The position numbers were made by a program, and so were the translations under genes. This document shows, piece by piece, positions 1-64,000 of a stretch of DNA of 64,000 nt. The stretch is from Clostridia bacterium. GTDB lineage: Bacteria > Bacillota > Clostridia > Lachnospirales > Anaerotignaceae. Position 1 is the first letter of the stretch, and each line of letters begins with the position of its first letter. Under the pieces are notes generated by a model that had not been told where the DNA came from, searched no databases, and worked only from the letters and a program-made list of their open reading frames with translations. The stretch is taken from positions 1-64,000 of the forward strand of contig JALCQR010000002.1 in assembly GCA_022651385.1 (NCBI GenBank). The letters are read 5' to 3'.

Positions 1-97
1 TTTCCAATACATAAACGGCTTTTATAATTCTGTCAGGCCTCATTCTCACAACGGTGGCCTGTCCCCAATTCAAAGGGAATCTTTATTTCTTTGACAT
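1..97. other. Unidentified DNA left of the integrase breakpoint
   Basis: No gene can be assigned in these bases. The minus strand has a 23-codon open stretch and, in another frame, an open stretch that runs out of the window to the left. Neither resembles a family I recognise. The integrase homology stops at about position 128, so this DNA (1-127) is probably foreign to the integrase gene, for example the end of an insertion sequence or a deletion junction. No terminal inverted repeat can be shown because the other end lies outside the window. Confidence 0.3.
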
Positions 98-1111
98 TTA
101 CTTGTCTACTTTATTGACTATGATCCAAAGACCATGGAGTGTCAGGTGAGGTAAATCTGTTGTTTCAACAAACTTCGTAAAAAGCTCAGATAAGTAATTC
201 GGCCTATACGGATGTCCGTCGTCCCAAACCAATACAAGATTGCTTTTGTTATATTCAGAACCAAATACTTCTTTATTTTTATCCTGTCTTTCTTTTTCCT
301 CTTTAAGCAATTTGTAAAGTTCATCGTTCATATAAGGTGTTCTTGCAGAGGTTTCATTCTTGGTACCTTTAGTTACCACAACACTTCCCGCCTGTGTTCT
401 AGCTTCTTTAATTATAAATTTTCTGTTTTCAAAATCTACATTGTCCCAGTTTAAACCGCAGGCCTCTTCACGCCTAAGCCCTAAGTACCCAATAAGCTTA
501 ACAGTAATTTCAAGCCTTGTTCCCGTAACCAGTTCAAACAATTCCTTCATTTGTTCCGGCGTATAAAAATTTGCCTCTTTATGATTTACAGAAGGCGGTT
601 CAACTCTGTCTGTTGGATTATAAAGCAAAACTCCCTGTTTTACAGCAAAGCCTAAAGCCGTTTTCATAAGGTTATGGTGTTTTTTAACCGTATTAGGTGA
701 CAAAACAATTCCTTTATCATTTTTTTCACTTAGTTTTTTTGCATAGTATCTCTGAAGCTGAGAAGGCTTAAGATTTTGAAGATTTATATAACCAAGCTCA
801 GGCTTTAAATGATTTTCAATTATCTGTTCATAAAAATATACGGTTGTCGCCTCTCTATTAGGCACAACAACTGATTTAAGCCAATAATCAAGCCATGTTC
901 CAACTGTATATCCGCTTGGCATTGTAACATTGCCCTTTACCTTGTCGCCTTCAAATTCTTTTAATGCTCGTCTGGCATCCGTAATTTTATTAAATGATTT
1001 TCTTTTTACAATCTGTTTTCCTGAATCATCATTTCCGTAATTAAATGTCACATAATATTTTTTTCTTACATCATCATATGATATATTTCGCTCAATACTC
1101 TTTCTTGCCAT
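98..1111 (-). pseudogene. Truncated tyrosine recombinase (integrase) of an ssrA-targeted element
   Basis: This encodes the N-terminal 337 residues of a phage/ICE-type tyrosine integrase. An AP2-like arm-DNA-binding domain (residues about 1-55) is followed by the SAM-like core-binding domain (about 65-165) and the start of the catalytic domain, with the first catalytic arginine in LGLRREEACGL. Homology ends at LTLHGL, exactly where the HxxR box (HGLRHT) should follow. The frame then runs nine unrelated residues to a stop. The second arginine, the His/Trp and the nucleophilic tyrosine are all missing, so it should be unable to recombine DNA. The start is fixed by GGAAGGTGAAGTC before ATG. It lies directly downstream of the ssrA 3' end, a common integration site, and is preceded by direct repeats that look like its arm sites. 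An intact copy elsewhere cannot be excluded. Confidence 0.85.
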
Positions 1112-1126
1112 GACTTCACCTTCCGT

Positions 1127-1217
1127 ATGTACCGGTTTAAAAAAAATGTACCAGAATATGTACCAAAAAAATAATTATATCACAGATAAATTTAAAAATG
1201 TACCAAAAAATGTACCA
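1127..1217. repeat. Direct repeats ATGTACCA, probable integrase arm-type sites
   Basis: Four perfect copies of ATGTACCA start at 1146, 1158, 1198 and 1210. A fifth, variant copy (ATGTACCGG) is at 1127. The perfect copies form two pairs, each with a 12-bp repeat interval, and the pairs are 52 bp apart. They lie between the integrase start codon and the ssrA 3' end, where the arm-binding domains of Tn916/lambda-like integrases bind. The repeat and spacing are seen directly; the binding role is inferred. Confidence 0.6.
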
Positions 1218-1277
1218 AATCTCAATATAAGCCACTTCCGCCGATGTCTGCCACAATATATAGTATTAAAGTGCAAT

Positions 1278-1312
1278 AAAAAAGACTATATCTGGTTGAT
1301 ATAGTCTTTTTT
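1278..1312 (-). terminator. Intrinsic terminator of ssrA (symmetrical)
   Basis: A perfect 15-bp stem (1278-1292 with 1298-1312) encloses a 5-nt loop, with A6 on one side and T6 on the other, so it can terminate in both directions. It starts 5 nt past the tmRNA 3' end and separates ssrA from the integrated element. Confidence 0.85.
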
Positions 1313-1317
1313 CAGTA

Positions 1318-1669
1318 TGGAGATGAGGAGAATCGAACTCCTGTCCGAAAACCCGTCGGTAAAAACTTCTTCCATCACAGCTGATGATTTAACATTCCCT
1401 CGTTATGTCACCCGTCAGCAGGTTACATACCTTGGTAGCTTCATAAATCTTTTTTTACCTCAAAGCTTTGGCAAAAAAGTTCCCCGCATAGTCGACGCCA
1501 GTTACCTAAACTGCGAGAGATTCAGGGCTGACGAGCAGCACTTAGGCTGCTATTAAAGAATAATCTTTGTCGTTTAATTTTTAAATTTCCGCCCATTTTA
1601 ACGAAGCTGGTCGGCTCTTCGGATGGCTATTTCTACTTTCAAGACTCCCGTCGAAACCATTGCATCCCC
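1318..1669 (-). ncRNA. ssrA: tmRNA (transfer-messenger RNA)
   Basis: The minus strand starts with GGGGATGCAATGGTTTCGAC, the conserved tmRNA 5' end, and ends with a T-arm-like GGAGTTCGATTCTCC and CATCTCC-A. Bases GGGGATG and CATCTCC form the 7-bp acceptor stem, so the ends are well fixed (352 nt); CCA is not encoded and must be added. The tag reading frame ends at TAA (1544-1542) and reads (N)DKDYSLIAA, with the resume codon AAC (1574) or GAC (1571). The tag ends in LIAA rather than the common ALAA. Together with SmpB it rescues stalled ribosomes and tags the unfinished protein for proteolysis. The 5' end lies only 3 nt past the smpB stop codon. The 3' end serves as attachment site for the neighbouring integrase. 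Confidence 0.95.
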
Positions 1670-1672
1670 AGA

Positions 1673-2149
1673 TTATAAAGTCAGATTGCGTACCTTAAAT
1701 TCACGCTCTGCCTCTCTTCTTTGGTCCTGTTTTGAAATGGTATCACGCTTATCATAAAGCTTTTTGCCCTTTGCTATAGCAATATCCACTTTAACAAGAC
1801 TTCTATAAAAATAAACTTTAAGCGGTACAAGAGTATATCCTGCCTGAGAAATCGCAGCATCTATTTTTCTGATTTCGCTTTTGTGCATGAGAAGTCTTCT
1901 TGTTCTGAGCGGGTCCTTGTTAAAAACATTGCCCTGCTCATATGGACTTATATGCATGCCATATATGAGGGCCTCCCCGTTTTCAATACGGATAAAGCTT
2001 TCTTTAAGCGAACATTTACCCTCTCTGAGACTTTTAACCTCTGTACCAGAAAGAGATATTCCGGCCTGAAATTTTTCTTCAATAAAATAGTCGTGGTATG
2101 CTTTTTTGTTTTGCGCAATAAGCCTGCCTTGTCCTTTTTCTTTTGCCAT
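1673..2149 (-). CDS. smpB: SsrA-binding protein SmpB
   Basis: SmpB binds the tRNA-like domain of tmRNA and places it in the ribosomal A site during trans-translation. The 158-residue product has the family length and its signatures: an N-terminal [15 protein letters not shown], the [15 protein letters not shown] strand region, and a basic C-terminal tail ([22 protein letters not shown]) that enters the mRNA channel. The ATG at 2149 is chosen because AGAGGTGA lies 6 nt upstream. An in-frame GTG 9 nt earlier overlaps that site. The gene ends 3 nt before the mature ssrA 5' end, so both are probably made on one transcript and RNase P releases the tmRNA, unless a promoter lies inside smpB. rnr, whose product degrades mRNAs released by tmRNA, is 2.5 kb upstream. 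Confidence 0.97.
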
Positions 2150-2217
2150 GAATATCACCTCTGAACTACAAGTATAGCATATTTTAATAATAAATCAAAT
2201 GAAATTTTTGTTACAAA

Positions 2218-3144
2218 TTATTTTAATTTCTTGTAATTTCCTTCAATACCTTTTATCAGCAGATAAATTCTGTCATTCCACGGAGTAGGCACACCGGCTT
2301 TTTTGCCGAATTTTATAACCGTTCCTGCAAAATAGTCAACCTCTGTCATGCGCCTGTTTTCAACATCTTGAAGCATTGATGTTTTTCCGTCAGGGTCGAA
2401 CGTTTTAAGTATGTCGTCGTACTCGAAGGCGTCCTCCTTTTGTATGTTTACTCTCATTTTATGCGCAAGTTCTATTACTTCAAACATTACTTGGTGCATA
2501 GCCTCATTCATTTCAGGTATTGATACAAAAGCACCATACCCAACTTTGGTTATTGCCGAAAGCTGATTTGTGCTTACATTTATCATCCATTTTTTCCAAA
2601 TTGCTCTTATCATATCCTCGCATACTGTATTTGTAATTTCCGATTCATCAAACACTCTCTTTACTTCTTTAACAGTCTCAGACATATTTTTGTTATCGGC
2701 TTCACCAAAATTAATAACACCGTCATTTCTGTTTGTGATGCCTCCATCAGTCCTTACAGCGTCTATTCCCAAAGCAATACCGTAAAGCACTGTGTTATTT
2801 TTAAACGTTTCTTTAATTTGGTCATGAGCAGTTACGCCGTTTAAAAGAGGAAGAAATATTGTATTTTCAGTAACAATACCTTTTACATCTTCTATGGCTT
2901 TTGCAAGCTGATAATTTTTCACTGTAAATATTACAAGGTCTGCTTTCCAATTTTTGTCATCGGGTGAAATAACCTGCGGTACTACAGGTTTGCCATTTAC
3001 CTTTACAACATTGCTTCTTATTTTTTCAGCACGTTTTCCTCCTGCTATAACGGCAAAATCATTTCCCAGTTTTTTTGACAGATTTCTGGCATAGATACAT
3101 CCTATTGCACCAAATCCAACAAGCGCGACCTTTTTTATTTTCAT
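2218..3144 (-). CDS. Ketopantoate reductase-like protein (ApbA/PanE family)
   Basis: This 308-residue enzyme belongs to the PanE/ApbA family, which reduces 2-ketopantoate to pantoate with NADPH; several paralogues use other 2-keto acids. The Rossmann motif GFGAIG is at residues 10-15. The helical C-terminal domain carries the catalytic-site segment WKKWMINVSTNQLSAIT with the conserved lysine and asparagine. Start and ribosome site (AGGAGGATATTTTAA-ATG) agree. It stands alone: panC and panD are absent from the window and panB is 56 kb away. Membership of the family is clear; use of ketopantoate as substrate is only the default assignment. Confidence 0.85.
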   Translation of the reverse strand: MKIKKVALVGFGAIGCIYARNLSKKLGNDFAVIAGGKRAEKIRSNVVKVNGKPVVPQVISPDDKNWKADLVIFTVKNYQLAKAIEDVKGIVTENTIFLPLLNGVTAHDQIKETFKNNTVLYGIALGIDAVRTDGGITNRNDGVINFGEADNKNMSETVKEVKRVFDESEITNTVCEDMIRAIWKKWMINVSTNQLSAITKVGYGAFVSIPEMNEAMHQVMFEVIELAHKMRVNIQKEDAFEYDDILKTFDPDGKTSMLQDVENRRMTEVDYFAGTVIKFGKKAGVPTPWNDRIYLLIKGIEGNYKKLK

Positions 3145-3227
3145 TTAAAATATCCTCCTATTTGCAAATACACTATTTATGTATTATAGTACCACAAACA
3201 TATATTTTTTAGCAATATAAATAAAGC

Positions 3228-3275
3228 AAAATACCACAGTACAAATAATCTTTGTCATTAGTATTGCGGTATTTA
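3228..3275 (-). terminator. Probable hairpin terminator after the DegT-like gene
   Basis: AAATACC-A-CAGTAC (from 3228) pairs with GTATTGCGGTATTT (to 3275) with one mismatch and one G-T pair, leaving an 18-nt loop. It lies just past the stop codon of the gene ending at 3280. The T-run is weak, so the assignment is moderate. Confidence 0.5.
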
Positions 3276-3279
3276 TATG

Positions 3280-4353
3280 TCAGATTTTAAAACTGTTTAT
3301 AGCATCTGCAAGAAACAGCATATCTTCTTTACAGTATCTTTGGTCAACAGGAAACGATATTATTTGCTCACCCATTTTTTTGGTATCACCAATGTTGTTT
3401 ACTTCATCATAAAGATAAGTCCTCCACAGCACTGAAGGATATATTAAAAACTCGTCAACAAGATAATTCCACATTTTTTCTCTTACAGTGCAGTACATCG
3501 GCAAATTAAACGGTACTTCGTTTTCATTGCGTTTTTCTATGGCATGCACAAGATACGGAGAGTTTATTGCTGACCTTAATATCTTTTCATTTTCTTTTCG
3601 TTTTTCAATCATTGAATAAACATCATTGCACTTAAACATAAATTCTGTAAAATCACTCATTAAGTATTTTTCGTTATTGTCGCTGTAACAATCGAGTTCT
3701 TTTTCAACATCCGCAAACATGTCTACAAAATATTTAGGCTGTATATCCAATTTTTCCTTCAAAAAAAGGTGTTTAACAACCTGCGGATACAATTTTTTGT
3801 TTTGCTTGCTGTTTCTTTTTATGCCATTTGTGTTTATGCATGACAAATCGTTTTTTGAATATAGCACTCCCCCGTCGGGAACAGGGAACCATTTTCGTAT
3901 GGATGAAATAGAATAGTCGCCTACAGTTGGCTTTCCCGAAAATAAGCTCTGAGTATTATCTTCCACTATTAGTAAGTTATATTTTCGTTTAAGCTCCATA
4001 ATTTTTTTTGAGTCATTTTCGTTTATTCTGTGTCCAAAATAATTTGTTATGTATATTCCTGCTGTCTGATTTGTTATCTTTTTTTCAATATCATCTAAAT
4101 TCAGTGTAAAATCCATATTCACCGCATAAAAAACAGGTTTTACTCTATACGCAAAGCCATATATCACAGAAAAACACGAAAACGCCGGTACAAGAATTTC
4201 TTTCCCTGCAAAAAGTTGTGATACAAGTTTTATACAGGTACGTCCGCTGTCTGTATATATGCAATTGTAATCAGCCATGTAATCAAATATATTGTTCTTC
4301 TTAATACCAATATTTTCAAAATCAATATCAAAATCATATCCCATTGTGCGCAT
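3280..4353 (-). CDS. DegT/DnrJ-like PLP-dependent enzyme
   Basis: The 357-residue product looks like a fold-type I PLP enzyme of the DegT/DnrJ/EryC1 (sugar aminotransferase) group. VEDNTQS places the PLP-binding aspartate near residue 132. SIRKWFPVPDGGVL gives the likely Schiff-base lysine at about residue 154. Family members usually act on nucleotide-linked keto sugars, but no sugar-nucleotide or glycan gene is nearby, so the substrate is unknown. The start has a strong AGGGGAGG 9 nt upstream. The gene is monocistronic between hairpins. The C-terminal half (RTYLYDEVNNIGDTKKMGEQIISFPVDQR) resembles uncharacterised RKW-type members of the family rather than classical aminotransferases. Confidence 0.7.
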   Translation of the reverse strand: MRTMGYDFDIDFENIGIKKNNIFDYMADYNCIYTDSGRTCIKLVSQLFAGKEILVPAFSCFSVIYGFAYRVKPVFYAVNMDFTLNLDDIEKKITNQTAGIYITNYFGHRINENDSKKIMELKRKYNLLIVEDNTQSLFSGKPTVGDYSISSIRKWFPVPDGGVLYSKNDLSCINTNGIKRNSKQNKKLYPQVVKHLFLKEKLDIQPKYFVDMFADVEKELDCYSDNNEKYLMSDFTEFMFKCNDVYSMIEKRKENEKILRSAINSPYLVHAIEKRNENEVPFNLPMYCTVREKMWNYLVDEFLIYPSVLWRTYLYDEVNNIGDTKKMGEQIISFPVDQRYCKEDMLFLADAINSFKI

Positions 4354-4504
4354 AAAATAAACCTCCCCTTAATTAGATAATAGAATTAATTTACAAAATT
4401 ATTGTATTACCGTTTACACTTTGTATATATATAATTAATTAATATCTAATCTAAATAGAATCAAATTTTAATCGCACAATATGGCTTACTGTAAAACAAA
4501 AAAT

Positions 4505-4550
4505 AAGGTTTATTTGGCTGCTTTTAAAACTAAACTAACCAAAAAACCTT
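4505..4550 (-). terminator. Probable terminator of rnr
   Basis: AAGGTT-TA-TTTGG (4505-4517) pairs with CCAAA-AA-AACCTT (4539-4550), and a T-rich stretch follows on the minus strand. It lies about 70 nt beyond the rnr stop. The rest of 4354-4617 is AT-rich with no visible gene. Confidence 0.5.
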
Positions 4551-4617
4551 AATTTTATATTCTATTTTGTTTCTCCTGTTTAAGTTATAATAAAGTTGCT
4601 TAAAATAATGCACACAA

Positions 4618-6771
4618 TTAATCTTTTTTCTTTTCTTCTTTGCTTACAAGCTCAAAATCTATTGTCCTAAGTTCTGCATCGGCACGAATTACTTTAACTC
4701 TTACAGAATCTCCAAGCATATATATTTTGCCTGTGTGCTTGCCGACAACTCTGAGGTTTTCCTCCTCATAGTTATAAAAATCATCGCTGATACCGTTTAA
4801 AGCCACCATTCCCTCAACGGTATTTGGAAGCTCAACATAAATTCCCCAGCCTGTAACTCCTGAAATTACGCCGTCATATTCTTCTCCTATATGGTCCTGC
4901 ATATATTCAGCCATTTTGAGCTTGTCGGTCTCTCTTTCGGCATCATCGGCAACCCTTTCCATTACCGAGCAATGGGCAGCTATCTCGCTTAGAGTATGTC
5001 TGTATTTGTTTATTTTCTTCTCGCTGAGGCGCCCGTCTATATTTTCCTTAATTATTCTGTGTATCTGTAAATCCGGATAACGCCTTATAGGCGATGTGAA
5101 ATGACAGTAATATTTTGCTGCCAATCCAAAATGTCCAAGATTTTCATCCTGATATTTTGCCTGTTTCATACTTCTTAACACTATACGGCTAATAATATGC
5201 TCATACCTGCCTCCCGCTGTTTTTTCAATAAGCTGCTGTATATCTTTTGGATACAGCTCGTTCTGGCCTTTAAAATGATATCCGAAATTAGTTATCATTT
5301 TTTTCATAGCAAGTATCTTTTCCTCATTTGGCGCCTCATGATTTCTATATACAAAAGGCAAATCCCGCCAAAAATAGTCTTCGGCAACTGTTTCATTGCA
5401 TACAAGCATAAATTCCTCAATAAGGTTTGTAGCCGAGTTTCGATCATACGGCACAATCTCAAGAGGTTTTCCGTTTTCGTCAAGCTTTATCTTTGCCTCC
5501 GGGAAATCAAAATTTACAGAGCCTCTCTTTTTACGTTTGCTGTTAAGTATCTGCCTTAACTTATCCATATCATTAAGTATCGGTACAAACTCCTCATATT
5601 CGGCCATTTGCTCGGCATCTTTTTTTTCTATTACATTGTTTACTTTTGTATATGTCATTCTGCAATGGGAGTGAATAACCGATTTTACTATTCTGTGGTT
5701 AACTACTTCTCCGGCTCTGTTTATTTCCATTATGCAGCTTAAAGTAAGCCTGTCCACATTCGGATTAAGAGAACATATGCCGTTTGACAGTCTGTGAGGT
5801 ATCATAGGTATTACACGGTCTACAAGATAAAAGCTTGTACCTCTTTTATATGCTTCTTTGTCAAGAGGTGAATTTTCAGTAACATAATGAGTAACGTCAG
5901 CAATGTGAACGCCAAGTTCAAAGTTTCCGTTTTCGAGTATATCAAGGCTTACGGCATCGTCAAAATCTTTTGAGTCATCGCCGTCTATAGTAAATGTTAC
6001 TTTTTCTCTTAAATCTTCCCTGCCTTCAATTTCAGCCTGAGAAATTTCCTCCGGCAGTTTTTCAGTTTGGTCATACACTTCCTGCGGATAATCCTGCGGC
6101 AGTTCAAACTGTCTTATTATAGAAAGTATGTCAACTCCCGGGTCATCTTTATGCCCTAAAATATCAACGATTTCACCTTCAGGGCTGCGGTTTCCGGTCT
6201 GAATTTTTGTAATTTTTACGGCAACTTTACTTCCGTCAACAGCACCTTTTGTAGACTCTTTGGGTATAAATATGTCAGGTGTTCTGTGGTCATCGCATAT
6301 TACAAATCCAAAACCGTTTCCTTCTTCAAAAGTACCTACAATTTCGCTTCTTGCCCTTTCAATTACACGCACTATTTCTCCCTGAGCTTTTTTTGTTCCC
6401 AACGCCGGTGTAACTATCCTTACAAGAACCTTGTCTTTGTGCATAGCGCCGTTTACAGATTCTTCGGGAATATATATATCATCATCATTGCTGTCCGGTA
6501 TCCTGGCAAAGCCGAACCCCTTAGCTGTAGCGGAAAAATTAGCCACAACAAGATTAAGTTCTGAAGGCAGCATTATTTTTCCCTTTTTTGTCTCAATAAT
6601 TTCACCTTCATTTATAAGTGCATCAATTATTCTGTCAAAATCAGGTCTGTCATTCTTAGGCACCTGAAGCATAACACAAATATCAGCTCTTTTGGCTGTT
6701 TTATAATCTTCGCTTTTTATAAAATTTAAAATACGGTTTTTTCTTTCAAGCAACAACTCATCAAATTCCAT
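4618..6771 (-). CDS. rnr: Ribonuclease R
   Basis: RNase R is a processive 3'-5' exoribonuclease that can degrade structured RNA and non-stop mRNAs released by tmRNA. The 717-residue protein has an N-terminal winged-helix region (1-65), two cold-shock OB domains (about 74-118 and 145-190) and the RNB catalytic domain with the metal-binding aspartates in TIDGDDSKDFDDAVSL (residues 261-276). An S1 domain (about 625-705) and a lysine-rich tail complete it. The ATG at 6771 (MEFDELLLER) is preceded by GGCGGTG at a 6-nt spacing. The reading frame is open further upstream, but that stretch lacks family homology and crosses the purE promoter region. smpB and ssrA lie downstream, separated by two unrelated genes. 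Confidence 0.95.
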   Translation of the reverse strand: MEFDELLLERKNRILNFIKSEDYKTAKRADICVMLQVPKNDRPDFDRIIDALINEGEIIETKKGKIMLPSELNLVVANFSATAKGFGFARIPDSNDDDIYIPEESVNGAMHKDKVLVRIVTPALGTKKAQGEIVRVIERARSEIVGTFEEGNGFGFVICDDHRTPDIFIPKESTKGAVDGSKVAVKITKIQTGNRSPEGEIVDILGHKDDPGVDILSIIRQFELPQDYPQEVYDQTEKLPEEISQAEIEGREDLREKVTFTIDGDDSKDFDDAVSLDILENGNFELGVHIADVTHYVTENSPLDKEAYKRGTSFYLVDRVIPMIPHRLSNGICSLNPNVDRLTLSCIMEINRAGEVVNHRIVKSVIHSHCRMTYTKVNNVIEKKDAEQMAEYEEFVPILNDMDKLRQILNSKRKKRGSVNFDFPEAKIKLDENGKPLEIVPYDRNSATNLIEEFMLVCNETVAEDYFWRDLPFVYRNHEAPNEEKILAMKKMITNFGYHFKGQNELYPKDIQQLIEKTAGGRYEHIISRIVLRSMKQAKYQDENLGHFGLAAKYYCHFTSPIRRYPDLQIHRIIKENIDGRLSEKKINKYRHTLSEIAAHCSVMERVADDAERETDKLKMAEYMQDHIGEEYDGVISGVTGWGIYVELPNTVEGMVALNGISDDFYNYEEENLRVVGKHTGKIYMLGDSVRVKVIRADAELRTIDFELVSKEEKKKD

Positions 6772-6923
6772 AAAAACACCGCCTTTATCTTTAAAGTTAT
6801 ACATGTTATTATAACATATTAACAGTAAAATAACACCAAAAGAAAAAAATACGTCCTCAGTCTTTAAACATATGTATAAAAATGTTAAAATAAAGATAAT
6901 AAAAAATACGAGGTGATATAAAA

Positions 6924-7445
6924 ATGGGAGCAAAAGTTGGTATAATAATGGGCAGTGATTCAGATTTGCCTGTAATGAGCGAAGCTGCAAAACTTCTTGA
7001 CAAGCTTGACATACCATATGAGCTTACTGTTGTTTCGGCACACAGAACACCCGACAGGATGTACGAATACGCACATAAAGCACATGAAAGAGGCATAAAA
7101 GTAATAATTGCCGGAGCCGGCGGCGCCGCACATCTTCCGGGCATGACGGCAGCTATGACAAGCATACCTGTAATAGGTGTGCCTGTAAAGACATCTACTT
7201 TAAGCGGTGTTGACTCGCTTTACTCAATATGCCAGATGCCGCCGGGAATACCTGTTGCAACAGTTGCCATAAACGGTGCACAAAACGCCGGAATATTAGC
7301 TGCACAGATACTTGGAGCATCGGACGAGGCTGTCTATTCAAAAGTTCAGGAATTTAAAAAAAGTCTTGAGAAAACAGTTGAAAAAAAGGCCGAAAAACTT
7401 GAAGACATAAAATATGCCGCATATCTCAAAGATATGGGCAAATAA
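6924..7445 (+). CDS. purE: 5-(carboxyamino)imidazole ribonucleotide mutase PurE
   Basis: PurE carries out the carboxylation step that yields 4-carboxy-AIR in purine synthesis. The 173-residue protein has the GSDSDLPVM substrate loop (residues 9-17), SAHRTPDRM, and [11 protein letters not shown], all typical of class I PurE. GAGGTGATATAAAA precedes the ATG. Class I enzymes usually work with PurK, which is not in this window, and no other pur gene is adjacent. The gene is transcribed away from rnr, and a plausible promoter (TTTAAA-N17-TAAAAT) lies in the 152-bp intergenic region. Confidence 0.95.
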
Positions 7446-7455
7446 TTAAAAATTT

Positions 7456-7494
7456 AACCGCAAAAGACTTAAACTTTCAGCGGTTATTTTTTTA
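7456..7494 (+). terminator. Intrinsic terminator of purE
   Basis: AACCGC pairs with GCGGTT (7456-7485), extended by AAAG/CTTT, and is followed by ATTTTTTTT. It lies between the convergent purE and mmuM genes. Confidence 0.85.
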
Positions 7495-7503
7495 CAAAGC
7501 TAT

Positions 7504-8442
7504 TTATTTTTTACTATTAATTACATCATACACTTCTCTTATATTTTCAGGTGTTGTACGGCAGCACCCGCCTATTAAAGTGGCTCCGGCTTTATACCAT
7601 TTTTCCGCCCACATGCCATATGTCATGCCGCCTTTGCCGCCATGCCAAGTTTTTGTGACGGGATTATATTCCTCTCCGCTGTTTGGGTAAACTATCACAG
7701 GCTTTTTGCTTACTCCTTTTATCTCTATTATAAGCCCCTCCACAAAATGCGGTGCCGTACAGTTTAGTCCAACTGCCTTTACACAGTCAAATGTTTCAAG
7801 TGCTTTGGCACATTCTGCAATTTTTGTGCCCTCGCAAATTTCAGTTGAGTTTTTGCAGCTGAAACTTATCCAGCATTCAGCTCCTATTTCTTCACAAATC
7901 TGAGCACATGCCAAAGCCTCTCTAAGTGACGGTATTGTTTCCACAGCCAGTATTTCGGCACCCTCATCCCACAAAATTTCCATTCTTTTTTTGTGAAATT
8001 CTTTAAGCTCTGCATCTGTAATACTATACCCGCCTCTGTATTCGGAGCCGTCTGCAAGATATGCGCCATAAGGTCCAACCGACGCAGCAACAAGAGGATA
8101 AACTCTGCCGCTGTCTTTGCCTTCGTCCTGCCACCACTGCTTGCGGGCATCTATAAGCGTATCCACGGAACGTCTTATAAGCATTTCAGCTTCTTTTTCA
8201 GAAAAACCTCTTTTCATATACCCCTCGACTGTTGCCTGATAGCTTGCGCTTATACCGCAGTCGGCTCCGGCTTTAAAATAGTTTATATGTACTTTTTTAA
8301 TTAGCTCCGGATTTTCAAAAAGTATTTTTGCACTCCAAAGCTCATCGTTTAAGTCACATCCCATTGCCTCAAGCTGGGTAGCCAATGCTCCGTCAATGAC
8401 CATTTTTCCATTTTTATAAACATTGTCAAACGTATTTTTCAT
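7504..8442 (-). CDS. mmuM: Homocysteine S-methyltransferase (MmuM-like)
   Basis: The 312-residue protein is a betaine-homocysteine/homocysteine methyltransferase family (PF02574) TIM barrel. It transfers a methyl group from S-methylmethionine or SAM to homocysteine, giving methionine. The zinc ligands are visible: GLNCTAP near residue 225 and the GGCCRTTP pair near 293. DGALATQLE at the N-terminus is typical of MmuM. The start is supported by AACGGAGGAAAAA-ATG. It is followed upstream on the same strand by an amino-acid symporter remnant and a Cys/Met lyase gene, suggesting a sulfur amino acid theme, although each has its own terminator or promoter. Confidence 0.9.
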   Translation of the reverse strand: MKNTFDNVYKNGKMVIDGALATQLEAMGCDLNDELWSAKILFENPELIKKVHINYFKAGADCGISASYQATVEGYMKRGFSEKEAEMLIRRSVDTLIDARKQWWQDEGKDSGRVYPLVAASVGPYGAYLADGSEYRGGYSITDAELKEFHKKRMEILWDEGAEILAVETIPSLREALACAQICEEIGAECWISFSCKNSTEICEGTKIAECAKALETFDCVKAVGLNCTAPHFVEGLIIEIKGVSKKPVIVYPNSGEEYNPVTKTWHGGKGGMTYGMWAEKWYKAGATLIGGCCRTTPENIREVYDVINSKK

Positions 8443-8527
8443 TTTTTCCTCCGTTAATATTTCTTTAATATTTCTTTAATTGATGTCCTTTCGTTAGATA
8501 TTTTCATAATAACATACTTTTTCGACT

Positions 8528-8556
8528 ATTCTATACCTATATCAGGTTTTATACAA
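8528..8556 (-). promoter_or_regulatory. Candidate sigma-A promoter of mmuM
   Basis: On the minus strand TTGTAT (8556-8551) and TAGAAT (8533-8528) are separated by 17 bp and lie about 85 bp upstream of the mmuM start. No riboswitch-like fold was recognised in the leader. Confidence 0.45.
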
Positions 8557-8605
8557 ACTTTGAGTCTTTATAACATAATTAAACAATATTTTTTAATACT
8601 TAAAA

Positions 8606-8631
8606 AAGGGAGAAGCATTCCCCTCTCCCTT
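8606..8631 (-). terminator. Intrinsic terminator after the symporter pseudogene
   Basis: AAGGGAGA (8606-8613) pairs with TCTCCCTT (8624-8631). On the minus strand it runs into a T-run, 40 nt past the symporter stop codon. Confidence 0.8.
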
Positions 8632-8672
8632 ATAAACATATTTTTACTTTAGTTTTAGTAAGAAACTTTATT

Positions 8673-10110
8673 TTAGTTTTTGTCTTTTTCTATGGTCTCA
8701 AATGATACTTTTGCAGGTTTTTCGCCTCTTTCCAAGGCAGGTATAAATCTGTCCCAGAAATCATTGAAAAGACGCATAATTTCTTTTCTCTTTGCGTAAA
8801 TGAATACAAGCGTAATTATAACATATGCAGCACTCAATACATCAGTAAATGCCCAAAGCAAATCCGCTTTAATATTATAAAAAATAAGTGCCGGTATAAG
8901 GAAATATACCATATATACAGGAGTAAAACGCTTGTTCCAAATAGTATCGCCAAATGCATAGTTAACAGACTTTGAACAGCTGTAATACATACCTATAATT
9001 GTAGTCCATGCAAAAACCGTTATGGCGAGAGCCATAATTGTACTTCCAATCTGTCCGTAAGCCATTTTGAAAGCCATTGTCGTAAGCTGTGCGCTTGTTA
9101 TATCAGGATATTCAATATATGAGTTCGTAAGAAGTATTGAGAAAGCAGTAACTGTACAAACAACAATAGTGTCAAGGAATACTTCTCCCCATCCCCATGA
9201 TGACTGACGTACAGGATGGTCTGTTTTACCAGCCGCATGTGCTATAATTCCGTATCCTGTTCCGGCATCATTTGAGTAAAGACCTCTTGCAATGCCGAAT
9301 CTTATGGCGTCACGCACTGTTGCCCCTGCAAATCCTCCAACACCTGCCATAGGTGTAAAAGCAGATTTAACAATAAGTACAAATACTGCAGGCACACTTG
9401 TTATATTCATAATAAGAATACCGACACCTGCAATTATATATGCAAGAGCCATAAAAGGAACAACTTTTTCCATTACGCTTGAAATTCTTTTAAGCCCTCC
9501 AGCTATTGTTACAAAACAGGTTAATGCCTATAAAAATTACTGATACTACAGGCGGTATGCCAAATGCAAGGTGAAGAGAACTCGTAACAGATTCCGTCTG
9601 AACGGCATTTGTCCAAGGCCCGAATATAAATACAAAAATTGCAAGCACTACAGCACCTTTTTTAAAGCCAAGTGCATTTTTCATTACAAAAGAACGGTCA
9701 CATATGTATTCATCCATTGACTTTTCATACTTAACACGGTATCTTTGCCCAAGTATTATTTCACATGCTTTTGTGCTCATTCCCAGAAGCCCTGATATCC
9801 ACATCCAGAATATGGCTCCCGGGCCGCCCATTGTAATAGCTGTGGCAACACCGCCTATGTTTCCTACGCCAATAGTGTTTGCCATTGCCGTGCATGCCGC
9901 CGCAAATCCGGAAACGGAGCCTTCTCCTTCTCCCTCTCCTTTAAACATTTTGCCGTACGTGTTCTTAAAATGAAACTTTATTTTTGTTATGTACCTGAAT
10001 TTAAACTTAATTGTAAGATAAAGACCTGTACCAACAAGAGCTATCGTCATAGGAGTTCCCCATAAAAAGTCTGAGATAGCAGATAAGATATTTAGTATCG
10101 AGTCAACCAT
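8673..10110 (-). pseudogene. Sodium:alanine symporter family (AGCS) gene broken by a one-base frameshift
   Basis: Two adjacent frames (10110-9490 and 9533-8673) encode the N- and C-terminal halves of an AGCS-family amino-acid:cation symporter of about 470 residues. The first half contains the family motif region NTIGVGNIGGVATAI and the second FGIARGLYSNDAGTG. In the first frame the protein ends INLFCNNSWRA-stop. Dropping one T from the TTTT run (plus-strand AAAA at 9513-9516) restores INLFVTIAGGLKRISS, which matches the family, so this is a clean +1 insertion. An AGGGGGA lies about 9 nt before the ATG at 10110. It is either a recent inactivation or a sequencing error in a short homopolymer. 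The remainder of both halves looks intact and shows no further decay. Confidence 0.85.
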
Positions 10111-10151
10111 AAATCAACATTCCCCCTTTTTGTTTCTTACTTTTTCTGTTT

Positions 10152-11345
10152 TTAGAATACTTCAAGCGCCTGATTGAAATCGTTAATCAAATCATCCGCA
10201 TTTTCAGCTCCAGTGGATATTCTGATTAGCCCTTCATACATACCCATACTTTTAAGCTCCTCATCGGAAAACTCATTTCTGAAAGCAGTGGCAGGATGAG
10301 CAATAGTTGTTCTTATGCCTCCCAAAGTACCCATATATTTGACTATTTTAAGCCGGTGCATAAACTCGTTGACTTTTTTAATGTCATCCTCAACCCTGAA
10401 GCTCATCATTGCGCCATAAAAACCGTCTGAAAACATTCTTTTTGCAATTTCATGCTGTGGATGTGTTTCAATGCTTGGATGAAAAACAGTTTTTATTTTT
10501 GGGTTAAGGCTCAGCGCGTGCGCAAGTTTTACCGCATTGCTGTTTTGAAGTCTAACACGCATAGCCATTGTTTTTATGCTTCTTGAAGTAAGCCAAGCTG
10601 TATTAGGGTCCATACAGCAGCCAAGAAGAAGATATGACGGCATAAGGCGTTTTATAATACTCTCATTTGATGTTATTGAACCGCCTGTAATGTCGCTGTG
10701 TCCGCCGAAATATTTTGTAAGGGAATGAATTACTATATCAGCCCCAAAATCCAGCGGCTTTATTACAAAAGGTGTGGTAAACGTACTGTCTACAACCGTT
10801 AATATATTGTGTTTTTTTGCAATCGAAGCAATTTTTTCTATGTCTACCACAAGAGTAAGAGGATTTGCTATTATTTCAGTATAAAAAAGCACAGTGTTAG
10901 GTTTTACGGATTTTTCCACTTCTTTTTCATTAGTAAAGTCAGCAAAAGTAATTTCTATACCGTATTTCGACAGCATGTTTTCAATTAGCTCTATAGTCTC
11001 GCCGTATATTGCTTTGCTTATAACGGCATGGTCTCCGTTTTTCAAAAGCCCCAGTAATGCAGTGGAAATAGCTGCCATTCCGGAAGAACATATAATTGTC
11101 TTTTCTCCGTTTTCAAGATAACTTATTGCCTCTCCAAGACAGTCTCGGTTTGGATTTGCAGTACGATTATAAAAATACTTTCCACCGTTATTGGCAAAAG
11201 TATAATCGTCGGTATCCTTTACGCAATATGCCGTGGAATGGTATATAGGCAAAGTTTCCGGATTCTCAGCAATGCCCGAAACCTCAGTTCCGCGGTATAA
11301 TATTTCTGTGTCTGTGTCATAATTTCCCTCGTAATTTTTTTTCAT
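10152..11345 (-). CDS. Cys/Met metabolism PLP enzyme (methionine gamma-lyase / cystathionine gamma-synthase type)
   Basis: This 397-residue enzyme belongs to PF01053. SSGMAAIS (about 87-94), the PLP-ring aspartate in VVDSTFTTP (about 186) and the Schiff-base lysine in SLTKYFGGHSD (about 211) are present. The family includes methionine gamma-lyase, cystathionine gamma-synthase/lyase and O-acetylhomoserine sulfhydrylase, and sequence alone does not separate them here. A neighbouring amino-acid symporter and homocysteine methyltransferase make a methionine/homocysteine lyase plausible. ATG at 11345 is preferred (AAGCGG 9 nt upstream). An in-frame TTG 9 nt earlier abuts the ribosome site. A 10-bp perfect inverted repeat lies about 20 bp upstream of the start. 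Confidence 0.85.
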   Translation of the reverse strand: MKKNYEGNYDTDTEILYRGTEVSGIAENPETLPIYHSTAYCVKDTDDYTFANNGGKYFYNRTANPNRDCLGEAISYLENGEKTIICSSGMAAISTALLGLLKNGDHAVISKAIYGETIELIENMLSKYGIEITFADFTNEKEVEKSVKPNTVLFYTEIIANPLTLVVDIEKIASIAKKHNILTVVDSTFTTPFVIKPLDFGADIVIHSLTKYFGGHSDITGGSITSNESIIKRLMPSYLLLGCCMDPNTAWLTSRSIKTMAMRVRLQNSNAVKLAHALSLNPKIKTVFHPSIETHPQHEIAKRMFSDGFYGAMMSFRVEDDIKKVNEFMHRLKIVKYMGTLGGIRTTIAHPATAFRNEFSDEELKSMGMYEGLIRISTGAENADDLINDFNQALEVF

Positions 11346-11363
11346 ATGTATCAACCGCTTTCC

Positions 11364-11390
11364 TTATTATTTTATTTGAGAAAATAATAA
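11364..11390. promoter_or_regulatory. Perfect 10-bp inverted repeat upstream of the PLP lyase gene
   Basis: TTATTATTTT (11364-11373) and AAAATAATAA (11381-11390) flank a 7-nt spacer, 19 bp before the start codon. It could be an operator or a leader hairpin. Being pure A/T, it could also have arisen by chance. Confidence 0.35.
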
Positions 11391-11524
11391 AGCTTATTGC
11401 AGGAATAAGGTCAATGTATCTTTTTAACAAAAAAAAATATTATGTTTTCATTAAAATTTAGGTAATCCGATTTATTGCGGTTAAATACACAAAAAAACTA
11501 AATAAAATTTTATCCCTCAATGTT

Positions 11525-12322
11525 TTACAGCAATATCTGTATTTCATACCAAGCGTTTAAGTATTCAACTAAATTATCCTCAAATTCAAGGGCCAATGTA
11601 AGTTTTGGTTTTTTCTTGTTTTTGAAATAATCCGTCAAAACATCCGGATTCCAATTTTCCTTAAGTGCCTGGGTTCTGAAGCAAAGATATTCACCGGCAG
11701 GCAACGTGTCATAAAGTTTTTCGTCTATATCCGGTTTTTCTCTCAGATAAACAAAATACTCCATTGGGTAAAATTCCTGTTTCATCATTGCGTCGACATT
11801 TATCTTATATCCGTACTGCCTCCTGAAACTAAGATTTTCATATTCTTTGCGGCTTTTAACTCCTGCAAGACGTATCTCCATGTTTGGAAGCGGCTCTTTA
11901 TAATAGCAGCGAGCCTTTATTATATATCGTTCATCAATCTGTACCTTATACAGATAGTCCGAGTTTTTATCTTTGTCGAGGTATGTGAAATAGTCAATAT
12001 ACCATTCTATATCATTTATGCGCTTTTTTAAATTCTCAAGTTCTCTTTCACTCTGGCTTTTCTTTTCTCTTAGATACGGCAGAAGCTTGTCAACGCTTCC
12101 GCTGTGTATAATATCTTCTATGTCTACAAGAGACATACCAAATGTCTGCAGATATTTTATTCTGTCAATATAGTGAAACTGTGTATAAGAATAATATCTA
12201 TAACCAGTTTTTTTGTCAGCACATATTGGCGAAAGCAATCCTATTTTATCATAATATCTCAAAGTTTGTGTTGTAACACCAAGAAGCTCAGCTGTTTCTC
12301 CTATAGTATATAACTTTTTCAT
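11525..12322 (-). CDS. MerR-family transcriptional regulator
   Basis: The 265-residue protein starts with a MerR winged helix-turn-helix (YTIGETAELLGVTTQTLRYYDKIGLL, residues about 5-30, then the GYRYY wing). A long dimerisation coiled coil (about 75-115) and a C-terminal effector-binding domain of the BmrR/GyrI kind (about 125-265) follow. Such multidrug-sensing MerR proteins twist a promoter whose -35 and -10 boxes are 19 bp apart. Precisely that type of promoter lies upstream of its own gene, so autoregulation is likely. The start at 12322 follows AGAGGTGATATA; the frame is open upstream but that region holds the promoter. No efflux pump is adjacent. Nearest candidates for regulation are the PLP lyase and the symporter downstream. 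Confidence 0.9.
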   Translation of the reverse strand: MKKLYTIGETAELLGVTTQTLRYYDKIGLLSPICADKKTGYRYYSYTQFHYIDRIKYLQTFGMSLVDIEDIIHSGSVDKLLPYLREKKSQSERELENLKKRINDIEWYIDYFTYLDKDKNSDYLYKVQIDERYIIKARCYYKEPLPNMEIRLAGVKSRKEYENLSFRRQYGYKINVDAMMKQEFYPMEYFVYLREKPDIDEKLYDTLPAGEYLCFRTQALKENWNPDVLTDYFKNKKKPKLTLALEFEDNLVEYLNAWYEIQILL

Positions 12323-12336
12323 TATATCACCTCTGA

Positions 12337-12402
12337 AAACCTTATTCTTAAACATAACTACTTTAAGGTTAATAGTAAACCTTATTCTTAGAATAAAGTC
12401 AA
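12337..12402 (-). promoter_or_regulatory. MerR-type promoter with 19-bp spacer, palindrome and upstream/downstream direct repeat
   Basis: On the minus strand TTGACT (12402-12397) and TACTAT (12377-12372) are 19 bp apart, the hallmark of MerR-controlled promoters. The spacer holds the perfect palindrome TTATTCTAAGAATAA (12396-12382). A 14-bp sequence (AAACCTTATTCTTA on the plus strand) occurs at 12377-12390 and again at 12337-12350, exactly 40 bp apart; the second copy lies in the leader just before the ribosome site. The spacing and repeats are seen directly. Binding by the adjacent MerR protein is inferred. Confidence 0.75.
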
Positions 12403-12632
12403 TAATCAATATTAACATAATATTTGCAAATGCATTTTTATAATATTATAATTTATTGTGTTTAAATAACTATTTTAATGCTGATTGCTGAAAACATGAA
12501 AAAAATTAATATTGCTGTTTTATTTTTTGTTCATTTTTCCGTATATCAAGCAGTGATTTTCGCTTAAAACAATTATTCACCAAGATAAATAGAATTATTT
12601 GATAAATATTAAGAGATTGAGAGGCTTTGCGT

Positions 12633-13223
12633 ATGGAGAAAGAATTATCTGAAATGACACTTGAAGAATTATGGGAATTATTCCCCATTATTTTAAAAGA
12701 ACATAACCCTGAGTATAAAAATTGGTATGAAATCGAAAAAAAAGAGCTTTTAAGCTGTATTGAAAAAAAAGATATAATCAGAATAAATCATATAGGAAGC
12801 ACCTATGTTAAAGGACTAATTGCTAAGCCAACAGTAGATATATTGTTGGAAATAGACACAAAAACCAATATTAAACAACTAACCGATACTTTGATTTTTA
12901 ATGGCTGGACATTAATGATGTCTCAAAGCAATCCGTTTTTTGAAATTGCATTTAATAAAGGCTATACAAAAAAGGGGTTTGCAGAAAAAGTATATCATTT
13001 GCATATACGATATTTTGGTGATTGGGATGAATTATATTTTAGGGATTATCTTATAAAATATCCCGAAATTGCTAATGAATACGGCAGACTAAAACTTAGA
13101 TTAAAAAATAGATATGAGCATGACAGAGACGGATATACAAATGCCAAAACAGAATTTGTGTCAAAATATTCAAAAAAAGCCAAAGAAGAATTTAAAAACA
13201 GATATAAATTGCCGAATAAATAA
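12633..13223 (+). CDS. GrpB-family (UPF0157) nucleotidyltransferase-like protein
   Basis: The 196-residue protein carries the GrpB/UPF0157 signature HIGSTYVKGLIAKPTVDILLEI (about residues 52-73). This is a nucleotidyltransferase-fold segment with GST and the DIL aspartate, followed by YHLHIRYFGDWDE. Biochemical roles for this family are largely unproven; some members are linked to CoA or nucleotide metabolism by fusion. The ATG at 12633 has GAGAGG 8 nt upstream. The gene is monocistronic with its own terminator and diverges from the MerR gene. The 310-bp region between them (12323-12632) holds the MerR promoter and otherwise AT-rich DNA. Confidence 0.8.
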   Translation: MEKELSEMTLEELWELFPIILKEHNPEYKNWYEIEKKELLSCIEKKDIIRINHIGSTYVKGLIAKPTVDILLEIDTKTNIKQLTDTLIFNGWTLMMSQSNPFFEIAFNKGYTKKGFAEKVYHLHIRYFGDWDELYFRDYLIKYPEIANEYGRLKLRLKNRYEHDRDGYTNAKTEFVSKYSKKAKEEFKNRYKLPNK

Positions 13224-13236
13224 GTATCATAAAAAA

Positions 13237-13265
13237 ATTCAAGGTGTTTAAGTGACACCTTGAAT
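13237..13265 (+). terminator. Bidirectional terminator
   Basis: An 11-bp perfect stem, ATTCAAGGTGT with ACACCTTGAAT, encloses 7 nt. It follows A7 and lies between the convergent grpB-like and stalk-protein genes. Confidence 0.85.
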
Positions 13266-13280
13266 TTGACAAGCACTTAT

Positions 13281-14231
13281 TTATTGATATAACCAGCTTA
13301 GATTTGCAAAGCCTTTGTCAATACATACAAAAGGCAAAGCAGACATATTACTGTATACCTCTCCAGTATATTTATTGAAAAATATCGGAAGCTTTTCATA
13401 TCCTTTAAGTTCGTATACATAAAGTCTGCCTATGTTATAACCAGTATATTTAATTGAGAGTGGATTATAGTCAGGATATTCCTCATCAAAACTTTCGTTT
13501 CTATTTTTCAAAAGCTCAACTATCTGATTATACTCTTCAACAGACATCTTTTTTATTGTGGATAAGCCCTCCTCAACTGTATATGCTTTCTCATGTTCAG
13601 ATGGCATTTCAACAACAATCATGTTTATATCTGGTACACCGTCATAGGTTTTATGGCAAACCGTATTTAAATAGTCATGTATATACTCTACATTGCCACC
13701 GAATTTTTCAACAACAAATCGCAAAGGGACATATATTTCTCCATTAACATTCTCTGGTATTCCTGGCAATTCAATGCTTTCTCCGTTCATTTCAGCCAAA
13801 TTTCCATTTCCGTTCGTGCTCATAGTTAGAGTAAGATTATCTTTTTTCAGTGAAATTTTTTCTTCGTTATTGTCAGCCTGAATTTCTAATCCAATTATAT
13901 TCGCAAGCTTTTCTGCCGAAATAAAAATCACATTATCCTTTAAAAGCGTCTCAGGGGCAGGTACAAATCCACCGTTTACCAACATAATCCTAATTCCATT
14001 TTTAACATCTTTTTCATATGTACTTTCATATATTCCTGCAGCGGTATTTAAATAGTCTATATCATACAAATCTGTAAAATCTGTTTCATATATGCCAATA
14101 CTGGCATTGTTTTCCTCCCAAGAAATATTTTCTTCGGCTGCAGCGGCATTAAAGGTAGCAGTTAACGAAAATACAAATGCAAAAATAATACTTAATATCT
14201 TGAATTTTTGTTTTTCAATTTGTTTATTCAT
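13281..14231 (-). CDS. Secreted protein with copper-amine-oxidase-like stalk domain
   Basis: The 316-residue product begins with a signal peptide (basic MNKQIEKQKFK, a hydrophobic stretch to about residue 30, AAAA cleavage region). A stalk domain of the copper amine oxidase N-terminal type (PF07833) follows: VNGGFVPAPETLLKDNVIFISAEKLANIIG and IYVPLRFVVEKFGGNVEY (about 80-190). The C-terminal 130 residues (ending near YVYELKGYEKLPIFFNKYTGEVY) match no family I know. Stalk domains are found on surface-exposed clostridial proteins, probably at the wall. Ribosome site GGGGGAG supports the start. Two further stalk proteins lie at 43.4-45.9 kb. Confidence 0.75.
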   Translation of the reverse strand: MNKQIEKQKFKILSIIFAFVFSLTATFNAAAAEENISWEENNASIGIYETDFTDLYDIDYLNTAAGIYESTYEKDVKNGIRIMLVNGGFVPAPETLLKDNVIFISAEKLANIIGLEIQADNNEEKISLKKDNLTLTMSTNGNGNLAEMNGESIELPGIPENVNGEIYVPLRFVVEKFGGNVEYIHDYLNTVCHKTYDGVPDINMIVVEMPSEHEKAYTVEEGLSTIKKMSVEEYNQIVELLKNRNESFDEEYPDYNPLSIKYTGYNIGRLYVYELKGYEKLPIFFNKYTGEVYSNMSALPFVCIDKGFANLSWLYQ

Positions 14232-14291
14232 TTAATTTTCTCCCCCTTTTAATAACCCCTTTGAATATAATCTACAGGCAAAATTAATATT

Positions 14292-16151
14292 TTATGCTTC
14301 TTTTTTTCCTGCCGAAAGCATTCTGCATGCATTAAATATAGCTATAATCGCTACTCCCACATCTGCAAATACGCCTTCCCACATATTGGCCATTCCCAAT
14401 GCACCAAGTATTAAGACCATAACTTTTATTCCTATGGCAAGCACAACGTTTTCATATACAATTCGCATTGCTTTTTTTGATATATTTATTGCTTCGGCTA
14501 TTTTTTCCATATTATCGTCCATTATAACAATATCTGCTGCTTCAATAGCGGCATCGGAGCCTATGCCTCCCATTGCAATACCTACGTCAGCCCTTGAAAT
14601 TACAGGAGCATCATTTATACCATCACCTGTATATATAAGTGTTCCCGTTTTCTCATTAATGAGTTTTTCCGTTATATCAACTTTATTTTCAGGAAGCAGG
14701 CTGTAATGTACCTCATCAATGCCGATTTTATCCGCCGTATATTTCGCATTTCTGCCGTTGTCACCTGTCAGCATTACAGTACGTTTTACTCCGGCTTTTT
14801 TAAGTTCTTTTATTGCTTTTTCAGCATTTCTTTTAATATTATCCGATATTACAATATATCCCATATATTGTCCGTCGTATGCCACATGCGCCACTGTTCC
14901 GTAATTTTCGCTTTTAGAATAATCTATGCCATTTTTTGTCATAAGCTTTTCGTTTCCTACAAAAACCGTTTTGCCTTTGTATTTTGCCGCAAGCCCCATA
15001 CCAGCTTTTTCTTCAATATCATATATATTTGCTGTATCAGGTTCTTTTTTATACGCATTTTTATACGCTTCTTTTATTGACGACGCTATGGGATGATTTG
15101 TAAAGCTTTCCACAGCAGCAGATATTGATAAAAGTTCATTTTCATCACAGTTTTTTGGTTTAATTTCAGATACCGAAAATTTTCCTTCCGTAAGCGTACC
15201 GGTTTTGTCAAATACCATTATTTCTGCCTTAGACACTGCCTCTATATAATTTCCGCCTTTTATAAGTATGCCTCTTTTTGACGCTCCGCCTATTGCCCCA
15301 AAAAAACTTAAAGGAACTGATATCACAAGAGCACACGGACATGAAACAACAAGGAAAATAAGAGCTCTTGAAAACCACTCACTCCAGTTGCCGGTAATTA
15401 CAGACGGAACAATAGCAAAAAATACTGCTAAGGCAACAACTATTGGTGTATAGTATCTCGCAAATTTAGTTATAAAGTTTTCAGCTTTAGCCTTTTTTAA
15501 ACTGCTGTTTTCAACAAGCTCGAGTATTTTAGCCGCCGTAGAATCTTCAAATCTGCGGTCTGTTTTAACATATATAACACCTTCAGTGTTAATGCATCCG
15601 CTTGAAACACTGCTGCCCTCAGCTACACGCAAAGGTACCGACTCTCCTGTAAGAGCTGCTGTGTTAAGTACTGAGTTTCCTTTAATTACAAGTCCGTCAA
15701 TAGGTATTTTTTCTCCGGGTTTAACTACAATAACGCTTCCTTTAGGAACTTGTTCCGGTGATACACGAATTACTTTGCCGTCTTTTTCCAAATTTGCAAA
15801 TTCCGGCATTATGTCCATAAGCTCTTTAATATTTTTTCGGCTTTTTTCCACTGCCGTTGATTCAAATATCTGGCCTACCTGATAAAAAAGCATAACGGCA
15901 ACGCCTTCCGCATATTCCCCTATTACAAATGCGCCAACAGTTGCAATAGTCATCAAAAACGCCTCATCAAGCGGCTGTAAATTCTTTATATTTTCAACTG
16001 CTCTTAAAACTACATCCCATCCTATAATCGCATAAGCCGCAATAAAATACAAAAGCCGCATAGCTCCTTTTACAGGTATAAAGTACCCCAAAGCCACAAG
16101 TACGGCGGATATTGCTACACGAATTAAAGTGTTCTTCTGCTTTTCATTCAT
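14292..16151 (-). CDS. cadA: Heavy-metal-translocating P1B-type ATPase (Cd/Zn/Pb type)
   Basis: The 619-residue membrane pump exports soft divalent metals at the cost of ATP. The sequence shows TGES (168-171) in the actuator domain, the metal-binding CPC in SCPCALVIS (271-273), DKTGTLTEG with the phosphorylated aspartate (315), the HP dipeptide in SFTNHPIASS, and GDGINDAP. The CPC context and ArsR partner with cysteines favour Cd/Zn/Pb over copper. The usual N-terminal metal-binding domain is absent and is instead supplied by the separate 71-residue HMA protein encoded 18 bp upstream. GGAGG precedes the ATG. It is the last gene of arsR-HMA-ATPase, driven from the operator-promoter at 16.8 kb. 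Confidence 0.92.
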   Translation of the reverse strand: MNEKQKNTLIRVAISAVLVALGYFIPVKGAMRLLYFIAAYAIIGWDVVLRAVENIKNLQPLDEAFLMTIATVGAFVIGEYAEGVAVMLFYQVGQIFESTAVEKSRKNIKELMDIMPEFANLEKDGKVIRVSPEQVPKGSVIVVKPGEKIPIDGLVIKGNSVLNTAALTGESVPLRVAEGSSVSSGCINTEGVIYVKTDRRFEDSTAAKILELVENSSLKKAKAENFITKFARYYTPIVVALAVFFAIVPSVITGNWSEWFSRALIFLVVSCPCALVISVPLSFFGAIGGASKRGILIKGGNYIEAVSKAEIMVFDKTGTLTEGKFSVSEIKPKNCDENELLSISAAVESFTNHPIASSIKEAYKNAYKKEPDTANIYDIEEKAGMGLAAKYKGKTVFVGNEKLMTKNGIDYSKSENYGTVAHVAYDGQYMGYIVISDNIKRNAEKAIKELKKAGVKRTVMLTGDNGRNAKYTADKIGIDEVHYSLLPENKVDITEKLINEKTGTLIYTGDGINDAPVISRADVGIAMGGIGSDAAIEAADIVIMDDNMEKIAEAINISKKAMRIVYENVVLAIGIKVMVLILGALGMANMWEGVFADVGVAIIAIFNACRMLSAGKKEA

Positions 16152-16169
16152 ATAGTTTCCTCCAAAAAA

Positions 16170-16385
16170 TCAAATCATATTAAAATCTTTTTCAATTTTC
16201 TTGCAGATGTCAGCTGCCTTTGTAACTATGGCATCAAAATTTTCATCATCTGCATCAATAAACATTTTTTGCGTCATAATGCTTATGCCGACATCGTTTA
16301 CGCCATGTAACTTTTTTATTTTATTTTCCATTTTAGCGGCACAGTTTGCACAGCAGAGATTTTCTGTTTTAAATATCTTTTTCAT
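16170..16385 (-). CDS. HMA-domain metallochaperone-like protein
   Basis: This 71-residue protein is a single heavy-metal-associated domain (ferredoxin-like fold) with the metal-binding CANC near the N-terminus in LCCANCAAKMENKI. It stands between the ArsR repressor and the P-type ATPase, which lacks its own HMA domain, so it most likely passes metal to the pump or acts as its detached N-domain. The start follows GAGGAATAGCT. The two cysteines are intact. Confidence 0.88.
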   Translation of the reverse strand: MKKIFKTENLCCANCAAKMENKIKKLHGVNDVGISIMTQKMFIDADDENFDAIVTKAADICKKIEKDFNMI

Positions 16386-16397
16386 AGCTATTCCTCC

Positions 16398-16742
16398 TCA
16401 TTCCTCAACATGTTCCATTCCCTGTCCCATTATGCTTCTAACATGGTCATCGGCAAGAGAATAAAAAATTGTTTTTCCGTTTCTTCTGAATTTTACAAGT
16501 TTATTTGCTCTAAGTGTCCTTAAATGGTGTGATGCCGACGACTGGGATATATCACACAATGTGGCAATATCACACACGCACAGCTCCATATCAAAAAGAG
16601 AATACAAAATTTTCACCCTTGTTGGGTCCCCGAATATTCTGAAAAGTTCAGCAAGATAATAAAGTTCTTCATCTCCCGGAAGGTCATTCTTTATTCTTTC
16701 TATCTCGCTGTCTGTCAATGTACATGAGCAGTTTTCATCCAT
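16398..16742 (-). CDS. ArsR/SmtB-family metal-sensing repressor (CadC/CzrA-like)
   Basis: The 114-residue winged-helix repressor has the metal-site motif ELCVCDIATLCDISQSSASHH (about 54-74, alpha-3 and recognition helix) and N-terminal cysteines (ENCSC) as in CadC. Metal binding is expected to release it from DNA. The ATG at 16742 follows GGAGGTAAGTACA. The TTG five codons earlier overlaps that site. It overlaps no neighbour and begins the metal-efflux operon. A 29-bp dyad of the SmtB/CadC kind sits across its own promoter, so autoregulation is highly likely. Confidence 0.92.
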   Translation of the reverse strand: MDENCSCTLTDSEIERIKNDLPGDEELYYLAELFRIFGDPTRVKILYSLFDMELCVCDIATLCDISQSSASHHLRTLRANKLVKFRRNGKTIFYSLADDHVRSIMGQGMEHVEE

Positions 16743-16772
16743 TGTACTTACCTCCAATCATATGATTAAGTG

Positions 16773-16812
16773 TTCATATGTTCATTATATGAATACATGA
16801 ACCATATGTCAA
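16773..16812 (-). promoter_or_regulatory. Consensus promoter overlapped by an ArsR/CadC-type operator
   Basis: The minus strand has TTGACA (16812-16807) and TATAAT (16789-16784) with a 17-bp spacer, a full consensus sigma-A promoter. A dyad of the form TTCAT-N3-TTCAT-N3-ATGAA-N3-ATGAA covers 16773-16801, thus the -10 box and half the spacer. Binding of the adjacent ArsR protein would block RNA polymerase. Confidence 0.85.
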
Positions 16813-16840
16813 CCAGTTTACAAAAAAAATTAAAAAAAAT

Positions 16841-16870
16841 AACGGTATTCCAAAATAATGGAATACCGTT
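16841..16870 (-). terminator. Intrinsic terminator of the thiI-region operon
   Basis: AACGGTATTCCA (16841-16852) pairs perfectly with TGGAATACCGTT (16859-16870). On the minus strand it is followed by ATTTTTTTT. It isolates the metal operon from genes upstream. Confidence 0.88.
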
Positions 16871-16904
16871 ATAAAATAAGAGCCCTAATTAACTAATTAA
16901 GCTT

Positions 16905-17333
16905 TTATTTATGTTCTATATCGCTTATGCTAAGGCGTTTAGGTGTTTTATCAGCTTTTAGGTCGGCAAGAAGATATTTTATCTCTACCTCGTCTCCGGC
17001 TTTAAACTTTGAAACATCGCCTCTGTTGCTTACTGTAAAAACCCCGTTTTCAGTCTGTCCGCTGAGTTTATCTATTCTTAAATCGCATTCAACTTTGTCG
17101 CCGTTTTTTAATGTATCGCTTTCATCGTTTTCAACTGTAACATAGGCCTCACTGTTTTCAACTTTTTCAACAACACCGGTTAAAATATAAAAATTATTTT
17201 CCCTGCTTTTGCCTCCGATAAATTTTGCCGCAACAACAATTACTATTAAGCAGCCAATGATAAAACATATATAAAACAGTTTGCCATTATTCTTTTTTTC
17301 TTCATCATTAAATTTTTCTTCATCATCAAACAT
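16905..17333 (-). CDS. Single-pass membrane protein of unknown function
   Basis: The 142-residue protein has an acidic/lysine-rich N-terminal cytoplasmic segment, one membrane helix (about residues 19-40, LFYICFIIGCLIVIVVAAKFI) and an external domain of about 95 residues. The latter looks like an OB or beta-barrel fold (LTGVVEKVENSEAYVTVEN and KAGDEVEIKYLL). I do not recognise a named family. It is the last gene after thiI (15-bp gap, GAGGTGATAAT before the ATG) and probably belongs to that transcript. Confidence 0.7.
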   Translation of the reverse strand: MFDDEEKFNDEEKKNNGKLFYICFIIGCLIVIVVAAKFIGGKSRENNFYILTGVVEKVENSEAYVTVENDESDTLKNGDKVECDLRIDKLSGQTENGVFTVSNRGDVSKFKAGDEVEIKYLLADLKADKTPKRLSISDIEHK

Positions 17334-17347
17334 ATTATCACCTCTTA

Positions 17348-18523
17348 TTACAGTTCAAAAATTTCAGCCTCATCCACAGCTTTGTCAATTATGTCCTGCA
17401 GCTTATCAAGTCTTTTTTCTATTTTGTTTATCACACTTGTTTTAGGACGCGTTTCCGGATGCTTTGCCACAAAAATTGTGCAGCAGTCCTCATAAGGCAG
17501 TATGGAAGTCTCAAAAGTTCCTATTTTTCTTGCCATGTCAACTATTTCCTGTTTGTCCATTCCGGAAAGAGGCCTCAGAACAGGCATTGTGCATACCGCA
17601 TTTATGGCATTTATTCCCTGCATTGTCTGGCTTGCAACCTGCCCCACGCTTTCGCCTGTTACAAGTCCGTCGGCATGTTCTTTATACGCAATTTTCTGTG
17701 CGGCGTACATCATGGCACGCTTTAAGAAAATGGTGAGTTTATCCTCAGGCACATTTTCCAAAAGGTACAATTGAAGTTCTGTAAAAGGCACGGAATATAA
17801 TTTAAAAACTCCTGTGTATTCCGAGAGAATTCTGCCTAAATCTTTAACCTTTTCCTTGGCACGTTCCCCAGTATAAGGCGGAGAATGAAAATAAACACCG
17901 CTCACTTCCACTCCTCTTTTTGCCATCATCCAAGTGGCAACTGGGCTGTCTATGCCGCCGCTTATAAGTGAAACTGCTTTTCCCGATGAGCCATATGGAA
18001 GCCCTCCGCAGCCTTCATAAAACTTACTGAAAATATATGCGTCATTTCTTATTTCCACAGTGAGAGTCATTTCCGGCTTATGCACATCAACTTTTATGTC
18101 CTTGCAGTTTTCAAGTATATATGCTCCTATTTCAGCAGAAACTTCATTTGAAATCATAGGATATTGCTTGTCGCTTCTTTTTGTAAGCACTTTAAACGTT
18201 TTTTCGCTTTCTCTGTATTTATTAAAATATTCAAGAGCGGCTTTTTCAATATTTTCAATGTTTTTGTCTTTAAGCCTAATTCCGGGACAGACTCCAAGTA
18301 TTCCAAATATACGATTTATTTTTGGAATAAGCCTTTCTGTATCCATTTCGCCTTTTCGGCTTTCAACTATAAGCCTTCCCTGCTCTCTTACAACATAAAA
18401 GTCGCCTTCGGAATCTATATTTTTTCTAATGGCATTAACAAGCTTTGTAACAAACAGTTTTCTGTTATTGCCTCTCATAGCTATTTCGCCGTACTTTACA
18501 ATAAGCACTTTTTCTTTTTCCAT
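17348..18523 (-). CDS. thiI: tRNA 4-thiouridine synthetase ThiI
   Basis: ThiI transfers sulfur to U8 of tRNA and, in some species, takes part in thiazole synthesis. The 391-residue protein has an N-terminal ferredoxin-like segment, a THUMP domain (about 60-165) and the PP-loop ATP pyrophosphatase motif SGGIDSPVA. It ends without the C-terminal rhodanese domain seen in Enterobacteria, as usual for Firmicutes. ATG at 18523 follows AGAGGTGAAGTTT; the in-frame GTG 9 nt earlier overlaps that site. The cysteine desulfurase upstream supplies the persulfide sulfur, as in the B. subtilis nifZ-thiI pair. Confidence 0.95.
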   Translation of the reverse strand: MEKEKVLIVKYGEIAMRGNNRKLFVTKLVNAIRKNIDSEGDFYVVREQGRLIVESRKGEMDTERLIPKINRIFGILGVCPGIRLKDKNIENIEKAALEYFNKYRESEKTFKVLTKRSDKQYPMISNEVSAEIGAYILENCKDIKVDVHKPEMTLTVEIRNDAYIFSKFYEGCGGLPYGSSGKAVSLISGGIDSPVATWMMAKRGVEVSGVYFHSPPYTGERAKEKVKDLGRILSEYTGVFKLYSVPFTELQLYLLENVPEDKLTIFLKRAMMYAAQKIAYKEHADGLVTGESVGQVASQTMQGINAINAVCTMPVLRPLSGMDKQEIVDMARKIGTFETSILPYEDCCTIFVAKHPETRPKTSVINKIEKRLDKLQDIIDKAVDEAEIFEL

Positions 18524-18544
18524 AAACTTCACCTCTTTTGTGTT

Positions 18545-19702
18545 TTATCTTCTTTGGAACTTCCTAAGCACAGGCACTATTTCTTTTAAAGCGCTAATAA
18601 CATAGTCCGCTTCCTCAATTGTGCTGAATCTTGAAAAGCTGAATCTAATAGAGCCTTGTATCTGCTCATCGTTTTTTCCCATTGCTTCAAGCACGCTGCT
18701 TTGCACTTTCTTTTTGCTGTTGCAGGCGCTTCCGGCCGATACAAAAATGCTTCTTTCCTCAAGAGCATGCAAAAGCACTTCGCTTCTTATATTTTCAAAT
18801 CCGACATTAAGTACATAAGGGCTTGCTTTTTCAAAATCATCACCATTTATAAAAACACCGCTTATGTTTTCTTTTATTCCTTTAAAAAGATGTTTCTTTA
18901 ACTCTCTGATTTTTCTTGTGTTTTCGTCATAATCTTTGTAGCTTTCCTCAGCAGCCATAGCAATTGCGGCAGCTCCTGCTGTATTTTCCGTTCCCGGCCT
19001 GTTGTTTTTCTGCTGTCCGCCGCCGTAAAGCAAAGGCTTAACCTTCAAGCCTTTTTTCATATAAAAAATCCCTGTTCCCTTTGGGGCGTTAAATTTATGC
19101 CCGCTTGCGGAAAGCATATCCACATTCCATTTTTTTACATCTATTTTGTATTTCCCAAAAGCCTGTACAGCGTCTAAATGAAAAAGTGTATTTTTGTTTT
19201 TTTCTTTAATTGCCTTTCCTATTTTTTCAGCGTCTTGAATTGTGCCGGTCTCATTATTTATAAGTATAATGCTTACAAGCACGGTATCATCTCTTATTGT
19301 ATCAGAAAGTTCTTTTATATCAATGTATCCTTTTTCGTCAACATCCAGATAATCCACATTCCAGCCTTCTGACTCAAGCACTTTAAACGGATTAAGTATA
19401 GCCGGATGTTCCGTTTTTGTCGTGATTATATGTTTACCGCTTCTTATATAACCTTTAGCAGTACCGAATACAGCCCAATTATCGCTCTCCGTGCCTCCGG
19501 ATGTAAAATATATCTCCTCTGGTCCGCAGTTTATAATCGGCGCTAATTTTTTAGCCGAGTCCTTTAAAATATTGTCGGCTTCAAGCCCCATAATGCTTAC
19601 GGAGCTGGGATTTCCGTAATTTTGAGTATATATATTAGTCATAAGGTCACAAACTTCAGGCAATGCCCTCGTTGTGGCCGCGTTATCAAAATAAACTTTC
19701 AT
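18545..19702 (-). CDS. Cysteine desulfurase (NifS/IscS family, ThiI partner)
   Basis: The 385-residue PLP enzyme converts cysteine to alanine and an enzyme-bound persulfide. SGHKFNAPKGTG carries the PLP lysine; FVSAGSACNSKKK holds the catalytic cysteine in the short loop typical of the group-I/NifZ enzymes. HLDAVQAFGK is also present. GAAGGG precedes the ATG by about 7 nt. It lies 21 bp upstream of thiI, so it most likely feeds sulfur to tRNA thiolation rather than serving as the main iron-sulfur cluster desulfurase. No IscU or Suf gene is in the window. Confidence 0.93.
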   Translation of the reverse strand: MKVYFDNAATTRALPEVCDLMTNIYTQNYGNPSSVSIMGLEADNILKDSAKKLAPIINCGPEEIYFTSGGTESDNWAVFGTAKGYIRSGKHIITTKTEHPAILNPFKVLESEGWNVDYLDVDEKGYIDIKELSDTIRDDTVLVSIILINNETGTIQDAEKIGKAIKEKNKNTLFHLDAVQAFGKYKIDVKKWNVDMLSASGHKFNAPKGTGIFYMKKGLKVKPLLYGGGQQKNNRPGTENTAGAAAIAMAAEESYKDYDENTRKIRELKKHLFKGIKENISGVFINGDDFEKASPYVLNVGFENIRSEVLLHALEERSIFVSAGSACNSKKKVQSSVLEAMGKNDEQIQGSIRFSFSRFSTIEEADYVISALKEIVPVLRKFQRR

Positions 19703-19724
19703 TTTGTTTCCCTTCTGTTTTTAT

Positions 19725-20456
19725 TTATCCAAGCTCATATATAAGTATCGCAATAGCAACCATGCCCGCTGTCTCGGTTCTGAGTATTCTTTTTCCGAGA
19801 GTAACCGGCTTTATGCCTTTATCTTTTGCAAGCTGTATTTCGCTTTCGTCAAACCCGCCTTCAGGTCCAATAAATATACCTATTTTTTTAGCTTTGTTTT
19901 CAGAAACATATTTTCTCAAATCAAAGTTGTGTTCATTCTCATATGGTATTAAAGCACTCTCAAAAACTGAAATTTTTTCGAGAGCTTCTTTAAAACTTAT
20001 AGGTTTTCCTATTTTCGGTATTATTCCCCTGCCGCTTTGTTTTGCGGCAGACTCAGCTATTTTTTGCCAGCGTTCAGTTTTTTTGGCAGCTTTTTTTTCA
20101 TCTTCCATTTTAGCTACAATTCTTTTTGTAGCAACCGGTATTATTTCACATACACCTATTTCAACGCATTTCTGTATTATAAATTCCATTTTATCGGACT
20201 TCGGTATACCCTGAAAAAGCGTTATTTTAGTCTCAGGTTCTGTATCACTTCTTTTGCACTCTATAATCTTTGCGCATACGCTGTCTTTCTCTACCTCAGT
20301 TATAATACACTCGTAATCCGTGTTTTCACCGTCACACACTGTTATAGTGTCTCCGGTTTTCACCCTCATTGTAACGGCAAGATGCCGTGCCTCATCTCCG
20401 GTAAGCAAAACCGAATCTTTTGTTATATTTTCCTTTACAGCAAAATATTTAGGCAT
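19725..20456 (-). CDS. rsmE: 16S rRNA (uracil(1498)-N(3))-methyltransferase
   Basis: RsmE methylates N3 of U1498 in 16S rRNA. The 243-residue protein has the N-terminal PUA-like domain (GDEARHLAVTMRVKTGDTITVCDG) and a SPOUT knot with IGPEGGFDESEIQLAK and VTLGKRILRTETAGMVAI. The ATG follows AAGGAGAAGCTT. It is 22 bp from the desulfurase and 10 bp from prmA, in the common Firmicute order prmA-rsmE. Confidence 0.95.
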   Translation of the reverse strand: MPKYFAVKENITKDSVLLTGDEARHLAVTMRVKTGDTITVCDGENTDYECIITEVEKDSVCAKIIECKRSDTEPETKITLFQGIPKSDKMEFIIQKCVEIGVCEIIPVATKRIVAKMEDEKKAAKKTERWQKIAESAAKQSGRGIIPKIGKPISFKEALEKISVFESALIPYENEHNFDLRKYVSENKAKKIGIFIGPEGGFDESEIQLAKDKGIKPVTLGKRILRTETAGMVAIAILIYELG

Positions 20457-20466
20457 AAGCTTCTCC

Positions 20467-21438
20467 TTATTTTCTCTTTGACGCTATAGCACACCAATCT
20501 TTTCTTCTTTTTGTCTCAAGCACTTCAAACCCATTTTTATTAAGCGCGTCATAAACGTCCTGCAAGCGCTCTGAAATTATTCCGCTGCATATAAAAATAC
20601 CCGTTTTCTTAATAAAATCAGGTGCCATTTTTGAAAGCTCTATTATGACATCTGCTACAATGTTTGACTCTATTATATCATATTTGTGTCCGCCGAATAT
20701 TTTCAAAAATTTATCATCGCTTAAAATATCGCCTGCATAAACGTTATATTTTTCACTGTCTATATTATTCATTCTGCAGTTTTCAGTCACTATCTCAACA
20801 GCGTTTTTGTCAATGTCTACGGCATCGGCTTTTTTTGCTCCCAAAAGTATAGACGCTATGGAAAGTATGCCGCTTCCGCAGCCTATATCGGCAATTACAT
20901 CGCCGTCTTTTATATATTTTTCTATTAGTTCTATACAGCATTGTGTTGTCTCATGGGAACCTGTTCCGAAAATATGTCCCGGGTCAATATTTAATATTTT
21001 TCTGTCTGTTTTTTCTGTAAATTCTTCCCATGAAGGCTTTATTATTATTTTTTCTCCTACGGCAAAAGGCTTAAAATATTTTCTCCAGTTGTTTTCCCAA
21101 TCCTCGGCTTTAACATTTTTTATCTCAAGTTTAAGCGTACCCAAATCAAACTCTTTTTCCGTTTCTTTAAGCCTTTTAAGTCCTGATTTAATAGCTTTAA
21201 ATGTTTCCATTCCGGAGGCATTGTCGGAAATAAAAAAAGTAACTCCGTTTTTATTCTTTTTTTCACTCACAAGCTCATCGGCAACATAGTCCCACTCACG
21301 GTTTGGATTTTGGAGAAATTCATCAAAATCTTTTTTATCCTCAATCATAAGCCCTGTAATACCGTTGGCAATAAGAAGCCCGCTTACCATTTCTATGCCT
21401 ATTTCACTTGTCTCAACAAACACTTCAATATAATCCAT
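20467..21438 (-). CDS. prmA: Ribosomal protein L11 methyltransferase
   Basis: PrmA trimethylates ribosomal protein L11 using SAM. The 323-residue protein has the N-terminal recognition domain and a class I methyltransferase fold with VIADIGCGSGILSIA (motif I) and DIIESNIVADVI (motif IV, an N-I-V variant of the usual NxxA). The start follows ACGGAGGACGTA. Its ATG shares one base with the TAA stop of the preceding gene (TAATG), implying translational coupling. Confidence 0.94.
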   Translation of the reverse strand: MDYIEVFVETSEIGIEMVSGLLIANGITGLMIEDKKDFDEFLQNPNREWDYVADELVSEKKNKNGVTFFISDNASGMETFKAIKSGLKRLKETEKEFDLGTLKLEIKNVKAEDWENNWRKYFKPFAVGEKIIIKPSWEEFTEKTDRKILNIDPGHIFGTGSHETTQCCIELIEKYIKDGDVIADIGCGSGILSIASILLGAKKADAVDIDKNAVEIVTENCRMNNIDSEKYNVYAGDILSDDKFLKIFGGHKYDIIESNIVADVIIELSKMAPDFIKKTGIFICSGIISERLQDVYDALNKNGFEVLETKRRKDWCAIASKRK

Positions 21439-22121
21439 TACGTCCTCCGTTTTATAAGCCTTTCAGCTCTTTCCTTGTCTTCCTTACTCACTCTTTTTGA
21501 CTGTTTTATTTTAGATAACGTGATTTTTAAAATTTCATTGCTTAATTTCCCGTTTTCAAGAACAGTTTCTGTCTTTTCTCTGAATTTTATAAAACATACC
21601 AAAATAAGCCATCCTATGCCCATATCTGTGTAAAACTGACCGCTTTTTATATTTTGTGCTATTTCGAGTATTTCGTCAATATGTTTTTCATCCAAAAAAT
21701 GTGAAAGTGACATTATTACGGCAAATCTTTTTTCAAATTCCCCGTCTTTGCTGAAATATGGTTTAATAAAGTTCCAAACAATTTCACTTTCACTTTTCTT
21801 AAATTTGAATGCCGACGCCACGCAGTCACACTCTGCCCAATTTTTTATATTGACAATATAGTTTTCAAGATATTTAAGTTTTGTTTTAATATCCGTTTTT
21901 AAAAAGCATATAATAAATCCGGCAAATATTGTTTCCTCAAAATATTCATATTTTAAATCTTTTAAAATTTCAGTTCCGTTATCAGCATATTTTTTAGCCA
22001 TGGCCCGTACATCGGGTACTTTTGCTCCTATAATTTTTGCATCTGGAATAAGTTTTTGACTGAAATTTTTAAGTTTTTCAGTGCTGATATTACAAATTTC
22101 TCTATATATGTCGTCTCTCAT
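21438..22121 (-). CDS. DNA alkylation repair protein (AlkD-like HEAT-repeat family)
   Basis: The 227-residue all-helical protein matches the AlkD-type DNA glycosylase family (PF08713): GAKVPDVRAMAKKYA near the N-terminus, a helical-repeat core including NWAECDCVAS, and the C-terminal YTDMGIGWLI segment. AlkD enzymes excise bulky N3/N7-alkylpurines; short Firmicute members are poorly studied. ATG at 22121 follows GGAGGCATAT; the upstream TTG is part of the ribosome site. It is the first gene of the operon with prmA, rsmE and thiI and comes after the pckA terminator. Confidence 0.8.
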   Translation of the reverse strand: MRDDIYREICNISTEKLKNFSQKLIPDAKIIGAKVPDVRAMAKKYADNGTEILKDLKYEYFEETIFAGFIICFLKTDIKTKLKYLENYIVNIKNWAECDCVASAFKFKKSESEIVWNFIKPYFSKDGEFEKRFAVIMSLSHFLDEKHIDEILEIAQNIKSGQFYTDMGIGWLILVCFIKFREKTETVLENGKLSNEILKITLSKIKQSKRVSKEDKERAERLIKRRT

Positions 22122-22139
22122 ATATGCCTCCAAAAATAA

Positions 22140-22169
22140 AACGGCACGGTATAATAAATCCGTGCCGTT
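22140..22169 (-). terminator. Intrinsic terminator of the PEP carboxykinase gene
   Basis: AACGGCACGG (22140-22149) pairs with CCGTGCCGTT (22160-22169), followed on the minus strand by TTATTTTT. It is 8 nt beyond the stop codon. Confidence 0.88.
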
Positions 22170-22176
22170 AAAAATA

Positions 22177-23832
22177 TCAGCCGAGTTCTTTAATAAGTTT
22201 ATCTATTACTTCAAGAGCTTCTGGCGGAAGTTCATCATATCCGCCCTTTGCTGTCTTTCTGCTTTCGATAAAATCATGTCTGTCTTTAAGTCTTGCTCTT
22301 AAAGTATCTTTATATTTTTTATCGTTTAAATCAGGTACAAAACCTTCAATTTCCATAATTTCTATCTCACTGAAGTTGCCCCATTTTTTGAACTTACCCT
22401 TGTTTTCAACTATAGATTCAACACAGCTGAGTGTTAATTCCTTAGGAATCTTTTTGCCCATAAGATACCCTGTGTTTAAAACATAGCAGTCAACTTTTCT
22501 TTCCTCAAAAAGAGCTTTAAACTTAACATAATCATCTTTAAGAGGATAAGTCCTAAATGGGTTTGCGTATGACTCAAATACAAGAGCATCAGGGTCAACA
22601 CCTGGTGCAAGTCTTTCAGCCGTAGTACGTTTTGTGGCAAGTGCGGCACCCATAGTTGATGCAAGCGCAGGACCATTAAGCTTAATTATAGGCGGTATAG
22701 TCGGATCTTTCATTAGCCAGAATATAGCATTTATAGGCTCATCAAGTTTGTCAACACGGTTAGGAGACCATAATTTGCTCTTTATTGCACGGCCGTTTCC
22801 GTTTCTTATATCCTCAGTTACAAGCACAATTTTGTTATCTTCATCAAGAGTAGCTCCTACATTTTGAACAGAAAGAAGATATTTGTTATCTGGGCTTACC
22901 ATAGGATAATCCTGAGTTTTGTCAAAGTAGGAAGGCTCGAGAGCTATTGATGACCCGTCTTTTGTTGAGATTATAAATGCATCGTCATGAAGTACGGTTA
23001 CATCATACTTTCCTCCGTGTTTTGCATGAGTTATAGTTGATTTGCCAGAACCCGAAAGTCCGAATACACCTACAACAAATTTTCTTCCGTCAGAAAGATT
23101 ATATCTCTTTTGTCCGCCATGGCAGCAGGCATATCCGTTTCTGTTTGCAATACCCCAGGCAAGAGTAAGAGTACCCTTTTTAAACTCTCCGAAATACCTG
23201 AGTCCTAAAACGGCTGCGCAGTTGTGGGTAGGATCAAAAAACGCAAGTCCAAGCGGATAATCAGGATGGCTCCAGTCAGGATCAGCAAAAAAGTATATAT
23301 CTCCCTCACTATTCATCTGGTTTGATGTGCGGTACATCTTTCTATACTCGTCTGTGATATATTGGAAGTTAAGAAGCCAGTTATACATTAACATTTCATG
23401 AGTTTCAGGAATAAGTAAGTGGGCCTTAACCATAAAATCTTTATCAAGGCCGATATAGGCCTGGGCATGATAAAGTTTCCTTGTTCTTGTTGCATAAACA
23501 GCGTCTCTAACCTCGCCGCATATTTTTTTGACATCAACACCCGGCTCGCCGACTATTCGTCTTGCTGCTGCCGTTCTTCCAGTTACGTTTCCGTCATTAA
23601 ACAAAAGTACTTTTGAACCTGCCTCAAGACCTATTTCTTCCGGTCTTTCAATAGGTAAATCCGTAACTATTGTCCCCGGAGCATTCTTTGCAAGATTGTA
23701 GCACTCAGCAAGTGAGTTTACCTTCACAACATTATTTCCGTAAAAAGCCGTTTCTATAGTCGCTCTTGCCATAGAAAGCATGTGATTGTCTTTATTTAGC
23801 TCATCCCACCTGAATTTTGCCTTTGTAGCCAT
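22177..23832 (-). CDS. Divergent phosphoenolpyruvate carboxykinase (ATP-type)
   Basis: PEP carboxykinase interconverts oxaloacetate and PEP with ATP. This 551-residue protein aligns with the ATP-type family in order: YFGEFKKGT (for YAGEMKK), the kinase-1a loop GLSGSGKST (258-266), the kinase-2 pair in LHDDAF (281-286), the adenine/ribose region and YVLNTGYL near the C-terminus. The N-terminal GRSPKDKF substrate loop of classical enzymes is not recognisable; the nearest segment reads GNVTGRTAAARR. I therefore call it a divergent subfamily member, likely but not certainly active as PEPCK. It is monocistronic. AATTATTTTGGAGGTGCATT precedes the ATG. Confidence 0.75.
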   Translation of the reverse strand: MATKAKFRWDELNKDNHMLSMARATIETAFYGNNVVKVNSLAECYNLAKNAPGTIVTDLPIERPEEIGLEAGSKVLLFNDGNVTGRTAAARRIVGEPGVDVKKICGEVRDAVYATRTRKLYHAQAYIGLDKDFMVKAHLLIPETHEMLMYNWLLNFQYITDEYRKMYRTSNQMNSEGDIYFFADPDWSHPDYPLGLAFFDPTHNCAAVLGLRYFGEFKKGTLTLAWGIANRNGYACCHGGQKRYNLSDGRKFVVGVFGLSGSGKSTITHAKHGGKYDVTVLHDDAFIISTKDGSSIALEPSYFDKTQDYPMVSPDNKYLLSVQNVGATLDEDNKIVLVTEDIRNGNGRAIKSKLWSPNRVDKLDEPINAIFWLMKDPTIPPIIKLNGPALASTMGAALATKRTTAERLAPGVDPDALVFESYANPFRTYPLKDDYVKFKALFEERKVDCYVLNTGYLMGKKIPKELTLSCVESIVENKGKFKKWGNFSEIEIMEIEGFVPDLNDKKYKDTLRARLKDRHDFIESRKTAKGGYDELPPEALEVIDKLIKELG

Positions 23833-23870
23833 AATGCACCTCCAAAATAATTATAATCTAAATAATCTAA

Positions 23871-24569
23871 TCAGATATTTTCAAGTAAATCCTTAAGTAT
23901 TACGCTTGAGTTTTTAACGGCAGTACCAATAAACTCGCTATAGCTTATTCCTGCTTCTCCGTCAGCGTTATCAGATATAGAACGAATTATAACAAAAGGA
24001 ATTTTGTTGAGATAACATACATGCGCTATTGCAGCACCTTCCATTTCAGCACAATAGCCTTTAAAAGTGTTCCATATATAATTTTTCCTCTCCGTGCTTG
24101 ATATAAACTGGTCACCGCTTGCAATTCTTCCTACATATACATTATGTCCTTCAAGCTGTTTGCCGGCATTTTTAGCAAGCTCTATCAGCTTTTCGTCAGC
24201 CTTAAAAAAGCTCTCATCCATCCTTGGTATCACGCCTACCGGATCTCCAAGCGAAGATGTATCCATATCGTGCTGCACAGTATCCGAAGAAATAACTACG
24301 TCGCCTATCTTTAAATCTTTGAAAATTGCACCGGCTACGCCTACATTTATAACACAATCTACGGCAAAATGGTCAATCATAACTTGAGTGCATGCTGCCG
24401 CATTTACTTTTCCTATACCGCATTTTACAATAACAATGCTGTTTGAGCCATATTTGCCTACAAAAAAGTCAAGACCAAGAATGTTTTTTGCGGAAACAAT
24501 CTCAGTTACATCCTTAATAAAGGCAACTTCCTCATCCATTGCACCAATAATGCCTATAGTATTCAACAA
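23871..24569 (-). CDS. mtnN: 5'-Methylthioadenosine/S-adenosylhomocysteine nucleosidase
   Basis: The enzyme hydrolyses methylthioadenosine and SAH to adenine plus thioribose products, recycling SAM by-products. The 232-residue protein shows GIIGAMDEEVA at the N-terminus, GVAGAI, EMEGAAIAHVC and the catalytic aspartate region RSISDNADGEAG, all family-typical. The start must be TTG: the first family residues follow TTG-TTG-AAT, no ATG or GTG precedes in frame near the site, and GGGAGATGAG lies 5-8 nt upstream. It may link to the sulfur amino acid genes nearby but is transcribed alone. Confidence 0.93.
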   Translation of the reverse strand: MLNTIGIIGAMDEEVAFIKDVTEIVSAKNILGLDFFVGKYGSNSIVIVKCGIGKVNAAACTQVMIDHFAVDCVINVGVAGAIFKDLKIGDVVISSDTVQHDMDTSSLGDPVGVIPRMDESFFKADEKLIELAKNAGKQLEGHNVYVGRIASGDQFISSTERKNYIWNTFKGYCAEMEGAAIAHVCYLNKIPFVIIRSISDNADGEAGISYSEFIGTAVKNSSVILKDLLENI

Positions 24570-24745
24570 ATCTCATCTCCCTATTAATTATATTTACTTG
24601 TCAAAAATAAAAATAATCATATAATTAAGATATATATTAACACATTCTTATGATACCATACAATACCAAATGTATCAATTAAAGGCATTTTAGTAAAAAT
24701 TTTACGTAATTTGTTAAAATAACACAATAATCGGAGGTAAAACAA

Positions 24746-24937
24746 ATGGATTTTTCAGTGGGAGACATAGTACAGATGAAAAAAACACATCCTTGCGGCG
24801 GTACACAGTGGGAAATACTGCGCACTGGCATAGACTTCAGAATTAAATGCACCACCTGCGGACATATGGTAATGCTTCCAAGGACAAAATTTGAAAAAAG
24901 CGTTAAAAAAATAATTAAAAAAGCAAACATGCAGTAA
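24746..24937 (+). CDS. DUF951 family protein
   Basis: The 63-residue protein matches DUF951, a small conserved Firmicute family (MDFSVGDIVQMKKTHPCGG at the N-terminus, CTTCGH mid-protein, PRTKFEK). Four cysteines or histidines (HPC, CTTC) could bind zinc. Its function is unknown; it is often found near chromosome-partition or S6/SSB genes in other genomes. GGAGGTAAAACAA precedes the ATG. It diverges from mtnN. Confidence 0.88.
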   Translation: MDFSVGDIVQMKKTHPCGGTQWEILRTGIDFRIKCTTCGHMVMLPRTKFEKSVKKIIKKANMQ

Positions 24938-24990
24938 TTTTTTTACTTTTTTTGAAGAGACATAGTTTTTAATTTGCTCAGATATTAAAT

Positions 24991-25027
24991 AAAACGCCGT
25001 TTTCAGTAGTTCTGAAAACAGCGTTTT
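24991..25027 (+). terminator. Bidirectional terminator
   Basis: AAAACGC-C-GTTTTCAG pairs with CTGAAAAC-A-GCGTTTT around a 5-nt loop, between the convergent DUF951 and chromate-transporter genes. Confidence 0.85.
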
Positions 25028-25039
25028 TGTAATTTTATA

Positions 25040-25606
25040 TTATATTGCTCCTGCCAAAAGATTTGCGCAAAGGCCTGCAACACCGCATAAGCTCATTATA
25101 AGAATGGGATTACACTTAAATTTTCTTAAAATTATAAGTGCTGTAACAAAAATAACTCCGTTTATTATATCCATATTGCTTAGTTTAACTGAGTTTTCAC
25201 TAAACAGAGCCGTTTGAAGAATTGAAATTCCCGCGCTTGCAATAAGTGCCACAACTACTGGCCTGAGACAGCTCATAACATTTCCAAATTCTGAGGCGTT
25301 TTTATATTTTCGGTATATAAAAGCTAAAACAGACACTATAAAACATGAAGGAAGTATACATCCAAAAGTTGCAATTACAGCGCCCCAAAAACCTGCAATA
25401 CGTATTCCTACAAAAGTTGCCGAATTTACGGCAATGGGGCCGGGTGTCATTGCTGATATTGTTATAAGATCGGTAAACTGACTCATTGTAAGCCACTTAT
25501 GCACTTCCACAACCTGCTGCTGGATAAGCGGCATAGCGGCATATCCCCCGCCAAAACTGAACATTCCAACTTGTATAAAGCTTATAAAAAGGCTTAAATA
25601 TATCAT
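25040..25606 (-). CDS. Half-size chromate transporter family protein (second half of pair 1)
   Basis: The 188-residue membrane protein is one CHR domain (PF02417), with the family motifs FSFGGGYAAMPLIQQ and TPGPIAVNSATFVG and about five helices. Paired short CHR proteins together correspond to one full ChrA; proven members export chromate by proton symport, but the natural substrate in anaerobes is not known. The start overlaps the stop of the partner gene by 4 nt (ATGA), showing coupling. A second, separate pair is encoded at 37.2 kb. Confidence 0.88.
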   Translation of the reverse strand: MIYLSLFISFIQVGMFSFGGGYAAMPLIQQQVVEVHKWLTMSQFTDLITISAMTPGPIAVNSATFVGIRIAGFWGAVIATFGCILPSCFIVSVLAFIYRKYKNASEFGNVMSCLRPVVVALIASAGISILQTALFSENSVKLSNMDIINGVIFVTALIILRKFKCNPILIMSLCGVAGLCANLLAGAI

Positions 25607-26184
25607 CGTTTTGCCTCCCTTTTATTGTATATAATAGCTTTCATAACTCCAATAAAAGCAGCGGCTAAAATTATAAATATTACATTTATATTCAGAAAAC
25701 ATGCGGCAAAAAATGCAATAATCATTATTGCATCGGACAAAATGCTTTTTTCCTTTATTGCATCTATTCCAAGGCTTAATACAACATCAAATATAACAGC
25801 GGCAACTCCAGCCTGCATTCCTTTAAGCACAAGAGCAACATAAAGATTGCTTGCAAAAGCCGAATAAAATAAAGAAATAACCGACAATATTATTAAAGGC
25901 GGAAGTATTGTGCCTAAAATTGCAACTATCATTCCTGTAAATCCACATATATCATACCCAACAAGTATTGCTGCATTTACTGCAACAGCTCCAGGAGCCG
26001 ACTGTGCGAGAGCAGCATAATCGAGCATTTCCTTATTGCTTATCCAATGAAGGCCGTCTACAAACTTTCTTTTCATAAATGTAATTATCACATAGCCTCC
26101 GCCGAACGTGAAAGCACTAATATATAACGTACTTAAAAAAAGCTGCCACAAAAGCCTTTTTTTGGCAGGCTTCTCATTTTCCAT
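25603..26184 (-). CDS. Half-size chromate transporter family protein (first half of pair 1)
   Basis: The 193-residue protein is the partner CHR domain, with FTFGGGYVIITFMKRKF and SAPGAVAVNAAILVG and several hydrophobic helices. GGGGGAAATGAA precedes the ATG. A divergently transcribed LysR-type regulator lies 103 bp away, so the pair is probably regulated by it through the shared intergenic region. Opposing membrane orientation of the two halves is expected from the family but not demonstrated here. Confidence 0.88.
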   Translation of the reverse strand: MENEKPAKKRLLWQLFLSTLYISAFTFGGGYVIITFMKRKFVDGLHWISNKEMLDYAALAQSAPGAVAVNAAILVGYDICGFTGMIVAILGTILPPLIILSVISLFYSAFASNLYVALVLKGMQAGVAAVIFDVVLSLGIDAIKEKSILSDAIMIIAFFAACFLNINVIFIILAAAFIGVMKAIIYNKREAKR

Positions 26185-26287
26185 TTCATTTCCCCCTTTA
26201 TATTATAATACTACTTGTATATCAATGTTTAAAATGCTATTATCTTATTAAAACAATGTATTTTTTGTTATGAATCGGAGGAAAACT

Positions 26288-27175
26288 ATGACAATCAGAC
26301 ATATGAAAATATTTTTGGAAGTATATCATACCGAAAACATAACGAAAGCCGCAGAACATATGCATATGACACAGCCGGCTGTAACGAGAACCATACAGGA
26401 AATAGAAAACTATTACGGAGTAAAGCTTTTTGAGAGGATAAACAGGCATCTGTATGTAACAGAAATAGGAAAACAGCTTTACAAACAAGCGCTTCATATT
26501 GTTGATTCATTCGATAATTTAGAAAAAACACTGCGTAACGGAGATACATTCGGCATACTTCGTGTAGGCAGCAGCATTACTTTAGGCAATTTTGTACTGC
26601 CGGAGCTTGTGTGCCGTTTCAGAGAAAAACACCCAAAAATAAAAATATATGCCAATGTGTCAAATGGATCAAACTTACAAAAAGCTCTGCTTGACAACCA
26701 TATTGACTTGGCGCTTGTAGAAGGCGAGGTAAACGAACCTGACCTCATTACGGAGCCGTTTTATTCTGACCATTTAATTCTTATTCTTCCACCTAAACAT
26801 CCATTGATGCAGCGCAAAAAGATTTATTTATCAGATTTAAGTAAATATGACTTGCTATTAAGAGAAAAAAGCAGTGCCGGCAGAATTTATATAGACAACA
26901 CATTTGCCGTTCATGGCATTTCAATAAATCCAATATGGGAAAGCGTAAGCACACAGGCACTTATTAAAGCCGTAAGCAAAGGTATCGGTTTATCAATACT
27001 GCCTGAAATGCTCGTAAAAGATGACATAGAAAACGGAATTATATGCACAAAAAAAATTGAGGACGCAGCTTTTGCAAGAAAAAACTGTATTGTATGGCAT
27101 AAAAATAAATACTTTACAAAAGCTGCTGAAGATTTCAGGTCATTATGTAAGCATTTTTCAGATACAAAAATATAA
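26288..27175 (+). CDS. LysR-family transcriptional regulator
   Basis: The 295-residue protein has the N-terminal LysR helix-turn-helix (MKIFLEVYHTENITKAAEHMHMTQPAVTRTIQEIE, residues about 6-40) and a periplasmic-binding-protein-like effector domain (about 90-290). The ATG at 26288 follows TCGGAGGAAAACT; the six-codon upstream extension is rejected for lack of a site. It diverges from chromate-transporter pair 1, its likely target. The inducer is unknown. Confidence 0.92.
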   Translation: MTIRHMKIFLEVYHTENITKAAEHMHMTQPAVTRTIQEIENYYGVKLFERINRHLYVTEIGKQLYKQALHIVDSFDNLEKTLRNGDTFGILRVGSSITLGNFVLPELVCRFREKHPKIKIYANVSNGSNLQKALLDNHIDLALVEGEVNEPDLITEPFYSDHLILILPPKHPLMQRKKIYLSDLSKYDLLLREKSSAGRIYIDNTFAVHGISINPIWESVSTQALIKAVSKGIGLSILPEMLVKDDIENGIICTKKIEDAAFARKNCIVWHKNKYFTKAAEDFRSLCKHFSDTKI

Positions 27176-27206
27176 AAAAGGCAATGCAGTTATGCATTAC
27201 CTTTTT
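27175..27206 (+). terminator. Bidirectional terminator
   Basis: AAAAAGG-C-AATGCA pairs with TGCATT-A-CCTTTTT, starting at the last base of the LysR stop codon and facing the convergent membrane-protein gene. Confidence 0.85.
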
Positions 27207-27227
27207 ACATAATATTCAATAAAACAA

Positions 27228-27566
27228 CTATTCTCTGAACTTTTTTACAACTGAACCTACATAAATACCTAACCCGCAGAAAAGCATATATATAACTCCA
27301 TATATGATTATAGGAAGATTCCTATATATGAGTATCATAGGTATATACACGACATATGTAAGCACAATATAAAAAATGTCCATGTCATGAAGCAATCCTC
27401 TGATAAATGAAACTACAAAACAAATTACAGGTGTTGCTAAAAACATCAGAAATAAAGCACCCTTTGAATTTTGAACTGACGGGGCAACTTTTGGAATAAC
27501 AGGCACAATATAGTATGCAATAGCAATAAATATAAGATATACTAAAAATTTCTTAACTTTTTCCAA
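27228..27566 (-). CDS. Small multi-pass membrane protein, unknown function
   Basis: The 112-residue protein is almost wholly hydrophobic with three to four predicted membrane helices (about 8-25, 36-60, 63-82, 84-104) and a basic end VKKFRE. No family recognised. It follows the radical SAM gene by 26 bp on the same strand (CTCATTT/AATGAGGTGAG site before its ATG) and probably shares its transcript. Confidence 0.65.
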   Translation of the reverse strand: MEKVKKFLVYLIFIAIAYYIVPVIPKVAPSVQNSKGALFLMFLATPVICFVVSFIRGLLHDMDIFYIVLTYVVYIPMILIYRNLPIIIYGVIYMLFCGLGIYVGSVVKKFRE

Positions 27567-27592
27567 TATATACTCACCTCATTTATTTTGCA

Positions 27593-29002
27593 TTATTCTT
27601 CATTTCTTGTCTCTTTTTCATACTTTGTGCCCTTAAAATGCTTATAATTTTCCCATAATTCCTTTGCCGGCTCTTTCCAGCCTTCGGCATAAGGCACACA
27701 TTTTTCATATAAATGCTCAACTGATTCAGGAGACTGAAGGTCTGTTGACTTAGCACCGCATTTTTCAACCATTGCTTTAAGTCTTTCAGGGTTTTCAAGC
27801 ATTGGGCAAGGTCTGAGGTGATTATTGTTAAACGGCTGTCCCTCGCGATAGAGCATGAAAAGAGGCTGTCTTAAAGCATCAAGAAGCGAAACCTCATTAA
27901 TGTTTGCATTTGAATAATGAATAAATACGCATGGCTCACAGTCGCCGTTTGCATTAATATGGAAATAGTTTCTTCCTCCGGCAATACATCCACCTACATA
28001 TTCACCGTCATTCTGGAAATCAAATGCCATAATCATTTTTCCGCCCTCGGTAGCTCTTATTTCTTTAATTCTGCGGCAAATAAGCTCTCTTTGCTCAGGT
28101 GTAGGCAAAAGGTCTACCGACGCCGAGTTTCCAACAGGCATATAGTGGAAATACCATATATATCTTACGCCCTTATCAATAACCATATCTATAAAGTCGT
28201 CGCTTGTTACGGTTTCTATATTTTTGCTTGTATAGCAAATAGACAGCCCAAAAAGCAGACCATGTTCCTTAAGAAGATCCATAGCCTTCATTACCTTTTT
28301 GAATGTTCCCTCTCCTCGTCTTGAATCATTTACCTCTTCAAAGCCTTCAAGGCTTATTGAAAGAGAAAGATTGCCAACTTTACGCATGTCTTCGCAGAAT
28401 TTTTCATCAACAAGAGTAGCATTTGTAAACGCAGAAAAATAGCAGTCATGGTGCTTTTTGCAAAGCTTTATTATATCATCTTTTCTAACAAGAGGCTCTC
28501 CGCCTGTAAACATATAGAAATATACTCCAAGTTCTTTTCCCTGCTTAACAATATCATCCATTTTTTCATATGAGATATTAAGCTTGTTTCCATATTCAGC
28601 GGCCCAGCAACCAGTACAGTGAAGGTTGCACGCACTTGTAGGATCCATAAGTATAAGCCAAGGAATGTTGCAATTATACTTTTCACGCATTTTTCTTATT
28701 TTCTTTGTACCGTAAAAAGCAGATTCGTAACCCAAATTAAGAGCAGTCATTTTAAATACATTCGGGTCAAGTTCATCAACAAGTTTATTTGCGTATTTTA
28801 CCCATTTATTGTCTTTATCTCTGATCATCTCTCTAACTTTCTCATACGTAGAATGATCAAAGTTTCCGCCCATAAACTTTTCTGCAAGATCGGTAATATT
28901 TAAAAACGCTTTCTCTCTATCATTTTTACCGATATATTTCAGCAGGCCGTCAAGAGCTGCCGAAAAAGCAAGTCGTGCAGCGGAATGAGTAATATTCGTC
29001 AT
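27593..29002 (-). CDS. Radical SAM/SPASM-like protein
   Basis: The 469-residue protein contains the radical SAM cluster motif CNLHCTGCW (about residues 124-132) in MDPTSACNLHC. TGGEPL follows, and a C-terminal cysteine-rich part (GGCIAGGRNYFHINANGDCEPCVF, then HLRPCPML and EKCG) resembles a SPASM or twitch auxiliary-cluster region. An N-terminal helical domain of about 110 residues precedes the barrel. Relatives are annotated only as radical SAM proteins; no peptide substrate or precursor is visible beside it, so I give no reaction. AGGAGGGAAAGAAT precedes the ATG and a perfect 20-bp palindrome lies in the leader, suggesting repressor control. Confidence 0.85.
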   Translation of the reverse strand: MTNITHSAARLAFSAALDGLLKYIGKNDREKAFLNITDLAEKFMGGNFDHSTYEKVREMIRDKDNKWVKYANKLVDELDPNVFKMTALNLGYESAFYGTKKIRKMREKYNCNIPWLILMDPTSACNLHCTGCWAAEYGNKLNISYEKMDDIVKQGKELGVYFYMFTGGEPLVRKDDIIKLCKKHHDCYFSAFTNATLVDEKFCEDMRKVGNLSLSISLEGFEEVNDSRRGEGTFKKVMKAMDLLKEHGLLFGLSICYTSKNIETVTSDDFIDMVIDKGVRYIWYFHYMPVGNSASVDLLPTPEQRELICRRIKEIRATEGGKMIMAFDFQNDGEYVGGCIAGGRNYFHINANGDCEPCVFIHYSNANINEVSLLDALRQPLFMLYREGQPFNNNHLRPCPMLENPERLKAMVEKCGAKSTDLQSPESVEHLYEKCVPYAEGWKEPAKELWENYKHFKGTKYEKETRNEE

Positions 29003-29019
29003 ATTCTTTCCCTCCTTGA

Positions 29020-29039
29020 TATCTGTTTTAAAACAGATA
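29020..29039. promoter_or_regulatory. Perfect 20-bp palindrome, candidate operator of the radical SAM gene
   Basis: TATCTGTTTT followed directly by AAAACAGATA lies 17 bp before the start codon, just upstream of the ribosome site. Its size and symmetry suit a TetR- or MarR-type dimer. No matching regulator is adjacent. Confidence 0.55.
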
Positions 29040-29116
29040 AACTCCTAATATATAATAATACCATATTTTAGAAAATTTGCACATATTTTTTATAAATTTC
29101 TTAAATATTTATTAAT

Positions 29117-29926
29117 TTAACCGTCAATTTTAATAAGCTCACCAAGCATGTTTTCAAAATCAATACCATGCTGCGGATTAAAATCATGTTTCATAGTTTC
29201 AGATATACAATGCGAAATGAATTTCGACGCAATGTCAACAGCTCTGTAAATGTCTAAGCCTTTAACCGCAAACCCCGCAATTATCGAAGACATAATATCT
29301 CCCGTGCCTGAAAAACCATCTCCAATCTTTTTAGAATTGAATATTTTATATGAATCGGATTTAAAAACAATGTTTTGAATATTGTCATATTCTCTAATGC
29401 CGGTCACAACTACTGTTTTTAGCCTGCCTCTCATAAGAGATTTTGCCATTTTGCTAATTGAAATTATATCCGTTTTCATACTGTTTCCTGTAAGCATGCA
29501 AAGCTCTGTAATATTGGGAGTTATGACATCTGCTTTCTCAGTAAGGTTAAGCATATTTTTAAGCAGTCCGTCTGTAAAATTTTTATACGGTTTTCCCTCA
29601 TCTCCCATTACCGGATCAAGTATGTAAACAGCATCTCTATACATATCCGTCAGTCTCATAACAAAGTCTGTCTGTCTTTCATTTGACAGAAAACCTGAAT
29701 ATATACCGTCAAATTTAAATCCCAACTCATCCCATTTTTCAGCTATCTCTTCCATAGAGTCGGTAAGGTCTTTTATATAGAAGCTCTCAAAACATGTCTG
29801 ATTTGAAAGAACGGCCGTCGGCAAAGGACATACCTGAACACCGAGAGCGGATATTATAGGTATAGCCGCTGTAAGAGAGCATTTCCCAAAACCCGATATA
29901 TCATTTATGGCTGCAATTCTTTTCAT
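29117..29926 (-). CDS. Pyridoxal/pyridoxine kinase (PdxK/PdxY-like)
   Basis: The 269-residue ribokinase-superfamily enzyme likely phosphorylates B6 vitamers for PLP salvage. Visible are NDISGFGKCSLTAAIPI (substrate loop), LDPVMGDEGK (YILDPVMGD typical of pyridoxal kinases), ITPNITE and the anion-hole GDGFSGTGD with the catalytic aspartate; a cysteine commonly found in that loop is replaced. The ATG at 29926 follows AAGGAG at 8 nt; nine further in-frame codons upstream lack a site. It is 17 bp downstream of the MATE exporter gene and may be co-transcribed. Confidence 0.87.
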   Translation of the reverse strand: MKRIAAINDISGFGKCSLTAAIPIISALGVQVCPLPTAVLSNQTCFESFYIKDLTDSMEEIAEKWDELGFKFDGIYSGFLSNERQTDFVMRLTDMYRDAVYILDPVMGDEGKPYKNFTDGLLKNMLNLTEKADVITPNITELCMLTGNSMKTDIISISKMAKSLMRGRLKTVVVTGIREYDNIQNIVFKSDSYKIFNSKKIGDGFSGTGDIMSSIIAGFAVKGLDIYRAVDIASKFISHCISETMKHDFNPQHGIDFENMLGELIKIDG

Positions 29927-29942
29927 AAAAAAAACTCCTTTG

Positions 29943-31289
29943 TTAAATCTCAACAGATACTCCTTTTCTGACTATAGGCATAACTTGTAATTTATAAAAT
30001 ATAAATGATACTCCTGTACCTATTACCCAACCAATAGGCCATGAAAGCCATATGCCGGTCTCGCCAAAAAAGCGCATCAGTATAAATGAAATTATTACTC
30101 TAAGTATAAGATCCGTAAAAGTAGAAATCATGAACGCTATCATTTTTTCAGTACCTCTAAGCACTCCGTCACAAAGTATCTTAGCATCTACGAATATATA
30201 AAAAGGCACTATTATTTTCAAAAACATGGAGCCTATATTAATTACGTTTATCTCCCCGCTTTCAACAAACATGCCTATAAGACCTCTCGAAAAAACAAAA
30301 CACAGTATAGACACTGCCACTGAAAAAGCGCTCATCATTTTAAGCGCCGCTTTAAATCCGCCGTGTATTCTCTCATTTTTTCCGGCACCATAGTTCTGTG
30401 CTGAAAAACTTGAAATGCCTCCGCTTATTGTATTCATGCTTACCAAAGCAAATGTATTAATTCTTATAGCCGAAGAATATGCTGCTATGACATCGGCACC
30501 AAAGCTGTTTACCATAGCCTGTATAAATAAATTTCCTACCGAAACCAAGCTTTGCTGCAATATACTCGGTATCGCAACATACGAAAGATTTCTAAGCATT
30601 GTAAAAGAAAATACTGGCACCTTTTCAGTACCGAAAATTCTTATTCTTCTCATAAGCACAACAAATGCAAATAGAGCCGCTATGCCCTGAGCTATAAAAG
30701 TTGCCCATGCAACACCGGCAACACCCATTTTAAAATTTATTACAAAAAGCATATCAAGAAAAATATTTCCCAATGATGAACAAATCAAAAAATAAAGCGG
30801 AGTTTTGCTGTCACCGAGAGCAGCGAAAATTCCGTTTGAAATGTTATATATAACAAGGAAAAAAACACCGAAAATATATATGTTAAGGTAAGTAAGGGCG
30901 TCCGAAAATATATCCTGCGGTGTATTCAGCGCTTTCAAAGCAAACTTTGATGTCTCAAAACACACCAAAATCATAACAGCACTAATAATTACGGCAGCAA
31001 TCAAAGAAGTATATATGCCTGTCCTCAATCTTTTAATTTTTTTGCTGCCGAAAAACTGACTTATAACAACTGAACACCCCGTATTTAAACCTACCGCCAC
31101 TGCAATTATTATCATCGTTATAGGATAGGAGGCACCAACTGCCGCCAAAGCTTTCGTACCGGCAAATTTACCGGCAATAATGCTGTCCGCCATGTTGTAA
31201 AACTGCTGAAAAGCAGCGCTTAGAAGAAGCGGTATCGAATACATAAAAAGCGTTTTTGACGGGGAGCCTTTTGTCAGGTCTTTAATCAT
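29943..31289 (-). CDS. MATE-family multidrug/cation efflux transporter
   Basis: The 448-residue integral membrane protein has the MATE layout of 12 helices in two related halves: SIPLLLSAAFQQFYNMADSIIAGKF in the first and SYVAIPSILQQSLVSVGNLFIQAMV in the second. Substrates cannot be inferred. ATG at 31289 (MIKDLTKGSPSKTL) is the family start and follows CGGAGATG at 8 nt; the longer open frame upstream carries no homology and covers the promoter. The 310-bp region 31290-31599 holds the promoter and AT-rich sequence without genes. Confidence 0.92.
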   Translation of the reverse strand: MIKDLTKGSPSKTLFMYSIPLLLSAAFQQFYNMADSIIAGKFAGTKALAAVGASYPITMIIIAVAVGLNTGCSVVISQFFGSKKIKRLRTGIYTSLIAAVIISAVMILVCFETSKFALKALNTPQDIFSDALTYLNIYIFGVFFLVIYNISNGIFAALGDSKTPLYFLICSSLGNIFLDMLFVINFKMGVAGVAWATFIAQGIAALFAFVVLMRRIRIFGTEKVPVFSFTMLRNLSYVAIPSILQQSLVSVGNLFIQAMVNSFGADVIAAYSSAIRINTFALVSMNTISGGISSFSAQNYGAGKNERIHGGFKAALKMMSAFSVAVSILCFVFSRGLIGMFVESGEINVINIGSMFLKIIVPFYIFVDAKILCDGVLRGTEKMIAFMISTFTDLILRVIISFILMRFFGETGIWLSWPIGWVIGTGVSFIFYKLQVMPIVRKGVSVEI

Positions 31290-31354
31290 TATAAATACAT
31301 CTCCGTATAATTCATATAATTTCAGTCTGATTTTTACTAAAGTCAGATACATAT

Positions 31355-31382
31355 ATTCTAACACTTTAAATAAATTTGGCAA
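31355..31382 (-). promoter_or_regulatory. Candidate sigma-A promoter of the MATE gene
   Basis: TTGCCA (31382-31377) and TAGAAT (31360-31355) are 16 bp apart, about 66 bp upstream of the MATE start codon. Confidence 0.4.
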
Positions 31383-31599
31383 TACACAAATCAAAAAGGT
31401 GTCACAACGGTATTCTTTTTGTAAAATAGCATATAATTTTAAAATGTAAACCTAAAATTTTAGATACAACAATGCTATACAACATTTCGTAAAATGCTAA
31501 AAAGCAACTGATTTTTCATAAAATAGTCTAAATTTTCTCATGTTTATGCTTATATATTTATGCAAAAAATATCTAATGATTAAATTTCATAAAACCAAT

Positions 31600-31833
31600 C
31601 TACGCATGAAATAAAAAAACATCGTTCATGTGGAACATTATTACACTTTTAGCACCGAAGTCTCCAACCAAAGACATGAGTTCCTTCTTGTATTCCATAT
31701 TAAAAACAGCCGGTATCATAAGTATACTGTCAACTTCAGTACATCCTATGCCTTTTTTTGATTTAAAAAAGCCATCTATAAATTTTTCTATAGTATCCGC
31801 TTTAATATATGGCATGTCGCCCGTAAAAAACAT
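31600..31833 (-). pseudogene. Fragment of a MobA/MocA-like nucleotidyltransferase
   Basis: The 77 codons resemble the C-terminal half of MocA-type molybdenum cofactor cytidylyltransferases (MFFTGDMPYIKADTIEKFI, then PAVFNMEYKKELMSLVGDFGAKSVI). A whole enzyme has about 190-200 residues, with the N-terminal nucleotide-binding LAAGxSxRMG; that part is missing. The fragment begins where another truncated reading frame ends (TAATG), consistent with an internal deletion. Probably non-functional. Confidence 0.6.
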
Positions 31834-31994
31834 TATATATTTTCACCTCCGGCAAGTATTCTTCTGTATTTTCCAGTTGCTCTCATATTTGTATTAAAAC
31901 TCAACTTGCCGTTTATATACTTTCCAAAGTTTTCAGCTGCTTCTTCTTTTTCAAAGTCATTCATGTCATAAAATCCCGAAAGTATATTATATTC
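31833..31994 (-). pseudogene. C-terminal remnant of a molybdopterin dehydrogenase FAD-binding subunit
   Basis: The open frame after TAG at 31995-31997 encodes about 53 residues ending FGKYINGKLSFNTNMRATGKY-RRILAGG. This resembles the C-terminal end of XdhB/CoxM-type FAD subunits, where a DxRATAEYR motif is usual. Nothing similar is seen further upstream, where the MMPL-partner gene ends at 32065. Together with the MocA fragment it looks like the rest of a xanthine-dehydrogenase-type operon. Identification rests on a short motif, so it is tentative. Confidence 0.4.
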
Positions 31995-32064
31995 CTAAAC
32001 TGATTTACAAATTTAATCTAACAATTTATAAAAAACAGGCACTTTTTGATGCCTGTTTTACCTA

Positions 32065-34224
32065 TTACTTATTAAAAATATTTTTTATAGAGCTGAAAAT
32101 ATTCTTAAATATTGACAAAATTCTTGTAAATACATTACCCTTGGAATGGTAATTTTCATCAACGTTATTTTTATCATCTTCAGTTGCTTCCCTTATCTCA
32201 TCTGTTTTAAGCAGTATCTGCAAGCTTGAAGGCTCAGGATTTTTATTGGATGTAAACGAAACCATTTTAGCCTCATTGTCAACATTAAACAGGTTATTAT
32301 CCTCTCCTGTATACTTATCCCATTTGTCATCGGCAAGTTTCTTCATCGTATCTTTTGAGTTCTTTATAACATCAGTCTGCGAAAGACCGGATACAGCTTT
32401 ATTAAGAACGTCTATAAGACTCAGAAGCGTTTCTTCCGAGCTTACATTTGCTTTATCACCGACAGTTTTTGCAGTATCTTCAAGTTTTGTAAAAAATGTC
32501 TGTAAAAGCGTAAGCTCAGTTGATGACCTGTCTACCAAGTTGGAACTGTCATCGGCAGTCTTTTTCAGTTCATCTTTATATTTATCGGATGTTACTTTAA
32601 ATGAATCAATTGATTTTATTACGCCTGTAAGTTTATCCGACATTTCGCTTATGTTGTCACATACATCAGTAGCATCAGAAATCATAGAATGATAATCATC
32701 ACTATGGCTGTAAATATTCTTAATTGTCTTATTGGTTAAATCAACAAGGCTTTGTGTATCATTTATAATATTGTCGGCGTCATCATTTTTATCTACAATG
32801 TCATTAAGCACTCCGCATAAATCTCCGGCATTTCTTGAAAGGTCAGCTAAATCCGACGACAGATAAGTAATTGTATAAAGCAATGAATATATACCGCCTG
32901 AATTTATATCTCCGCTTGCACCATAATTATATTGAAGCCCATTCATCAAATCTGAAAGCTCACCGCTCGACGTTATATTGTTTATATCATCTGAAAGATT
33001 ATCCCCGGCATCTTTTATACCTTTAAGATATGCTTTAGTAGCATCAAAATCGGTATTTACATCATCAAGGTCTTTGTTTAAGTTTGTAAGAGCGCTGTTC
33101 CAGCTGTCTTTATCGGCATCTTCCTTAGTTATAAGGTCATCTATTGCTGAAAGGTCTGTTTTCATGTTTTCCATATTACTTTTAAGACTGTTAAGATTTG
33201 TTGTAAGCTCATCAAGTGAGGAAGTAACACTTGTAATATTGCTGTTTACATCATCAACAGCACCTTTCAGAGTTTTAAAATGTCCCTCATAAGGCTTTAA
33301 AGCATCGGTAAGTTTAGTTAATTCTTCTCTGGCGGCATCGGCGCTGTCATATACCCCGCCTTTTGATTTTGAAAGAGTTTCTCTTGCATCGTTAAGACCT
33401 GAAAGGCCCTTAGATGTGTCATTTAAACCTTTTTGCATTGAGTTTAAAGTATCAAGCACCACGTCAAGACTGTCACTGATTGAATCCGCGGAATCTTTTA
33501 TGTCATCTCTTGCGTCACGCAAATCTTTTATTTTATCTATCTGAGCTACCGTCATAGGTTCCATCATAAATATAATACCATCTAATTTAAAATCGTTTGA
33601 ACCTATTTCCACTTCGAAATGCTGTTCTTCCCCCGGAAGTGCAAAAAACACAGCGGTTTTAATGTTGCCCACATTTTGAATCTGTGCCCCTTCCGCACTT
33701 AAGGTATTTTTGTCGGCGTCAACAGCACATGTAGCCTCAAGCATAAAATTATTCTGTTCATATTCATTTACATTTTTGTTTGGTGTAACATCCATTGCTA
33801 TTTTAACAAGTCCGGTTTTTCCGGCAAGTTTATCTGCTGTTGTAGGCGCTCCGTTTAAATAATAATTTACTTTAATGTCCCAAGGCAGATTTTTGCTCAG
33901 TGCATTGTCTTGACCCTCAAAATAGAATCTGTCCGGAACGTCTTTGCCGAAATTAAATGTAACTTTTCCATCTTTTATTGTTGGCTTTGCATAGTTTGAC
34001 ATATTTGTTACCTTTTTATATGTACCATAATCAGTAACCGTGTTTGTTCCGTTCATGCTGTAGCTTTTAACAATGCTTGTTTGCTTCGGCACTCCGTAAT
34101 AATCAAGGTTTACATACATCGCCTCATCATGTACCTGCGTTGATTCAGCACCGAAGGCTGAAAGCGAATATGTAAGCCCCAAAACTACTGATATTAAAAT
34201 TGTTATTAATTTATTGAACTTCAT
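32065..34224 (-). CDS. Large secreted coiled-coil protein, partner of MMPL transporter
   Basis: The 719-residue protein has a signal peptide (KLITILISVVLGLTYSLSAFGA), an N-terminal beta-rich region of about 230 residues, a long coiled-coil region (about 240-640) rich in Asp, Ser, Leu and Asn heptads, and a C-terminal tail with an amphipathic FTRILSIFKNIFSSIKNIFNK segment. I recognise no named family. Its start lies 14 nt inside the MMPL gene (ATG at 34224, AAGGAG upstream), so the two are translationally coupled and likely form one export apparatus, with this protein as the external periplasm-like adaptor. Confidence 0.75.
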   Translation of the reverse strand: MKFNKLITILISVVLGLTYSLSAFGAESTQVHDEAMYVNLDYYGVPKQTSIVKSYSMNGTNTVTDYGTYKKVTNMSNYAKPTIKDGKVTFNFGKDVPDRFYFEGQDNALSKNLPWDIKVNYYLNGAPTTADKLAGKTGLVKIAMDVTPNKNVNEYEQNNFMLEATCAVDADKNTLSAEGAQIQNVGNIKTAVFFALPGEEQHFEVEIGSNDFKLDGIIFMMEPMTVAQIDKIKDLRDARDDIKDSADSISDSLDVVLDTLNSMQKGLNDTSKGLSGLNDARETLSKSKGGVYDSADAAREELTKLTDALKPYEGHFKTLKGAVDDVNSNITSVTSSLDELTTNLNSLKSNMENMKTDLSAIDDLITKEDADKDSWNSALTNLNKDLDDVNTDFDATKAYLKGIKDAGDNLSDDINNITSSGELSDLMNGLQYNYGASGDINSGGIYSLLYTITYLSSDLADLSRNAGDLCGVLNDIVDKNDDADNIINDTQSLVDLTNKTIKNIYSHSDDYHSMISDATDVCDNISEMSDKLTGVIKSIDSFKVTSDKYKDELKKTADDSSNLVDRSSTELTLLQTFFTKLEDTAKTVGDKANVSSEETLLSLIDVLNKAVSGLSQTDVIKNSKDTMKKLADDKWDKYTGEDNNLFNVDNEAKMVSFTSNKNPEPSSLQILLKTDEIREATEDDKNNVDENYHSKGNVFTRILSIFKNIFSSIKNIFNK

Positions 34225-36385
34225 CTGCGGCAACTCCTTCGGTTTTATTTTTATTTCCTTTTTTAATACGTTTCAATTCAGACCTTTTATCACTGTTTTT
34301 AATCTGGTGCATAATTGCTTTATCAAAAAATGCGAGCAGTGCCGGCAGAAGCGAAAGCACAAGCAGCATACTGAGCAGAGCCCCTCGTCCAACAAGCCGT
34401 CCAGCCTGTGAAATAACCTTTACACTTGAAAGAAAATACAGTATATATCCAACTACAACCAGTATTGAGCCCGATGATAAAATAGACAAAGCGCTTTTTG
34501 ATGTTGCCTTCACAGCAGCAGTCTTTTTGTCATACTGCCGCCGCATGTCAAGATAATTATTTGTCAAAAGTATTGAATAATCAATCGTCGCTCCCAGCTG
34601 AAGGCAGCTTACTATTATATAATCTATATAAAGCAGGCTGTTTCCCATTATGTAAGGCAATGTCATGTTAAGATATATTGCTATCTCAATAGGTATAATT
34701 ACAAGGATAGGTATAAAAATTGTTCTGAACGTAACCATTACAACTATTATGACACCTATAAGAGACAGTATTGACACATGATTGTAATCCGACATAAGTA
34801 TTTTTTTAACGTCCATTGTAGAAGATGTTGTTCCTAAAACATACGAGTTTTTAGGATAATACTTTTGTACAACTTCTGTAAGTTTATCAGTACAGTCAAA
34901 AGAATATTGGCTTTCCTCTTCATTTTTCATAGATATAATTATACGCGCGTAATCTTTAGTTCTCAAATCATCTAATCTGTCTTGAGGCAGAAAGCTTTCC
35001 GGCATGCCTGTAGGCAGTGCATCTGAAAGAGAAACGGCGTAATTTACAAAATCAAGATCCTTTATCTCTTTTGTCAAATCTTTTTCCTTAACTACTGAGC
35101 CGTTAGGAACTATAGCAAGTATCATGTTTGATTTTCCAAACACATCATTAATTTTATTGTTATCTTCATAAACCTTAGTTCCAGGTCCCTGTCCGCTTGC
35201 TTGGTCACCAAAATAAAATGTATTCATAGACTGACCGAAATAGCAAGGCACTGCTATTAAAATTGCTATTAAAAGCATTGGCGTTCTCAATTTATACATA
35301 ACTTTGGCAAATCCGTCAAAAGACGGTATAAAAGGCTTATGCGAAGTTTTTTCTATTATTTTATCAAAGCGCAGTATAAGCGACGGCATAAGGAACACTA
35401 CCGTTGCCAGTGAACAAAGTATACCTTTTGTAAGCACAAATCCTACATCACGTCCGATTGTAAATTTCATAAACGCTATTGCAAGAAATCCGACTATTGT
35501 TGTGGCGCCGCTTGCAAAAACGCTTCGGCAGGCATCTTTAAGCGCAACTTCCATTGCTTCATGTACTTCCATGCCGCTTTTTTTATAGTCTTTATATATA
35601 TGTAAAAGGAAAATGGAATAATCCATTGAGACAGCCAGCTGCAATATGGCCGAGGTAGAAAACGAGAAAAATGAAATCGTGCCGAATATTATATTTGAAC
35701 CTAAATTCAATACTATAGCAACAATCATTACCAATATAAAGAGTACAGGCTCAAACCAGCTTTCTGTTGTGAGAGTTAGTATAGCAAAAATAATTACAAG
35801 AGCTATAATCATCGCCAATACCAGTTCTTTTTCAACAGCGTCCTGTTTCTCCTTACTGCATACAGCGCTTCCGGAATAGCAGGCATTATCTCCGGCTATT
35901 TTGTAAATCTCATCAAGAGCCTCTCTCGTTTTTTTATCGTAGTTGCCTTCGTCAAAAACTACTTCTATTAATGCCTTGTTATCCTTATAAAAGCCTGTAG
36001 GCTGGTCAAATTGAGAATTAAAATCCTCAATGCCGCTTTTTGCAAAAGAACTTGACATATATGCGTCAGTAACGCTGTCTGGCCCTATCGCCAAAGATAC
36101 ACCGTCAACGTCAGATATTTTCTCACGTATGCGTCTCGCTTCATAAATAGAAACATTATTGAGCATTACTCGCGCTGTTCCGGGATATCCAAATTCAGAC
36201 TTCATCACATCCAGAGCCTGTTTCGACGGAGCCGACTGCGGAAGATATGAGCTAAGGTCGTAGTTTACACCTACAAATGGATAAAAAAGCGCACAAATTA
36301 TAAAAAGAACTAAAAATACTCTTTGAATATGTCTGTATTTAGTGACAATAAAGTGAAACATTTTGTCAAAAGACCACTTCTTCAT
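34211..36385 (-). CDS. MMPL/RND-family transporter
   Basis: The 724-residue membrane protein is an MMPL-type RND exporter with two repeats, each made of one helix, an external domain and five helices. Sterol-sensing-like stretches are seen at AVSMDYSIFLLHIYKDYKKSG in the first half and GATIDYSILLTNNYLDMRRQY in the second, each with the aspartate-tyrosine pair of the proton relay. Such proteins export lipids, peptides or drugs in Gram-positives. The ATG at 36385 follows GGAGGCAAAT. It diverges from a TetR regulator, which probably represses it. Confidence 0.9.
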   Translation of the reverse strand: MKKWSFDKMFHFIVTKYRHIQRVFLVLFIICALFYPFVGVNYDLSSYLPQSAPSKQALDVMKSEFGYPGTARVMLNNVSIYEARRIREKISDVDGVSLAIGPDSVTDAYMSSSFAKSGIEDFNSQFDQPTGFYKDNKALIEVVFDEGNYDKKTREALDEIYKIAGDNACYSGSAVCSKEKQDAVEKELVLAMIIALVIIFAILTLTTESWFEPVLFILVMIVAIVLNLGSNIIFGTISFFSFSTSAILQLAVSMDYSIFLLHIYKDYKKSGMEVHEAMEVALKDACRSVFASGATTIVGFLAIAFMKFTIGRDVGFVLTKGILCSLATVVFLMPSLILRFDKIIEKTSHKPFIPSFDGFAKVMYKLRTPMLLIAILIAVPCYFGQSMNTFYFGDQASGQGPGTKVYEDNNKINDVFGKSNMILAIVPNGSVVKEKDLTKEIKDLDFVNYAVSLSDALPTGMPESFLPQDRLDDLRTKDYARIIISMKNEEESQYSFDCTDKLTEVVQKYYPKNSYVLGTTSSTMDVKKILMSDYNHVSILSLIGVIIVVMVTFRTIFIPILVIIPIEIAIYLNMTLPYIMGNSLLYIDYIIVSCLQLGATIDYSILLTNNYLDMRRQYDKKTAAVKATSKSALSILSSGSILVVVGYILYFLSSVKVISQAGRLVGRGALLSMLLVLSLLPALLAFFDKAIMHQIKNSDKRSELKRIKKGNKNKTEGVAADEVQ

Positions 36386-36429
36386 ATTTGCCTCCAATAA
36401 TTAACATAGAATTGATTTTTGAACTACTA

Positions 36430-36443
36430 TGTATTATAATACA
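36430..36443. promoter_or_regulatory. Candidate TetR operator between MMPL and tetR genes
   Basis: TGTATTATAATACA is a perfect 14-bp palindrome in the 167-bp divergent region, 45 bp from the MMPL start. It contains a TATAAT-like element, so binding would also cover a promoter. Rich in A/T, so moderate confidence. Confidence 0.4.
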
Positions 36444-36552
36444 GTAAGTTGATATATTCAATAACTAATATTGTTAAAATTTTCATATATTAGTCAAATT
36501 ATGCTTAAATGTATATTATTAAACATAGTCTTTATTTTTGGAGGGGTGGGTT

Positions 36553-37140
36553 ATGGCAGCAACAAAAGAGGACAGAAGAATCAGAAGAACAAAAAGGCTT
36601 CTTAAACAGGGCCTTGCAGAAATGATGAACGAAAAAGAATTTAAAGACATTACCGTTAAAGATATAACAGAAAAAGCCGATTTAAACAGAGGCACTTTTT
36701 ATCTGCATTATTCAGATACGTATGACCTTTTAAGAAAGGTCGAAGATGAGATTTTGCAGGACTTTCAAAATATGATAGACAAATACGCTCAAAATATAGA
36801 CAGTGAAAATCCTTCTTTGCTACCTGTGCTCTCACCTATTGCCGGATATGTAATTGAAAATATAGATATATGCAAAAGTCTCTTTAATAATAGGGCGTCA
36901 ACGGATTTTACCGAAAAATTTCAGCAGCTTATATCAAGAAACGGAGCGTCATTTATTAATAAACAATATCCGGGGGCATCTATAGAAAATTACGAATATT
37001 TCTTCAGTTTTATTACTTGCGGAACTGTAGGCATAATAAAGAAATGGTTTGAGTCGGACCCTATGAAGCCGAAAGAGGAAATAGTGGTTATGACTGCCAA
37101 AATAATAAGAGCAGCCGCAAACAGCATGCTTAAATCCTAA
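36553..37140 (+). CDS. TetR-family transcriptional regulator
   Basis: The 195-residue protein has an N-terminal TetR helix-turn-helix (EFKDITVKDITEKADLNRGTFYLHYSDTYDLL, about 30-61) with a C-terminal TetR_C_7-like ligand domain. ATG at 36553 follows TTGGAGGGGTGGGTT; the TTG five codons upstream is part of that site. It diverges from the MMPL transporter operon. The chromate-transporter pair downstream starts 67 bp after its stop and could be on the same transcript. Confidence 0.9.
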   Translation: MAATKEDRRIRRTKRLLKQGLAEMMNEKEFKDITVKDITEKADLNRGTFYLHYSDTYDLLRKVEDEILQDFQNMIDKYAQNIDSENPSLLPVLSPIAGYVIENIDICKSLFNNRASTDFTEKFQQLISRNGASFINKQYPGASIENYEYFFSFITCGTVGIIKKWFESDPMKPKEEIVVMTAKIIRAAANSMLKS

Positions 37141-37207
37141 TATTGAAAGACTGGTTTACAGGGAGTATAATGAGCAGTGTAAATCAAGTTGAAAAGGAGA
37201 TGTATAA

Positions 37208-37762
37208 TTGAAAGTTTTACTTGAACTTTTTATTACATTTGCTAAAATGGGCGTGGTTACTTTTGGCGGCGGATATGCCATGCTGCCTATTTTACAGAGA
37301 ACAGTTGTTGATGATAAAAAATGGGCTACGGAAGAAGAAATTCTCGACTACTACGCAATAGGTCAGTGTACTCCCGGGATAATTGCTGTAAACACAGCAA
37401 CATTTATAGGATACAAGCAAAAAGGAATATTGGGCGGTATATCTGCCACATTAGGGGTAATTTTTCCCTCAATAATAATAATAGGAATAATATCAGCTTT
37501 TTTAAAAAACTTTTCCGATCTTGCAGTTGTACAGCATGCTTTTGCAGGAATAAGAGTATGCGTTGGGGTATTAATTTTAAATGCCGTAATTAAGCTGTGG
37601 AAAGGTGCTGTTAAAGGCAAAGTTACAGCAGCCATAATGTTTTTTGTACTGATTATTTCTGCTTTTACTGATATATCTTCTGTATTGATAGTAATAGCGG
37701 CAGGAATATTTGGTTTGTTCTTTGCCGGAAAAATACAGAATAAGGGGGCAGAGAAAAAATGA
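37208..37762 (+). CDS. Half-size chromate transporter family protein (first half of pair 2)
   Basis: The 184-residue CHR-domain membrane protein carries VTFGGGYAMLPILQR and TPGIIAVNTATFIGYKQ. The start is TTG at 37208: AAGGAG lies 8 nt upstream, the family homology starts at once, and the nearby ATG is out of frame. It overlaps the next gene by 4 nt. It is distinct from pair 1 at 25-26 kb and has different neighbours, so the two pairs may move different oxyanions. Confidence 0.87.
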   Translation: MKVLLELFITFAKMGVVTFGGGYAMLPILQRTVVDDKKWATEEEILDYYAIGQCTPGIIAVNTATFIGYKQKGILGGISATLGVIFPSIIIIGIISAFLKNFSDLAVVQHAFAGIRVCVGVLILNAVIKLWKGAVKGKVTAAIMFFVLIISAFTDISSVLIVIAAGIFGLFFAGKIQNKGAEKK

Positions 37763-38316
37763 GCGCACTTCTTTTGCTGTATTTTGAGTTTTTGAAAATT
37801 GGGCTGTTTGCTGTAGGCGGCGGACTTGCCACGCTCCCGTTTTTGTATGACCTCGAGTCTAAATACACTTGGCTTACCGCGGCTATGATAGGTGATATGG
37901 TAGCCATATCCGAATCAACTCCCGGTCCTATGGGTGTTAATATGGCAACATATGTTGGCTTTCAAAACAGCGGTGTAATAGGTTCCGTAATAGCCACTCT
38001 GGGCCTTATAACGCCTTCGATAATAATTATAATAATAATAGCAAATATTCTTGTCAAATTTAAAGAAAGCAAAATTGTTAAAAATGTATTTTATACTCTG
38101 CGTCCGGCGGCAACGGGCCTTATAGCGTCGGCTGGACTGTCGGTGATTATGCTTGCTATATTTAAAACCAACATAACAGCTTTTACGTTTTCAAAATTTG
38201 ATTTCAAGTGTCTTTTGCTTTTTATATTTATGATTATATTTACTTGGAAGACAAAATTTCATCCAATAGTGGCAATAGCTATTTCGGGTGCAATTGGGAT
38301 ACTCTTTAGTTTTTGA
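37759..38316 (+). CDS. Half-size chromate transporter family protein (second half of pair 2)
   Basis: The 185-residue partner CHR domain has LFAVGGGLATLPFLYDL and STPGPMGVNMATYVGFQ and five or so helices. The ATGA overlap with the preceding gene indicates coupled synthesis of the two halves. An aldehyde dehydrogenase gene follows 17 bp later on the same strand, apparently in the same operon. Confidence 0.87.
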   Translation: MSALLLLYFEFLKIGLFAVGGGLATLPFLYDLESKYTWLTAAMIGDMVAISESTPGPMGVNMATYVGFQNSGVIGSVIATLGLITPSIIIIIIIANILVKFKESKIVKNVFYTLRPAATGLIASAGLSVIMLAIFKTNITAFTFSKFDFKCLLLFIFMIIFTWKTKFHPIVAIAISGAIGILFSF

Positions 38317-38333
38317 GAAAGCAGGCTTTAAAA

Positions 38334-39815
38334 ATGAAATTTGTACTTAATTATATTGACGGAAAATGGTGTGAAAGTTCCGACGGCAATTATTTTGACG
38401 TATATGACCCTGCAACAGCAGAAGTAATAGCTCAGGCGGCAAAAGGTACGGAAGATGATACTAAAAAAGCAATAGCCGCCGCAAAACGTGAATTTGAAAA
38501 CAAAAACGGCTGGAGAAGATATTCGGCCCAAAAACGTTCTGAAATTCTTTTAAGCATTGCCGACGAGCTTGAAAAGCGAAAAGAAGAATTTGCCAAAACA
38601 GAAACTCTCGATAACGGCAAGCCCTTAAGAGAGTCAATGTGTGATGTTGATGACGCTGTAAGCTACATAAGATATTATGCCGGAGCAATAAGAATGCCGT
38701 CAGGTGTTACGTTAAACGTAAATGACGGTTTTGGCCCAATGCAGTCATTTACGGTAAAAGAACCAATAGGTGTATGTGCTCTTATAACGCCTTGGAATTA
38801 CCCATTGCTTATGGGTGTTCAAAAAATAGCGCCTGCCCTTGCAGCCGGAAATACTATAATATTTAAACCAAGCTCAAACACCCCACTTACATCGGTTAAA
38901 TTTTTTAAACTGCTTGAAAATGCAGGTTTGCCTTCCGGTACAGTAAATCTTGTAATGGGCAGCGGAAGCGTAGTGGGAAACTGTCTTTCAAAAAGCAATG
39001 ATGTGGACATGGTATCCTTTACAGGAAGCACCGCAGTCGGACAAAGCATATATAAAAACGCGGCTGTAAACATAAAAAAGATAGGCCTTGAGCTTGGCGG
39101 AAAATCACCTAATATAATATTTGCAGACGCCGATTTGGAAGGCGCTGTGGAATGGGCTATGATTGGCATATTCTTCAATCAGGGCGAAGTATGTTCCGCC
39201 GGTTCAAGGATTATAGTTGAAGAAAGCATAAAAGATAAGTTTATAAAACGTCTCAAAGAACGTGCATCCAAAATGACAATAGGAAACGGCCTTCATGACC
39301 CGGATATGGGCCCTCTTGTATCTGAAAATCAGCTTAAGACAGTTCTCGGTTTCATCGAAACTGCAAAAAAAGAAGGCTGCAAAATTGAATACGGCGGCAA
39401 ACGTTATACTGAAGGAGAATGCCGCAGAGGATATTTTATAGAGCCTACAATAATAAGCGGATGCAATCAAAAAAACACCGTAATCAAAAAAGAGATATTC
39501 GGTCCGGTTGCGTGTATAGAGACATTTAAAACCGAGGAAGAAGCAATCAAAATTGCCAATGATACTGAATATGGTCTTGCAGGTGCTGTTTTTACATCGG
39601 ACGGTGCAAAAGCTCTGAGAGTAATAAAAGAAATACGAGCCGGGATTACATGGATAAACTGCTATAACCCGGCATTTGTCGAAGCGCCATGGGGCGGATA
39701 TAAAAAGAGCGGCGTAGGAAGAGAATTAAGCATGCAGGGCCTTGAAGAATATCAGGAAACAAAACAGATAACAATTAATCTTCGTCCCGGAAAAATCGGC
39801 TGGTATAAAGATTGA
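38334..39815 (+). CDS. NAD(P)-dependent aldehyde dehydrogenase
   Basis: The 493-residue enzyme is a member of the betaine-aldehyde-dehydrogenase-like ALDH superfamily. TPWNYP with Asn155, LELGGKSPN with Glu253 and FFNQGEVCSAGSR with the nucleophilic Cys287 are all present, as is FGPVACIETF near the C-terminus. The particular aldehyde cannot be told. ATG at 38334 gives the usual family start; AGCAGGC upstream is a weak ribosome site, and a TTG seven codons earlier is possible. It follows chromate-transporter pair 2 closely and ends at a strong terminator. Confidence 0.9.
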   Translation: MKFVLNYIDGKWCESSDGNYFDVYDPATAEVIAQAAKGTEDDTKKAIAAAKREFENKNGWRRYSAQKRSEILLSIADELEKRKEEFAKTETLDNGKPLRESMCDVDDAVSYIRYYAGAIRMPSGVTLNVNDGFGPMQSFTVKEPIGVCALITPWNYPLLMGVQKIAPALAAGNTIIFKPSSNTPLTSVKFFKLLENAGLPSGTVNLVMGSGSVVGNCLSKSNDVDMVSFTGSTAVGQSIYKNAAVNIKKIGLELGGKSPNIIFADADLEGAVEWAMIGIFFNQGEVCSAGSRIIVEESIKDKFIKRLKERASKMTIGNGLHDPDMGPLVSENQLKTVLGFIETAKKEGCKIEYGGKRYTEGECRRGYFIEPTIISGCNQKNTVIKKEIFGPVACIETFKTEEEAIKIANDTEYGLAGAVFTSDGAKALRVIKEIRAGITWINCYNPAFVEAPWGGYKKSGVGRELSMQGLEEYQETKQITINLRPGKIGWYKD

Positions 39816-39895
39816 TTAAATAACTATTTACATATGAATTATAAGACTGTTGAAAAATGTTTAAGTTAATAAAATTTTTTTATGAGTATTTTTAT

Positions 39896-39922
39896 GAGGG
39901 TGCTTTAACGTAAAGCACCCTC
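39896..39922 (+). terminator. Strong hairpin terminator
   Basis: GAGGGTGCTTTA pairs perfectly with TAAAGCACCCTC around ACG. The hairpin lies between the convergent aldehyde dehydrogenase and sigma-54 activator genes, about 80 bp past the former. Confidence 0.8.
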
Positions 39923-39988
39923 TGTGTTTTACAATTATATATTTTTCTACACTCTGATAATTCCTATATCTTGCATATGAATTCTTTT

Positions 39989-41929
39989 TTAAAGTTTGAT
40001 ATCGTAATACTTCATTTTGTTCCATAGCGTCGAACGGCTTATGCCCAAATATTCGGCTGTTTTGGTTCTTGAAAGCCCATTCATTTTAAGAGCCTTTATT
40101 ATTCTTTTCTTTTCCCATCCTTTGTCACTTAAATCCGGACTTTCATCATCTTCATAAAGGCCGGTATGTCTTATTTCCTCAGAATCATCTCCTATACTGC
40201 GGCTTATCTCTGAAAAAAGAGCAGTTGTGTTTATATGACTGTTTTTAAGCATTACGTTAAGCCTTTCTATCATATTTTGCAGCTCACGTATATTGCCTTT
40301 CATTTCATGTTTTTCAAGTTCTTCTATTATGCTCCACCATAAAGCCTCGTTTGCCTTATAGCTTTTGTAATCGAGATTTTTCAGACAGTTTATTGCAATT
40401 TCAGGAATATCTTCTTTTCTGTCCCTGAGAGGCGGTATTTTTAATTCCAGAACATCCAATCTGTAATACAGGTCATTTCTGAAATTTCCCTTCTCAACTT
40501 CATTTTTAAGGTCCCTGTTTGTGGCTGAAATTACACGCACATCAACTGGAATCACTCTGTCACTTCCTATACGGCGTATTTCTTTTTCCTGTATTACTCT
40601 TAAAATCTGAACCTGCATCTCAAGGGGCATTTCACCTATTTCGTCAAGAAATATTGTACCCATGTGAGCCATTTCAAACATTCCCATTTTTCCGCCTTTG
40701 CTTGCTCCCGTAAAAGAGCCCTCTTCATAGCCGAAAAACTCCGCTTCAAGTAAGTTTTTCGGTATGGCGGCACAGTTTACGGCAACAAACGGCCCCCCTG
40801 CTCTCGGGCCGCTGTTATGTATACTCTGAGCAAAAAGTTCTTTTCCTGTTCCTGTCTCACCAAGTATAAGTACCGTTGAGTCGGAATTGGCATAGCTTTT
40901 AGCTACATTTTTTACCTCAGTAATAGCCTGTGAACTTCCCTTTATGTCGTCAAAAGTATATTTAGCCGAGAAGCCTTTTTTCCTTTTTATATTAAGCCTT
41001 GCATTTTTCTCATGTTCCTGTAGAACGGCTAAATCCTGAAATGTGGATACAACGCCTCTTTTCTGGCCGTTTATCACAATAGGTATTCTGTGAGTTAAAA
41101 CAGTCATGTTCGGCAGTTCAAAAACATCACCTATGTCGCCCTCATCTTTTTCCATTACTTTAATCATTTTTGTTCCTTTTACAACATTTGTTATATGTTT
41201 TCCCTCAAGACGGTCGTTTTGATCCCACCTGAGAAATTTATATACCATGTCATTCGCCGCTATTATTTTGCCGTTTTCATCTATGGCAAGTATAGCGTCA
41301 TTTGTAAAATTAAACACTACTTTATACTGCTCAAGCCTTAATACATTTTCACGGTTGCGCCTTTCTTCCAAATCCTGCATATCAAGTATACTTTTTGCTT
41401 TTTCAAAAGCATCGACAACTGTTTCAAGTGACGGATTAATTGTTTTGTATCTTACTCCCATTCGTCTTGCATGTTCCTCATACTCAAACGGTCCCACACA
41501 AAGTATCTTTTCAGTATACGCTTTGAAAAAAAACCTATCCTTTTCAACTTCAGTGCGATGCATTACAACATCTTCCGTTTTACAGTTCCATTTCCTTGAA
41601 AGAAGCTCGCAGTCAATATACTCGCAGTCCCTATGCAGCACACATACATATTTTTCATTTTTTATTTCAGTCCTCATATAATCTACCGTATGGTGTCTTA
41701 TATTCATAAGATAATCAGCATTTCCGCCATATATATTTCTAAGATCGGCTCCGGCAGCTATAAATAACTTAGTACCCTCATTAAGCATATCACGGCACAC
41801 AAAAAACATACTGTCTTCGTCGCAAGAGCGAACATCAGCATTTATGCCATTTTCTATGCAAAGTTTTGAAATATGCCCTGCATATCCCTGCGAAAAAGCA
41901 AGAAAGCATATTCTTTTTCTCTTTTTCAT
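39989..41929 (-). CDS. Sigma-54-dependent transcriptional activator (PrpR_N-PAS-AAA+-Fis type)
   Basis: The 646-residue activator has an N-terminal PrpR_N-like sensor (residues about 1-185), a PAS domain (about 205-310), the AAA+ domain with Walker A GETGTGKE (357-364), a sigma-54-contacting loop GSFTGA (404-409, a variant of GAFTGA) and Walker B IFLDE (426-430). A Fis-type helix-turn-helix (TKTAEYLGISRSTLWNKMK) ends the protein. It drives open-complex formation at -24/-12 promoters in response to a small molecule bound by the N-terminal domain. ATG at 41929 follows GAGAGGATAGC. It diverges from the glycerol-dehydrogenase-like gene, but no -24/-12 element lies between them. The only good sigma-54 promoter I found is upstream of panB at 60.0 kb. 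Confidence 0.92.
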   Translation of the reverse strand: MKKRKRICFLAFSQGYAGHISKLCIENGINADVRSCDEDSMFFVCRDMLNEGTKLFIAAGADLRNIYGGNADYLMNIRHHTVDYMRTEIKNEKYVCVLHRDCEYIDCELLSRKWNCKTEDVVMHRTEVEKDRFFFKAYTEKILCVGPFEYEEHARRMGVRYKTINPSLETVVDAFEKAKSILDMQDLEERRNRENVLRLEQYKVVFNFTNDAILAIDENGKIIAANDMVYKFLRWDQNDRLEGKHITNVVKGTKMIKVMEKDEGDIGDVFELPNMTVLTHRIPIVINGQKRGVVSTFQDLAVLQEHEKNARLNIKRKKGFSAKYTFDDIKGSSQAITEVKNVAKSYANSDSTVLILGETGTGKELFAQSIHNSGPRAGGPFVAVNCAAIPKNLLEAEFFGYEEGSFTGASKGGKMGMFEMAHMGTIFLDEIGEMPLEMQVQILRVIQEKEIRRIGSDRVIPVDVRVISATNRDLKNEVEKGNFRNDLYYRLDVLELKIPPLRDRKEDIPEIAINCLKNLDYKSYKANEALWWSIIEELEKHEMKGNIRELQNMIERLNVMLKNSHINTTALFSEISRSIGDDSEEIRHTGLYEDDESPDLSDKGWEKKRIIKALKMNGLSRTKTAEYLGISRSTLWNKMKYYDIKL

Positions 41930-42172
41930 GCTATCCTCTCCTACAGTATAAATATGATTTATTATAACATAAATCGACATTTTTTTCTCTGCAAAAAATC
42001 TTTTTCATAATTAAATCATTTATTTAGTTAAAAATTGTTTATTGAAAATATTACCTAATTGATTTATAATATGTAATATATTGAGTAAACTATGTATTTG
42101 ACAGTTTTTCGATATACTGCATATTTTGTGCAAAATCCCATAAAATACATGAATTAAAGGAGTGTTAAAAAA

Positions 42173-43267
42173 ATGAGTGAAACAACAGTAACATTTGCCG
42201 GTTATACTATAGGCTATGGCAAAGAAACATATTCACAGTTCGGACCTATCTGCTCAAGATACGGTAAAAAAGCCGTAGTAATCGGCGGTGAAAGAGCTAT
42301 TGCTGCAGCAAAGCCTTATATTACTGAAGCAGCTAAAGAAGCTGGCATAGAAATCACAGGTTTTGAATGGTTCGGCGGAGTAGCATCATATGAAAACGCT
42401 GATAGACTTGGACAGCTTGATTCTGTTAAAAGTGCAGATATGATTTTTGCATGCGGCGGCGGCAAGGCTATTGATACATCAAAATGTGTCGCAAGAAATC
42501 TTGACAAGCCTTTCTTCACATTCCCTACAATCGCAGCAACATGTGCATCTATTACTGCAATTGCTGTTATGTATTATCCAAACGGCGTTCAAAAAGACGT
42601 ATTTGTTGGAAAGAGACCTGCAATACATGCTTTTATTAATCTTGATATTATAGCACAGGCTCCTCCTATTTATCTTTGGGCAGGAATTGGCGACACACTT
42701 GCTAAATATACAGAAGTTCCGTTCTCCTCAAGGGGACACGAGCATGAAATGGCTCATAAGGATGCACTCCCTCTCTGCATGAGCAGAATGACAGGCGAGC
42801 CTCTTCTTCAGTATGGTAAAGAAGCTATGGATTCCGTTAAGGCAGGAAAACCATCATTCGCTCTTGAACAGACTGTTCTTGCAATCACAGTTACAAGCGG
42901 TATGGTTTCATACCTTATTGATGCTTATAAATATAACTCAAATATGGGCCATGCAATATTCTACGGCATGACTGTTATTCCGCAGATTGAGGAAAAACAT
43001 CTTCACGGCGAAGTTGTATCTTACGGCGTACTTTGTATGCTTATGATGGATAAACAGATGGACCTTCTTGACAAAATTTACAAATTCATGAAATCAATCG
43101 GTCTTCCTACAAAACTTGCCGATATGGATGTTAAAATTGAGGAAATGGGTCCTGCAATTGACAGCGCAGTTACAAAATACGATATCGAGTTTGCGCCTTA
43201 TAAGATTACAAAAGAGCTTATGATGCAGGCTGTTAAAGACCTTGAAGAATACAATAAAACACACTGA
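42173..43267 (+). CDS. gldA: Glycerol dehydrogenase-like iron/zinc alcohol dehydrogenase
   Basis: The 364-residue NAD-dependent enzyme belongs to the glycerol dehydrogenase branch of the iron-containing alcohol dehydrogenase family. GGGKAIDTSK binds the cofactor; metal ligands appear as the aspartate in GIGDTLAKY and histidines in MGHAIFYGM and HLHGEVVSYG. Glycerol, propanediol or a hydroxyketone are all possible substrates. AAAGGAGTGTTAAAAAA precedes the ATG. TTGACA with TATTTT 18 bp downstream (about 42098-42127) is a plausible sigma-A promoter, so control by the adjacent sigma-54 activator is not supported. The 243-bp divergent region otherwise shows only AT-rich DNA. Confidence 0.87.
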   Translation: MSETTVTFAGYTIGYGKETYSQFGPICSRYGKKAVVIGGERAIAAAKPYITEAAKEAGIEITGFEWFGGVASYENADRLGQLDSVKSADMIFACGGGKAIDTSKCVARNLDKPFFTFPTIAATCASITAIAVMYYPNGVQKDVFVGKRPAIHAFINLDIIAQAPPIYLWAGIGDTLAKYTEVPFSSRGHEHEMAHKDALPLCMSRMTGEPLLQYGKEAMDSVKAGKPSFALEQTVLAITVTSGMVSYLIDAYKYNSNMGHAIFYGMTVIPQIEEKHLHGEVVSYGVLCMLMMDKQMDLLDKIYKFMKSIGLPTKLADMDVKIEEMGPAIDSAVTKYDIEFAPYKITKELMMQAVKDLEEYNKTH

Positions 43268-43279
43268 TTTAAAAAATCC

Positions 43280-43305
43280 CCGGCAGAATACTGCCGGTTT
43301 TTTTT
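43280..43305 (+). terminator. Intrinsic terminator of the glycerol-dehydrogenase-like gene
   Basis: CCGGCAG (43280-43286) and CTGCCGG (43291-43297) enclose AATA, followed by eight T, 12 nt after the stop codon. Confidence 0.92.
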
Positions 43306-43398
43306 ATGTTTAGTTTTGTAAAACAAAATATGGTGTCCGAATAATTATTTTTATACTATATTTAAAACAGAACTTTAAAAAAGCCCTGTTTATCTCAT

Positions 43399-44481
43399 TT
43401 AAGTTGTCACGTCATTTTCTAATTCTATACAGTTACTGGTTTTGTCCCATAAAACATTAAGCTGAGACATTTCCGCAATATCTCTTATGCTGTAGTAATT
43501 TTTACCGCCTATACTATATGCATTTATAAGCATTTTTTGATTTCCGTATAAAGCCAACACAACTTTTGCAGCTGTATTTATGCTGTTTGTACCTTCTGTG
43601 TAAAGCTTTTTATAATCCGAATCACTTGGTGTGTCAGATGTATTTATTCTTATACAGTCACCAGCATTATTTGTATCATCACAATCATATGAGAATGATA
43701 TTCCTGCCAATTCAAATATTTTTTCAATATCGCTTATTTTAAAATAATTGCATCCGTTTATGTTATAACAGCCTAAATAAAACATATTGCCGTTTATTTT
43801 CATTCCGGCAAAGTCAATCACCGTGTCCGGCTTAGGAGCATAATTTTCATCAACGTCGTCTTTGCTGTCTATGCTGCCTTTAATATACGGGTTTGACAAA
43901 TCAGGGTCCGTCGGGTCCCATCCCCGTTTTTCGGTATCATTTACATCTATTTTATACGCTGCCGGCTTAGGCAGAGGGCCAGGCTTGTCGCTGTCTATTA
44001 TATTTACAGTTGTACCAGAAGGGCAATTATCATATATCCATTTTGCATCTCTTACGCAAAGCCTTATACAGCCCATTGAGGCCGATGTTCCAAGCTTATT
44101 ATACTCTTCATACTCCAAATCATTTTTGTTCATTGTATTGTATGGCACAGAGTGGAAAAGTATATGCCCTGTTATTCTTGTGGCATACTGCCCGTAAACA
44201 TTGCCAAACAGCTCTCTCCATCTATATTTATCAGACGTTTTAAAGGTGCCCAAAGGCGTATCTTTTCCCGCAGAACATACAAAAGCCCTATTTGGAATGG
44301 TATATTCACCGTTTTTGTCCAGCTCATATACCGTAACAACATTTTGGTTTATATTTACATCTAAACTGTATTTATATATGTTTTTCTCTTTTGCATAAAT
44401 ATTGGATGCCGATGCAGAAACATTGGATGCAGAAAAAATAATACAGCATAAAGCTAATAGGGCTTTACGTTTTTTTATCAT
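43399..44481 (-). CDS. Secreted L,D-transpeptidase (YkuD) with stalk repeats
   Basis: The 360-residue protein starts with a signal peptide (KKRKALLALCCIIFSASNVSA). A YkuD catalytic domain (about 45-185) holds HILFHSVPYN and the active-site cysteine in GTSASMGCIRLCVRDAKWIY. The C-terminal half has two weak copper-amine-oxidase-like stalk units (GNMFYLGCYNINGCNYFKIS and YSIGGKNYYSIRDIAE). It probably makes 3-3 crosslinks in, or attaches proteins to, peptidoglycan. ATG at 44481 follows GGAGGTTAAA; the 27 codons upstream lack a site and overlap the YgjV gene end. Confidence 0.85.
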   Translation of the reverse strand: MIKKRKALLALCCIIFSASNVSASASNIYAKEKNIYKYSLDVNINQNVVTVYELDKNGEYTIPNRAFVCSAGKDTPLGTFKTSDKYRWRELFGNVYGQYATRITGHILFHSVPYNTMNKNDLEYEEYNKLGTSASMGCIRLCVRDAKWIYDNCPSGTTVNIIDSDKPGPLPKPAAYKIDVNDTEKRGWDPTDPDLSNPYIKGSIDSKDDVDENYAPKPDTVIDFAGMKINGNMFYLGCYNINGCNYFKISDIEKIFELAGISFSYDCDDTNNAGDCIRINTSDTPSDSDYKKLYTEGTNSINTAAKVVLALYGNQKMLINAYSIGGKNYYSIRDIAEMSQLNVLWDKTSNCIELENDVTT

Positions 44482-44515
44482 TTTAACCTCCATGTTATAA
44501 TTATAGTTTTTAATT

Positions 44516-45049
44516 TTATATTTTCCCCCCTGCGGTTGAACGAGCCAAAACCTTCTCATCATTATTCATTTTTATTAAAGACACAATAACACAAATAAAA
44601 TTAATAACTCCCGTAACCCCTGTTGAAATATCAAATATCGCAAACGAATATACAAACCACATAAAAACATTTGCCGCAATACTGTATTTTGTGCCTTTTA
44701 TACCTTTAATAGTATAACTGCAAACAGTATACTGAACTGTTGCTATTACCGGTATAAGGCCTATAAATCCCCTATTATTTGCAGCCACTCCCGCTATCAC
44801 AACAAGAGCTGTAAAAACAATCATGACCGGAAACGTATATTTTTCCCTTGCAACAGTTAAATTTCTCACAGCACTTATAGCAAGAGTGGTTATGCCTGCA
44901 TATGCACCGAAAAAGTATGACGCCACGGCAAGAACAGAACATTCAACAAACTGATAATAAAACACATTGTCACGTTTCTTTGTCCAGCAGCTTGCCAAAG
45001 TAAAAAGCGCAGCAATAAAAGAAAGTATGTTGCCTATAATTAAAAACAT
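44516..45049 (-). CDS. YgjV-family inner membrane protein
   Basis: The 177-residue hydrophobic protein matches the Imp-YgjV family (PF10688): NILSFIAALFTLASCWTK and FGAYAGITTLAISAVRNL with five to six helices, and a charged C-terminal end. Function unknown. GAGAGGGTATT precedes the ATG. It lies between the transpeptidase and a stalk protein on the same strand with short gaps of 34 and 15 bp, suggesting an operon. Confidence 0.78.
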   Translation of the reverse strand: MFLIIGNILSFIAALFTLASCWTKKRDNVFYYQFVECSVLAVASYFFGAYAGITTLAISAVRNLTVAREKYTFPVMIVFTALVVIAGVAANNRGFIGLIPVIATVQYTVCSYTIKGIKGTKYSIAANVFMWFVYSFAIFDISTGVTGVINFICVIVSLIKMNNDEKVLARSTAGGKI

Positions 45050-45064
45050 AATACCCTCTCCAAA

Positions 45065-45883
45065 TTAATCGGAAACTACATCTTTTTCATTTCCCATTTC
45101 ATCATATACTTTCATTGTGTATTCTCCTGTATTGTCATCATATGTGCCGTCAAAAACCTTTGTTCCGTCTGTTTTTACAAACATAATATCATGAGGCAGA
45201 AGCGTTTCGCCGTCTGTATCGAGTTCATATTCAGTGAAAACGTAATATCCTTCTTTGCTAAAGCTTATTGTCTTTTCATATCCGAATACATATTTGCGTC
45301 CGGTGTCATAATCTTCGCTTCCAAATATTTCTATAAGCATATCTGTCGCATCATCTGTTGTAAAGCTTGGATTTTCATCATTTAAGGTTTCATCGTTGTT
45401 ATTACCTTTAGATTTTATATTTATAGTTGATGTGCTGCTGTCCCAATTAACATCATATCCAAAAGCCTCTGCCAAATATCTTATTGGAGCATATGTACGT
45501 CCGTCTTTAATTACTGCACTTGTATCCATTTTCAGGTTTTCTTCGTTTTCATTGCCGTTGGAATCGAAATTATTAATACTGTAATCCTTGCTTCCGATTA
45601 TAAAAGTCACCTTTTTAAAGCTTCCACTTGCAGGCTGCGTAAATGTAACCGCTTTTAAGCTGTCGTTCCAGCTTACGTCATCATCCGAAAGTCCCAAAGC
45701 ATAAGCGGCACTTCTCAAAGGCATCATAGTCCTTGAATTAGAGTCAATAAACAGCTCCCCAAGTTCAGTATCAAACTTAGCCTGATTTCCGTCAACACTT
45801 AAATTTATAGTTCCGGCAGCAACACTCACGCTTATTGCAGCCGAAATTAAAACTGCTGTTACACCCAAAAATTTCTTTTTCAT
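45065..45883 (-). CDS. Secreted copper-amine-oxidase-like stalk-domain protein
   Basis: The 272-residue protein has a signal peptide (KKKFLGVTAVLISAAISVSVAAG) followed by a full stalk domain (PF07833, about 30-155) with the paired motifs RTMMPLRSAAYALGLSDDDV and RTYAPIRYLAEAFGYDVNWD. An acidic C-terminal region of about 110 residues (YDDNTGEYTMKVYDEMGNE) follows. It probably acts at the cell surface. Between the two parts lies an Asn/Asp-rich linker. AAGGACTTGCT is a modest ribosome site. It is encoded next to the L,D-transpeptidase, which also has stalk units. Confidence 0.82.
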   Translation of the reverse strand: MKKKFLGVTAVLISAAISVSVAAGTINLSVDGNQAKFDTELGELFIDSNSRTMMPLRSAAYALGLSDDDVSWNDSLKAVTFTQPASGSFKKVTFIIGSKDYSINNFDSNGNENEENLKMDTSAVIKDGRTYAPIRYLAEAFGYDVNWDSSTSTINIKSKGNNNDETLNDENPSFTTDDATDMLIEIFGSEDYDTGRKYVFGYEKTISFSKEGYYVFTEYELDTDGETLLPHDIMFVKTDGTKVFDGTYDDNTGEYTMKVYDEMGNEKDVVSD

Positions 45884-45905
45884 AGCAAGTCCTTCTCTCT
45901 AAAAA

Positions 45906-46337
45906 TCAGCAGTACCTTTCAACATCTGCTTTTATAAACTCACATACTGTTTCAACGGCATCATCAATAAGTTTTGGCAAAGCATCAATTGCAACCCCAA
46001 CAACGTTAAGACCGCATCTTTTAATAGGTATCAGCACTTTTTCAGCATTGCTTTCGCTAATAGCCTGTGCCATTTTTGATGTAAGCTCGCCGTACATAGC
46101 ATTTGATGAAATTATGCCTATGCTTCCCACAATTATATTTGCCTTCCTTGAATTGACCACAACAGCGTTTTCTCCTGTAGCAGCGGCAGTAGCACCTGAC
46201 TTCATCATGTTTGCCGTTGCAGTAGAGTTTGTGCCCACAGCAATTATTTTATCAGTAGGTCTTATACGCCCCTTTAACTTTTCAATAATGGATTTTCCAA
46301 TACCCCCGCCTTGTCCGTCAACTATCATTATAACCAT
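45906..46337 (-). CDS. DUF3842 family protein
   Basis: The 143-residue protein has a Rossmann-like N-terminus (IMIVDGQGGGIGKSIIEKL) and GSIGIISSNAMYGELT, as in DUF3842 proteins, which are common in Clostridia and uncharacterised. The glycine-rich loop suggests nucleotide binding. GGAGGTAAAAAC precedes the ATG. The start overlaps the end of the phosphoesterase gene by 10 nt, so the two are coupled. Confidence 0.82.
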   Translation of the reverse strand: MVIMIVDGQGGGIGKSIIEKLKGRIRPTDKIIAVGTNSTATANMMKSGATAAATGENAVVVNSRKANIIVGSIGIISSNAMYGELTSKMAQAISESNAEKVLIPIKRCGLNVVGVAIDALPKLIDDAVETVCEFIKADVERYC

Positions 46338-47041
46338 GTTTTTACCTCCGAATCATAAATTTTAATAGGCTTAAAATCAATATAATCAGCCGATACAAGA
46401 CTGTATGATATACCGTTTTTCATGCCTTCATATATATTTTTAAAGTTCTCTTTACCATGTATATGTCCGTAAACAGCTTTTTTAACTTTATATTCCTCAA
46501 GTATGTTTGAAAATTCCGTTTCACATCCGTTTGCCAATATTGGAAAATGCGACATAAAAACAATATTTTCTATATTTTGTCTTTTAGCACAATCAAGCGA
46601 CAGCCTGTATCTTATAAGCTCACGCTCGAAAATTTTTCTGTCTGTGTTTTCATCAAAGCTTTCATCAATAGGCGTTTTCCATCCCCTTGAGCCGCATACG
46701 GCAATATTTTCAATAACAAACATATCGTTTTGAATAAAATTCAAGTCTTTAAACCTTGACCTTACCTTTGATACAGAATCCCACCAATAGTCGTGATTGC
46801 CTCTTAAAAGCACTTTTCTGCCGTTAAGATTTGATATAAAATCACAGTCTATCTCGGCATCCTTAATGTTCATTGCCCATGATATGTCTCCGGGAATTAG
46901 CACTAAGTCACAGCTTTTTACAACACTGTTCCAGTTTTTCTGTATTTTTAAATGGTGATTTTTCCATTCGGCACCGAATATATCCATACTCTTATTTTGG
47001 CCCAAACTAAGATGAAGGTCCGAAAGTGCATATATGTCCAT
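46328..47041 (-). CDS. Metallophosphoesterase
   Basis: The 237-residue calcineurin-like phosphoesterase has the metal motifs in order: DLHLS (residues 7-11), GDIS (near 51-54), GNHDYWWD (about 80-87), SHFPI and GHIHG. Substrate unknown. ATG at 47041 (MDIYALSDLHLS) is 1 nt past the stop of the alarmone synthetase gene, with GGGGGTAAA as ribosome site inside that gene's end. Coupled translation with a small alarmone synthetase could hint at nucleotide substrates, but this is only context. Confidence 0.9.
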   Translation of the reverse strand: MDIYALSDLHLSLGQNKSMDIFGAEWKNHHLKIQKNWNSVVKSCDLVLIPGDISWAMNIKDAEIDCDFISNLNGRKVLLRGNHDYWWDSVSKVRSRFKDLNFIQNDMFVIENIAVCGSRGWKTPIDESFDENTDRKIFERELIRYRLSLDCAKRQNIENIVFMSHFPILANGCETEFSNILEEYKVKKAVYGHIHGKENFKNIYEGMKNGISYSLVSADYIDFKPIKIYDSEVKTWL

Positions 47042-47042
47042 T

Positions 47043-47840
47043 TTACCCCCTGTAGCTTTCCGCCATTTTATCCAGCATATCGCTGAATTTTTTAAGTTCG
47101 TCAATATCGCCTTTGTTCCAAAGCTCAACAAACTGGGTATTTATCTTGTCCATTTCTGAAAGCTTAAGATTAAAATACATGTTTTGTATATTATCTATAA
47201 TGTTTGAAGTAAGGTTATCCATACGCTTATTTACTCTTTGAGCATACATTATCTCATTTCGTATGGTACTCATTTCATTGTCCAAATTAAAAGCCGCTTC
47301 AGCACAGTTTTTTAGTCTTTGCTTAATTTCTTCTGGCATATGTCCTTTATATTTATAATTAAGCGTATGTTCGGTAACCGCCCAGAAGTTCATGGCCATT
47401 GTTCTTATTTGTATTTCGGCAAGCACTTCTTTATAACCCATAACAGAGCTTACAGGATATTTAATTATAATATGGTAACTTCTGTAGCCGCTTGGCTTAG
47501 TATTGGTTATGTAATCACGTTCTTCCACTATTGTGAAATCATATCCGTCATGCCTTCTTATAAGAGAAATTGCCTTTTGTATGTCTTCTGAAAACTGGCA
47601 TATGATTCTTACTCCGGCTATATCCTCAATATCTTCCTCAATTCTGTCAAGGGGTATACCCTTTTTCTTTGCTTTGCCAAGTATGCTTGATGGTTCTTTT
47701 ACTCTGCCGCTTATTGATTCTATGGGACAATAAAGCCCCAGTTTCTTATACTCTGACTTCATATACTCGAATTTAAGTTTAAGTTCGGCCACAGCTTGTT
47801 CATATGGACAAAGCATTTCTTTCCAGTTGAGTATATCCAT
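47043..47840 (-). CDS. Small alarmone synthetase (RelA/SpoT synthetase domain only)
   Basis: The 265-residue protein is of the YjbM/YwaC (RelQ/RelP) kind, making (p)ppGpp from ATP and GDP/GTP. The synthetase domain (about 40-180) shows GRVKEPSSILGKAKKKG, DIAGVRIIC, GYRSYHIIIKYP, EIQIRTMAMNFWAVTEH and a helical C-terminus for oligomerisation. No hydrolase, TGS or ACT domain is present. ATG at 47840 follows GGAGGG at about 9 nt; the ORF is open eight codons further but that overlaps the site. It heads the group running through the phosphoesterase, DUF3842, stalk, YgjV and YkuD genes. Confidence 0.9.
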   Translation of the reverse strand: MDILNWKEMLCPYEQAVAELKLKFEYMKSEYKKLGLYCPIESISGRVKEPSSILGKAKKKGIPLDRIEEDIEDIAGVRIICQFSEDIQKAISLIRRHDGYDFTIVEERDYITNTKPSGYRSYHIIIKYPVSSVMGYKEVLAEIQIRTMAMNFWAVTEHTLNYKYKGHMPEEIKQRLKNCAEAAFNLDNEMSTIRNEIMYAQRVNKRMDNLTSNIIDNIQNMYFNLKLSEMDKINTQFVELWNKGDIDELKKFSDMLDKMAESYRG

Positions 47841-48133
47841 ACATCGACTCCCTCCTTCTTGCACGTATTTATTTTACTATTTATTTCGGACTTTATCAAC
47901 ATTATAAAACATTCATTCGGTAATATTTACAAATATTTAATATTATGCTTTTTAATCTGCAAAACCAAAAACCGCTTACAGACCAGTAAAATTTAAGTTA
48001 TAATAAAAAACAATATGATTTTAACCAAAATTTCCAAAAAAAAGACTATATTATTGTATTTTACTATAGCATAATGCAAAGGATTACTATATAATGAAGA
48101 ATTATAATGATTTTTAGAGGAGGAACTATACAT

Positions 48134-49312
48134 ATGCCAAAACTCAGCAACAGAACCGATACCTTTTCGGAATCCATGATACGAAAAATGACAAGAATTT
48201 CTATAGATAACGATGCCATAAATCTATCTCAGGGTTTTCCAGACTTTAATCCGCCTAAAAAACTTCTCGACAGAATGGCAGAGGTAACGTACGAAAATCA
48301 TCATCAATATGAAGTTACATGGGGCTCGCAGGCATTAAGAGAAGCTCTTGCCAAAAAACACGAACATTTTTCAGGCCAGAAGGTTGATCCTGATAAAAAC
48401 ATAGTTGTAACATGCGGCAGCACAGAGGCAATGATGGCAACAATGCTTACTGTATGCAATCCAGGCGACAAAGTAATAGTATTTTCACCGTTTTATGAAA
48501 ATTACAGCGCCGATGCCATACTTTCAAGTGCAATACCTATATTTGTGCCTTTAAACCCTCCTGAATTCACATTTGACGCCGACGTGCTTGAGGACGCATT
48601 TAAACAAGGACCTAAGGCGATAATAGTATGCAATCCGTCAAATCCAAGCGGAAGAGTATTTACATATGACGAACTGCGCATAATAGCCGGCCTTGCCAAA
48701 AAATATGACACATTTATAATAACAGACGAAGTTTACGAGCATATAGTCTATGCTCCATACAAACACGTTTATATGTCAGCTATGGAAGATATATCTGACA
48801 GGGTGATTTTGTGCAATTCCCTTTCAAAAACTTATTCCATTACCGGCTGGAGAATTGGATATATAATAGCCAACGATGAAGTTATCGACCACGCAAAGAA
48901 GGTACATGATTTCCTTACAGTTGGAACAGCCGCGCCTTTGCAGGAAGCAGTTGTAACAGCGCTTAAATTTGACGACAGTTATTATAAAGAACTCCTTGAT
49001 ATTTATACTGAAAAGAAAAATATATTTATAAACGGAATGAAAGAACTTGGGTTCGAATACACAGATCCTCAGGGCGCATATTATGTAATGGTCAATGTAG
49101 CAAAATACGGCGTAACGGATGATATAAAATTCTGCGAATGGATGGCAAGGGAAGTCGGCGTAGGTGCCGTTCCCGGCTCAAGTTTCTTTAGAGAGAACAT
49201 AAACAATTATGTACGCTTCCATTTTGCTAAAAACAGCAATACTCTTTACGAGGCTTTAAACCGTCTCTCAACACTTGATAAAAAAGCAACAGCCGCAAAA
49301 GGCCAGTTTTAA
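48134..49312 (+). CDS. PLP-dependent aminotransferase, class I/II
   Basis: The 392-residue fold-type I enzyme is of the aspartate aminotransferase/kynurenine aminotransferase group (MalY/PatA neighbours). INLSQGFPDFNPP, CNPSNPSGRVF (about 166-176), ITDEVYEH and the Schiff-base lysine in SLSKTYSITGWRIGY (near 232) are present. The amino-acid substrate is unknown. ATG at 48134 follows AGAGGAGGAACTATACAT; an upstream ATG at 48107 has no ribosome site. The 293-bp region before it is AT-rich and shows no gene. Confidence 0.9.
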   Translation: MPKLSNRTDTFSESMIRKMTRISIDNDAINLSQGFPDFNPPKKLLDRMAEVTYENHHQYEVTWGSQALREALAKKHEHFSGQKVDPDKNIVVTCGSTEAMMATMLTVCNPGDKVIVFSPFYENYSADAILSSAIPIFVPLNPPEFTFDADVLEDAFKQGPKAIIVCNPSNPSGRVFTYDELRIIAGLAKKYDTFIITDEVYEHIVYAPYKHVYMSAMEDISDRVILCNSLSKTYSITGWRIGYIIANDEVIDHAKKVHDFLTVGTAAPLQEAVVTALKFDDSYYKELLDIYTEKKNIFINGMKELGFEYTDPQGAYYVMVNVAKYGVTDDIKFCEWMAREVGVGAVPGSSFFRENINNYVRFHFAKNSNTLYEALNRLSTLDKKATAAKGQF

Positions 49313-49335
49313 TTAAAATTAATAAATTAAAAAAG

Positions 49336-49369
49336 CCGCAGTTCTCATTTGCCATTATGAAAACTGCGG
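49336..49369. terminator. Bidirectional terminator
   Basis: CCGCAGTT-C-TCAT pairs with ATGA-A-AACTGCGG. The minus strand continues CTTTTTTAATTT, serving the convergent winged-helix gene; the plus-strand tail is weaker. Confidence 0.8.
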
Positions 49370-49407
49370 TATATTTTATTGCGGGAAAAACCCGCTTGAG
49401 GAAGGCG

Positions 49408-49824
49408 TTATCCAACTCTGTAGCCGGAACCCCAAACAGCTTTTATGTAGTGCGGTCTTTTGGGGTCTGCTTCAATCTTTTTCCTTATTCTTCTAATATG
49501 TACTGCAACGGTGTTGTCTTCCATGCCGAGTGCTTTCATATTCCAAATATTACTGTAAATTTCCTCGGCTGAAAGAACTTTTCCCTGATTTTTTATAAGT
49601 ATGCTTAATATTCTGAATTCGGTAGGCGTAAGGCCGACATCTTTTCCGTTTAACCTCGCTGTTTTTTTCTCATCGTCTATCTCTAACCCGTCAAAACTAT
49701 ATACGCTTTTTTTGTTATATACCGGAATATCTGAGCGGGTACATATGAACCCATAATCTTCCAGACATTTTTTAAGCATTTCAAGTTTACGTGTGTCTTT
49801 TTCTTCAATAAGCAGATATGCCAT
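49408..49824 (-). CDS. Orphan winged-helix DNA-binding protein (OmpR/PhoB-type effector domain)
   Basis: The 138-residue protein has an OmpR/PhoB Trans_reg_C domain (about 45-138: YSFDGLEIDDEKKTARLNG, LTPTEFRILSILIKNQGKVL, DNTVAVHIRRIRKKIE, WGSGYRVG). Its N-terminal 40 residues (LIEEKDTRKLEMLKKCLEDYGF) look like only the first beta-alpha unit of a receiver domain; the phosphoacceptor aspartate is absent. No sensor kinase is nearby. It may act without phosphorylation, for example on the ABC operon that precedes it by 35 bp on the same strand. Confidence 0.8.
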   Translation of the reverse strand: MAYLLIEEKDTRKLEMLKKCLEDYGFICTRSDIPVYNKKSVYSFDGLEIDDEKKTARLNGKDVGLTPTEFRILSILIKNQGKVLSAEEIYSNIWNMKALGMEDNTVAVHIRRIRKKIEADPKRPHYIKAVWGSGYRVG

Positions 49825-49859
49825 ATCTCGCCACTCTCCTTCTTAAATATTTGCAACTT

Positions 49860-52079
49860 TTATCTTTCTGTTCCTGTGATTTCCTGTACAAATTCCGACC
49901 TACTTACAGTATTTTTACTCAGATTATCCGGCTGGCTATTATCGCTGTCATTCAAATGAAGATCCGTTTTTACAAAATCAGGTGTCTTTTTCTTTAACAA
50001 TAAACAGCTTACAGGCGCCTGTGACCATTTATATTTCCCATTATTTTTCAAAGTAACACTTGCATCACAGGAGTCATAAACCAATGTTCCGCATACATAC
50101 GCATATTGAGTAATATCCGAAGGCACGAGAGCATTACCTATCATATCAATGCTTTTTTCGTCATCATATGTTTTTTCAATTCCATCTCCGGAATATTTTT
50201 TAGCTATTTCACTATTCGTCGGTGTGTCTGTTTCATCATCATAATCATAATTATTAATCGTCATGCTTTCAATTTCTTCCGGCTTAATATATCCTTCTAT
50301 ATTTATTCCGGCATCTTTAAGCTTAGCTATTGTATTTGTATAGCTCTTATAAACTGGATAATCAAATACTCTTGACTCATATTTCGATAAATCGTACGTT
50401 AATTCTATATATCCCACAGGTATTTTTTCATAAACATCGTCAAATGTCATTGCTGTATAATCTTTTTTGTATGTATTAACAAAGTCGTTTACATTAACAT
50501 CTGCATTCTGCTGTGATACACCGTTTGAATAGCTTAAAGTCATATTATTAATACATTTGTCAATAATAGGCGAGTTTATATTGCTCATTGTTTCTTTATA
50601 ATCGCTGTTGGCAAATAGTTTGTTTAAAAGATCTGCATTTTGACCATAGTTAATATTAAATTGTCTGTATACTTTTTTGCCATTCTTAAATGTATAGCAA
50701 ACCTGAACTCTTGTACTATCAGTTTCGTTTAAATTCTTACTTTCATCAGAATTATTCTTTTCTTCCATGTTTTTTTGAGCAATATCTGTTATAACTTCAG
50801 TTTGTTTAACTTTCATTTCCTTAAACACTCTGTCGTTTTCATCTATGTAATTCCATTTATCATCAAAGCTTGAACCTGCATATGCGTTATTAAATGATAC
50901 AAATATGGCTGCATTATCAAGTTTGTCATTTTTAGGAACATATTTATCATACCCGAAAATATCTAAGCTGAATACGGCAAATATTGCTCCCGCAACTACA
51001 CCACAGTATATCAAAGAACGTTTGTCTTTAAATACGGCTCTTATATCAAACTCATAAATCATCTCAATTACGCAGTGGCAGAGAACCAAGCCAATTATTA
51101 AACCAAGTATCATAACAGGTTCGTCGTTTCCAGCATCTGAGCCTATACAGAAGCAAATCCCTACAAAAAGCGCTGCCGGAACCATTATCAAACGTTTTAT
51201 AATGCTCTTTGTTTTTGTAAAAGCCATTGCTTTCGAGCAGCTTTCCATAGGACGCTTCATATAAAGCAGGTATGCTATTACAAGAAATATTAAAGAAAGG
51301 ATAAAAAGTTGTAAAACCGACATTTTTATCTGGCTCAAAGTATATGACGCTGTATTTACATTATTTATTACTTTGCCTTCAATAGTTGTAATTATACCTA
51401 TAGGCGATATCCATGTTTTTAAAAATTTATCACTGCTGTAATGGCTGTATGTATTGAAAAATTTCTCGAAATATCCCAATAGAAGAAGCCTTATTCCGTT
51501 TTCATAAAACAGCAGTGTTCCTGCTCCCAGAACAGTTACAACAAAATTTCCTGTAAGCATAAGAGCTATAAGCACTACATTATATACTGAAAAATAGTAA
51601 ATGCAGTTTACACCAAATGACATTACCGCTATTTTTAACGCGCTGCTGTCATTTACGCCGAATGATTTTCCAATTATTAAGCAAATAACAAGGCATACGA
51701 CAAGAGGTATATAATACATTAATAAACCGTTTATGTATATTGTGGCAAATCTTCTGCTTTTAGAAACCGGCAGAGACAAATACATGTCAATTTTCTTTTT
51801 GCTGTACAGATATGAAAACCCGTGAATAGAAGCTATTGCCGCAAATATTGTTGCCACAACTACACTCCAAACAGGAAAACACATATATTCTCTGAATGCC
51901 TCATTCATCTGAATAATAATTTCCTTACCCTCATATCCGCTATAGAGTACTGACCTTAAAACAAGCGCCAAAAACAGCGGATAAAAAATTAAAAGCAAAA
52001 CCGCGAAAATAGCAATGTTCCAAGTACGTCTTTTATTATTTGCAGCAAGATCAGCCAAGAATGAGCTTTTTGATATCAT
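49860..52079 (-). CDS. ABC transporter permease (ABC-2 type) with large external domain
   Basis: The 739-residue membrane protein has about six helices in the N-terminal 340 residues, with the ABC-2-like SYLYSKKKIDMYLSLPVSKSRR, and another near 370. A long external or soluble part (about 385-739) rich in Asp, Asn and Lys follows. No substrate motif is evident. ATG at 52079 lies inside the ATPase gene (29-nt overlap) with GGAGGTGGCAGGAT upstream. Together with the upstream ATPase and YtrA-type repressor it forms a Ytr/antibiotic-stress type exporter operon. Confidence 0.82.
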   Translation of the reverse strand: MISKSSFLADLAANNKRRTWNIAIFAVLLLIFYPLFLALVLRSVLYSGYEGKEIIIQMNEAFREYMCFPVWSVVVATIFAAIASIHGFSYLYSKKKIDMYLSLPVSKSRRFATIYINGLLMYYIPLVVCLVICLIIGKSFGVNDSSALKIAVMSFGVNCIYYFSVYNVVLIALMLTGNFVVTVLGAGTLLFYENGIRLLLLGYFEKFFNTYSHYSSDKFLKTWISPIGIITTIEGKVINNVNTASYTLSQIKMSVLQLFILSLIFLVIAYLLYMKRPMESCSKAMAFTKTKSIIKRLIMVPAALFVGICFCIGSDAGNDEPVMILGLIIGLVLCHCVIEMIYEFDIRAVFKDKRSLIYCGVVAGAIFAVFSLDIFGYDKYVPKNDKLDNAAIFVSFNNAYAGSSFDDKWNYIDENDRVFKEMKVKQTEVITDIAQKNMEEKNNSDESKNLNETDSTRVQVCYTFKNGKKVYRQFNINYGQNADLLNKLFANSDYKETMSNINSPIIDKCINNMTLSYSNGVSQQNADVNVNDFVNTYKKDYTAMTFDDVYEKIPVGYIELTYDLSKYESRVFDYPVYKSYTNTIAKLKDAGINIEGYIKPEEIESMTINNYDYDDETDTPTNSEIAKKYSGDGIEKTYDDEKSIDMIGNALVPSDITQYAYVCGTLVYDSCDASVTLKNNGKYKWSQAPVSCLLLKKKTPDFVKTDLHLNDSDNSQPDNLSKNTVSRSEFVQEITGTER

Positions 52080-52956
52080 ATCCTGCCACCTCCGTTTCAC
52101 TTATAAATATCTCTTCAAGAGAAAGAGGAAGAACCTCAAAAAATACGGTAGAAGCACTTTCAAAAACACTCATTATGTCTTCTCTTGAACCTCTTACAGT
52201 GTAAGTATAAAGCGATCCCCTGTTTTCGGAAGTTGCTATATCAAGTTTTTGCTCAGTTTGTTTTCTGCTTTCCTCATCGCTGAACACGCATTGTACTTTT
52301 TGTATCCCGCATTTAAGATCCTCAAGATCTTTTGAAAGCAATACGCCGCCTTTATGTAAAAGACCTACATGGTCACATATATCTTCAAGTTCACGAAGAT
52401 TGTGACTTGCAATTATAGGCGTAAGCCCGCGTTTATCCATTTCGCTTGCGAATATGCTTTTTATTCCTTGTCTCATAACAGGGTCAAGACCGTCAAACGT
52501 TTCGTCGCAAAGCAGATATTTTGTATTAGAACATATGCCAAGAAGCAGCGCCAGCTGTTTTTTCATGCCCTTTGAATATGTGTTTATTTTTCGTCTTTCC
52601 TCAAGCCCAAAACGTTTTAAAAAATCAGCAAACATTGCTTTATCAAAATCTTTATATAATCTGCTGTAAAAAGCCGCCATATCCCTCGCATTGGCATTTG
52701 CGAAGAAATACGGTTCATCTGCAATAAAGAAAAATTTATTTTTTGCTTTATTGTTGTCGTAAACAGGTTCGCCGTCTATTGTAATAGTGCCCAAATCCGG
52801 TTTTAAAACCCCTGTCGTCATTCTCAGTACAGTGCTTTTCCCGGCACCATTTGTGCCTATAAGACCAAAAACACTGTCTTCTTTGATTTCAACGCTGACA
52901 TTGTCGACAGCTTTTATGTCATCAAAGGATTTACTGATATTTTTGATTTCTATCAT
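52051..52956 (-). CDS. ABC transporter ATP-binding protein
   Basis: The 301-residue ATPase has Walker A GTNGAGKST (about 34-42), Q-loop in FFIADEPYF, signature YSKGMKKQL, Walker B YLLCDETFDGLDP and the switch histidine in IIASHNLRELEDICD. It resembles YtrB/EcsA-type exporter ATPases. GGTGAGGAAGGCTT precedes the ATG, which overlaps the GntR stop by 4 nt. It is the motor for the adjacent permease. Confidence 0.93.
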   Translation of the reverse strand: MIEIKNISKSFDDIKAVDNVSVEIKEDSVFGLIGTNGAGKSTVLRMTTGVLKPDLGTITIDGEPVYDNNKAKNKFFFIADEPYFFANANARDMAAFYSRLYKDFDKAMFADFLKRFGLEERRKINTYSKGMKKQLALLLGICSNTKYLLCDETFDGLDPVMRQGIKSIFASEMDKRGLTPIIASHNLRELEDICDHVGLLHKGGVLLSKDLEDLKCGIQKVQCVFSDEESRKQTEQKLDIATSENRGSLYTYTVRGSREDIMSVFESASTVFFEVLPLSLEEIFISETEVAGYDIKKLILG

Positions 52957-53318
52957 AAGCCTTCCTCACCTTTTGATATGTATAATACTAACTGTCCTTT
53001 TGATATACCGATATTTTCAGCCTGCACAATGATATCATCCAGTCTGTTTCTAAGCTCCTGAACAACATATTTTCTGTAAGAATCACTGTCCGATATAAAA
53101 CTCCCGCGGCCTTTTACCGTATATATAAATCCTAACCTTTCAAGTTCTGCATAAGCTTTTTGAATTGTGTTCGGATTTATTGAAAGGTCCACGGCAAGAC
53201 TTCTTACAGAAGGCATCTGACTGTCAGGTTTAAGTGCTCCTTTTGTTATAAGCACTTGGAATTTATCCACAATCTGCTCATATATCGGCCTTGCATCTTT
53301 ATAGTCGATAATTATCAT
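52953..53318 (-). CDS. GntR-family repressor, YtrA subfamily
   Basis: The 121-residue protein has the GntR winged helix (ARPIYEQIVDKFQVLITKGALKPDSQMPSVRSLAVDLSINPNTIQKAYAELERLG split across about 8-62) and the short C-terminal helix pair of YtrA-type regulators, too small to bind metabolites in the FadR manner. YtrA proteins repress their own ABC transporter operons and respond to cell-envelope antibiotics. It is the first gene of the ABC operon, coupled to the ATPase by ATGA. Repeats matching an operator cover its promoter. Confidence 0.93.
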   Translation of the reverse strand: MIIIDYKDARPIYEQIVDKFQVLITKGALKPDSQMPSVRSLAVDLSINPNTIQKAYAELERLGFIYTVKGRGSFISDSDSYRKYVVQELRNRLDDIIVQAENIGISKGQLVLYISKGEEGL

Positions 53319-53333
53319 TTTATCCCTTCTTTC

Positions 53334-53385
53334 GTACAGCTAACAGCAAATCAATCATGCTGTACTTACTGTACTATCTCAACTA
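53334..53385 (-). promoter_or_regulatory. Promoter and repeat-rich operator of the ABC operon
   Basis: CTGTAC occurs at 53360-53365 and 53369-53374, with the inverted copy GTACAG at 53334-53339. On the minus strand TTGAGA and CATGAT lie 17 bp apart exactly around the two direct copies, so a bound YtrA-like protein would sit in the promoter spacer. The repeats are seen; their role is inferred. Confidence 0.5.
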
Positions 53386-53566
53386 ACACACTTAATATAC
53401 CATATACTGTCATATATTTCAATATATATTTTATGACAAAATTATGACATATTTTGAAGATCAAGCAAAAATTGCTTATGAAGCACAGCCTGTATTTCTT
53501 GACGGAAATGAATTCCAAATATTGAAGCTAAATATTCTGTTTTTAAAGTCTTTTCTCCAAATAAAA
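53386..53566. other. Intergenic stretch with a short open frame of doubtful status
   Basis: From 53444 the plus strand is open for 72 codons, and the first 29 (starting TYFEDQAKIAYEAQPVFL) look protein-like. There is no ribosome site, however, and the frame runs through the following hairpin into the next gene's opposite strand. It may be a decayed gene end. Nothing else is visible. Confidence 0.25.
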
Positions 53567-53614
53567 AATACCTTTTTTAACAGCCTGAATTTTAAGACTA
53601 TCAAAAAAGGTATT
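53567..53614 (-). terminator. Terminator-like hairpin after the small unknown gene
   Basis: AATACCTTTTTT (53567-53578) pairs perfectly with AAAAAAGGTATT (53603-53614) across a 24-nt loop, 7 nt past the stop of the 84-residue gene; on the minus strand the second arm ends in T-rich sequence. Confidence 0.6.
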
Positions 53615-53621
53615 CAATATT

Positions 53622-53876
53622 TTAACACTTATAATCATACCACAGCCAGTCGGCATTCATAATATCCTTAGCCGTATTATAATTTCGGCCCTCAGCAAGT
53701 TCAAAATCGGTTTCAAAATCGTTATATTTCTCCCCATCTATAACGGCTGAGCCTGTAAGCGTAAAATGTTTTCCGTCACCTTCAATGAACTTGCCCTCAA
53801 GACTTACATCATCTTCCTCAAGATAAAGCTTATTTATTTCGTTTTTTATATCATTTTCCGTAAATTCGTAGCGCAT
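53622..53876 (-). CDS. Small acidic protein of unknown function
   Basis: The 84-residue protein (begins MRYEFTENDIKNEINKLY) is acidic, ends with DWLWYDYKC and has a predicted alpha-beta pattern. I do not recognise a family. AGGTGG 7 nt before the ATG at 53876 supports translation. An in-frame ATG six codons upstream overlaps that ribosome site. It is monocistronic with its own hairpin and diverges from the exonuclease gene. Confidence 0.6.
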   Translation of the reverse strand: MRYEFTENDIKNEINKLYLEEDDVSLEGKFIEGDGKHFTLTGSAVIDGEKYNDFETDFELAEGRNYNTAKDIMNADWLWYDYKC

Positions 53877-53998
53877 GCAATTTCCACCTTTCATTTTATA
53901 TAACTACTATACCATATTTTTTCATATAAAAAACACTATTTCTTTTTACACCGCTGTATTTTAATGATATACTATTAATTATGGAAACGGAGGCAAAT

Positions 53999-54757
53999 AT
54001 GGATCATATAGTACTTGACTTGGAATTTAATCAGTCTTTTGATTTTAAAAAAAGGGCTCAAGGCAAAACAATAAAGGAATGTCCCTTTGAAATAATACAG
54101 ATAGGTGCAGTTAAGCTAAACAGCAAACTTGAGATAACTGAGCGTTTTTCTTTTCTAATAAAACCTCAAATATATAAAAAAATTCATCCGATTGTTGAGA
54201 GAATAACAGGAATTTCAAATGATACTATAAAAGACCGTCCTTATTTTATGGATGGCTTTGATGAGTTTTGCAAATTTATGGGTTCCACTGATTGTATTCT
54301 TTATACATGGGGAATTGATGATATACGTTCTTTGTTTAGGAATATACTGTATTTTAAGTGTGACCTTGATAAAATAACTAACAAGTATATAAATATCCAG
54401 CCTACAGCCGCTAAGCTTCTTTGTGCAACAACTGGAGGTACAATCGGACTTAAAACAGCAGCGGAACAATTTGATATAAAATGCGACCTTAAATTCCATG
54501 ATGCTTTAAATGATGCATATTATACAGCTCTTATAATGAAAAAGATATTTGAAGTACTTCCCGAGCCTTCGGTTTTTGTAAAAAGTGACATAGCTCCAAA
54601 AATAAAAGAGCATATTAAAATAGATTCCAAAGGACTTATAGCTTTTTTTGAAAAATCTCTTGAAAGAAAGCTCACATCTGAAGAGATAGCGATTATTCTT
54701 ACATCTTACAAATTTGGCAGAAACAGAAAATACGACAAGGTTTCGGCAAAAAAATAA
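53999..54757 (+). CDS. DEDDh-type 3'-5' exonuclease (RNase T/PolC-epsilon family)
   Basis: The 252-residue protein has the exonuclease motifs VLDLEFNQ (Exo I, residues about 5-12), a mid-domain TWGIDDIRS (Exo II) and FHDALNDAYYTAL (Exo III with His and Asp), i.e. the DEDDh catalytic set. A C-terminal extension of about 60 residues ends in a basic segment. Firmicute relatives of KapD/EriI type act on RNA; the substrate here is unknown. ATG at 53999 follows AACGGAGGCAAAT. Confidence 0.87.
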   Translation: MDHIVLDLEFNQSFDFKKRAQGKTIKECPFEIIQIGAVKLNSKLEITERFSFLIKPQIYKKIHPIVERITGISNDTIKDRPYFMDGFDEFCKFMGSTDCILYTWGIDDIRSLFRNILYFKCDLDKITNKYINIQPTAAKLLCATTGGTIGLKTAAEQFDIKCDLKFHDALNDAYYTALIMKKIFEVLPEPSVFVKSDIAPKIKEHIKIDSKGLIAFFEKSLERKLTSEEIAIILTSYKFGRNRKYDKVSAKK

Positions 54758-54767
54758 AAAGAAAAAG

Positions 54768-54800
54768 CAGCCCTAATGTAGCTAAAGGGGCTGTTTTTTT
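54768..54800 (+). terminator. Intrinsic terminator of the exonuclease gene
   Basis: CAGCCC (54768-54773) pairs with GGGCTG (54788-54793), followed by TTTTTTT, 10 nt after the stop codon. Confidence 0.8.
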
Positions 54801-54910
54801 GTTATATTTTTATATTTTTTTGTTTCAAAAAACAATGTATCTTGTTTGTTACTATAATTATTTTGTTACTTGTGTTGCTGTATGTTACTTCATTTTTATG
54901 CAAAATATTA

Positions 54911-55540
54911 TTATTTCAATATGTCAACAACTTTTGCATATACCCTGTCACAGGCATCAGCTCCGTCGTTTACAAGTTTGTTTATTCTGTCTCTTGTTTC
55001 ATTTACAAATTTTTCATCTTTAATCGAATTGAGATTTACATCCACGTTAAGTTTTGCGCTGTAAATAGCGGCTTTGAGGAACTGAACACCGCATCCAACA
55101 TCGCTTATTATAATTTTTGTGGATATATCGACAAGTTCTTCCTGAAGCATTATAGCTTCATAAATATATTCAACCATTTTTATAGGTCCTGAAGCAGCAA
55201 CTATAAGGCATTTTTGAAGTACCTTTTCCTTTTCAGCCTGCTGCTCAGGTGTATCCTTAGGCATACCATACGCTTTTGAAAGCGGCTTAAAATTTTCGGC
55301 GTCTTCGTCAATAAGAGCAAGAAGCTTTTTGTAAAGTTCACAGCTTTTATCGATTATTTCCTGGTGCTTAGCTTCCATACCAAGAAATTTTTTCTTGCCT
55401 ATAGAGTAGTTTCCAACCATTGAACCCAAGGCCGAACCAAGAGCGCCCACAAGAGCTGCAACTCCTCCTCCGCCCGGTACAGGTTCTTTTGAAGCAAGTT
55501 TTGCAACAAATTCTTCACATGTAACTGTGCTTAATTTCAT
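54911..55540 (-). CDS. fchA: Methenyltetrahydrofolate cyclohydrolase (FchA/FTCD family)
   Basis: The 209-residue all-helical protein belongs to the formimidoyltetrahydrofolate cyclodeaminase family (PF04961). Stand-alone members in acetogens and clostridia act as methenyl-THF cyclohydrolase. EPVPGGGGVAALVGALGSAL (glycine-rich folate loop) and NVDVNLNSIKDEKF are typical. ATG at 55540 lies 7 nt from AAGGAG; an ATG two codons earlier is only 1 nt from it. It closes the panB-fhs-folD-folT-fchA unit. FolD also has cyclohydrolase activity, so the function is duplicated. No terminator is obvious downstream. Confidence 0.88.
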   Translation of the reverse strand: MKLSTVTCEEFVAKLASKEPVPGGGGVAALVGALGSALGSMVGNYSIGKKKFLGMEAKHQEIIDKSCELYKKLLALIDEDAENFKPLSKAYGMPKDTPEQQAEKEKVLQKCLIVAASGPIKMVEYIYEAIMLQEELVDISTKIIISDVGCGVQFLKAAIYSAKLNVDVNLNSIKDEKFVNETRDRINKLVNDGADACDRVYAKVVDILK

Positions 55541-55553
55541 TTTCATGCTCCTT

Positions 55554-56102
55554 TTATTTCTCAAATAATCCTGTTTTTAATTTAACTGTCTCAACAGTCT
55601 TGCATACAAGACAAAGAAGCGCAACATTTATAGGAAACATTGCAATATTTTTTATTATTCTTACCATAGTAAAAAGCTGTGTGCCATACATCATATTAAG
55701 CCAAATAGGTGTAAGGATAAAATTAATTATAACTGTTTCTGTAAGAGATGCCGCTATAATTCTTTTAAGAGTTATTTTCTTTTTGTATAAAAACAGCCCG
55801 AAAATAAATCCAGAAAGGAAACGGCTTAATGTAAATCCAATAAAGAAAGGTCCGTTAGGCTTTACAAAATATCCTATAACATCTGCAATCATACCCACAA
55901 TTCCTCCCATTACAGGACCATACAGCATTCCTGCAACAGCAAGAGCCAAAAATCCAAATGAAATCTCGAGTATGTTGCTTACAACTATTCTGACAAATGC
56001 TAATATTACGCCAAGTGCAGTAAGCATTGCTCCGCCTGTCATTGATTTAACATTTCTAATCTCGGCAGAAGACTCTCTTATACCAGTTATTATGTTGTTC
56101 AT
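55554..56102 (-). CDS. folT: ECF transporter S component, folate family (FolT-like)
   Basis: The 182-residue integral membrane protein has six predicted helices and the S-component features FGFLALAVAGMLYGPVMGGIVGMIADVIGYFV and FTLSRFLSGFIFGLFLYKKK (shown in part across residues 50-120). The folate-type ECF family fits both sequence pattern and context: it lies between folD and fchA. The shared ECF energising module (EcfA-A'-T) is not in the window. ATG at 56102 has AGGAGGCAATATA upstream; the open frame extends 40 codons further, but that region contains the leader hairpin. Confidence 0.82.
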   Translation of the reverse strand: MNNIITGIRESSAEIRNVKSMTGGAMLTALGVILAFVRIVVSNILEISFGFLALAVAGMLYGPVMGGIVGMIADVIGYFVKPNGPFFIGFTLSRFLSGFIFGLFLYKKKITLKRIIAASLTETVIINFILTPIWLNMMYGTQLFTMVRIIKNIAMFPINVALLCLVCKTVETVKLKTGLFEK

Positions 56103-56220
56103 TATATTGCCTCCTAATTTGTCTTTAATTGTTTTTCGCCAACTTAAATACAAATGTCCATTAAGGATAAGGACTACGCAATATACTATTGTGGACCTTA
56201 CAGGCATACTCACTGCAACC

Positions 56221-56252
56221 ACTTTAGCTGTTTGTCCGTCAACAGTTAAAGT
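56221..56252 (-). promoter_or_regulatory. Leader hairpin before folT
   Basis: ACTTTAACTGTT and AAACAGCTAAAGT (minus strand) form a 12-bp stem with one mismatch around GACGGAC. There is no T-run after it. The 350-bp region 56103-56452 therefore holds this hairpin and one short ORF. I looked for the tetrahydrofolate riboswitch consensus and did not find it. Confidence 0.4.
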
Positions 56253-56257
56253 TCAAG

Positions 56258-56365
56258 TCACTCAGGTTCTTGTTGTGTCTTAGGGTCTAAAGACGAAAAG
56301 GCCGGATTTTGAACTACCGGAACACTTCCCTCCTCAAGTGCAAGCAATATCTTGGTTTTTCCCAC
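56258..56365 (-). CDS. Possible 35-codon small protein gene between folD and folT
   Basis: A GTG at 56365 with GGTGGAGG 5 nt upstream opens 35 codons beginning GKTKILLALEEGSVPVV and ending DPKTQQEPE before TGA. The composition (hydrophobic start, acidic and Pro/Gln end) looks protein-like. It lies inside the one-carbon operon. No family recognised; it may be a truncated remnant or chance. Confidence 0.3.
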   Translation of the reverse strand: MGKTKILLALEEGSVPVVQNPAFSSLDPKTQQEPE

Positions 56366-56452
56366 TATATCCTCCACCAAATAATATATAATTATGATGC
56401 GCTTTACTTCAAATTTCACAGCATTTGTATTTCTATTTTTTAATTAACGTTT

Positions 56453-57310
56453 TTATGCAATACCATTTATCTGTTTGCATGCTTTTACAACATGTTTAGC
56501 AAGAACCGATGTTGTAACCGAGCCTACACCTGCCGGCACAGGAGTTATCATTGATGCTTTTTCAACGCATTCATTAAAAGCTACGTCTCCGCAGAGTTTG
56601 CCCTCAGAGTTTACATTAATGCCTACATCAATTACAACCGCTCCGTCTTTTATAAAGTTGCCTTTTACCATTTCTGCACGTCCTACGGCAGCAACCACTA
56701 CATCATTCTGACGGCATACGGCAGGAAGGTCGCTTGTACGGCTGTGGCAGATTGTAACAGTTGCGTTTTTGCCTAAAAGAAGCATTGCAAGAGGTTTTCC
56801 CACAACCATGCTTCTGCCTACAACAGCTACGTTTTTGCCCTTTAAATCAACGCCGTAGTAATCAAGTATTTCAACACATGCCTGAGGTGTGCATGGCGGA
56901 TAGCCTGTCTTATCACCTTCAAAAATCTTTTCAGCATTAAGCGGATTCATGCAGTCGATATCCTTAACAGGGTCCACTATAAATTTAATTTCTTCCATAT
57001 CAAGCTGTTTTGGAAGCGGTCTGAAAAGAAGTATGCCGTGAACGGAAGCGTCGTCGTTTACGGCTTTAAGTGCCTTAACAAAGTCAGTTTGGCAAATATC
57101 GGCAGGAAGCTCAAGAACTTCAGCTGCTATTCCGCATTTTTCCATTCTTTTAAGAGCTCCTCTTTCATATGAAAGGTCGTCTTCTCTTGCGCCTACTCTG
57201 ACAATTTTAAGTGTTGGCTCAATTCCCTTTGCTTTTAAACTTTCAACATCAGTTTTAAGTGTTTCGGTTATCGCGTCAGCAACCGGCTTGCCTTTAATAA
57301 TTTCACCCAT
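56453..57310 (-). CDS. folD: Bifunctional methylene-THF dehydrogenase/methenyl-THF cyclohydrolase
   Basis: FolD interconverts methylene-, methenyl- and 10-formyl-THF with NADP. The 285-residue protein has the expected YERGALKRMEKCGI region with its catalytic tyrosine but a shifted lysine context, DPVKDIDCMNPLN, PCTPQACVEIL, GRSMVVGKPLAMLLL (Rossmann loop) and VIDVGINVN. The typical YxxxK lysine appears as Y-ERGALK, so cyclohydrolase activity may differ; this would fit a separate FchA downstream. ATG at 57310 follows AAGGAGAATAAAA. It lies 77 bp after fhs. Confidence 0.9.
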   Translation of the reverse strand: MGEIIKGKPVADAITETLKTDVESLKAKGIEPTLKIVRVGAREDDLSYERGALKRMEKCGIAAEVLELPADICQTDFVKALKAVNDDASVHGILLFRPLPKQLDMEEIKFIVDPVKDIDCMNPLNAEKIFEGDKTGYPPCTPQACVEILDYYGVDLKGKNVAVVGRSMVVGKPLAMLLLGKNATVTICHSRTSDLPAVCRQNDVVVAAVGRAEMVKGNFIKDGAVVIDVGINVNSEGKLCGDVAFNECVEKASMITPVPAGVGSVTTSVLAKHVVKACKQINGIA

Positions 57311-57338
57311 TTTTATTCTCCTTATAGTATTATTACTA

Positions 57339-57364
57339 CAGCGAAGCAAAAAAGCGCTTCGCTG
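57339..57364 (-). promoter_or_regulatory. Intercistronic hairpin between fhs and folD
   Basis: CAGCGAAGC and GCTTCGCTG form a perfect 9-bp stem around 8 nt. No T-run follows on the minus strand, so it more likely affects mRNA stability or gene dosage within the operon than termination. Confidence 0.45.
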
Positions 57365-57387
57365 AGTACAAATTCATGCAACTTTAA

Positions 57388-59073
57388 TTAGAATAAACCT
57401 GAAATCTTGCCGTTTACATCAACATCAATCTTTTCAGCGGCTGGAACCTTTGGAAGTCCAGGCATCTTCATTATTGTACCTGTAAGAGCAACAATAAATC
57501 CGGCGCCTGCTGAAACTGTAAGGTCTCTTATTGTAATTCTGAATCCTGTAGGTCTGCCGAGCTTTGTCTGGTCATCTGTAAGTGAGTATTGGTTCTTTGC
57601 CATACAAATCGGAAGATTGCCAAAACCAAGTTTTTCAAGTTCCTTGATTATCTTATTTGCGGCAGGAGTATAATCTACGCCGTCAGCACCATAAACCTTA
57701 GTGCAGATAGCTTCAATCTTTTCCTTAATTGAAAGGTTTGTATCATAAACATAAGTATGCTCACCTTTGTTGTTTTCAACAAGGTTGAGTACTTCTTTAG
57801 CAAGCTCAATACCGCCTTCGCTGCCCTTAGCCCAAACTTCTGAAAGAGCAACATTTACACCAAGTTCGTTGCACTTTTTCTCAACAAGGTCAAGCTCTGC
57901 CTTTGTATCTGTTGGGAATGCGTTGATTGCGACAACAGCAGGAAGTCCATAAACCTTTGTAACATTTTCAACATGTTTAAGAAGGTTAGGAATACCTTTT
58001 TCAAGAGCAGCAAGGTTTTCATTGTTAAGTTCTGCCTTTGGAACACCGCCGTTATATTTAAGTGCTCTTACTGTAGCAACAATAACAGCTGCCTTTGGTT
58101 TAAGACCTGTCTGGCGGCACTTGATATCAATGAATTTTTCAGCACCAAGGTCAGCACCGAAACCAGCCTCTGTTATAACATAATCTGCAATCTTTGAAGC
58201 CATCTTAGTAGCTATAACGCTGTTGCAGCCATGAGCAATATTTGCGAAAGGACCGCCGTGGATAAATGTAGGTGTGCCTTCAAGGGTCTGAACAAGGTTT
58301 GGCTTAAGGGCATCTTTAAGAAGAGCAGCCATAGCTCCCTGAGCCTTAATATCTCCGCATGTTACAGGCTCGCCTTTTCTGTTGTAAGCTACAACCATCT
58401 TAGCAAGTCTTTCTTTTAAATCAATTATGTCGTTTGAAAGGCAGAATACAGCCATAATTTCAGAAGCAACTGTAATATCAAAGCCATCCTGACGAGGAAC
58501 ACCGTCAACTTTTGCACCAAGACCATCGACAATGTTTCTGAGCTGTCTGTCGTTCATATCAACTGCTCTTCTCCAAACGATTCTCTTAAGGTCTATGTCA
58601 AGAGCATTGCCCTGATGAATATGGTTATCAAGCATTGCTGCAAGAAGGTTGTTTGCTGCTCCGATGGCATGGAAATCACCTGTAAAGTGAAGGTTTATGT
58701 CTTCCATAGGAACTACCTGTGAATATCCGCCGCCTGCTGCACCGCCTTTTATACCAAAGACAGGTCCAAGTGAAGGCTCTCTTAAAGCAATCATTGTCTT
58801 TTTGCCCAATTTATTAAGTGCATCTCCAAGACCGATTGTTGTTGTTGTTTTTCCTTCTCCGGCTGGCGTCGGGTTGATAGCTGTTACAAGGATAAGCTTT
58901 GCATCTTCATTATCTTTAAGCTCGTTCTGCAAATATCTGTAGTCGATTTTAGCCTTATATTTGCCATAGTTCTCTACATATTTGTCAGGAATACCAACTT
59001 TATCAGCTATGTTGTTGATAACCTGCATCTCAGCTTTCTGAGCAATTTCAATGTCTGTTAAAAATTCTGCCAT
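57388..59073 (-). CDS. fhs: Formate-tetrahydrofolate ligase
   Basis: Fhs activates formate to 10-formyl-THF with ATP and, in purine- and amino-acid-fermenting clostridia, runs in reverse to make ATP. The 561-residue protein has the P-loop [18 protein letters not shown] (about 68-85), [38 protein letters not shown] and a C-terminal [23 protein letters not shown] precedes the ATG. It lies 63 bp after panB and upstream of folD, in the sigma-54-controlled unit. Confidence 0.96.
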
Positions 59074-59136
59074 TTTTAATCCTCCTAAATATTTTATCTC
59101 ACTTTATTTCAAAAACGCCTATAGGCGTAATTTGAC

Positions 59137-59967
59137 TTATTTAAGATTTTCAATGCCTTCTATCTTAGCATTGTACTGAGTAGCTTCGTTAGGGAAAGTA
59201 CGAGCATTTGATTCCTTAACATATTCGTTGTAAGCACCAATGATAGTAGTATGCAAATCCGCAAATTTCTTTACGAATTTCGGAACCCATTCATTCATGC
59301 CCAGCATATCCTGAGCAACAAGAACCTGCATATCACAGCTTGCGCCGGCGCCTATGCCCATAGTAGGAATTGTAAGTTTTTCCGAAATAGCTTTTGCAAG
59401 CATTGCAGGAATACCTTCCAAAACAACCATAAAAGCTCCAGCTTCCTGAACAGCTCTTGCGGAGTCAAGCAGTTCCTGTGCAGCCTGTAAGCTCTTGCCC
59501 TGAACCTTAAATCCGCCCATCATAGCAGCAGACTGAGGTGTAAGACCAATATGCGCACATACTGGTATACCTGCTTTAACAATTGCTTTAATAACAGGAG
59601 CAAAGTCTGTGCCGCCCTCAAGTTTAATGCAATCACATCCGCCTTCCGCAAAAAGCCTGCTTGCGTTTCTTATAGCATCTTCAACAGAAACGTTGTATGA
59701 GCCAAAAGGCATATCTCCAATTACAAATGTGTTCGGAGCGCCTTTTACAACATGTTTTGTATGATAAATCATGTCTTCAAGTGTAACTCCAACTGTTCCG
59801 TTGTAACCAAGCATTGTCATGCCGAGTGAGTCGCCGACAAGTATCATGTCTATATCGCTTTCATCGACAAGTTTGGCGTTTGTGTAGTCATAACAAGTAA
59901 TCATTGTTGCAACTTTGTCTCCGCCTTTTAAGGCCATGATTCCAGGTACTGTAATTTTCTTTTTCAT
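59137..59967 (-). CDS. panB: 3-Methyl-2-oxobutanoate hydroxymethyltransferase (PanB)
   Basis: PanB adds a hydroxymethyl group from methylene-THF to 2-ketoisovalerate to give ketopantoate, and the reaction is reversible. The 276-residue TIM barrel shows MITCYDYTNAKLVDE, LVGDSLGMTMLGY (Mg-binding aspartate), MPFGSYN, KLEGG, CAHIGLTPQS, and TMGIGAGASCDMQVLVAQDMLG, all conserved. GGGGAGGAACTAAATA precedes the ATG. It is the first gene of the unit with fhs, folD, folT and fchA, enzymes that make or consume its one-carbon partner. panC and panD are absent. A sigma-54 promoter lies about 64-79 bp upstream. Confidence 0.95.
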   Translation of the reverse strand: MKKKITVPGIMALKGGDKVATMITCYDYTNAKLVDESDIDMILVGDSLGMTMLGYNGTVGVTLEDMIYHTKHVVKGAPNTFVIGDMPFGSYNVSVEDAIRNASRLFAEGGCDCIKLEGGTDFAPVIKAIVKAGIPVCAHIGLTPQSAAMMGGFKVQGKSLQAAQELLDSARAVQEAGAFMVVLEGIPAMLAKAISEKLTIPTMGIGAGASCDMQVLVAQDMLGMNEWVPKFVKKFADLHTTIIGAYNEYVKESNARTFPNEATQYNAKIEGIENLK

Positions 59968-60030
59968 TATTTAGTTCCTCCCCAAAAATAAATATGATGT
60001 TTTAAATGCTTACCCTGTTATATTTATAGT

Positions 60031-60046
60031 AGCAAACAGTGTGCCA
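60031..60046 (-). promoter_or_regulatory. Sigma-54 (-24/-12) promoter of panB-fhs-folD-folT-fchA
   Basis: The minus strand reads TTGGCACACTGTTTGCT. It has the -24 box TGGCAC (60046-60041), 5 bp, then the -12 box TTGCT (60035-60031), and the invariant GG and GC are 10 bp apart, as in the family consensus. Transcription would start near 60020, about 53 nt before the panB start codon. The match is seen directly; use in the cell is inferred. Confidence 0.8.
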
Positions 60047-60239
60047 AAAATAAAGTATTTAATCAAAAACAATCGAAACTTGTAAAAAAACAAAGTGGAA
60101 TGTTATATAGTACCAAAAATAGTGTAACCAAATCAAAGTAAAATATTAAAAATTACCATTAAATATATGAACTGTATCCGGCAATATCGTTTAAAAACTC
60201 TGATGCTAAAATAAGATTGTTTTAAATTGTCCATTGTCT

Positions 60240-60267
60240 ATTGTGTTTAAACATATTTAAACACAAT
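60240..60267. promoter_or_regulatory. 12-4-12 perfect inverted repeat, probable enhancer site for a sigma-54 activator
   Basis: ATTGTGTTTAAA (60240-60251), CATA, and TTTAAACACAAT (60256-60267) form a perfect dyad about 195 bp upstream of the -24 box, the usual position and form of an upstream activator sequence. A degenerate half-site ATTGT-TTTAAA is at 60216-60226. The rest of the 446-bp region 59968-60413 is very AT-rich, with no gene and the terminator of the preceding operon at its right end. Confidence 0.6.
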
Positions 60268-60338
60268 AATATATTTCAATTGTTTTTAATAATATGATAA
60301 ATTATTTTTTATTATTATTTTATTTTTTTTAAAAAATA

Positions 60339-60388
60339 AAAACCCAATATCTTCAAGTATTTCTATGTATTGAAAATATTTGGGTTTT
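60339..60388 (-). terminator. Terminator of the acid-sugar operon
   Basis: AAAACCCA (60339-60346) pairs with TGGGTTTT (60381-60388), extended by ATAT-TTCAA pairing with one bulge. On the minus strand it is followed by TATTTTTT, 25 nt past the kinase stop. Confidence 0.75.
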
Positions 60389-60413
60389 TTATGTTTTATA
60401 TTTTATTTGTTTT

Positions 60414-61850
60414 TTAATTATCACTTACACCCATCAAAACCTCAACTGCTTCTCTGAGTGTGCTAACTTCTCCAACGTTTCCAGGGAAAATAACATATGG
60501 CATGCGAGGAAATTTACTTTCTTCTCCTGTTATCCAAACAGGAATACCCGGTTTTATCTGTCCCATTACAGTTGCCTTTTTAACTTTTAATGCCTTTGTC
60601 CCTACATCGCTTGATGTTATGCCGCCTTTGGCTACTATAAACTTAGGTTTAATTTTTAGGTCTCCTATTACTTTTACAACAGCATTTGAAATAGCCACAG
60701 ACGCCTCAAGTATTTTATCTTTATCATCTGTGTCAAGCTTAACAACTTCGCGGCTTGTGTATACACATACGGATTTTCCCTCATTTATATACTCTTCAGC
60801 CTCAGCAATCACTTTTTTAACTTCGTCATCAAGTCCGCCCTTTTCAAGAACACGGGCAGCATGAAATTCAATAAATTTAAGAGGCCTTTTAGAGTTTTTA
60901 AGCTCTTCAAGCTGCATAGTCGTCTTTTTTACATGAGAGCCTATGAGAACTATTCCGCCGTTTTTGCTGTCTGAAACAAGCTCGTTATGTTTGAGCAAAG
61001 CCTTATCCGGCACACCACCCAAAACTTTTGTAATGGCAGCCGCGGACCTGAACATAAATTCTTTGCCTTCCGCAACAGCTCTGCAAAAAGCAATTGCAAA
61101 TATTTTAATGTCTATATAATCGACGGCGTTTACAACTATTTTATTAAAATTTTTAACAGCCATAAGCTGATTTGTTATCTTTTCAATCTCAAGATTTCTG
61201 ATATCGTCAAGAGATATACAAGTTACATCTTCGGCTTTAAATTTTCCGGCTGTTTTTTCCTCAACATAATCCGGAAGAAACGAAGATTTATAGCCAAATG
61301 TCTTATCCTTTGCAAATTCAGTCATTCCGGCAGGAGTAAGCATGTTTCCTTCTTTTACATAATGAATATTGTTTATTGTGTACCTTCCTCCCTCTTTAAA
61401 GAAAGGAAGCATTATTTCTCCGTCGAATCTCTTATTTGTGACCTTTTCAATATCTTCTTTTAAAATAGCTGTTTCAATAGGATAATGGCCTCTCAAAGTG
61501 GAATCGCTTCTTGATATAATTATGTAGTCCCTGCCTGTAATTTTAGAAGCCTTAATTAAATTCTCAGCAATCTCATGATGCGCCTTTGTTGTCTGAGACA
61601 TTGTAAATCCTCTTGAATTTGTGAGCACAAAAAATATACTTTTATCTTCGTTAAATCCCTGTACCAATGTATCAACTTTCCAATCGGTATATACTGAGAC
61701 ATTGTTTACAGTCTGTACGCCTGTCGGGTCATCATCAAGCACAACTATTTTTCTGCCGAGACTATTTAAAGAATCGGCAAGCATTGTTTCCACTTTTTCA
61801 GTATCAACGGCTTTTACATCCGAAAGCACACTAATGTTTAAAGGTTCCAT
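60414..61850 (-). CDS. Four-carbon acid sugar kinase family protein (DUF1537)
   Basis: The 478-residue protein has the N-terminal acid-sugar-binding domain (IVVLDDDPTGVQTVNNVSVYTDW, here residues about 33-55, and SRSDSTLRGHYPIET) and the C-terminal nucleotide-binding domain (PKFIVAKGGITSSDVG, then ITGEESKFPRMPYVIFPGNVG). DUF1537 enzymes such as OtnK and DtnK phosphorylate threonate, erythronate or related acids. ATG at 61850 follows AGGAGAG; the open frame extends 19 codons further without a site. It is the third enzyme after an aldolase and a dehydrogenase in one transcript, matching oxidation, phosphorylation and cleavage steps. Confidence 0.88.
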   Translation of the reverse strand: MEPLNISVLSDVKAVDTEKVETMLADSLNSLGRKIVVLDDDPTGVQTVNNVSVYTDWKVDTLVQGFNEDKSIFFVLTNSRGFTMSQTTKAHHEIAENLIKASKITGRDYIIISRSDSTLRGHYPIETAILKEDIEKVTNKRFDGEIMLPFFKEGGRYTINNIHYVKEGNMLTPAGMTEFAKDKTFGYKSSFLPDYVEEKTAGKFKAEDVTCISLDDIRNLEIEKITNQLMAVKNFNKIVVNAVDYIDIKIFAIAFCRAVAEGKEFMFRSAAAITKVLGGVPDKALLKHNELVSDSKNGGIVLIGSHVKKTTMQLEELKNSKRPLKFIEFHAARVLEKGGLDDEVKKVIAEAEEYINEGKSVCVYTSREVVKLDTDDKDKILEASVAISNAVVKVIGDLKIKPKFIVAKGGITSSDVGTKALKVKKATVMGQIKPGIPVWITGEESKFPRMPYVIFPGNVGEVSTLREAVEVLMGVSDN

Positions 61851-61869
61851 TGTTTTAAGTCTCTCCTGT

Positions 61870-62766
61870 TTATATTCTTTTAACTTCAACTCCGGCAAGT
61901 CTTTCAAAAAATTTCACATATCCGCAGTGGTCATCCATATATCCTCCTGCTACCTTGCATGACTGCTGTATTTCAAAAAGCAATGCTGTAAGAGGCATAG
62001 GAGAATCTATCTGATGAGCTGTGTCAAGTACGTTTTTTATATCTTTGCTGTTAACTTTTATGGTTCCTCCCGGCTTGAAGTTTCTGTCAAGAATCATAGG
62101 CACTTTATCATGGAGCACCTGGCTTCCGGCAAGGCCACCTTTAATAGCGTTATAAACTTTTTCAGGGTCCACTCCGGCTTTGGCTGCAAATGTGAAAGCC
62201 TCGCCTACTGTGGCAATGTTTAAGTTAACAATAGCCTGATTTACAAGCTTTGTAACAGAGCCGCTTCCAGTACCGCCTATGAGCACAGCCGAACCTCCCA
62301 GGATATCAAAATACGGCTTAACAGCGTTAAAATCTTCTTCTTCGGCGCCTACCATTATTGAAAGAGTGCCGTTAATTGCTCCGGGTTCTCCTCCTGAAAC
62401 AGGAGCATCAATAAATTTTACACCTGTTTTGGCAAGTTTTTCGGCATGGTCTTTGCTTTGGCCCGAAGTTTCGGAGCTGAAATCAACAAAAATCGTGCCA
62501 GGCTTCATTGTTTTTGCAAGGCCGCCTTCTCCAAAAAGTATGTTGTCAACTATGCCTGCCGAAGGCAGTATGCACATTATGACTTTGCACTCGGCACCAA
62601 TAGTCTCTTTGTCGGCAAATTTTACAAGTCCCTTAGAGGCAGTTTCAATCTCTTTTGCTATATTTTCATCCAAATCGTTTACCATTACTTCTAATCCGGC
62701 CTTGTATAAATTGCTAACCATAGGTTTTCCCATTATGCCAAGTCCTATAAATCCAACTTTCTCCAT
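61870..62766 (-). CDS. Beta-hydroxyacid dehydrogenase (GarR/LtnD family)
   Basis: The 298-residue NAD(P)-dependent enzyme has GFIGLGIMGKPMVSNL at the N-terminus, the substrate-binding DAPVSGGEPGAING (about 123-136) and the catalytic lysine in GSGSVTKLVNQ. The family includes tartronate semialdehyde reductase and L-threonate 2-dehydrogenase (LtnD). Beside a DUF1537 kinase the latter role is the better guess. GAGAGGATGTTAATA precedes the ATG at 62766. It is 16 bp from the aldolase gene. Confidence 0.88.
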   Translation of the reverse strand: MEKVGFIGLGIMGKPMVSNLYKAGLEVMVNDLDENIAKEIETASKGLVKFADKETIGAECKVIMCILPSAGIVDNILFGEGGLAKTMKPGTIFVDFSSETSGQSKDHAEKLAKTGVKFIDAPVSGGEPGAINGTLSIMVGAEEEDFNAVKPYFDILGGSAVLIGGTGSGSVTKLVNQAIVNLNIATVGEAFTFAAKAGVDPEKVYNAIKGGLAGSQVLHDKVPMILDRNFKPGGTIKVNSKDIKNVLDTAHQIDSPMPLTALLFEIQQSCKVAGGYMDDHCGYVKFFERLAGVEVKRI

Positions 62767-62782
62767 TATTAACATCCTCTCA

Positions 62783-63625
62783 TTAGTTTCTGTAAAAAAG
62801 CCTGATATATTCGCTTACGGATTCACTTACAAACTCAGTTTCCAAAAGTGCCAGTTTTGAAAGATGTATATTTGGTTCATCTTCAATTGCTTTATACATT
62901 TTTCTAACCGTATAGCGCGATATTTCAGTATTTACATTTATTTTGCAAATTCCGTTTTTAATACAGTCAATCAGTGTTTTCTTAGGTGTTCCGCTTCCCC
63001 CATGCAAAACAAGAGGAATATCAGTTGCCGCGTTAATTTCCTTTAAAATGTCAATCCTTATGTTCGGCTCGCCCTTATACATTCCATGCACGGTGCCTAT
63101 AGATACAGCAAGAGCATCAATGTTTGTTCTCTCAGCAAATTCGGCGGCACTTGAAGGATTAGTAAATGCTTGTTTGCTGTCAATGTCTGTTTCGTTTGAG
63201 TAATCTCCAAGAGCAACTTTCCCAAGCTCGGCTTCAACTGATACGTTTTCAGCATGCGCCATGTCAACAACATCTTTTGTATTTTTTATGTTTTCCTCAA
63301 AATCAAGAGCTGAACCGTCATACATAACTGAAGTAAAACCAGCATCAATCGCAGCTTTTATTATTTTCAAATCTCTGCAATGGTCAAGATGAAGAACCGT
63401 ATCTTCAGGCATATCTTTTACCGCCTCGTCCACAATTGATTTTACACATTCCAGACTCATATTTTTCATATATGAGGCACCAAATGAAATTATGGCCGGT
63501 TTTTCAGTTATTTTTATCGCTTTACATACGCCATGAATAGTTTCATAGCTGTATACATTAAACGAACCAACAGCCCTTTTATCTATATAAGCCTTGGTAA
63601 GCAATGTTTTAAGATTTACAAGCAA
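62783..63625 (-). CDS. Class II (zinc) aldolase of the fructose/tagatose-bisphosphate family
   Basis: The 280-residue protein belongs to PF01116 (FbaA/GatY/KbaY). It has GSFNVYSYETIHGV, the zinc histidine in VLHLDHCRDL (about residue 80), VSIGTVHGMYKGEP, and the phosphate loop LVLHGGSGTPKKT with KINVNTEI. The start is TTG at 63625: GGGAGG lies 9 nt upstream and homology begins at once. In place of the class II OtnC-type (PF00596) aldolase usually paired with DUF1537 kinases, a bisphosphate-aldolase-type enzyme is present here, so the cleaved substrate is probably a keto acid phosphate or related ester. Confidence 0.88.
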   Translation of the reverse strand: MLVNLKTLLTKAYIDKRAVGSFNVYSYETIHGVCKAIKITEKPAIISFGASYMKNMSLECVKSIVDEAVKDMPEDTVLHLDHCRDLKIIKAAIDAGFTSVMYDGSALDFEENIKNTKDVVDMAHAENVSVEAELGKVALGDYSNETDIDSKQAFTNPSSAAEFAERTNIDALAVSIGTVHGMYKGEPNIRIDILKEINAATDIPLVLHGGSGTPKKTLIDCIKNGICKINVNTEISRYTVRKMYKAIEDEPNIHLSKLALLETEFVSESVSEYIRLFYRN

Positions 63626-63641
63626 TTCAAAATTCCTCCCA

Positions 63642-64000
63642 TTATTTTTCTTTTTCTCCGCTATGAATTTTCATTTCTGAAACAGCCATATCGGATACCT
63701 CTATTGCTTCTCTTGTTACAGTATCATCAAGACGAGTGCTGTACGCAACCACAAGCATATCCATTATTACAAGCTGCACAAGCCTTGATACCATGGCTTC
63801 AGTATAATACGCCGCATCATTTGTTGAACTGAATATAGAAATATCTGCCATTTTGGCAAGGTCCGAATTCATATAGCTTGTTACGGCAACCACTTTTGCG
63901 CCTCCCATCTGCGCAAGCCTTGCACATTCTATTACTTCTTTGCTTTCACCTTCATGAGAAATAAGAACAAGCAGGTCTTTTTTGCCGAGGTGAGCTGCAT
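63642..64000 (-). CDS. RpiR-family regulator, C-terminal SIS domain (partial)
   Basis: The visible 118 codons run off the right edge, so the N-terminal helix-turn-helix is not seen. The segment LVLISHEGESKEVIECARLAQMGGAKVVAVTSY (residues of the SIS domain, part of 63880-64000) and SDLAKMADISIFSS match the sugar-phosphate-sensing SIS domain of RpiR regulators. A short tail ends SEMKIHSGEKEK. It lies 16 bp before the aldolase gene on the same strand and probably senses a phosphorylated pathway intermediate. Confidence 0.8.
   Translation of the reverse strand, partial: AAHLGKKDLLVLISHEGESKEVIECARLAQMGGAKVVAVTSYMNSDLAKMADISIFSSTNDAAYYTEAMVSRLVQLVIMDMLVVAYSTRLDDTVTREAIEVSDMAVSEMKIHSGEKEK

Follow-up and report, generated by a model that had tools for sequence, protein, structure and literature searches.

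The panB operon and its predicted sigma-54 promoter

The window (the whole stretch of 64,000 nucleotides that was analysed) carries on its minus strand an operon whose genes, assigned by NCBIfam and Pfam, stand in the order panB-fhs-folD-folT-fchA. The first gene, panB (59137..59967), encodes a protein of the ketopantoate hydroxymethyltransferase family (TIGR00222 and PF02548, over cut-off), and fhs (57388..59073) a formate--tetrahydrofolate ligase (NF010030, 938 bits; cut-off 652). For folD (56453..57349) the best 25 of 31 matching families were all FolD models, none of these 25 over its own cut-off, and the true start of the gene may lie downstream of 57349. The fourth gene (55554..56222), whose true start is probably downstream of 56222, encodes a folT-like ECF transporter S component (TIGR04518, over cut-off). 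The last gene (54911..55564) encodes an fchA-like methenyl-THF cyclohydrolase, which is over the cut-off of PF04961 (213.9 bits) and under that of NF045657 (172 bits; cut-off 275). The content given in the first-pass annotation, panB, fhs, folD and fchA, agrees with these families; the folate-family transporter component was not listed there and is an additional member of the operon.

A gap of 446 bp lies 5' of panB. The gene beyond it codes for a DUF1537-type kinase (60414..61907, minus strand; NCBIfam/Pfam) and clusters with genes for a dehydrogenase (61870-62775) and a class II aldolase (62783-63625); these three probably form an operon separate from panB. A terminator-like hairpin region (60318..60413, minus strand; fold -17.8 kcal/mol, z -4.9), in which the consensus scan called no terminator, is found 3' of the DUF1537 gene, between this gene and the promoter described below. 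The DUF1537 gene is directly upstream of panB in seven of the 12 named relatives; other or no genes take its place in L056, L059, L061 and L063, and for L053 just 1.2 kb of upstream DNA was covered. The gap following it is 99 bp in L062, as compared with 407-644 bp in six other relatives and 1078 bp in L277. A functional tie between panB and DUF1537 was considered and dropped: taking into account that the adjacency is confined to these seven relatives, and that genome G080 keeps all genes from panB to fchA and has none of the DUF1537 cluster genes beside panB, such a tie is not required.

The gap holds, on the minus strand (60047..60031), an exact sigma-54 site, TTGGCACACTGTTTGCT, which lies 64-80 bp 5' of the panB ATG (59967). 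Its core, TTGGCAC-ACTGT-TTGCT, has the GG at -24 and the GC at -12 at the fixed spacing that define a sigma-54-dependent promoter, and if C60032 is taken as -12, transcription is expected to start at 60020. Scanning of the whole window with the sigma-54 pattern returned this single exact match. When up to two mismatches were allowed, the window contained 19 matches against 13.1 expected, a number reached in 7 of 100 shuffles; as such matches occur at about chance level, it is the exact match that carries the weight. In the whole genome (2,609,557 bases) TGGCACNNNNNTTGCW is matched exactly in four places, and 94 sites match it if one mismatch is accepted, compared with 27 for the reversed pattern; the 16-letter form with TTGG occurs four times and its reversed pattern once. 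The genome has one rpoN gene (E 2.6e-54), and rpoN was present in all 12 relatives included in the search, a set to which G080 did not belong.

The other three exact sites of the genome each lie in a cluster with an activator gene or an activator relic. Site C2:74617 is 5' of a gene for a PatB-type C-S lyase and adjoins the activator gene C2:75498, and site C2:151625 is 5' of a pyruvate-type 2-oxoacid oxidoreductase operon, divergent from the activator gene C2:152207. A reading of the latter operon as a ketoisovalerate oxidoreductase was rejected, the NCBIfam matches fitting pyruvate synthase better. Site C6:141018 precedes CoA-transferase genes, and some 3 kb further downstream a PAS-HTH protein is encoded. 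This 221-aa protein (L019:3229-3894, minus strand; sigma-54 site at L019:7019-7034) matches both ends of the 448-aa L205 activator (60% and 56%), and the whole AAA+ part is missing. It is either an activator relic or an antagonist; the exact box before the CoA-transferase operon is still there.

Conservation of the promoter was examined in two sets of genomes. From a scan of named genomes the best 79 of 173 confirmed PanB loci were kept, and among these 79 are 12 orthologues (L052-L063) with 79-88% identity. Fhs is found near panB in 11 of the 12, FolD in seven, FolT in seven and FchA in six, many of the stretches ending early. The exact box is present in 11 of 13 upstream regions (the window and L052-L063), compared with a mean of 0.03 and a maximum of 1 in 1000 dinucleotide shuffles. 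In the second set, 58 genomes of the family, a panB of at least 79% identity occurs in 15, own genome included; judged by contig and position, 12 of these were already among the relatives above, and two (L277 and L278) were new. L277 has the box together with an exact copy of the upstream element described below, L278 has neither. Altogether the box is exact in 12 of the 15 orthologues, and in one more, L061, it has a single mismatch and stands at -71. In L059 the box is unusually distant (-360). The promoter flanks are alike in 11 aligned upstream regions. All orthologues belong to one family and are therefore not independent, and several of their genomes are incomplete MAGs. As a control, neither the exact box nor the exact upstream element was found in any of 76 upstream regions of other PanB genes, a few of which were counted twice. 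The exact site, the rpoN gene and the boxes kept in relatives support the sigma-54 promoter proposed earlier for panB.

Upstream decamers and the candidate activator

A perfect 13-4-13 inverted repeat, the sole one of its kind in the window and never seen in 100 shuffles of it, occupies 60239-60268. It had first been described as a 12-4-12 repeat and is thus real and perfect, and slightly longer than claimed. Because relatives conserve a decamer and not the 12-4-12 dyad, the repeat is better read as two tandem decamers of the form TGTTTAAA(C/T)A, i.e. TGTTTAAAYA. These putative upstream activator sites, TGTTTAAATA and TGTTTAAACA, jointly make up the dyad (60239..60268) and are separated by 10 bp, roughly one helical turn; of the orthologues, L055 alone has such a tandem pair. 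The decamer TGTTTAAACA is exact in nine of the 13 upstream regions mentioned above (shuffle mean 0.09, maximum 2), and with one mismatch allowed it is present in 11 (mean 1.7, maximum 7). Over all 15 orthologues these counts are ten and 12; L059 has no decamer within 450 bp. Thus, the suggested enhancer-like element is conserved upstream of the promoter in the form of the decamer, and the whole dyad is not kept in relatives. Decamer and box are separated by 166-211 bp in ten genomes and by 157 bp in L277. Helical phasing of this spacing is not claimed (Rayleigh p 0.02-0.07 over ten non-independent values). The decamer occurs at seven places in the genome and its reversed pattern at six, which amounts to no genome-wide enrichment. 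The panB copy is the only one of the seven near an exact sigma-54 box, and a regulon of just one operon is therefore predicted.

The genome encodes four strong sigma-54 activators (128 to 240 bits); a further five matches, of 30 to 50 bits, are weaker and probably represent other ATPases. The likely activator of the panB operon is the product of 39989..41980 (minus strand), a gene 18 kb from panB in the window and about 28 kb from it in G001 and G003; the match between this protein and the decamers is proposed from co-occurrence. The protein has the architecture of a sigma-54 activator, with an AAA+ domain (PF00158) and a Fis-type HTH (PF02954), both over cut-off, and a GSFTGA loop, a variant still active according to the text of a clostridial survey (PMC6615313). 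About 200 N-terminal residues are without a Pfam match, and a PAS domain is matched weakly, just under the Pfam cut-off. In view of this PAS match, the earlier suggestion that an effector-sensing activator makes the operon respond to a specific substrate is plausible. The HTH tails are alike in ten of 11 activator orthologues compared; that of L214, near a contig end, is altered.

In a search of the 58 family genomes 14 scored above 740 bits for this activator, the next best scoring 451. Activator and panB occur together in 13 genomes, the activator alone in one, panB alone in two, and neither in 42 (Fisher 4.5e-10, uncorrected for shared descent). The activator is alone in G074 (88% complete), which has no close panB. 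The two genomes with panB alone are G069 (84% complete; also handled as G011 and L062) and G080 (99% complete; L278), and precisely these two panB genes have no box and no decamer within 450 bp. Conversely, in every one of the 13 panB genomes that carry the activator the box is present, exactly in 12 and with a single mismatch in the other. Loss of the boxes in relatives that keep the operon had been named as an observation that would speak against the promoter; two boxes are indeed lost, and both from genomes that also have no candidate activator. In G080, which has no activator, the sigma-54 box is replaced by a sigma-A-like TTGTAC-N18-TATAAT at -92 (to -63) of panB, so that the promoter class may have been switched naturally. 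Promoter, decamers and activator gene, together with their conservation and joint absence, can be read directly from the genomes. That the promoter is kept only with the matching activator hints that the operon degrades a specific nutrient, beyond vitamin synthesis. As a separate observation, in one relative the activator orthologue (L207:5460-7496) is split by a stop, and the panB of the same relative (L054) keeps the exact box.

An exact decamer is at or near the start of the activator gene in two of 12 genomes, in one of these inside an over-long called frame; in L209 the exact copy is 28 bp 5' of the gene. A third genome has a decamer with one mismatch near the gene, and none was found there in the window or in eight of the 11 other genomes looked at. 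With exact copies in just two genomes, autoregulation of the activator is only hinted at.

Taken together, we consider it very probable that a sigma-54 promoter with its start near 60020 and the activator from 39989-41980, acting on the tandem decamers, drive the panB operon. We infer that this enhancer-binding protein, encoded 18 kb off, would bind the two TGTTTAAAYA decamers about 200 bp upstream of the promoter, sense a small molecule and open the promoter with ATP, upon which panB-fhs-folD-folT-fchA would be transcribed from near 60020.

Activator genes often adjoin their targets, and the gene at 39989-41980 is 18 kb off, so that one of the other three activators of the genome (C2:75498, C8:96068 or C2:152207) might act on a promoter that would still be sigma-54 dependent. 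We regard this as improbable. The activator group of the window was found in all 13 box-bearing orthologue genomes, whereas low-scoring activators of the C2:152207 class are present in nine of 12 relatives including the boxless G011, the one genome for which orthology was checked. C2:75498 and C8:96068 gave few close matches among the loci sorted, and no promoter beside these other activators has an exact decamer in the genome. Even less probable is that the decamers serve a repressor and have nothing to do with sigma-54. Repressors, too, typically bind palindromes, and the L209 copy close to the activator gene would suit one, but a position 157-211 bp upstream of the box is far for simple repression and agrees with the 100-250 bp that the text of PMC6615313 gives for activator sites in clostridia; moreover, decamers and box are jointly absent in both activator-less genomes. 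Finally, a chance match with transcription from a sigma-A promoter is hardly credible: the region is A+T rich and has sigma-70-like matches at background rate (6 vs 4.5 in a consensus scan of the region), one of which overlaps the dyad on the minus strand (60279..60250), but conservation of the box far exceeds that in the control genes, and the scan found no minus-strand sigma-70-like pair between dyad and panB.

The PanB branch and the metabolic direction of the operon

The window PanB matches the panB equivalog over its full length with a score above the cut-off, and the canonical motifs, which we take to hold the catalytic residues, are present. A tree of 87 rows, with loci chosen by similarity to the window PanB, divides into 35 and 52 rows at a branch with an SH-aLRT of 94, under the 95 mark. 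All 31 panC-adjacent rows fall into the 35-row branch, and panC is beside PanB in none of the 52 rows of the branch containing the window PanB, which is thus without the panC link expected of a biosynthetic PanB. Residues specific to the group of the window PanB include M213, where 35 of 35 panC-branch rows have G. Searches with reference proteins detected no Fhs, FolD, FchA, S58, PanE, IlvD, VorB or DUF1537 within 5 kb in the 35 panC-branch rows; for DUF1537 this zero is weak, since the reference misses even the window type. Within the same distance, the 39 other rows of the window branch gave IlvD in six (four loci), PanE in five, S58 in five, Fhs in two, FolD in two, DUF1537 in two (one locus) and VorB in one, and most show none.

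Three PanBs, all of the non-panC branch, are encoded in the genome, along with PanC, PanD and a PanE homologue. At least one of the three may be biosynthetic; with PanC and PanD present one of them probably is, and a simple label of 'catabolic branch' would then be wrong. PanC was absent in seven of 24 other genomes searched (G008, G011, G012, G013, G015, G017 and G023), of which G008, G011 and G012 are MAGs 68-84% complete. PanD was found in none of 18 genomes searched, so that its absence alone says little.

We infer the metabolic direction of the operon from this context, and give about an even chance to a catabolic role, in which the PanB-family enzyme would work as a retro-aldolase. Its one-carbon unit would be passed to tetrahydrofolate, and FolD, FchA and Fhs would convert it to formate and ATP. 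We lean this way because, along with the PanB context, the clostridial sigma-54 regulons described in the text of PMC6615313 hold genes of fermentation and amino-acid catabolism. In vitro, several 2-oxo acids were supplied to the E. coli enzyme (KPHMT), and EDTA was added to stop it so that no retro-aldol reaction would occur, as described in a passage of PMC10127515.

An anabolic role has a substantial chance, if somewhat short of even. Fhs would then activate formate, FchA and FolD would reduce the product to methylene-THF for the synthesis of ketopantoate by PanB, and the sigma-54 system would answer formate or one-carbon status. The equivalog score, the canonical motifs and the PanC, PanD and PanE homologue of the genome agree with it. 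On the other hand, the genome has two further PanBs, the panC neighbours all lie in the other branch, and G011 (an 84% complete MAG) has this PanB alone, with no PanC or PanD detected. It can also be argued that vitamin flux is too small for a five-gene one-carbon module, and the published regulons cited above serve fermentation and amino-acid catabolism.

Starting from the catabolic role, a broader proposal can be put forward tentatively, as possible but doubtful: the PanB branch would consist of reverse-running catabolic one-carbon aldolases, and the activator would sense pantoate, ketopantoate or another 4-hydroxy-2-oxo acid and induce PanB together with Fhs, FolD, FchA and the folate importer, methylene-THF being turned into formate and ATP. 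Loci with S58, some also with PanE, beside such a PanB in more distant genomes where no PanC or PanD was found would represent a complete route of vitamin B5 degradation and point to a gene for pantothenase.

Several loci of related PanBs may be described here. In L078:2377-6837, the genes ahead of panB encode PanE, an OPT transporter and an S58 hydrolase. S58 and PanE are beside PanB and FolD in L100:2783-7752 and L125. A DmpA-like S58 protein is beside PanB in L079 and L081 and, by eye, in L279:2312-5918. Neither PanC nor PanD was found in the L078, L081 and L100 genomes. Such S58 (DmpA-like) and PanB loci are candidate pantothenase clusters; PanE beside PanB would also fit pantoate synthesis. 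The pantothenase protein was called unknown in a passage of a 2023 paper (PMC10393543). In the genome's own C15 contig, a second PanB copy (L161:3422-8000) is downstream of a VorB-type oxidoreductase, whose VorB scores over the cut-off as a subunit of ketoisovalerate dehydrogenase, and of a GntR-like regulator, as judged by eye. Ketoisovalerate is the product of the reverse reaction of PanB. In Sporomusa acidovorans (L126:4303-11758) IlvD, two PanBs, a D-threonate-kinase-like DUF1537 protein, a PdxA-like dehydrogenase and a LarAH10 racemase are encoded in one run, and in Lachnospiraceae bacterium NSJ-143 (L072:3510-11072) PanB is, by eye, between PLP-type enzymes and a TRAP-type transporter. 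Two further candidates were rejected. Spirochaete genes 3' of panB (L085, L086 and L169) had been taken by length for an indolepyruvate oxidoreductase; reading of L169 by eye gave a sensor kinase, a response regulator and a dicarboxylate transporter, and this support was dropped. IlvD beside some PanBs was not accepted as a sign of sugar-acid catabolism, as it passes the ordinary ilvD cut-off.

If the catabolic role is true, the vitamin-biosynthesis annotation is mis-assigned across much of the PanB branch, pantoate-like compounds feed a route by which gut-type anaerobes gain ATP, and a candidate gene for pantothenase is at hand.

Comparison with known sigma-54 systems

In the literature covered, which includes few subscription journals, searches on sigma-54 control of panB or fhs, on a reverse or catabolic PanB and on the breakdown of pantothenate brought up no report of this kind. 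In Listeria, the tables of a proteomics study (PMC3721983) list fhs with -2.14 under sigma-L and panB with -1.61 under sigma-C, and neither passage claims a sigma-54 promoter for fhs or panB. A 2025 survey (PMC12316311) predicts sigma-54 control of panD, also a pantothenate-pathway gene, in Flavobacteriia; this case differs in gene, phylum and context, and the main text has no match for panB or folate.

The best NCBIfam match of the window activator is PrdR, the activator of proline reductase (NF041552), but 408 bits against a cut-off of 795 do not indicate orthology, and the target of PrdR is unrelated. The window PanB and known PanB are alike in family score and motifs, the difference being that the former is in a separate, non-panC branch.

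The closest parallels are the clostridial sigma-54 regulons of Nie et al. 2019 (PMC6615313). Among these, 15 groups have sites of the form TGT-N10-12-ACA, as opposed to TGT-N4-ACA for the present decamer. Table 1 lists 39 activator groups, none with panB, fhs, folD or fchA as a target, and the main text is without the words pantothenate, panB and folate. As far as described there, the regulons share with the present system the TTGGCAT-N5-TTGCT type of promoter and a one-component activator with a Fis HTH and GAFTGA or GSFTGA. Also in common are upstream sites mostly 100-250 bp away and a metabolic target, and the regulons mostly consist of one operon, with some activators apart from their target. 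The clostridial sigma-54 repertoire would thus be extended by a PanB/folate one-carbon operon together with a new group of activators, with an apparent switch of promoter class where the activator is missing; activator, sites and promoter are all predicted and testable. In its promoter, activator architecture and spacing the system follows the known clostridial pattern, and the metabolic role behind the operon is possibly new.
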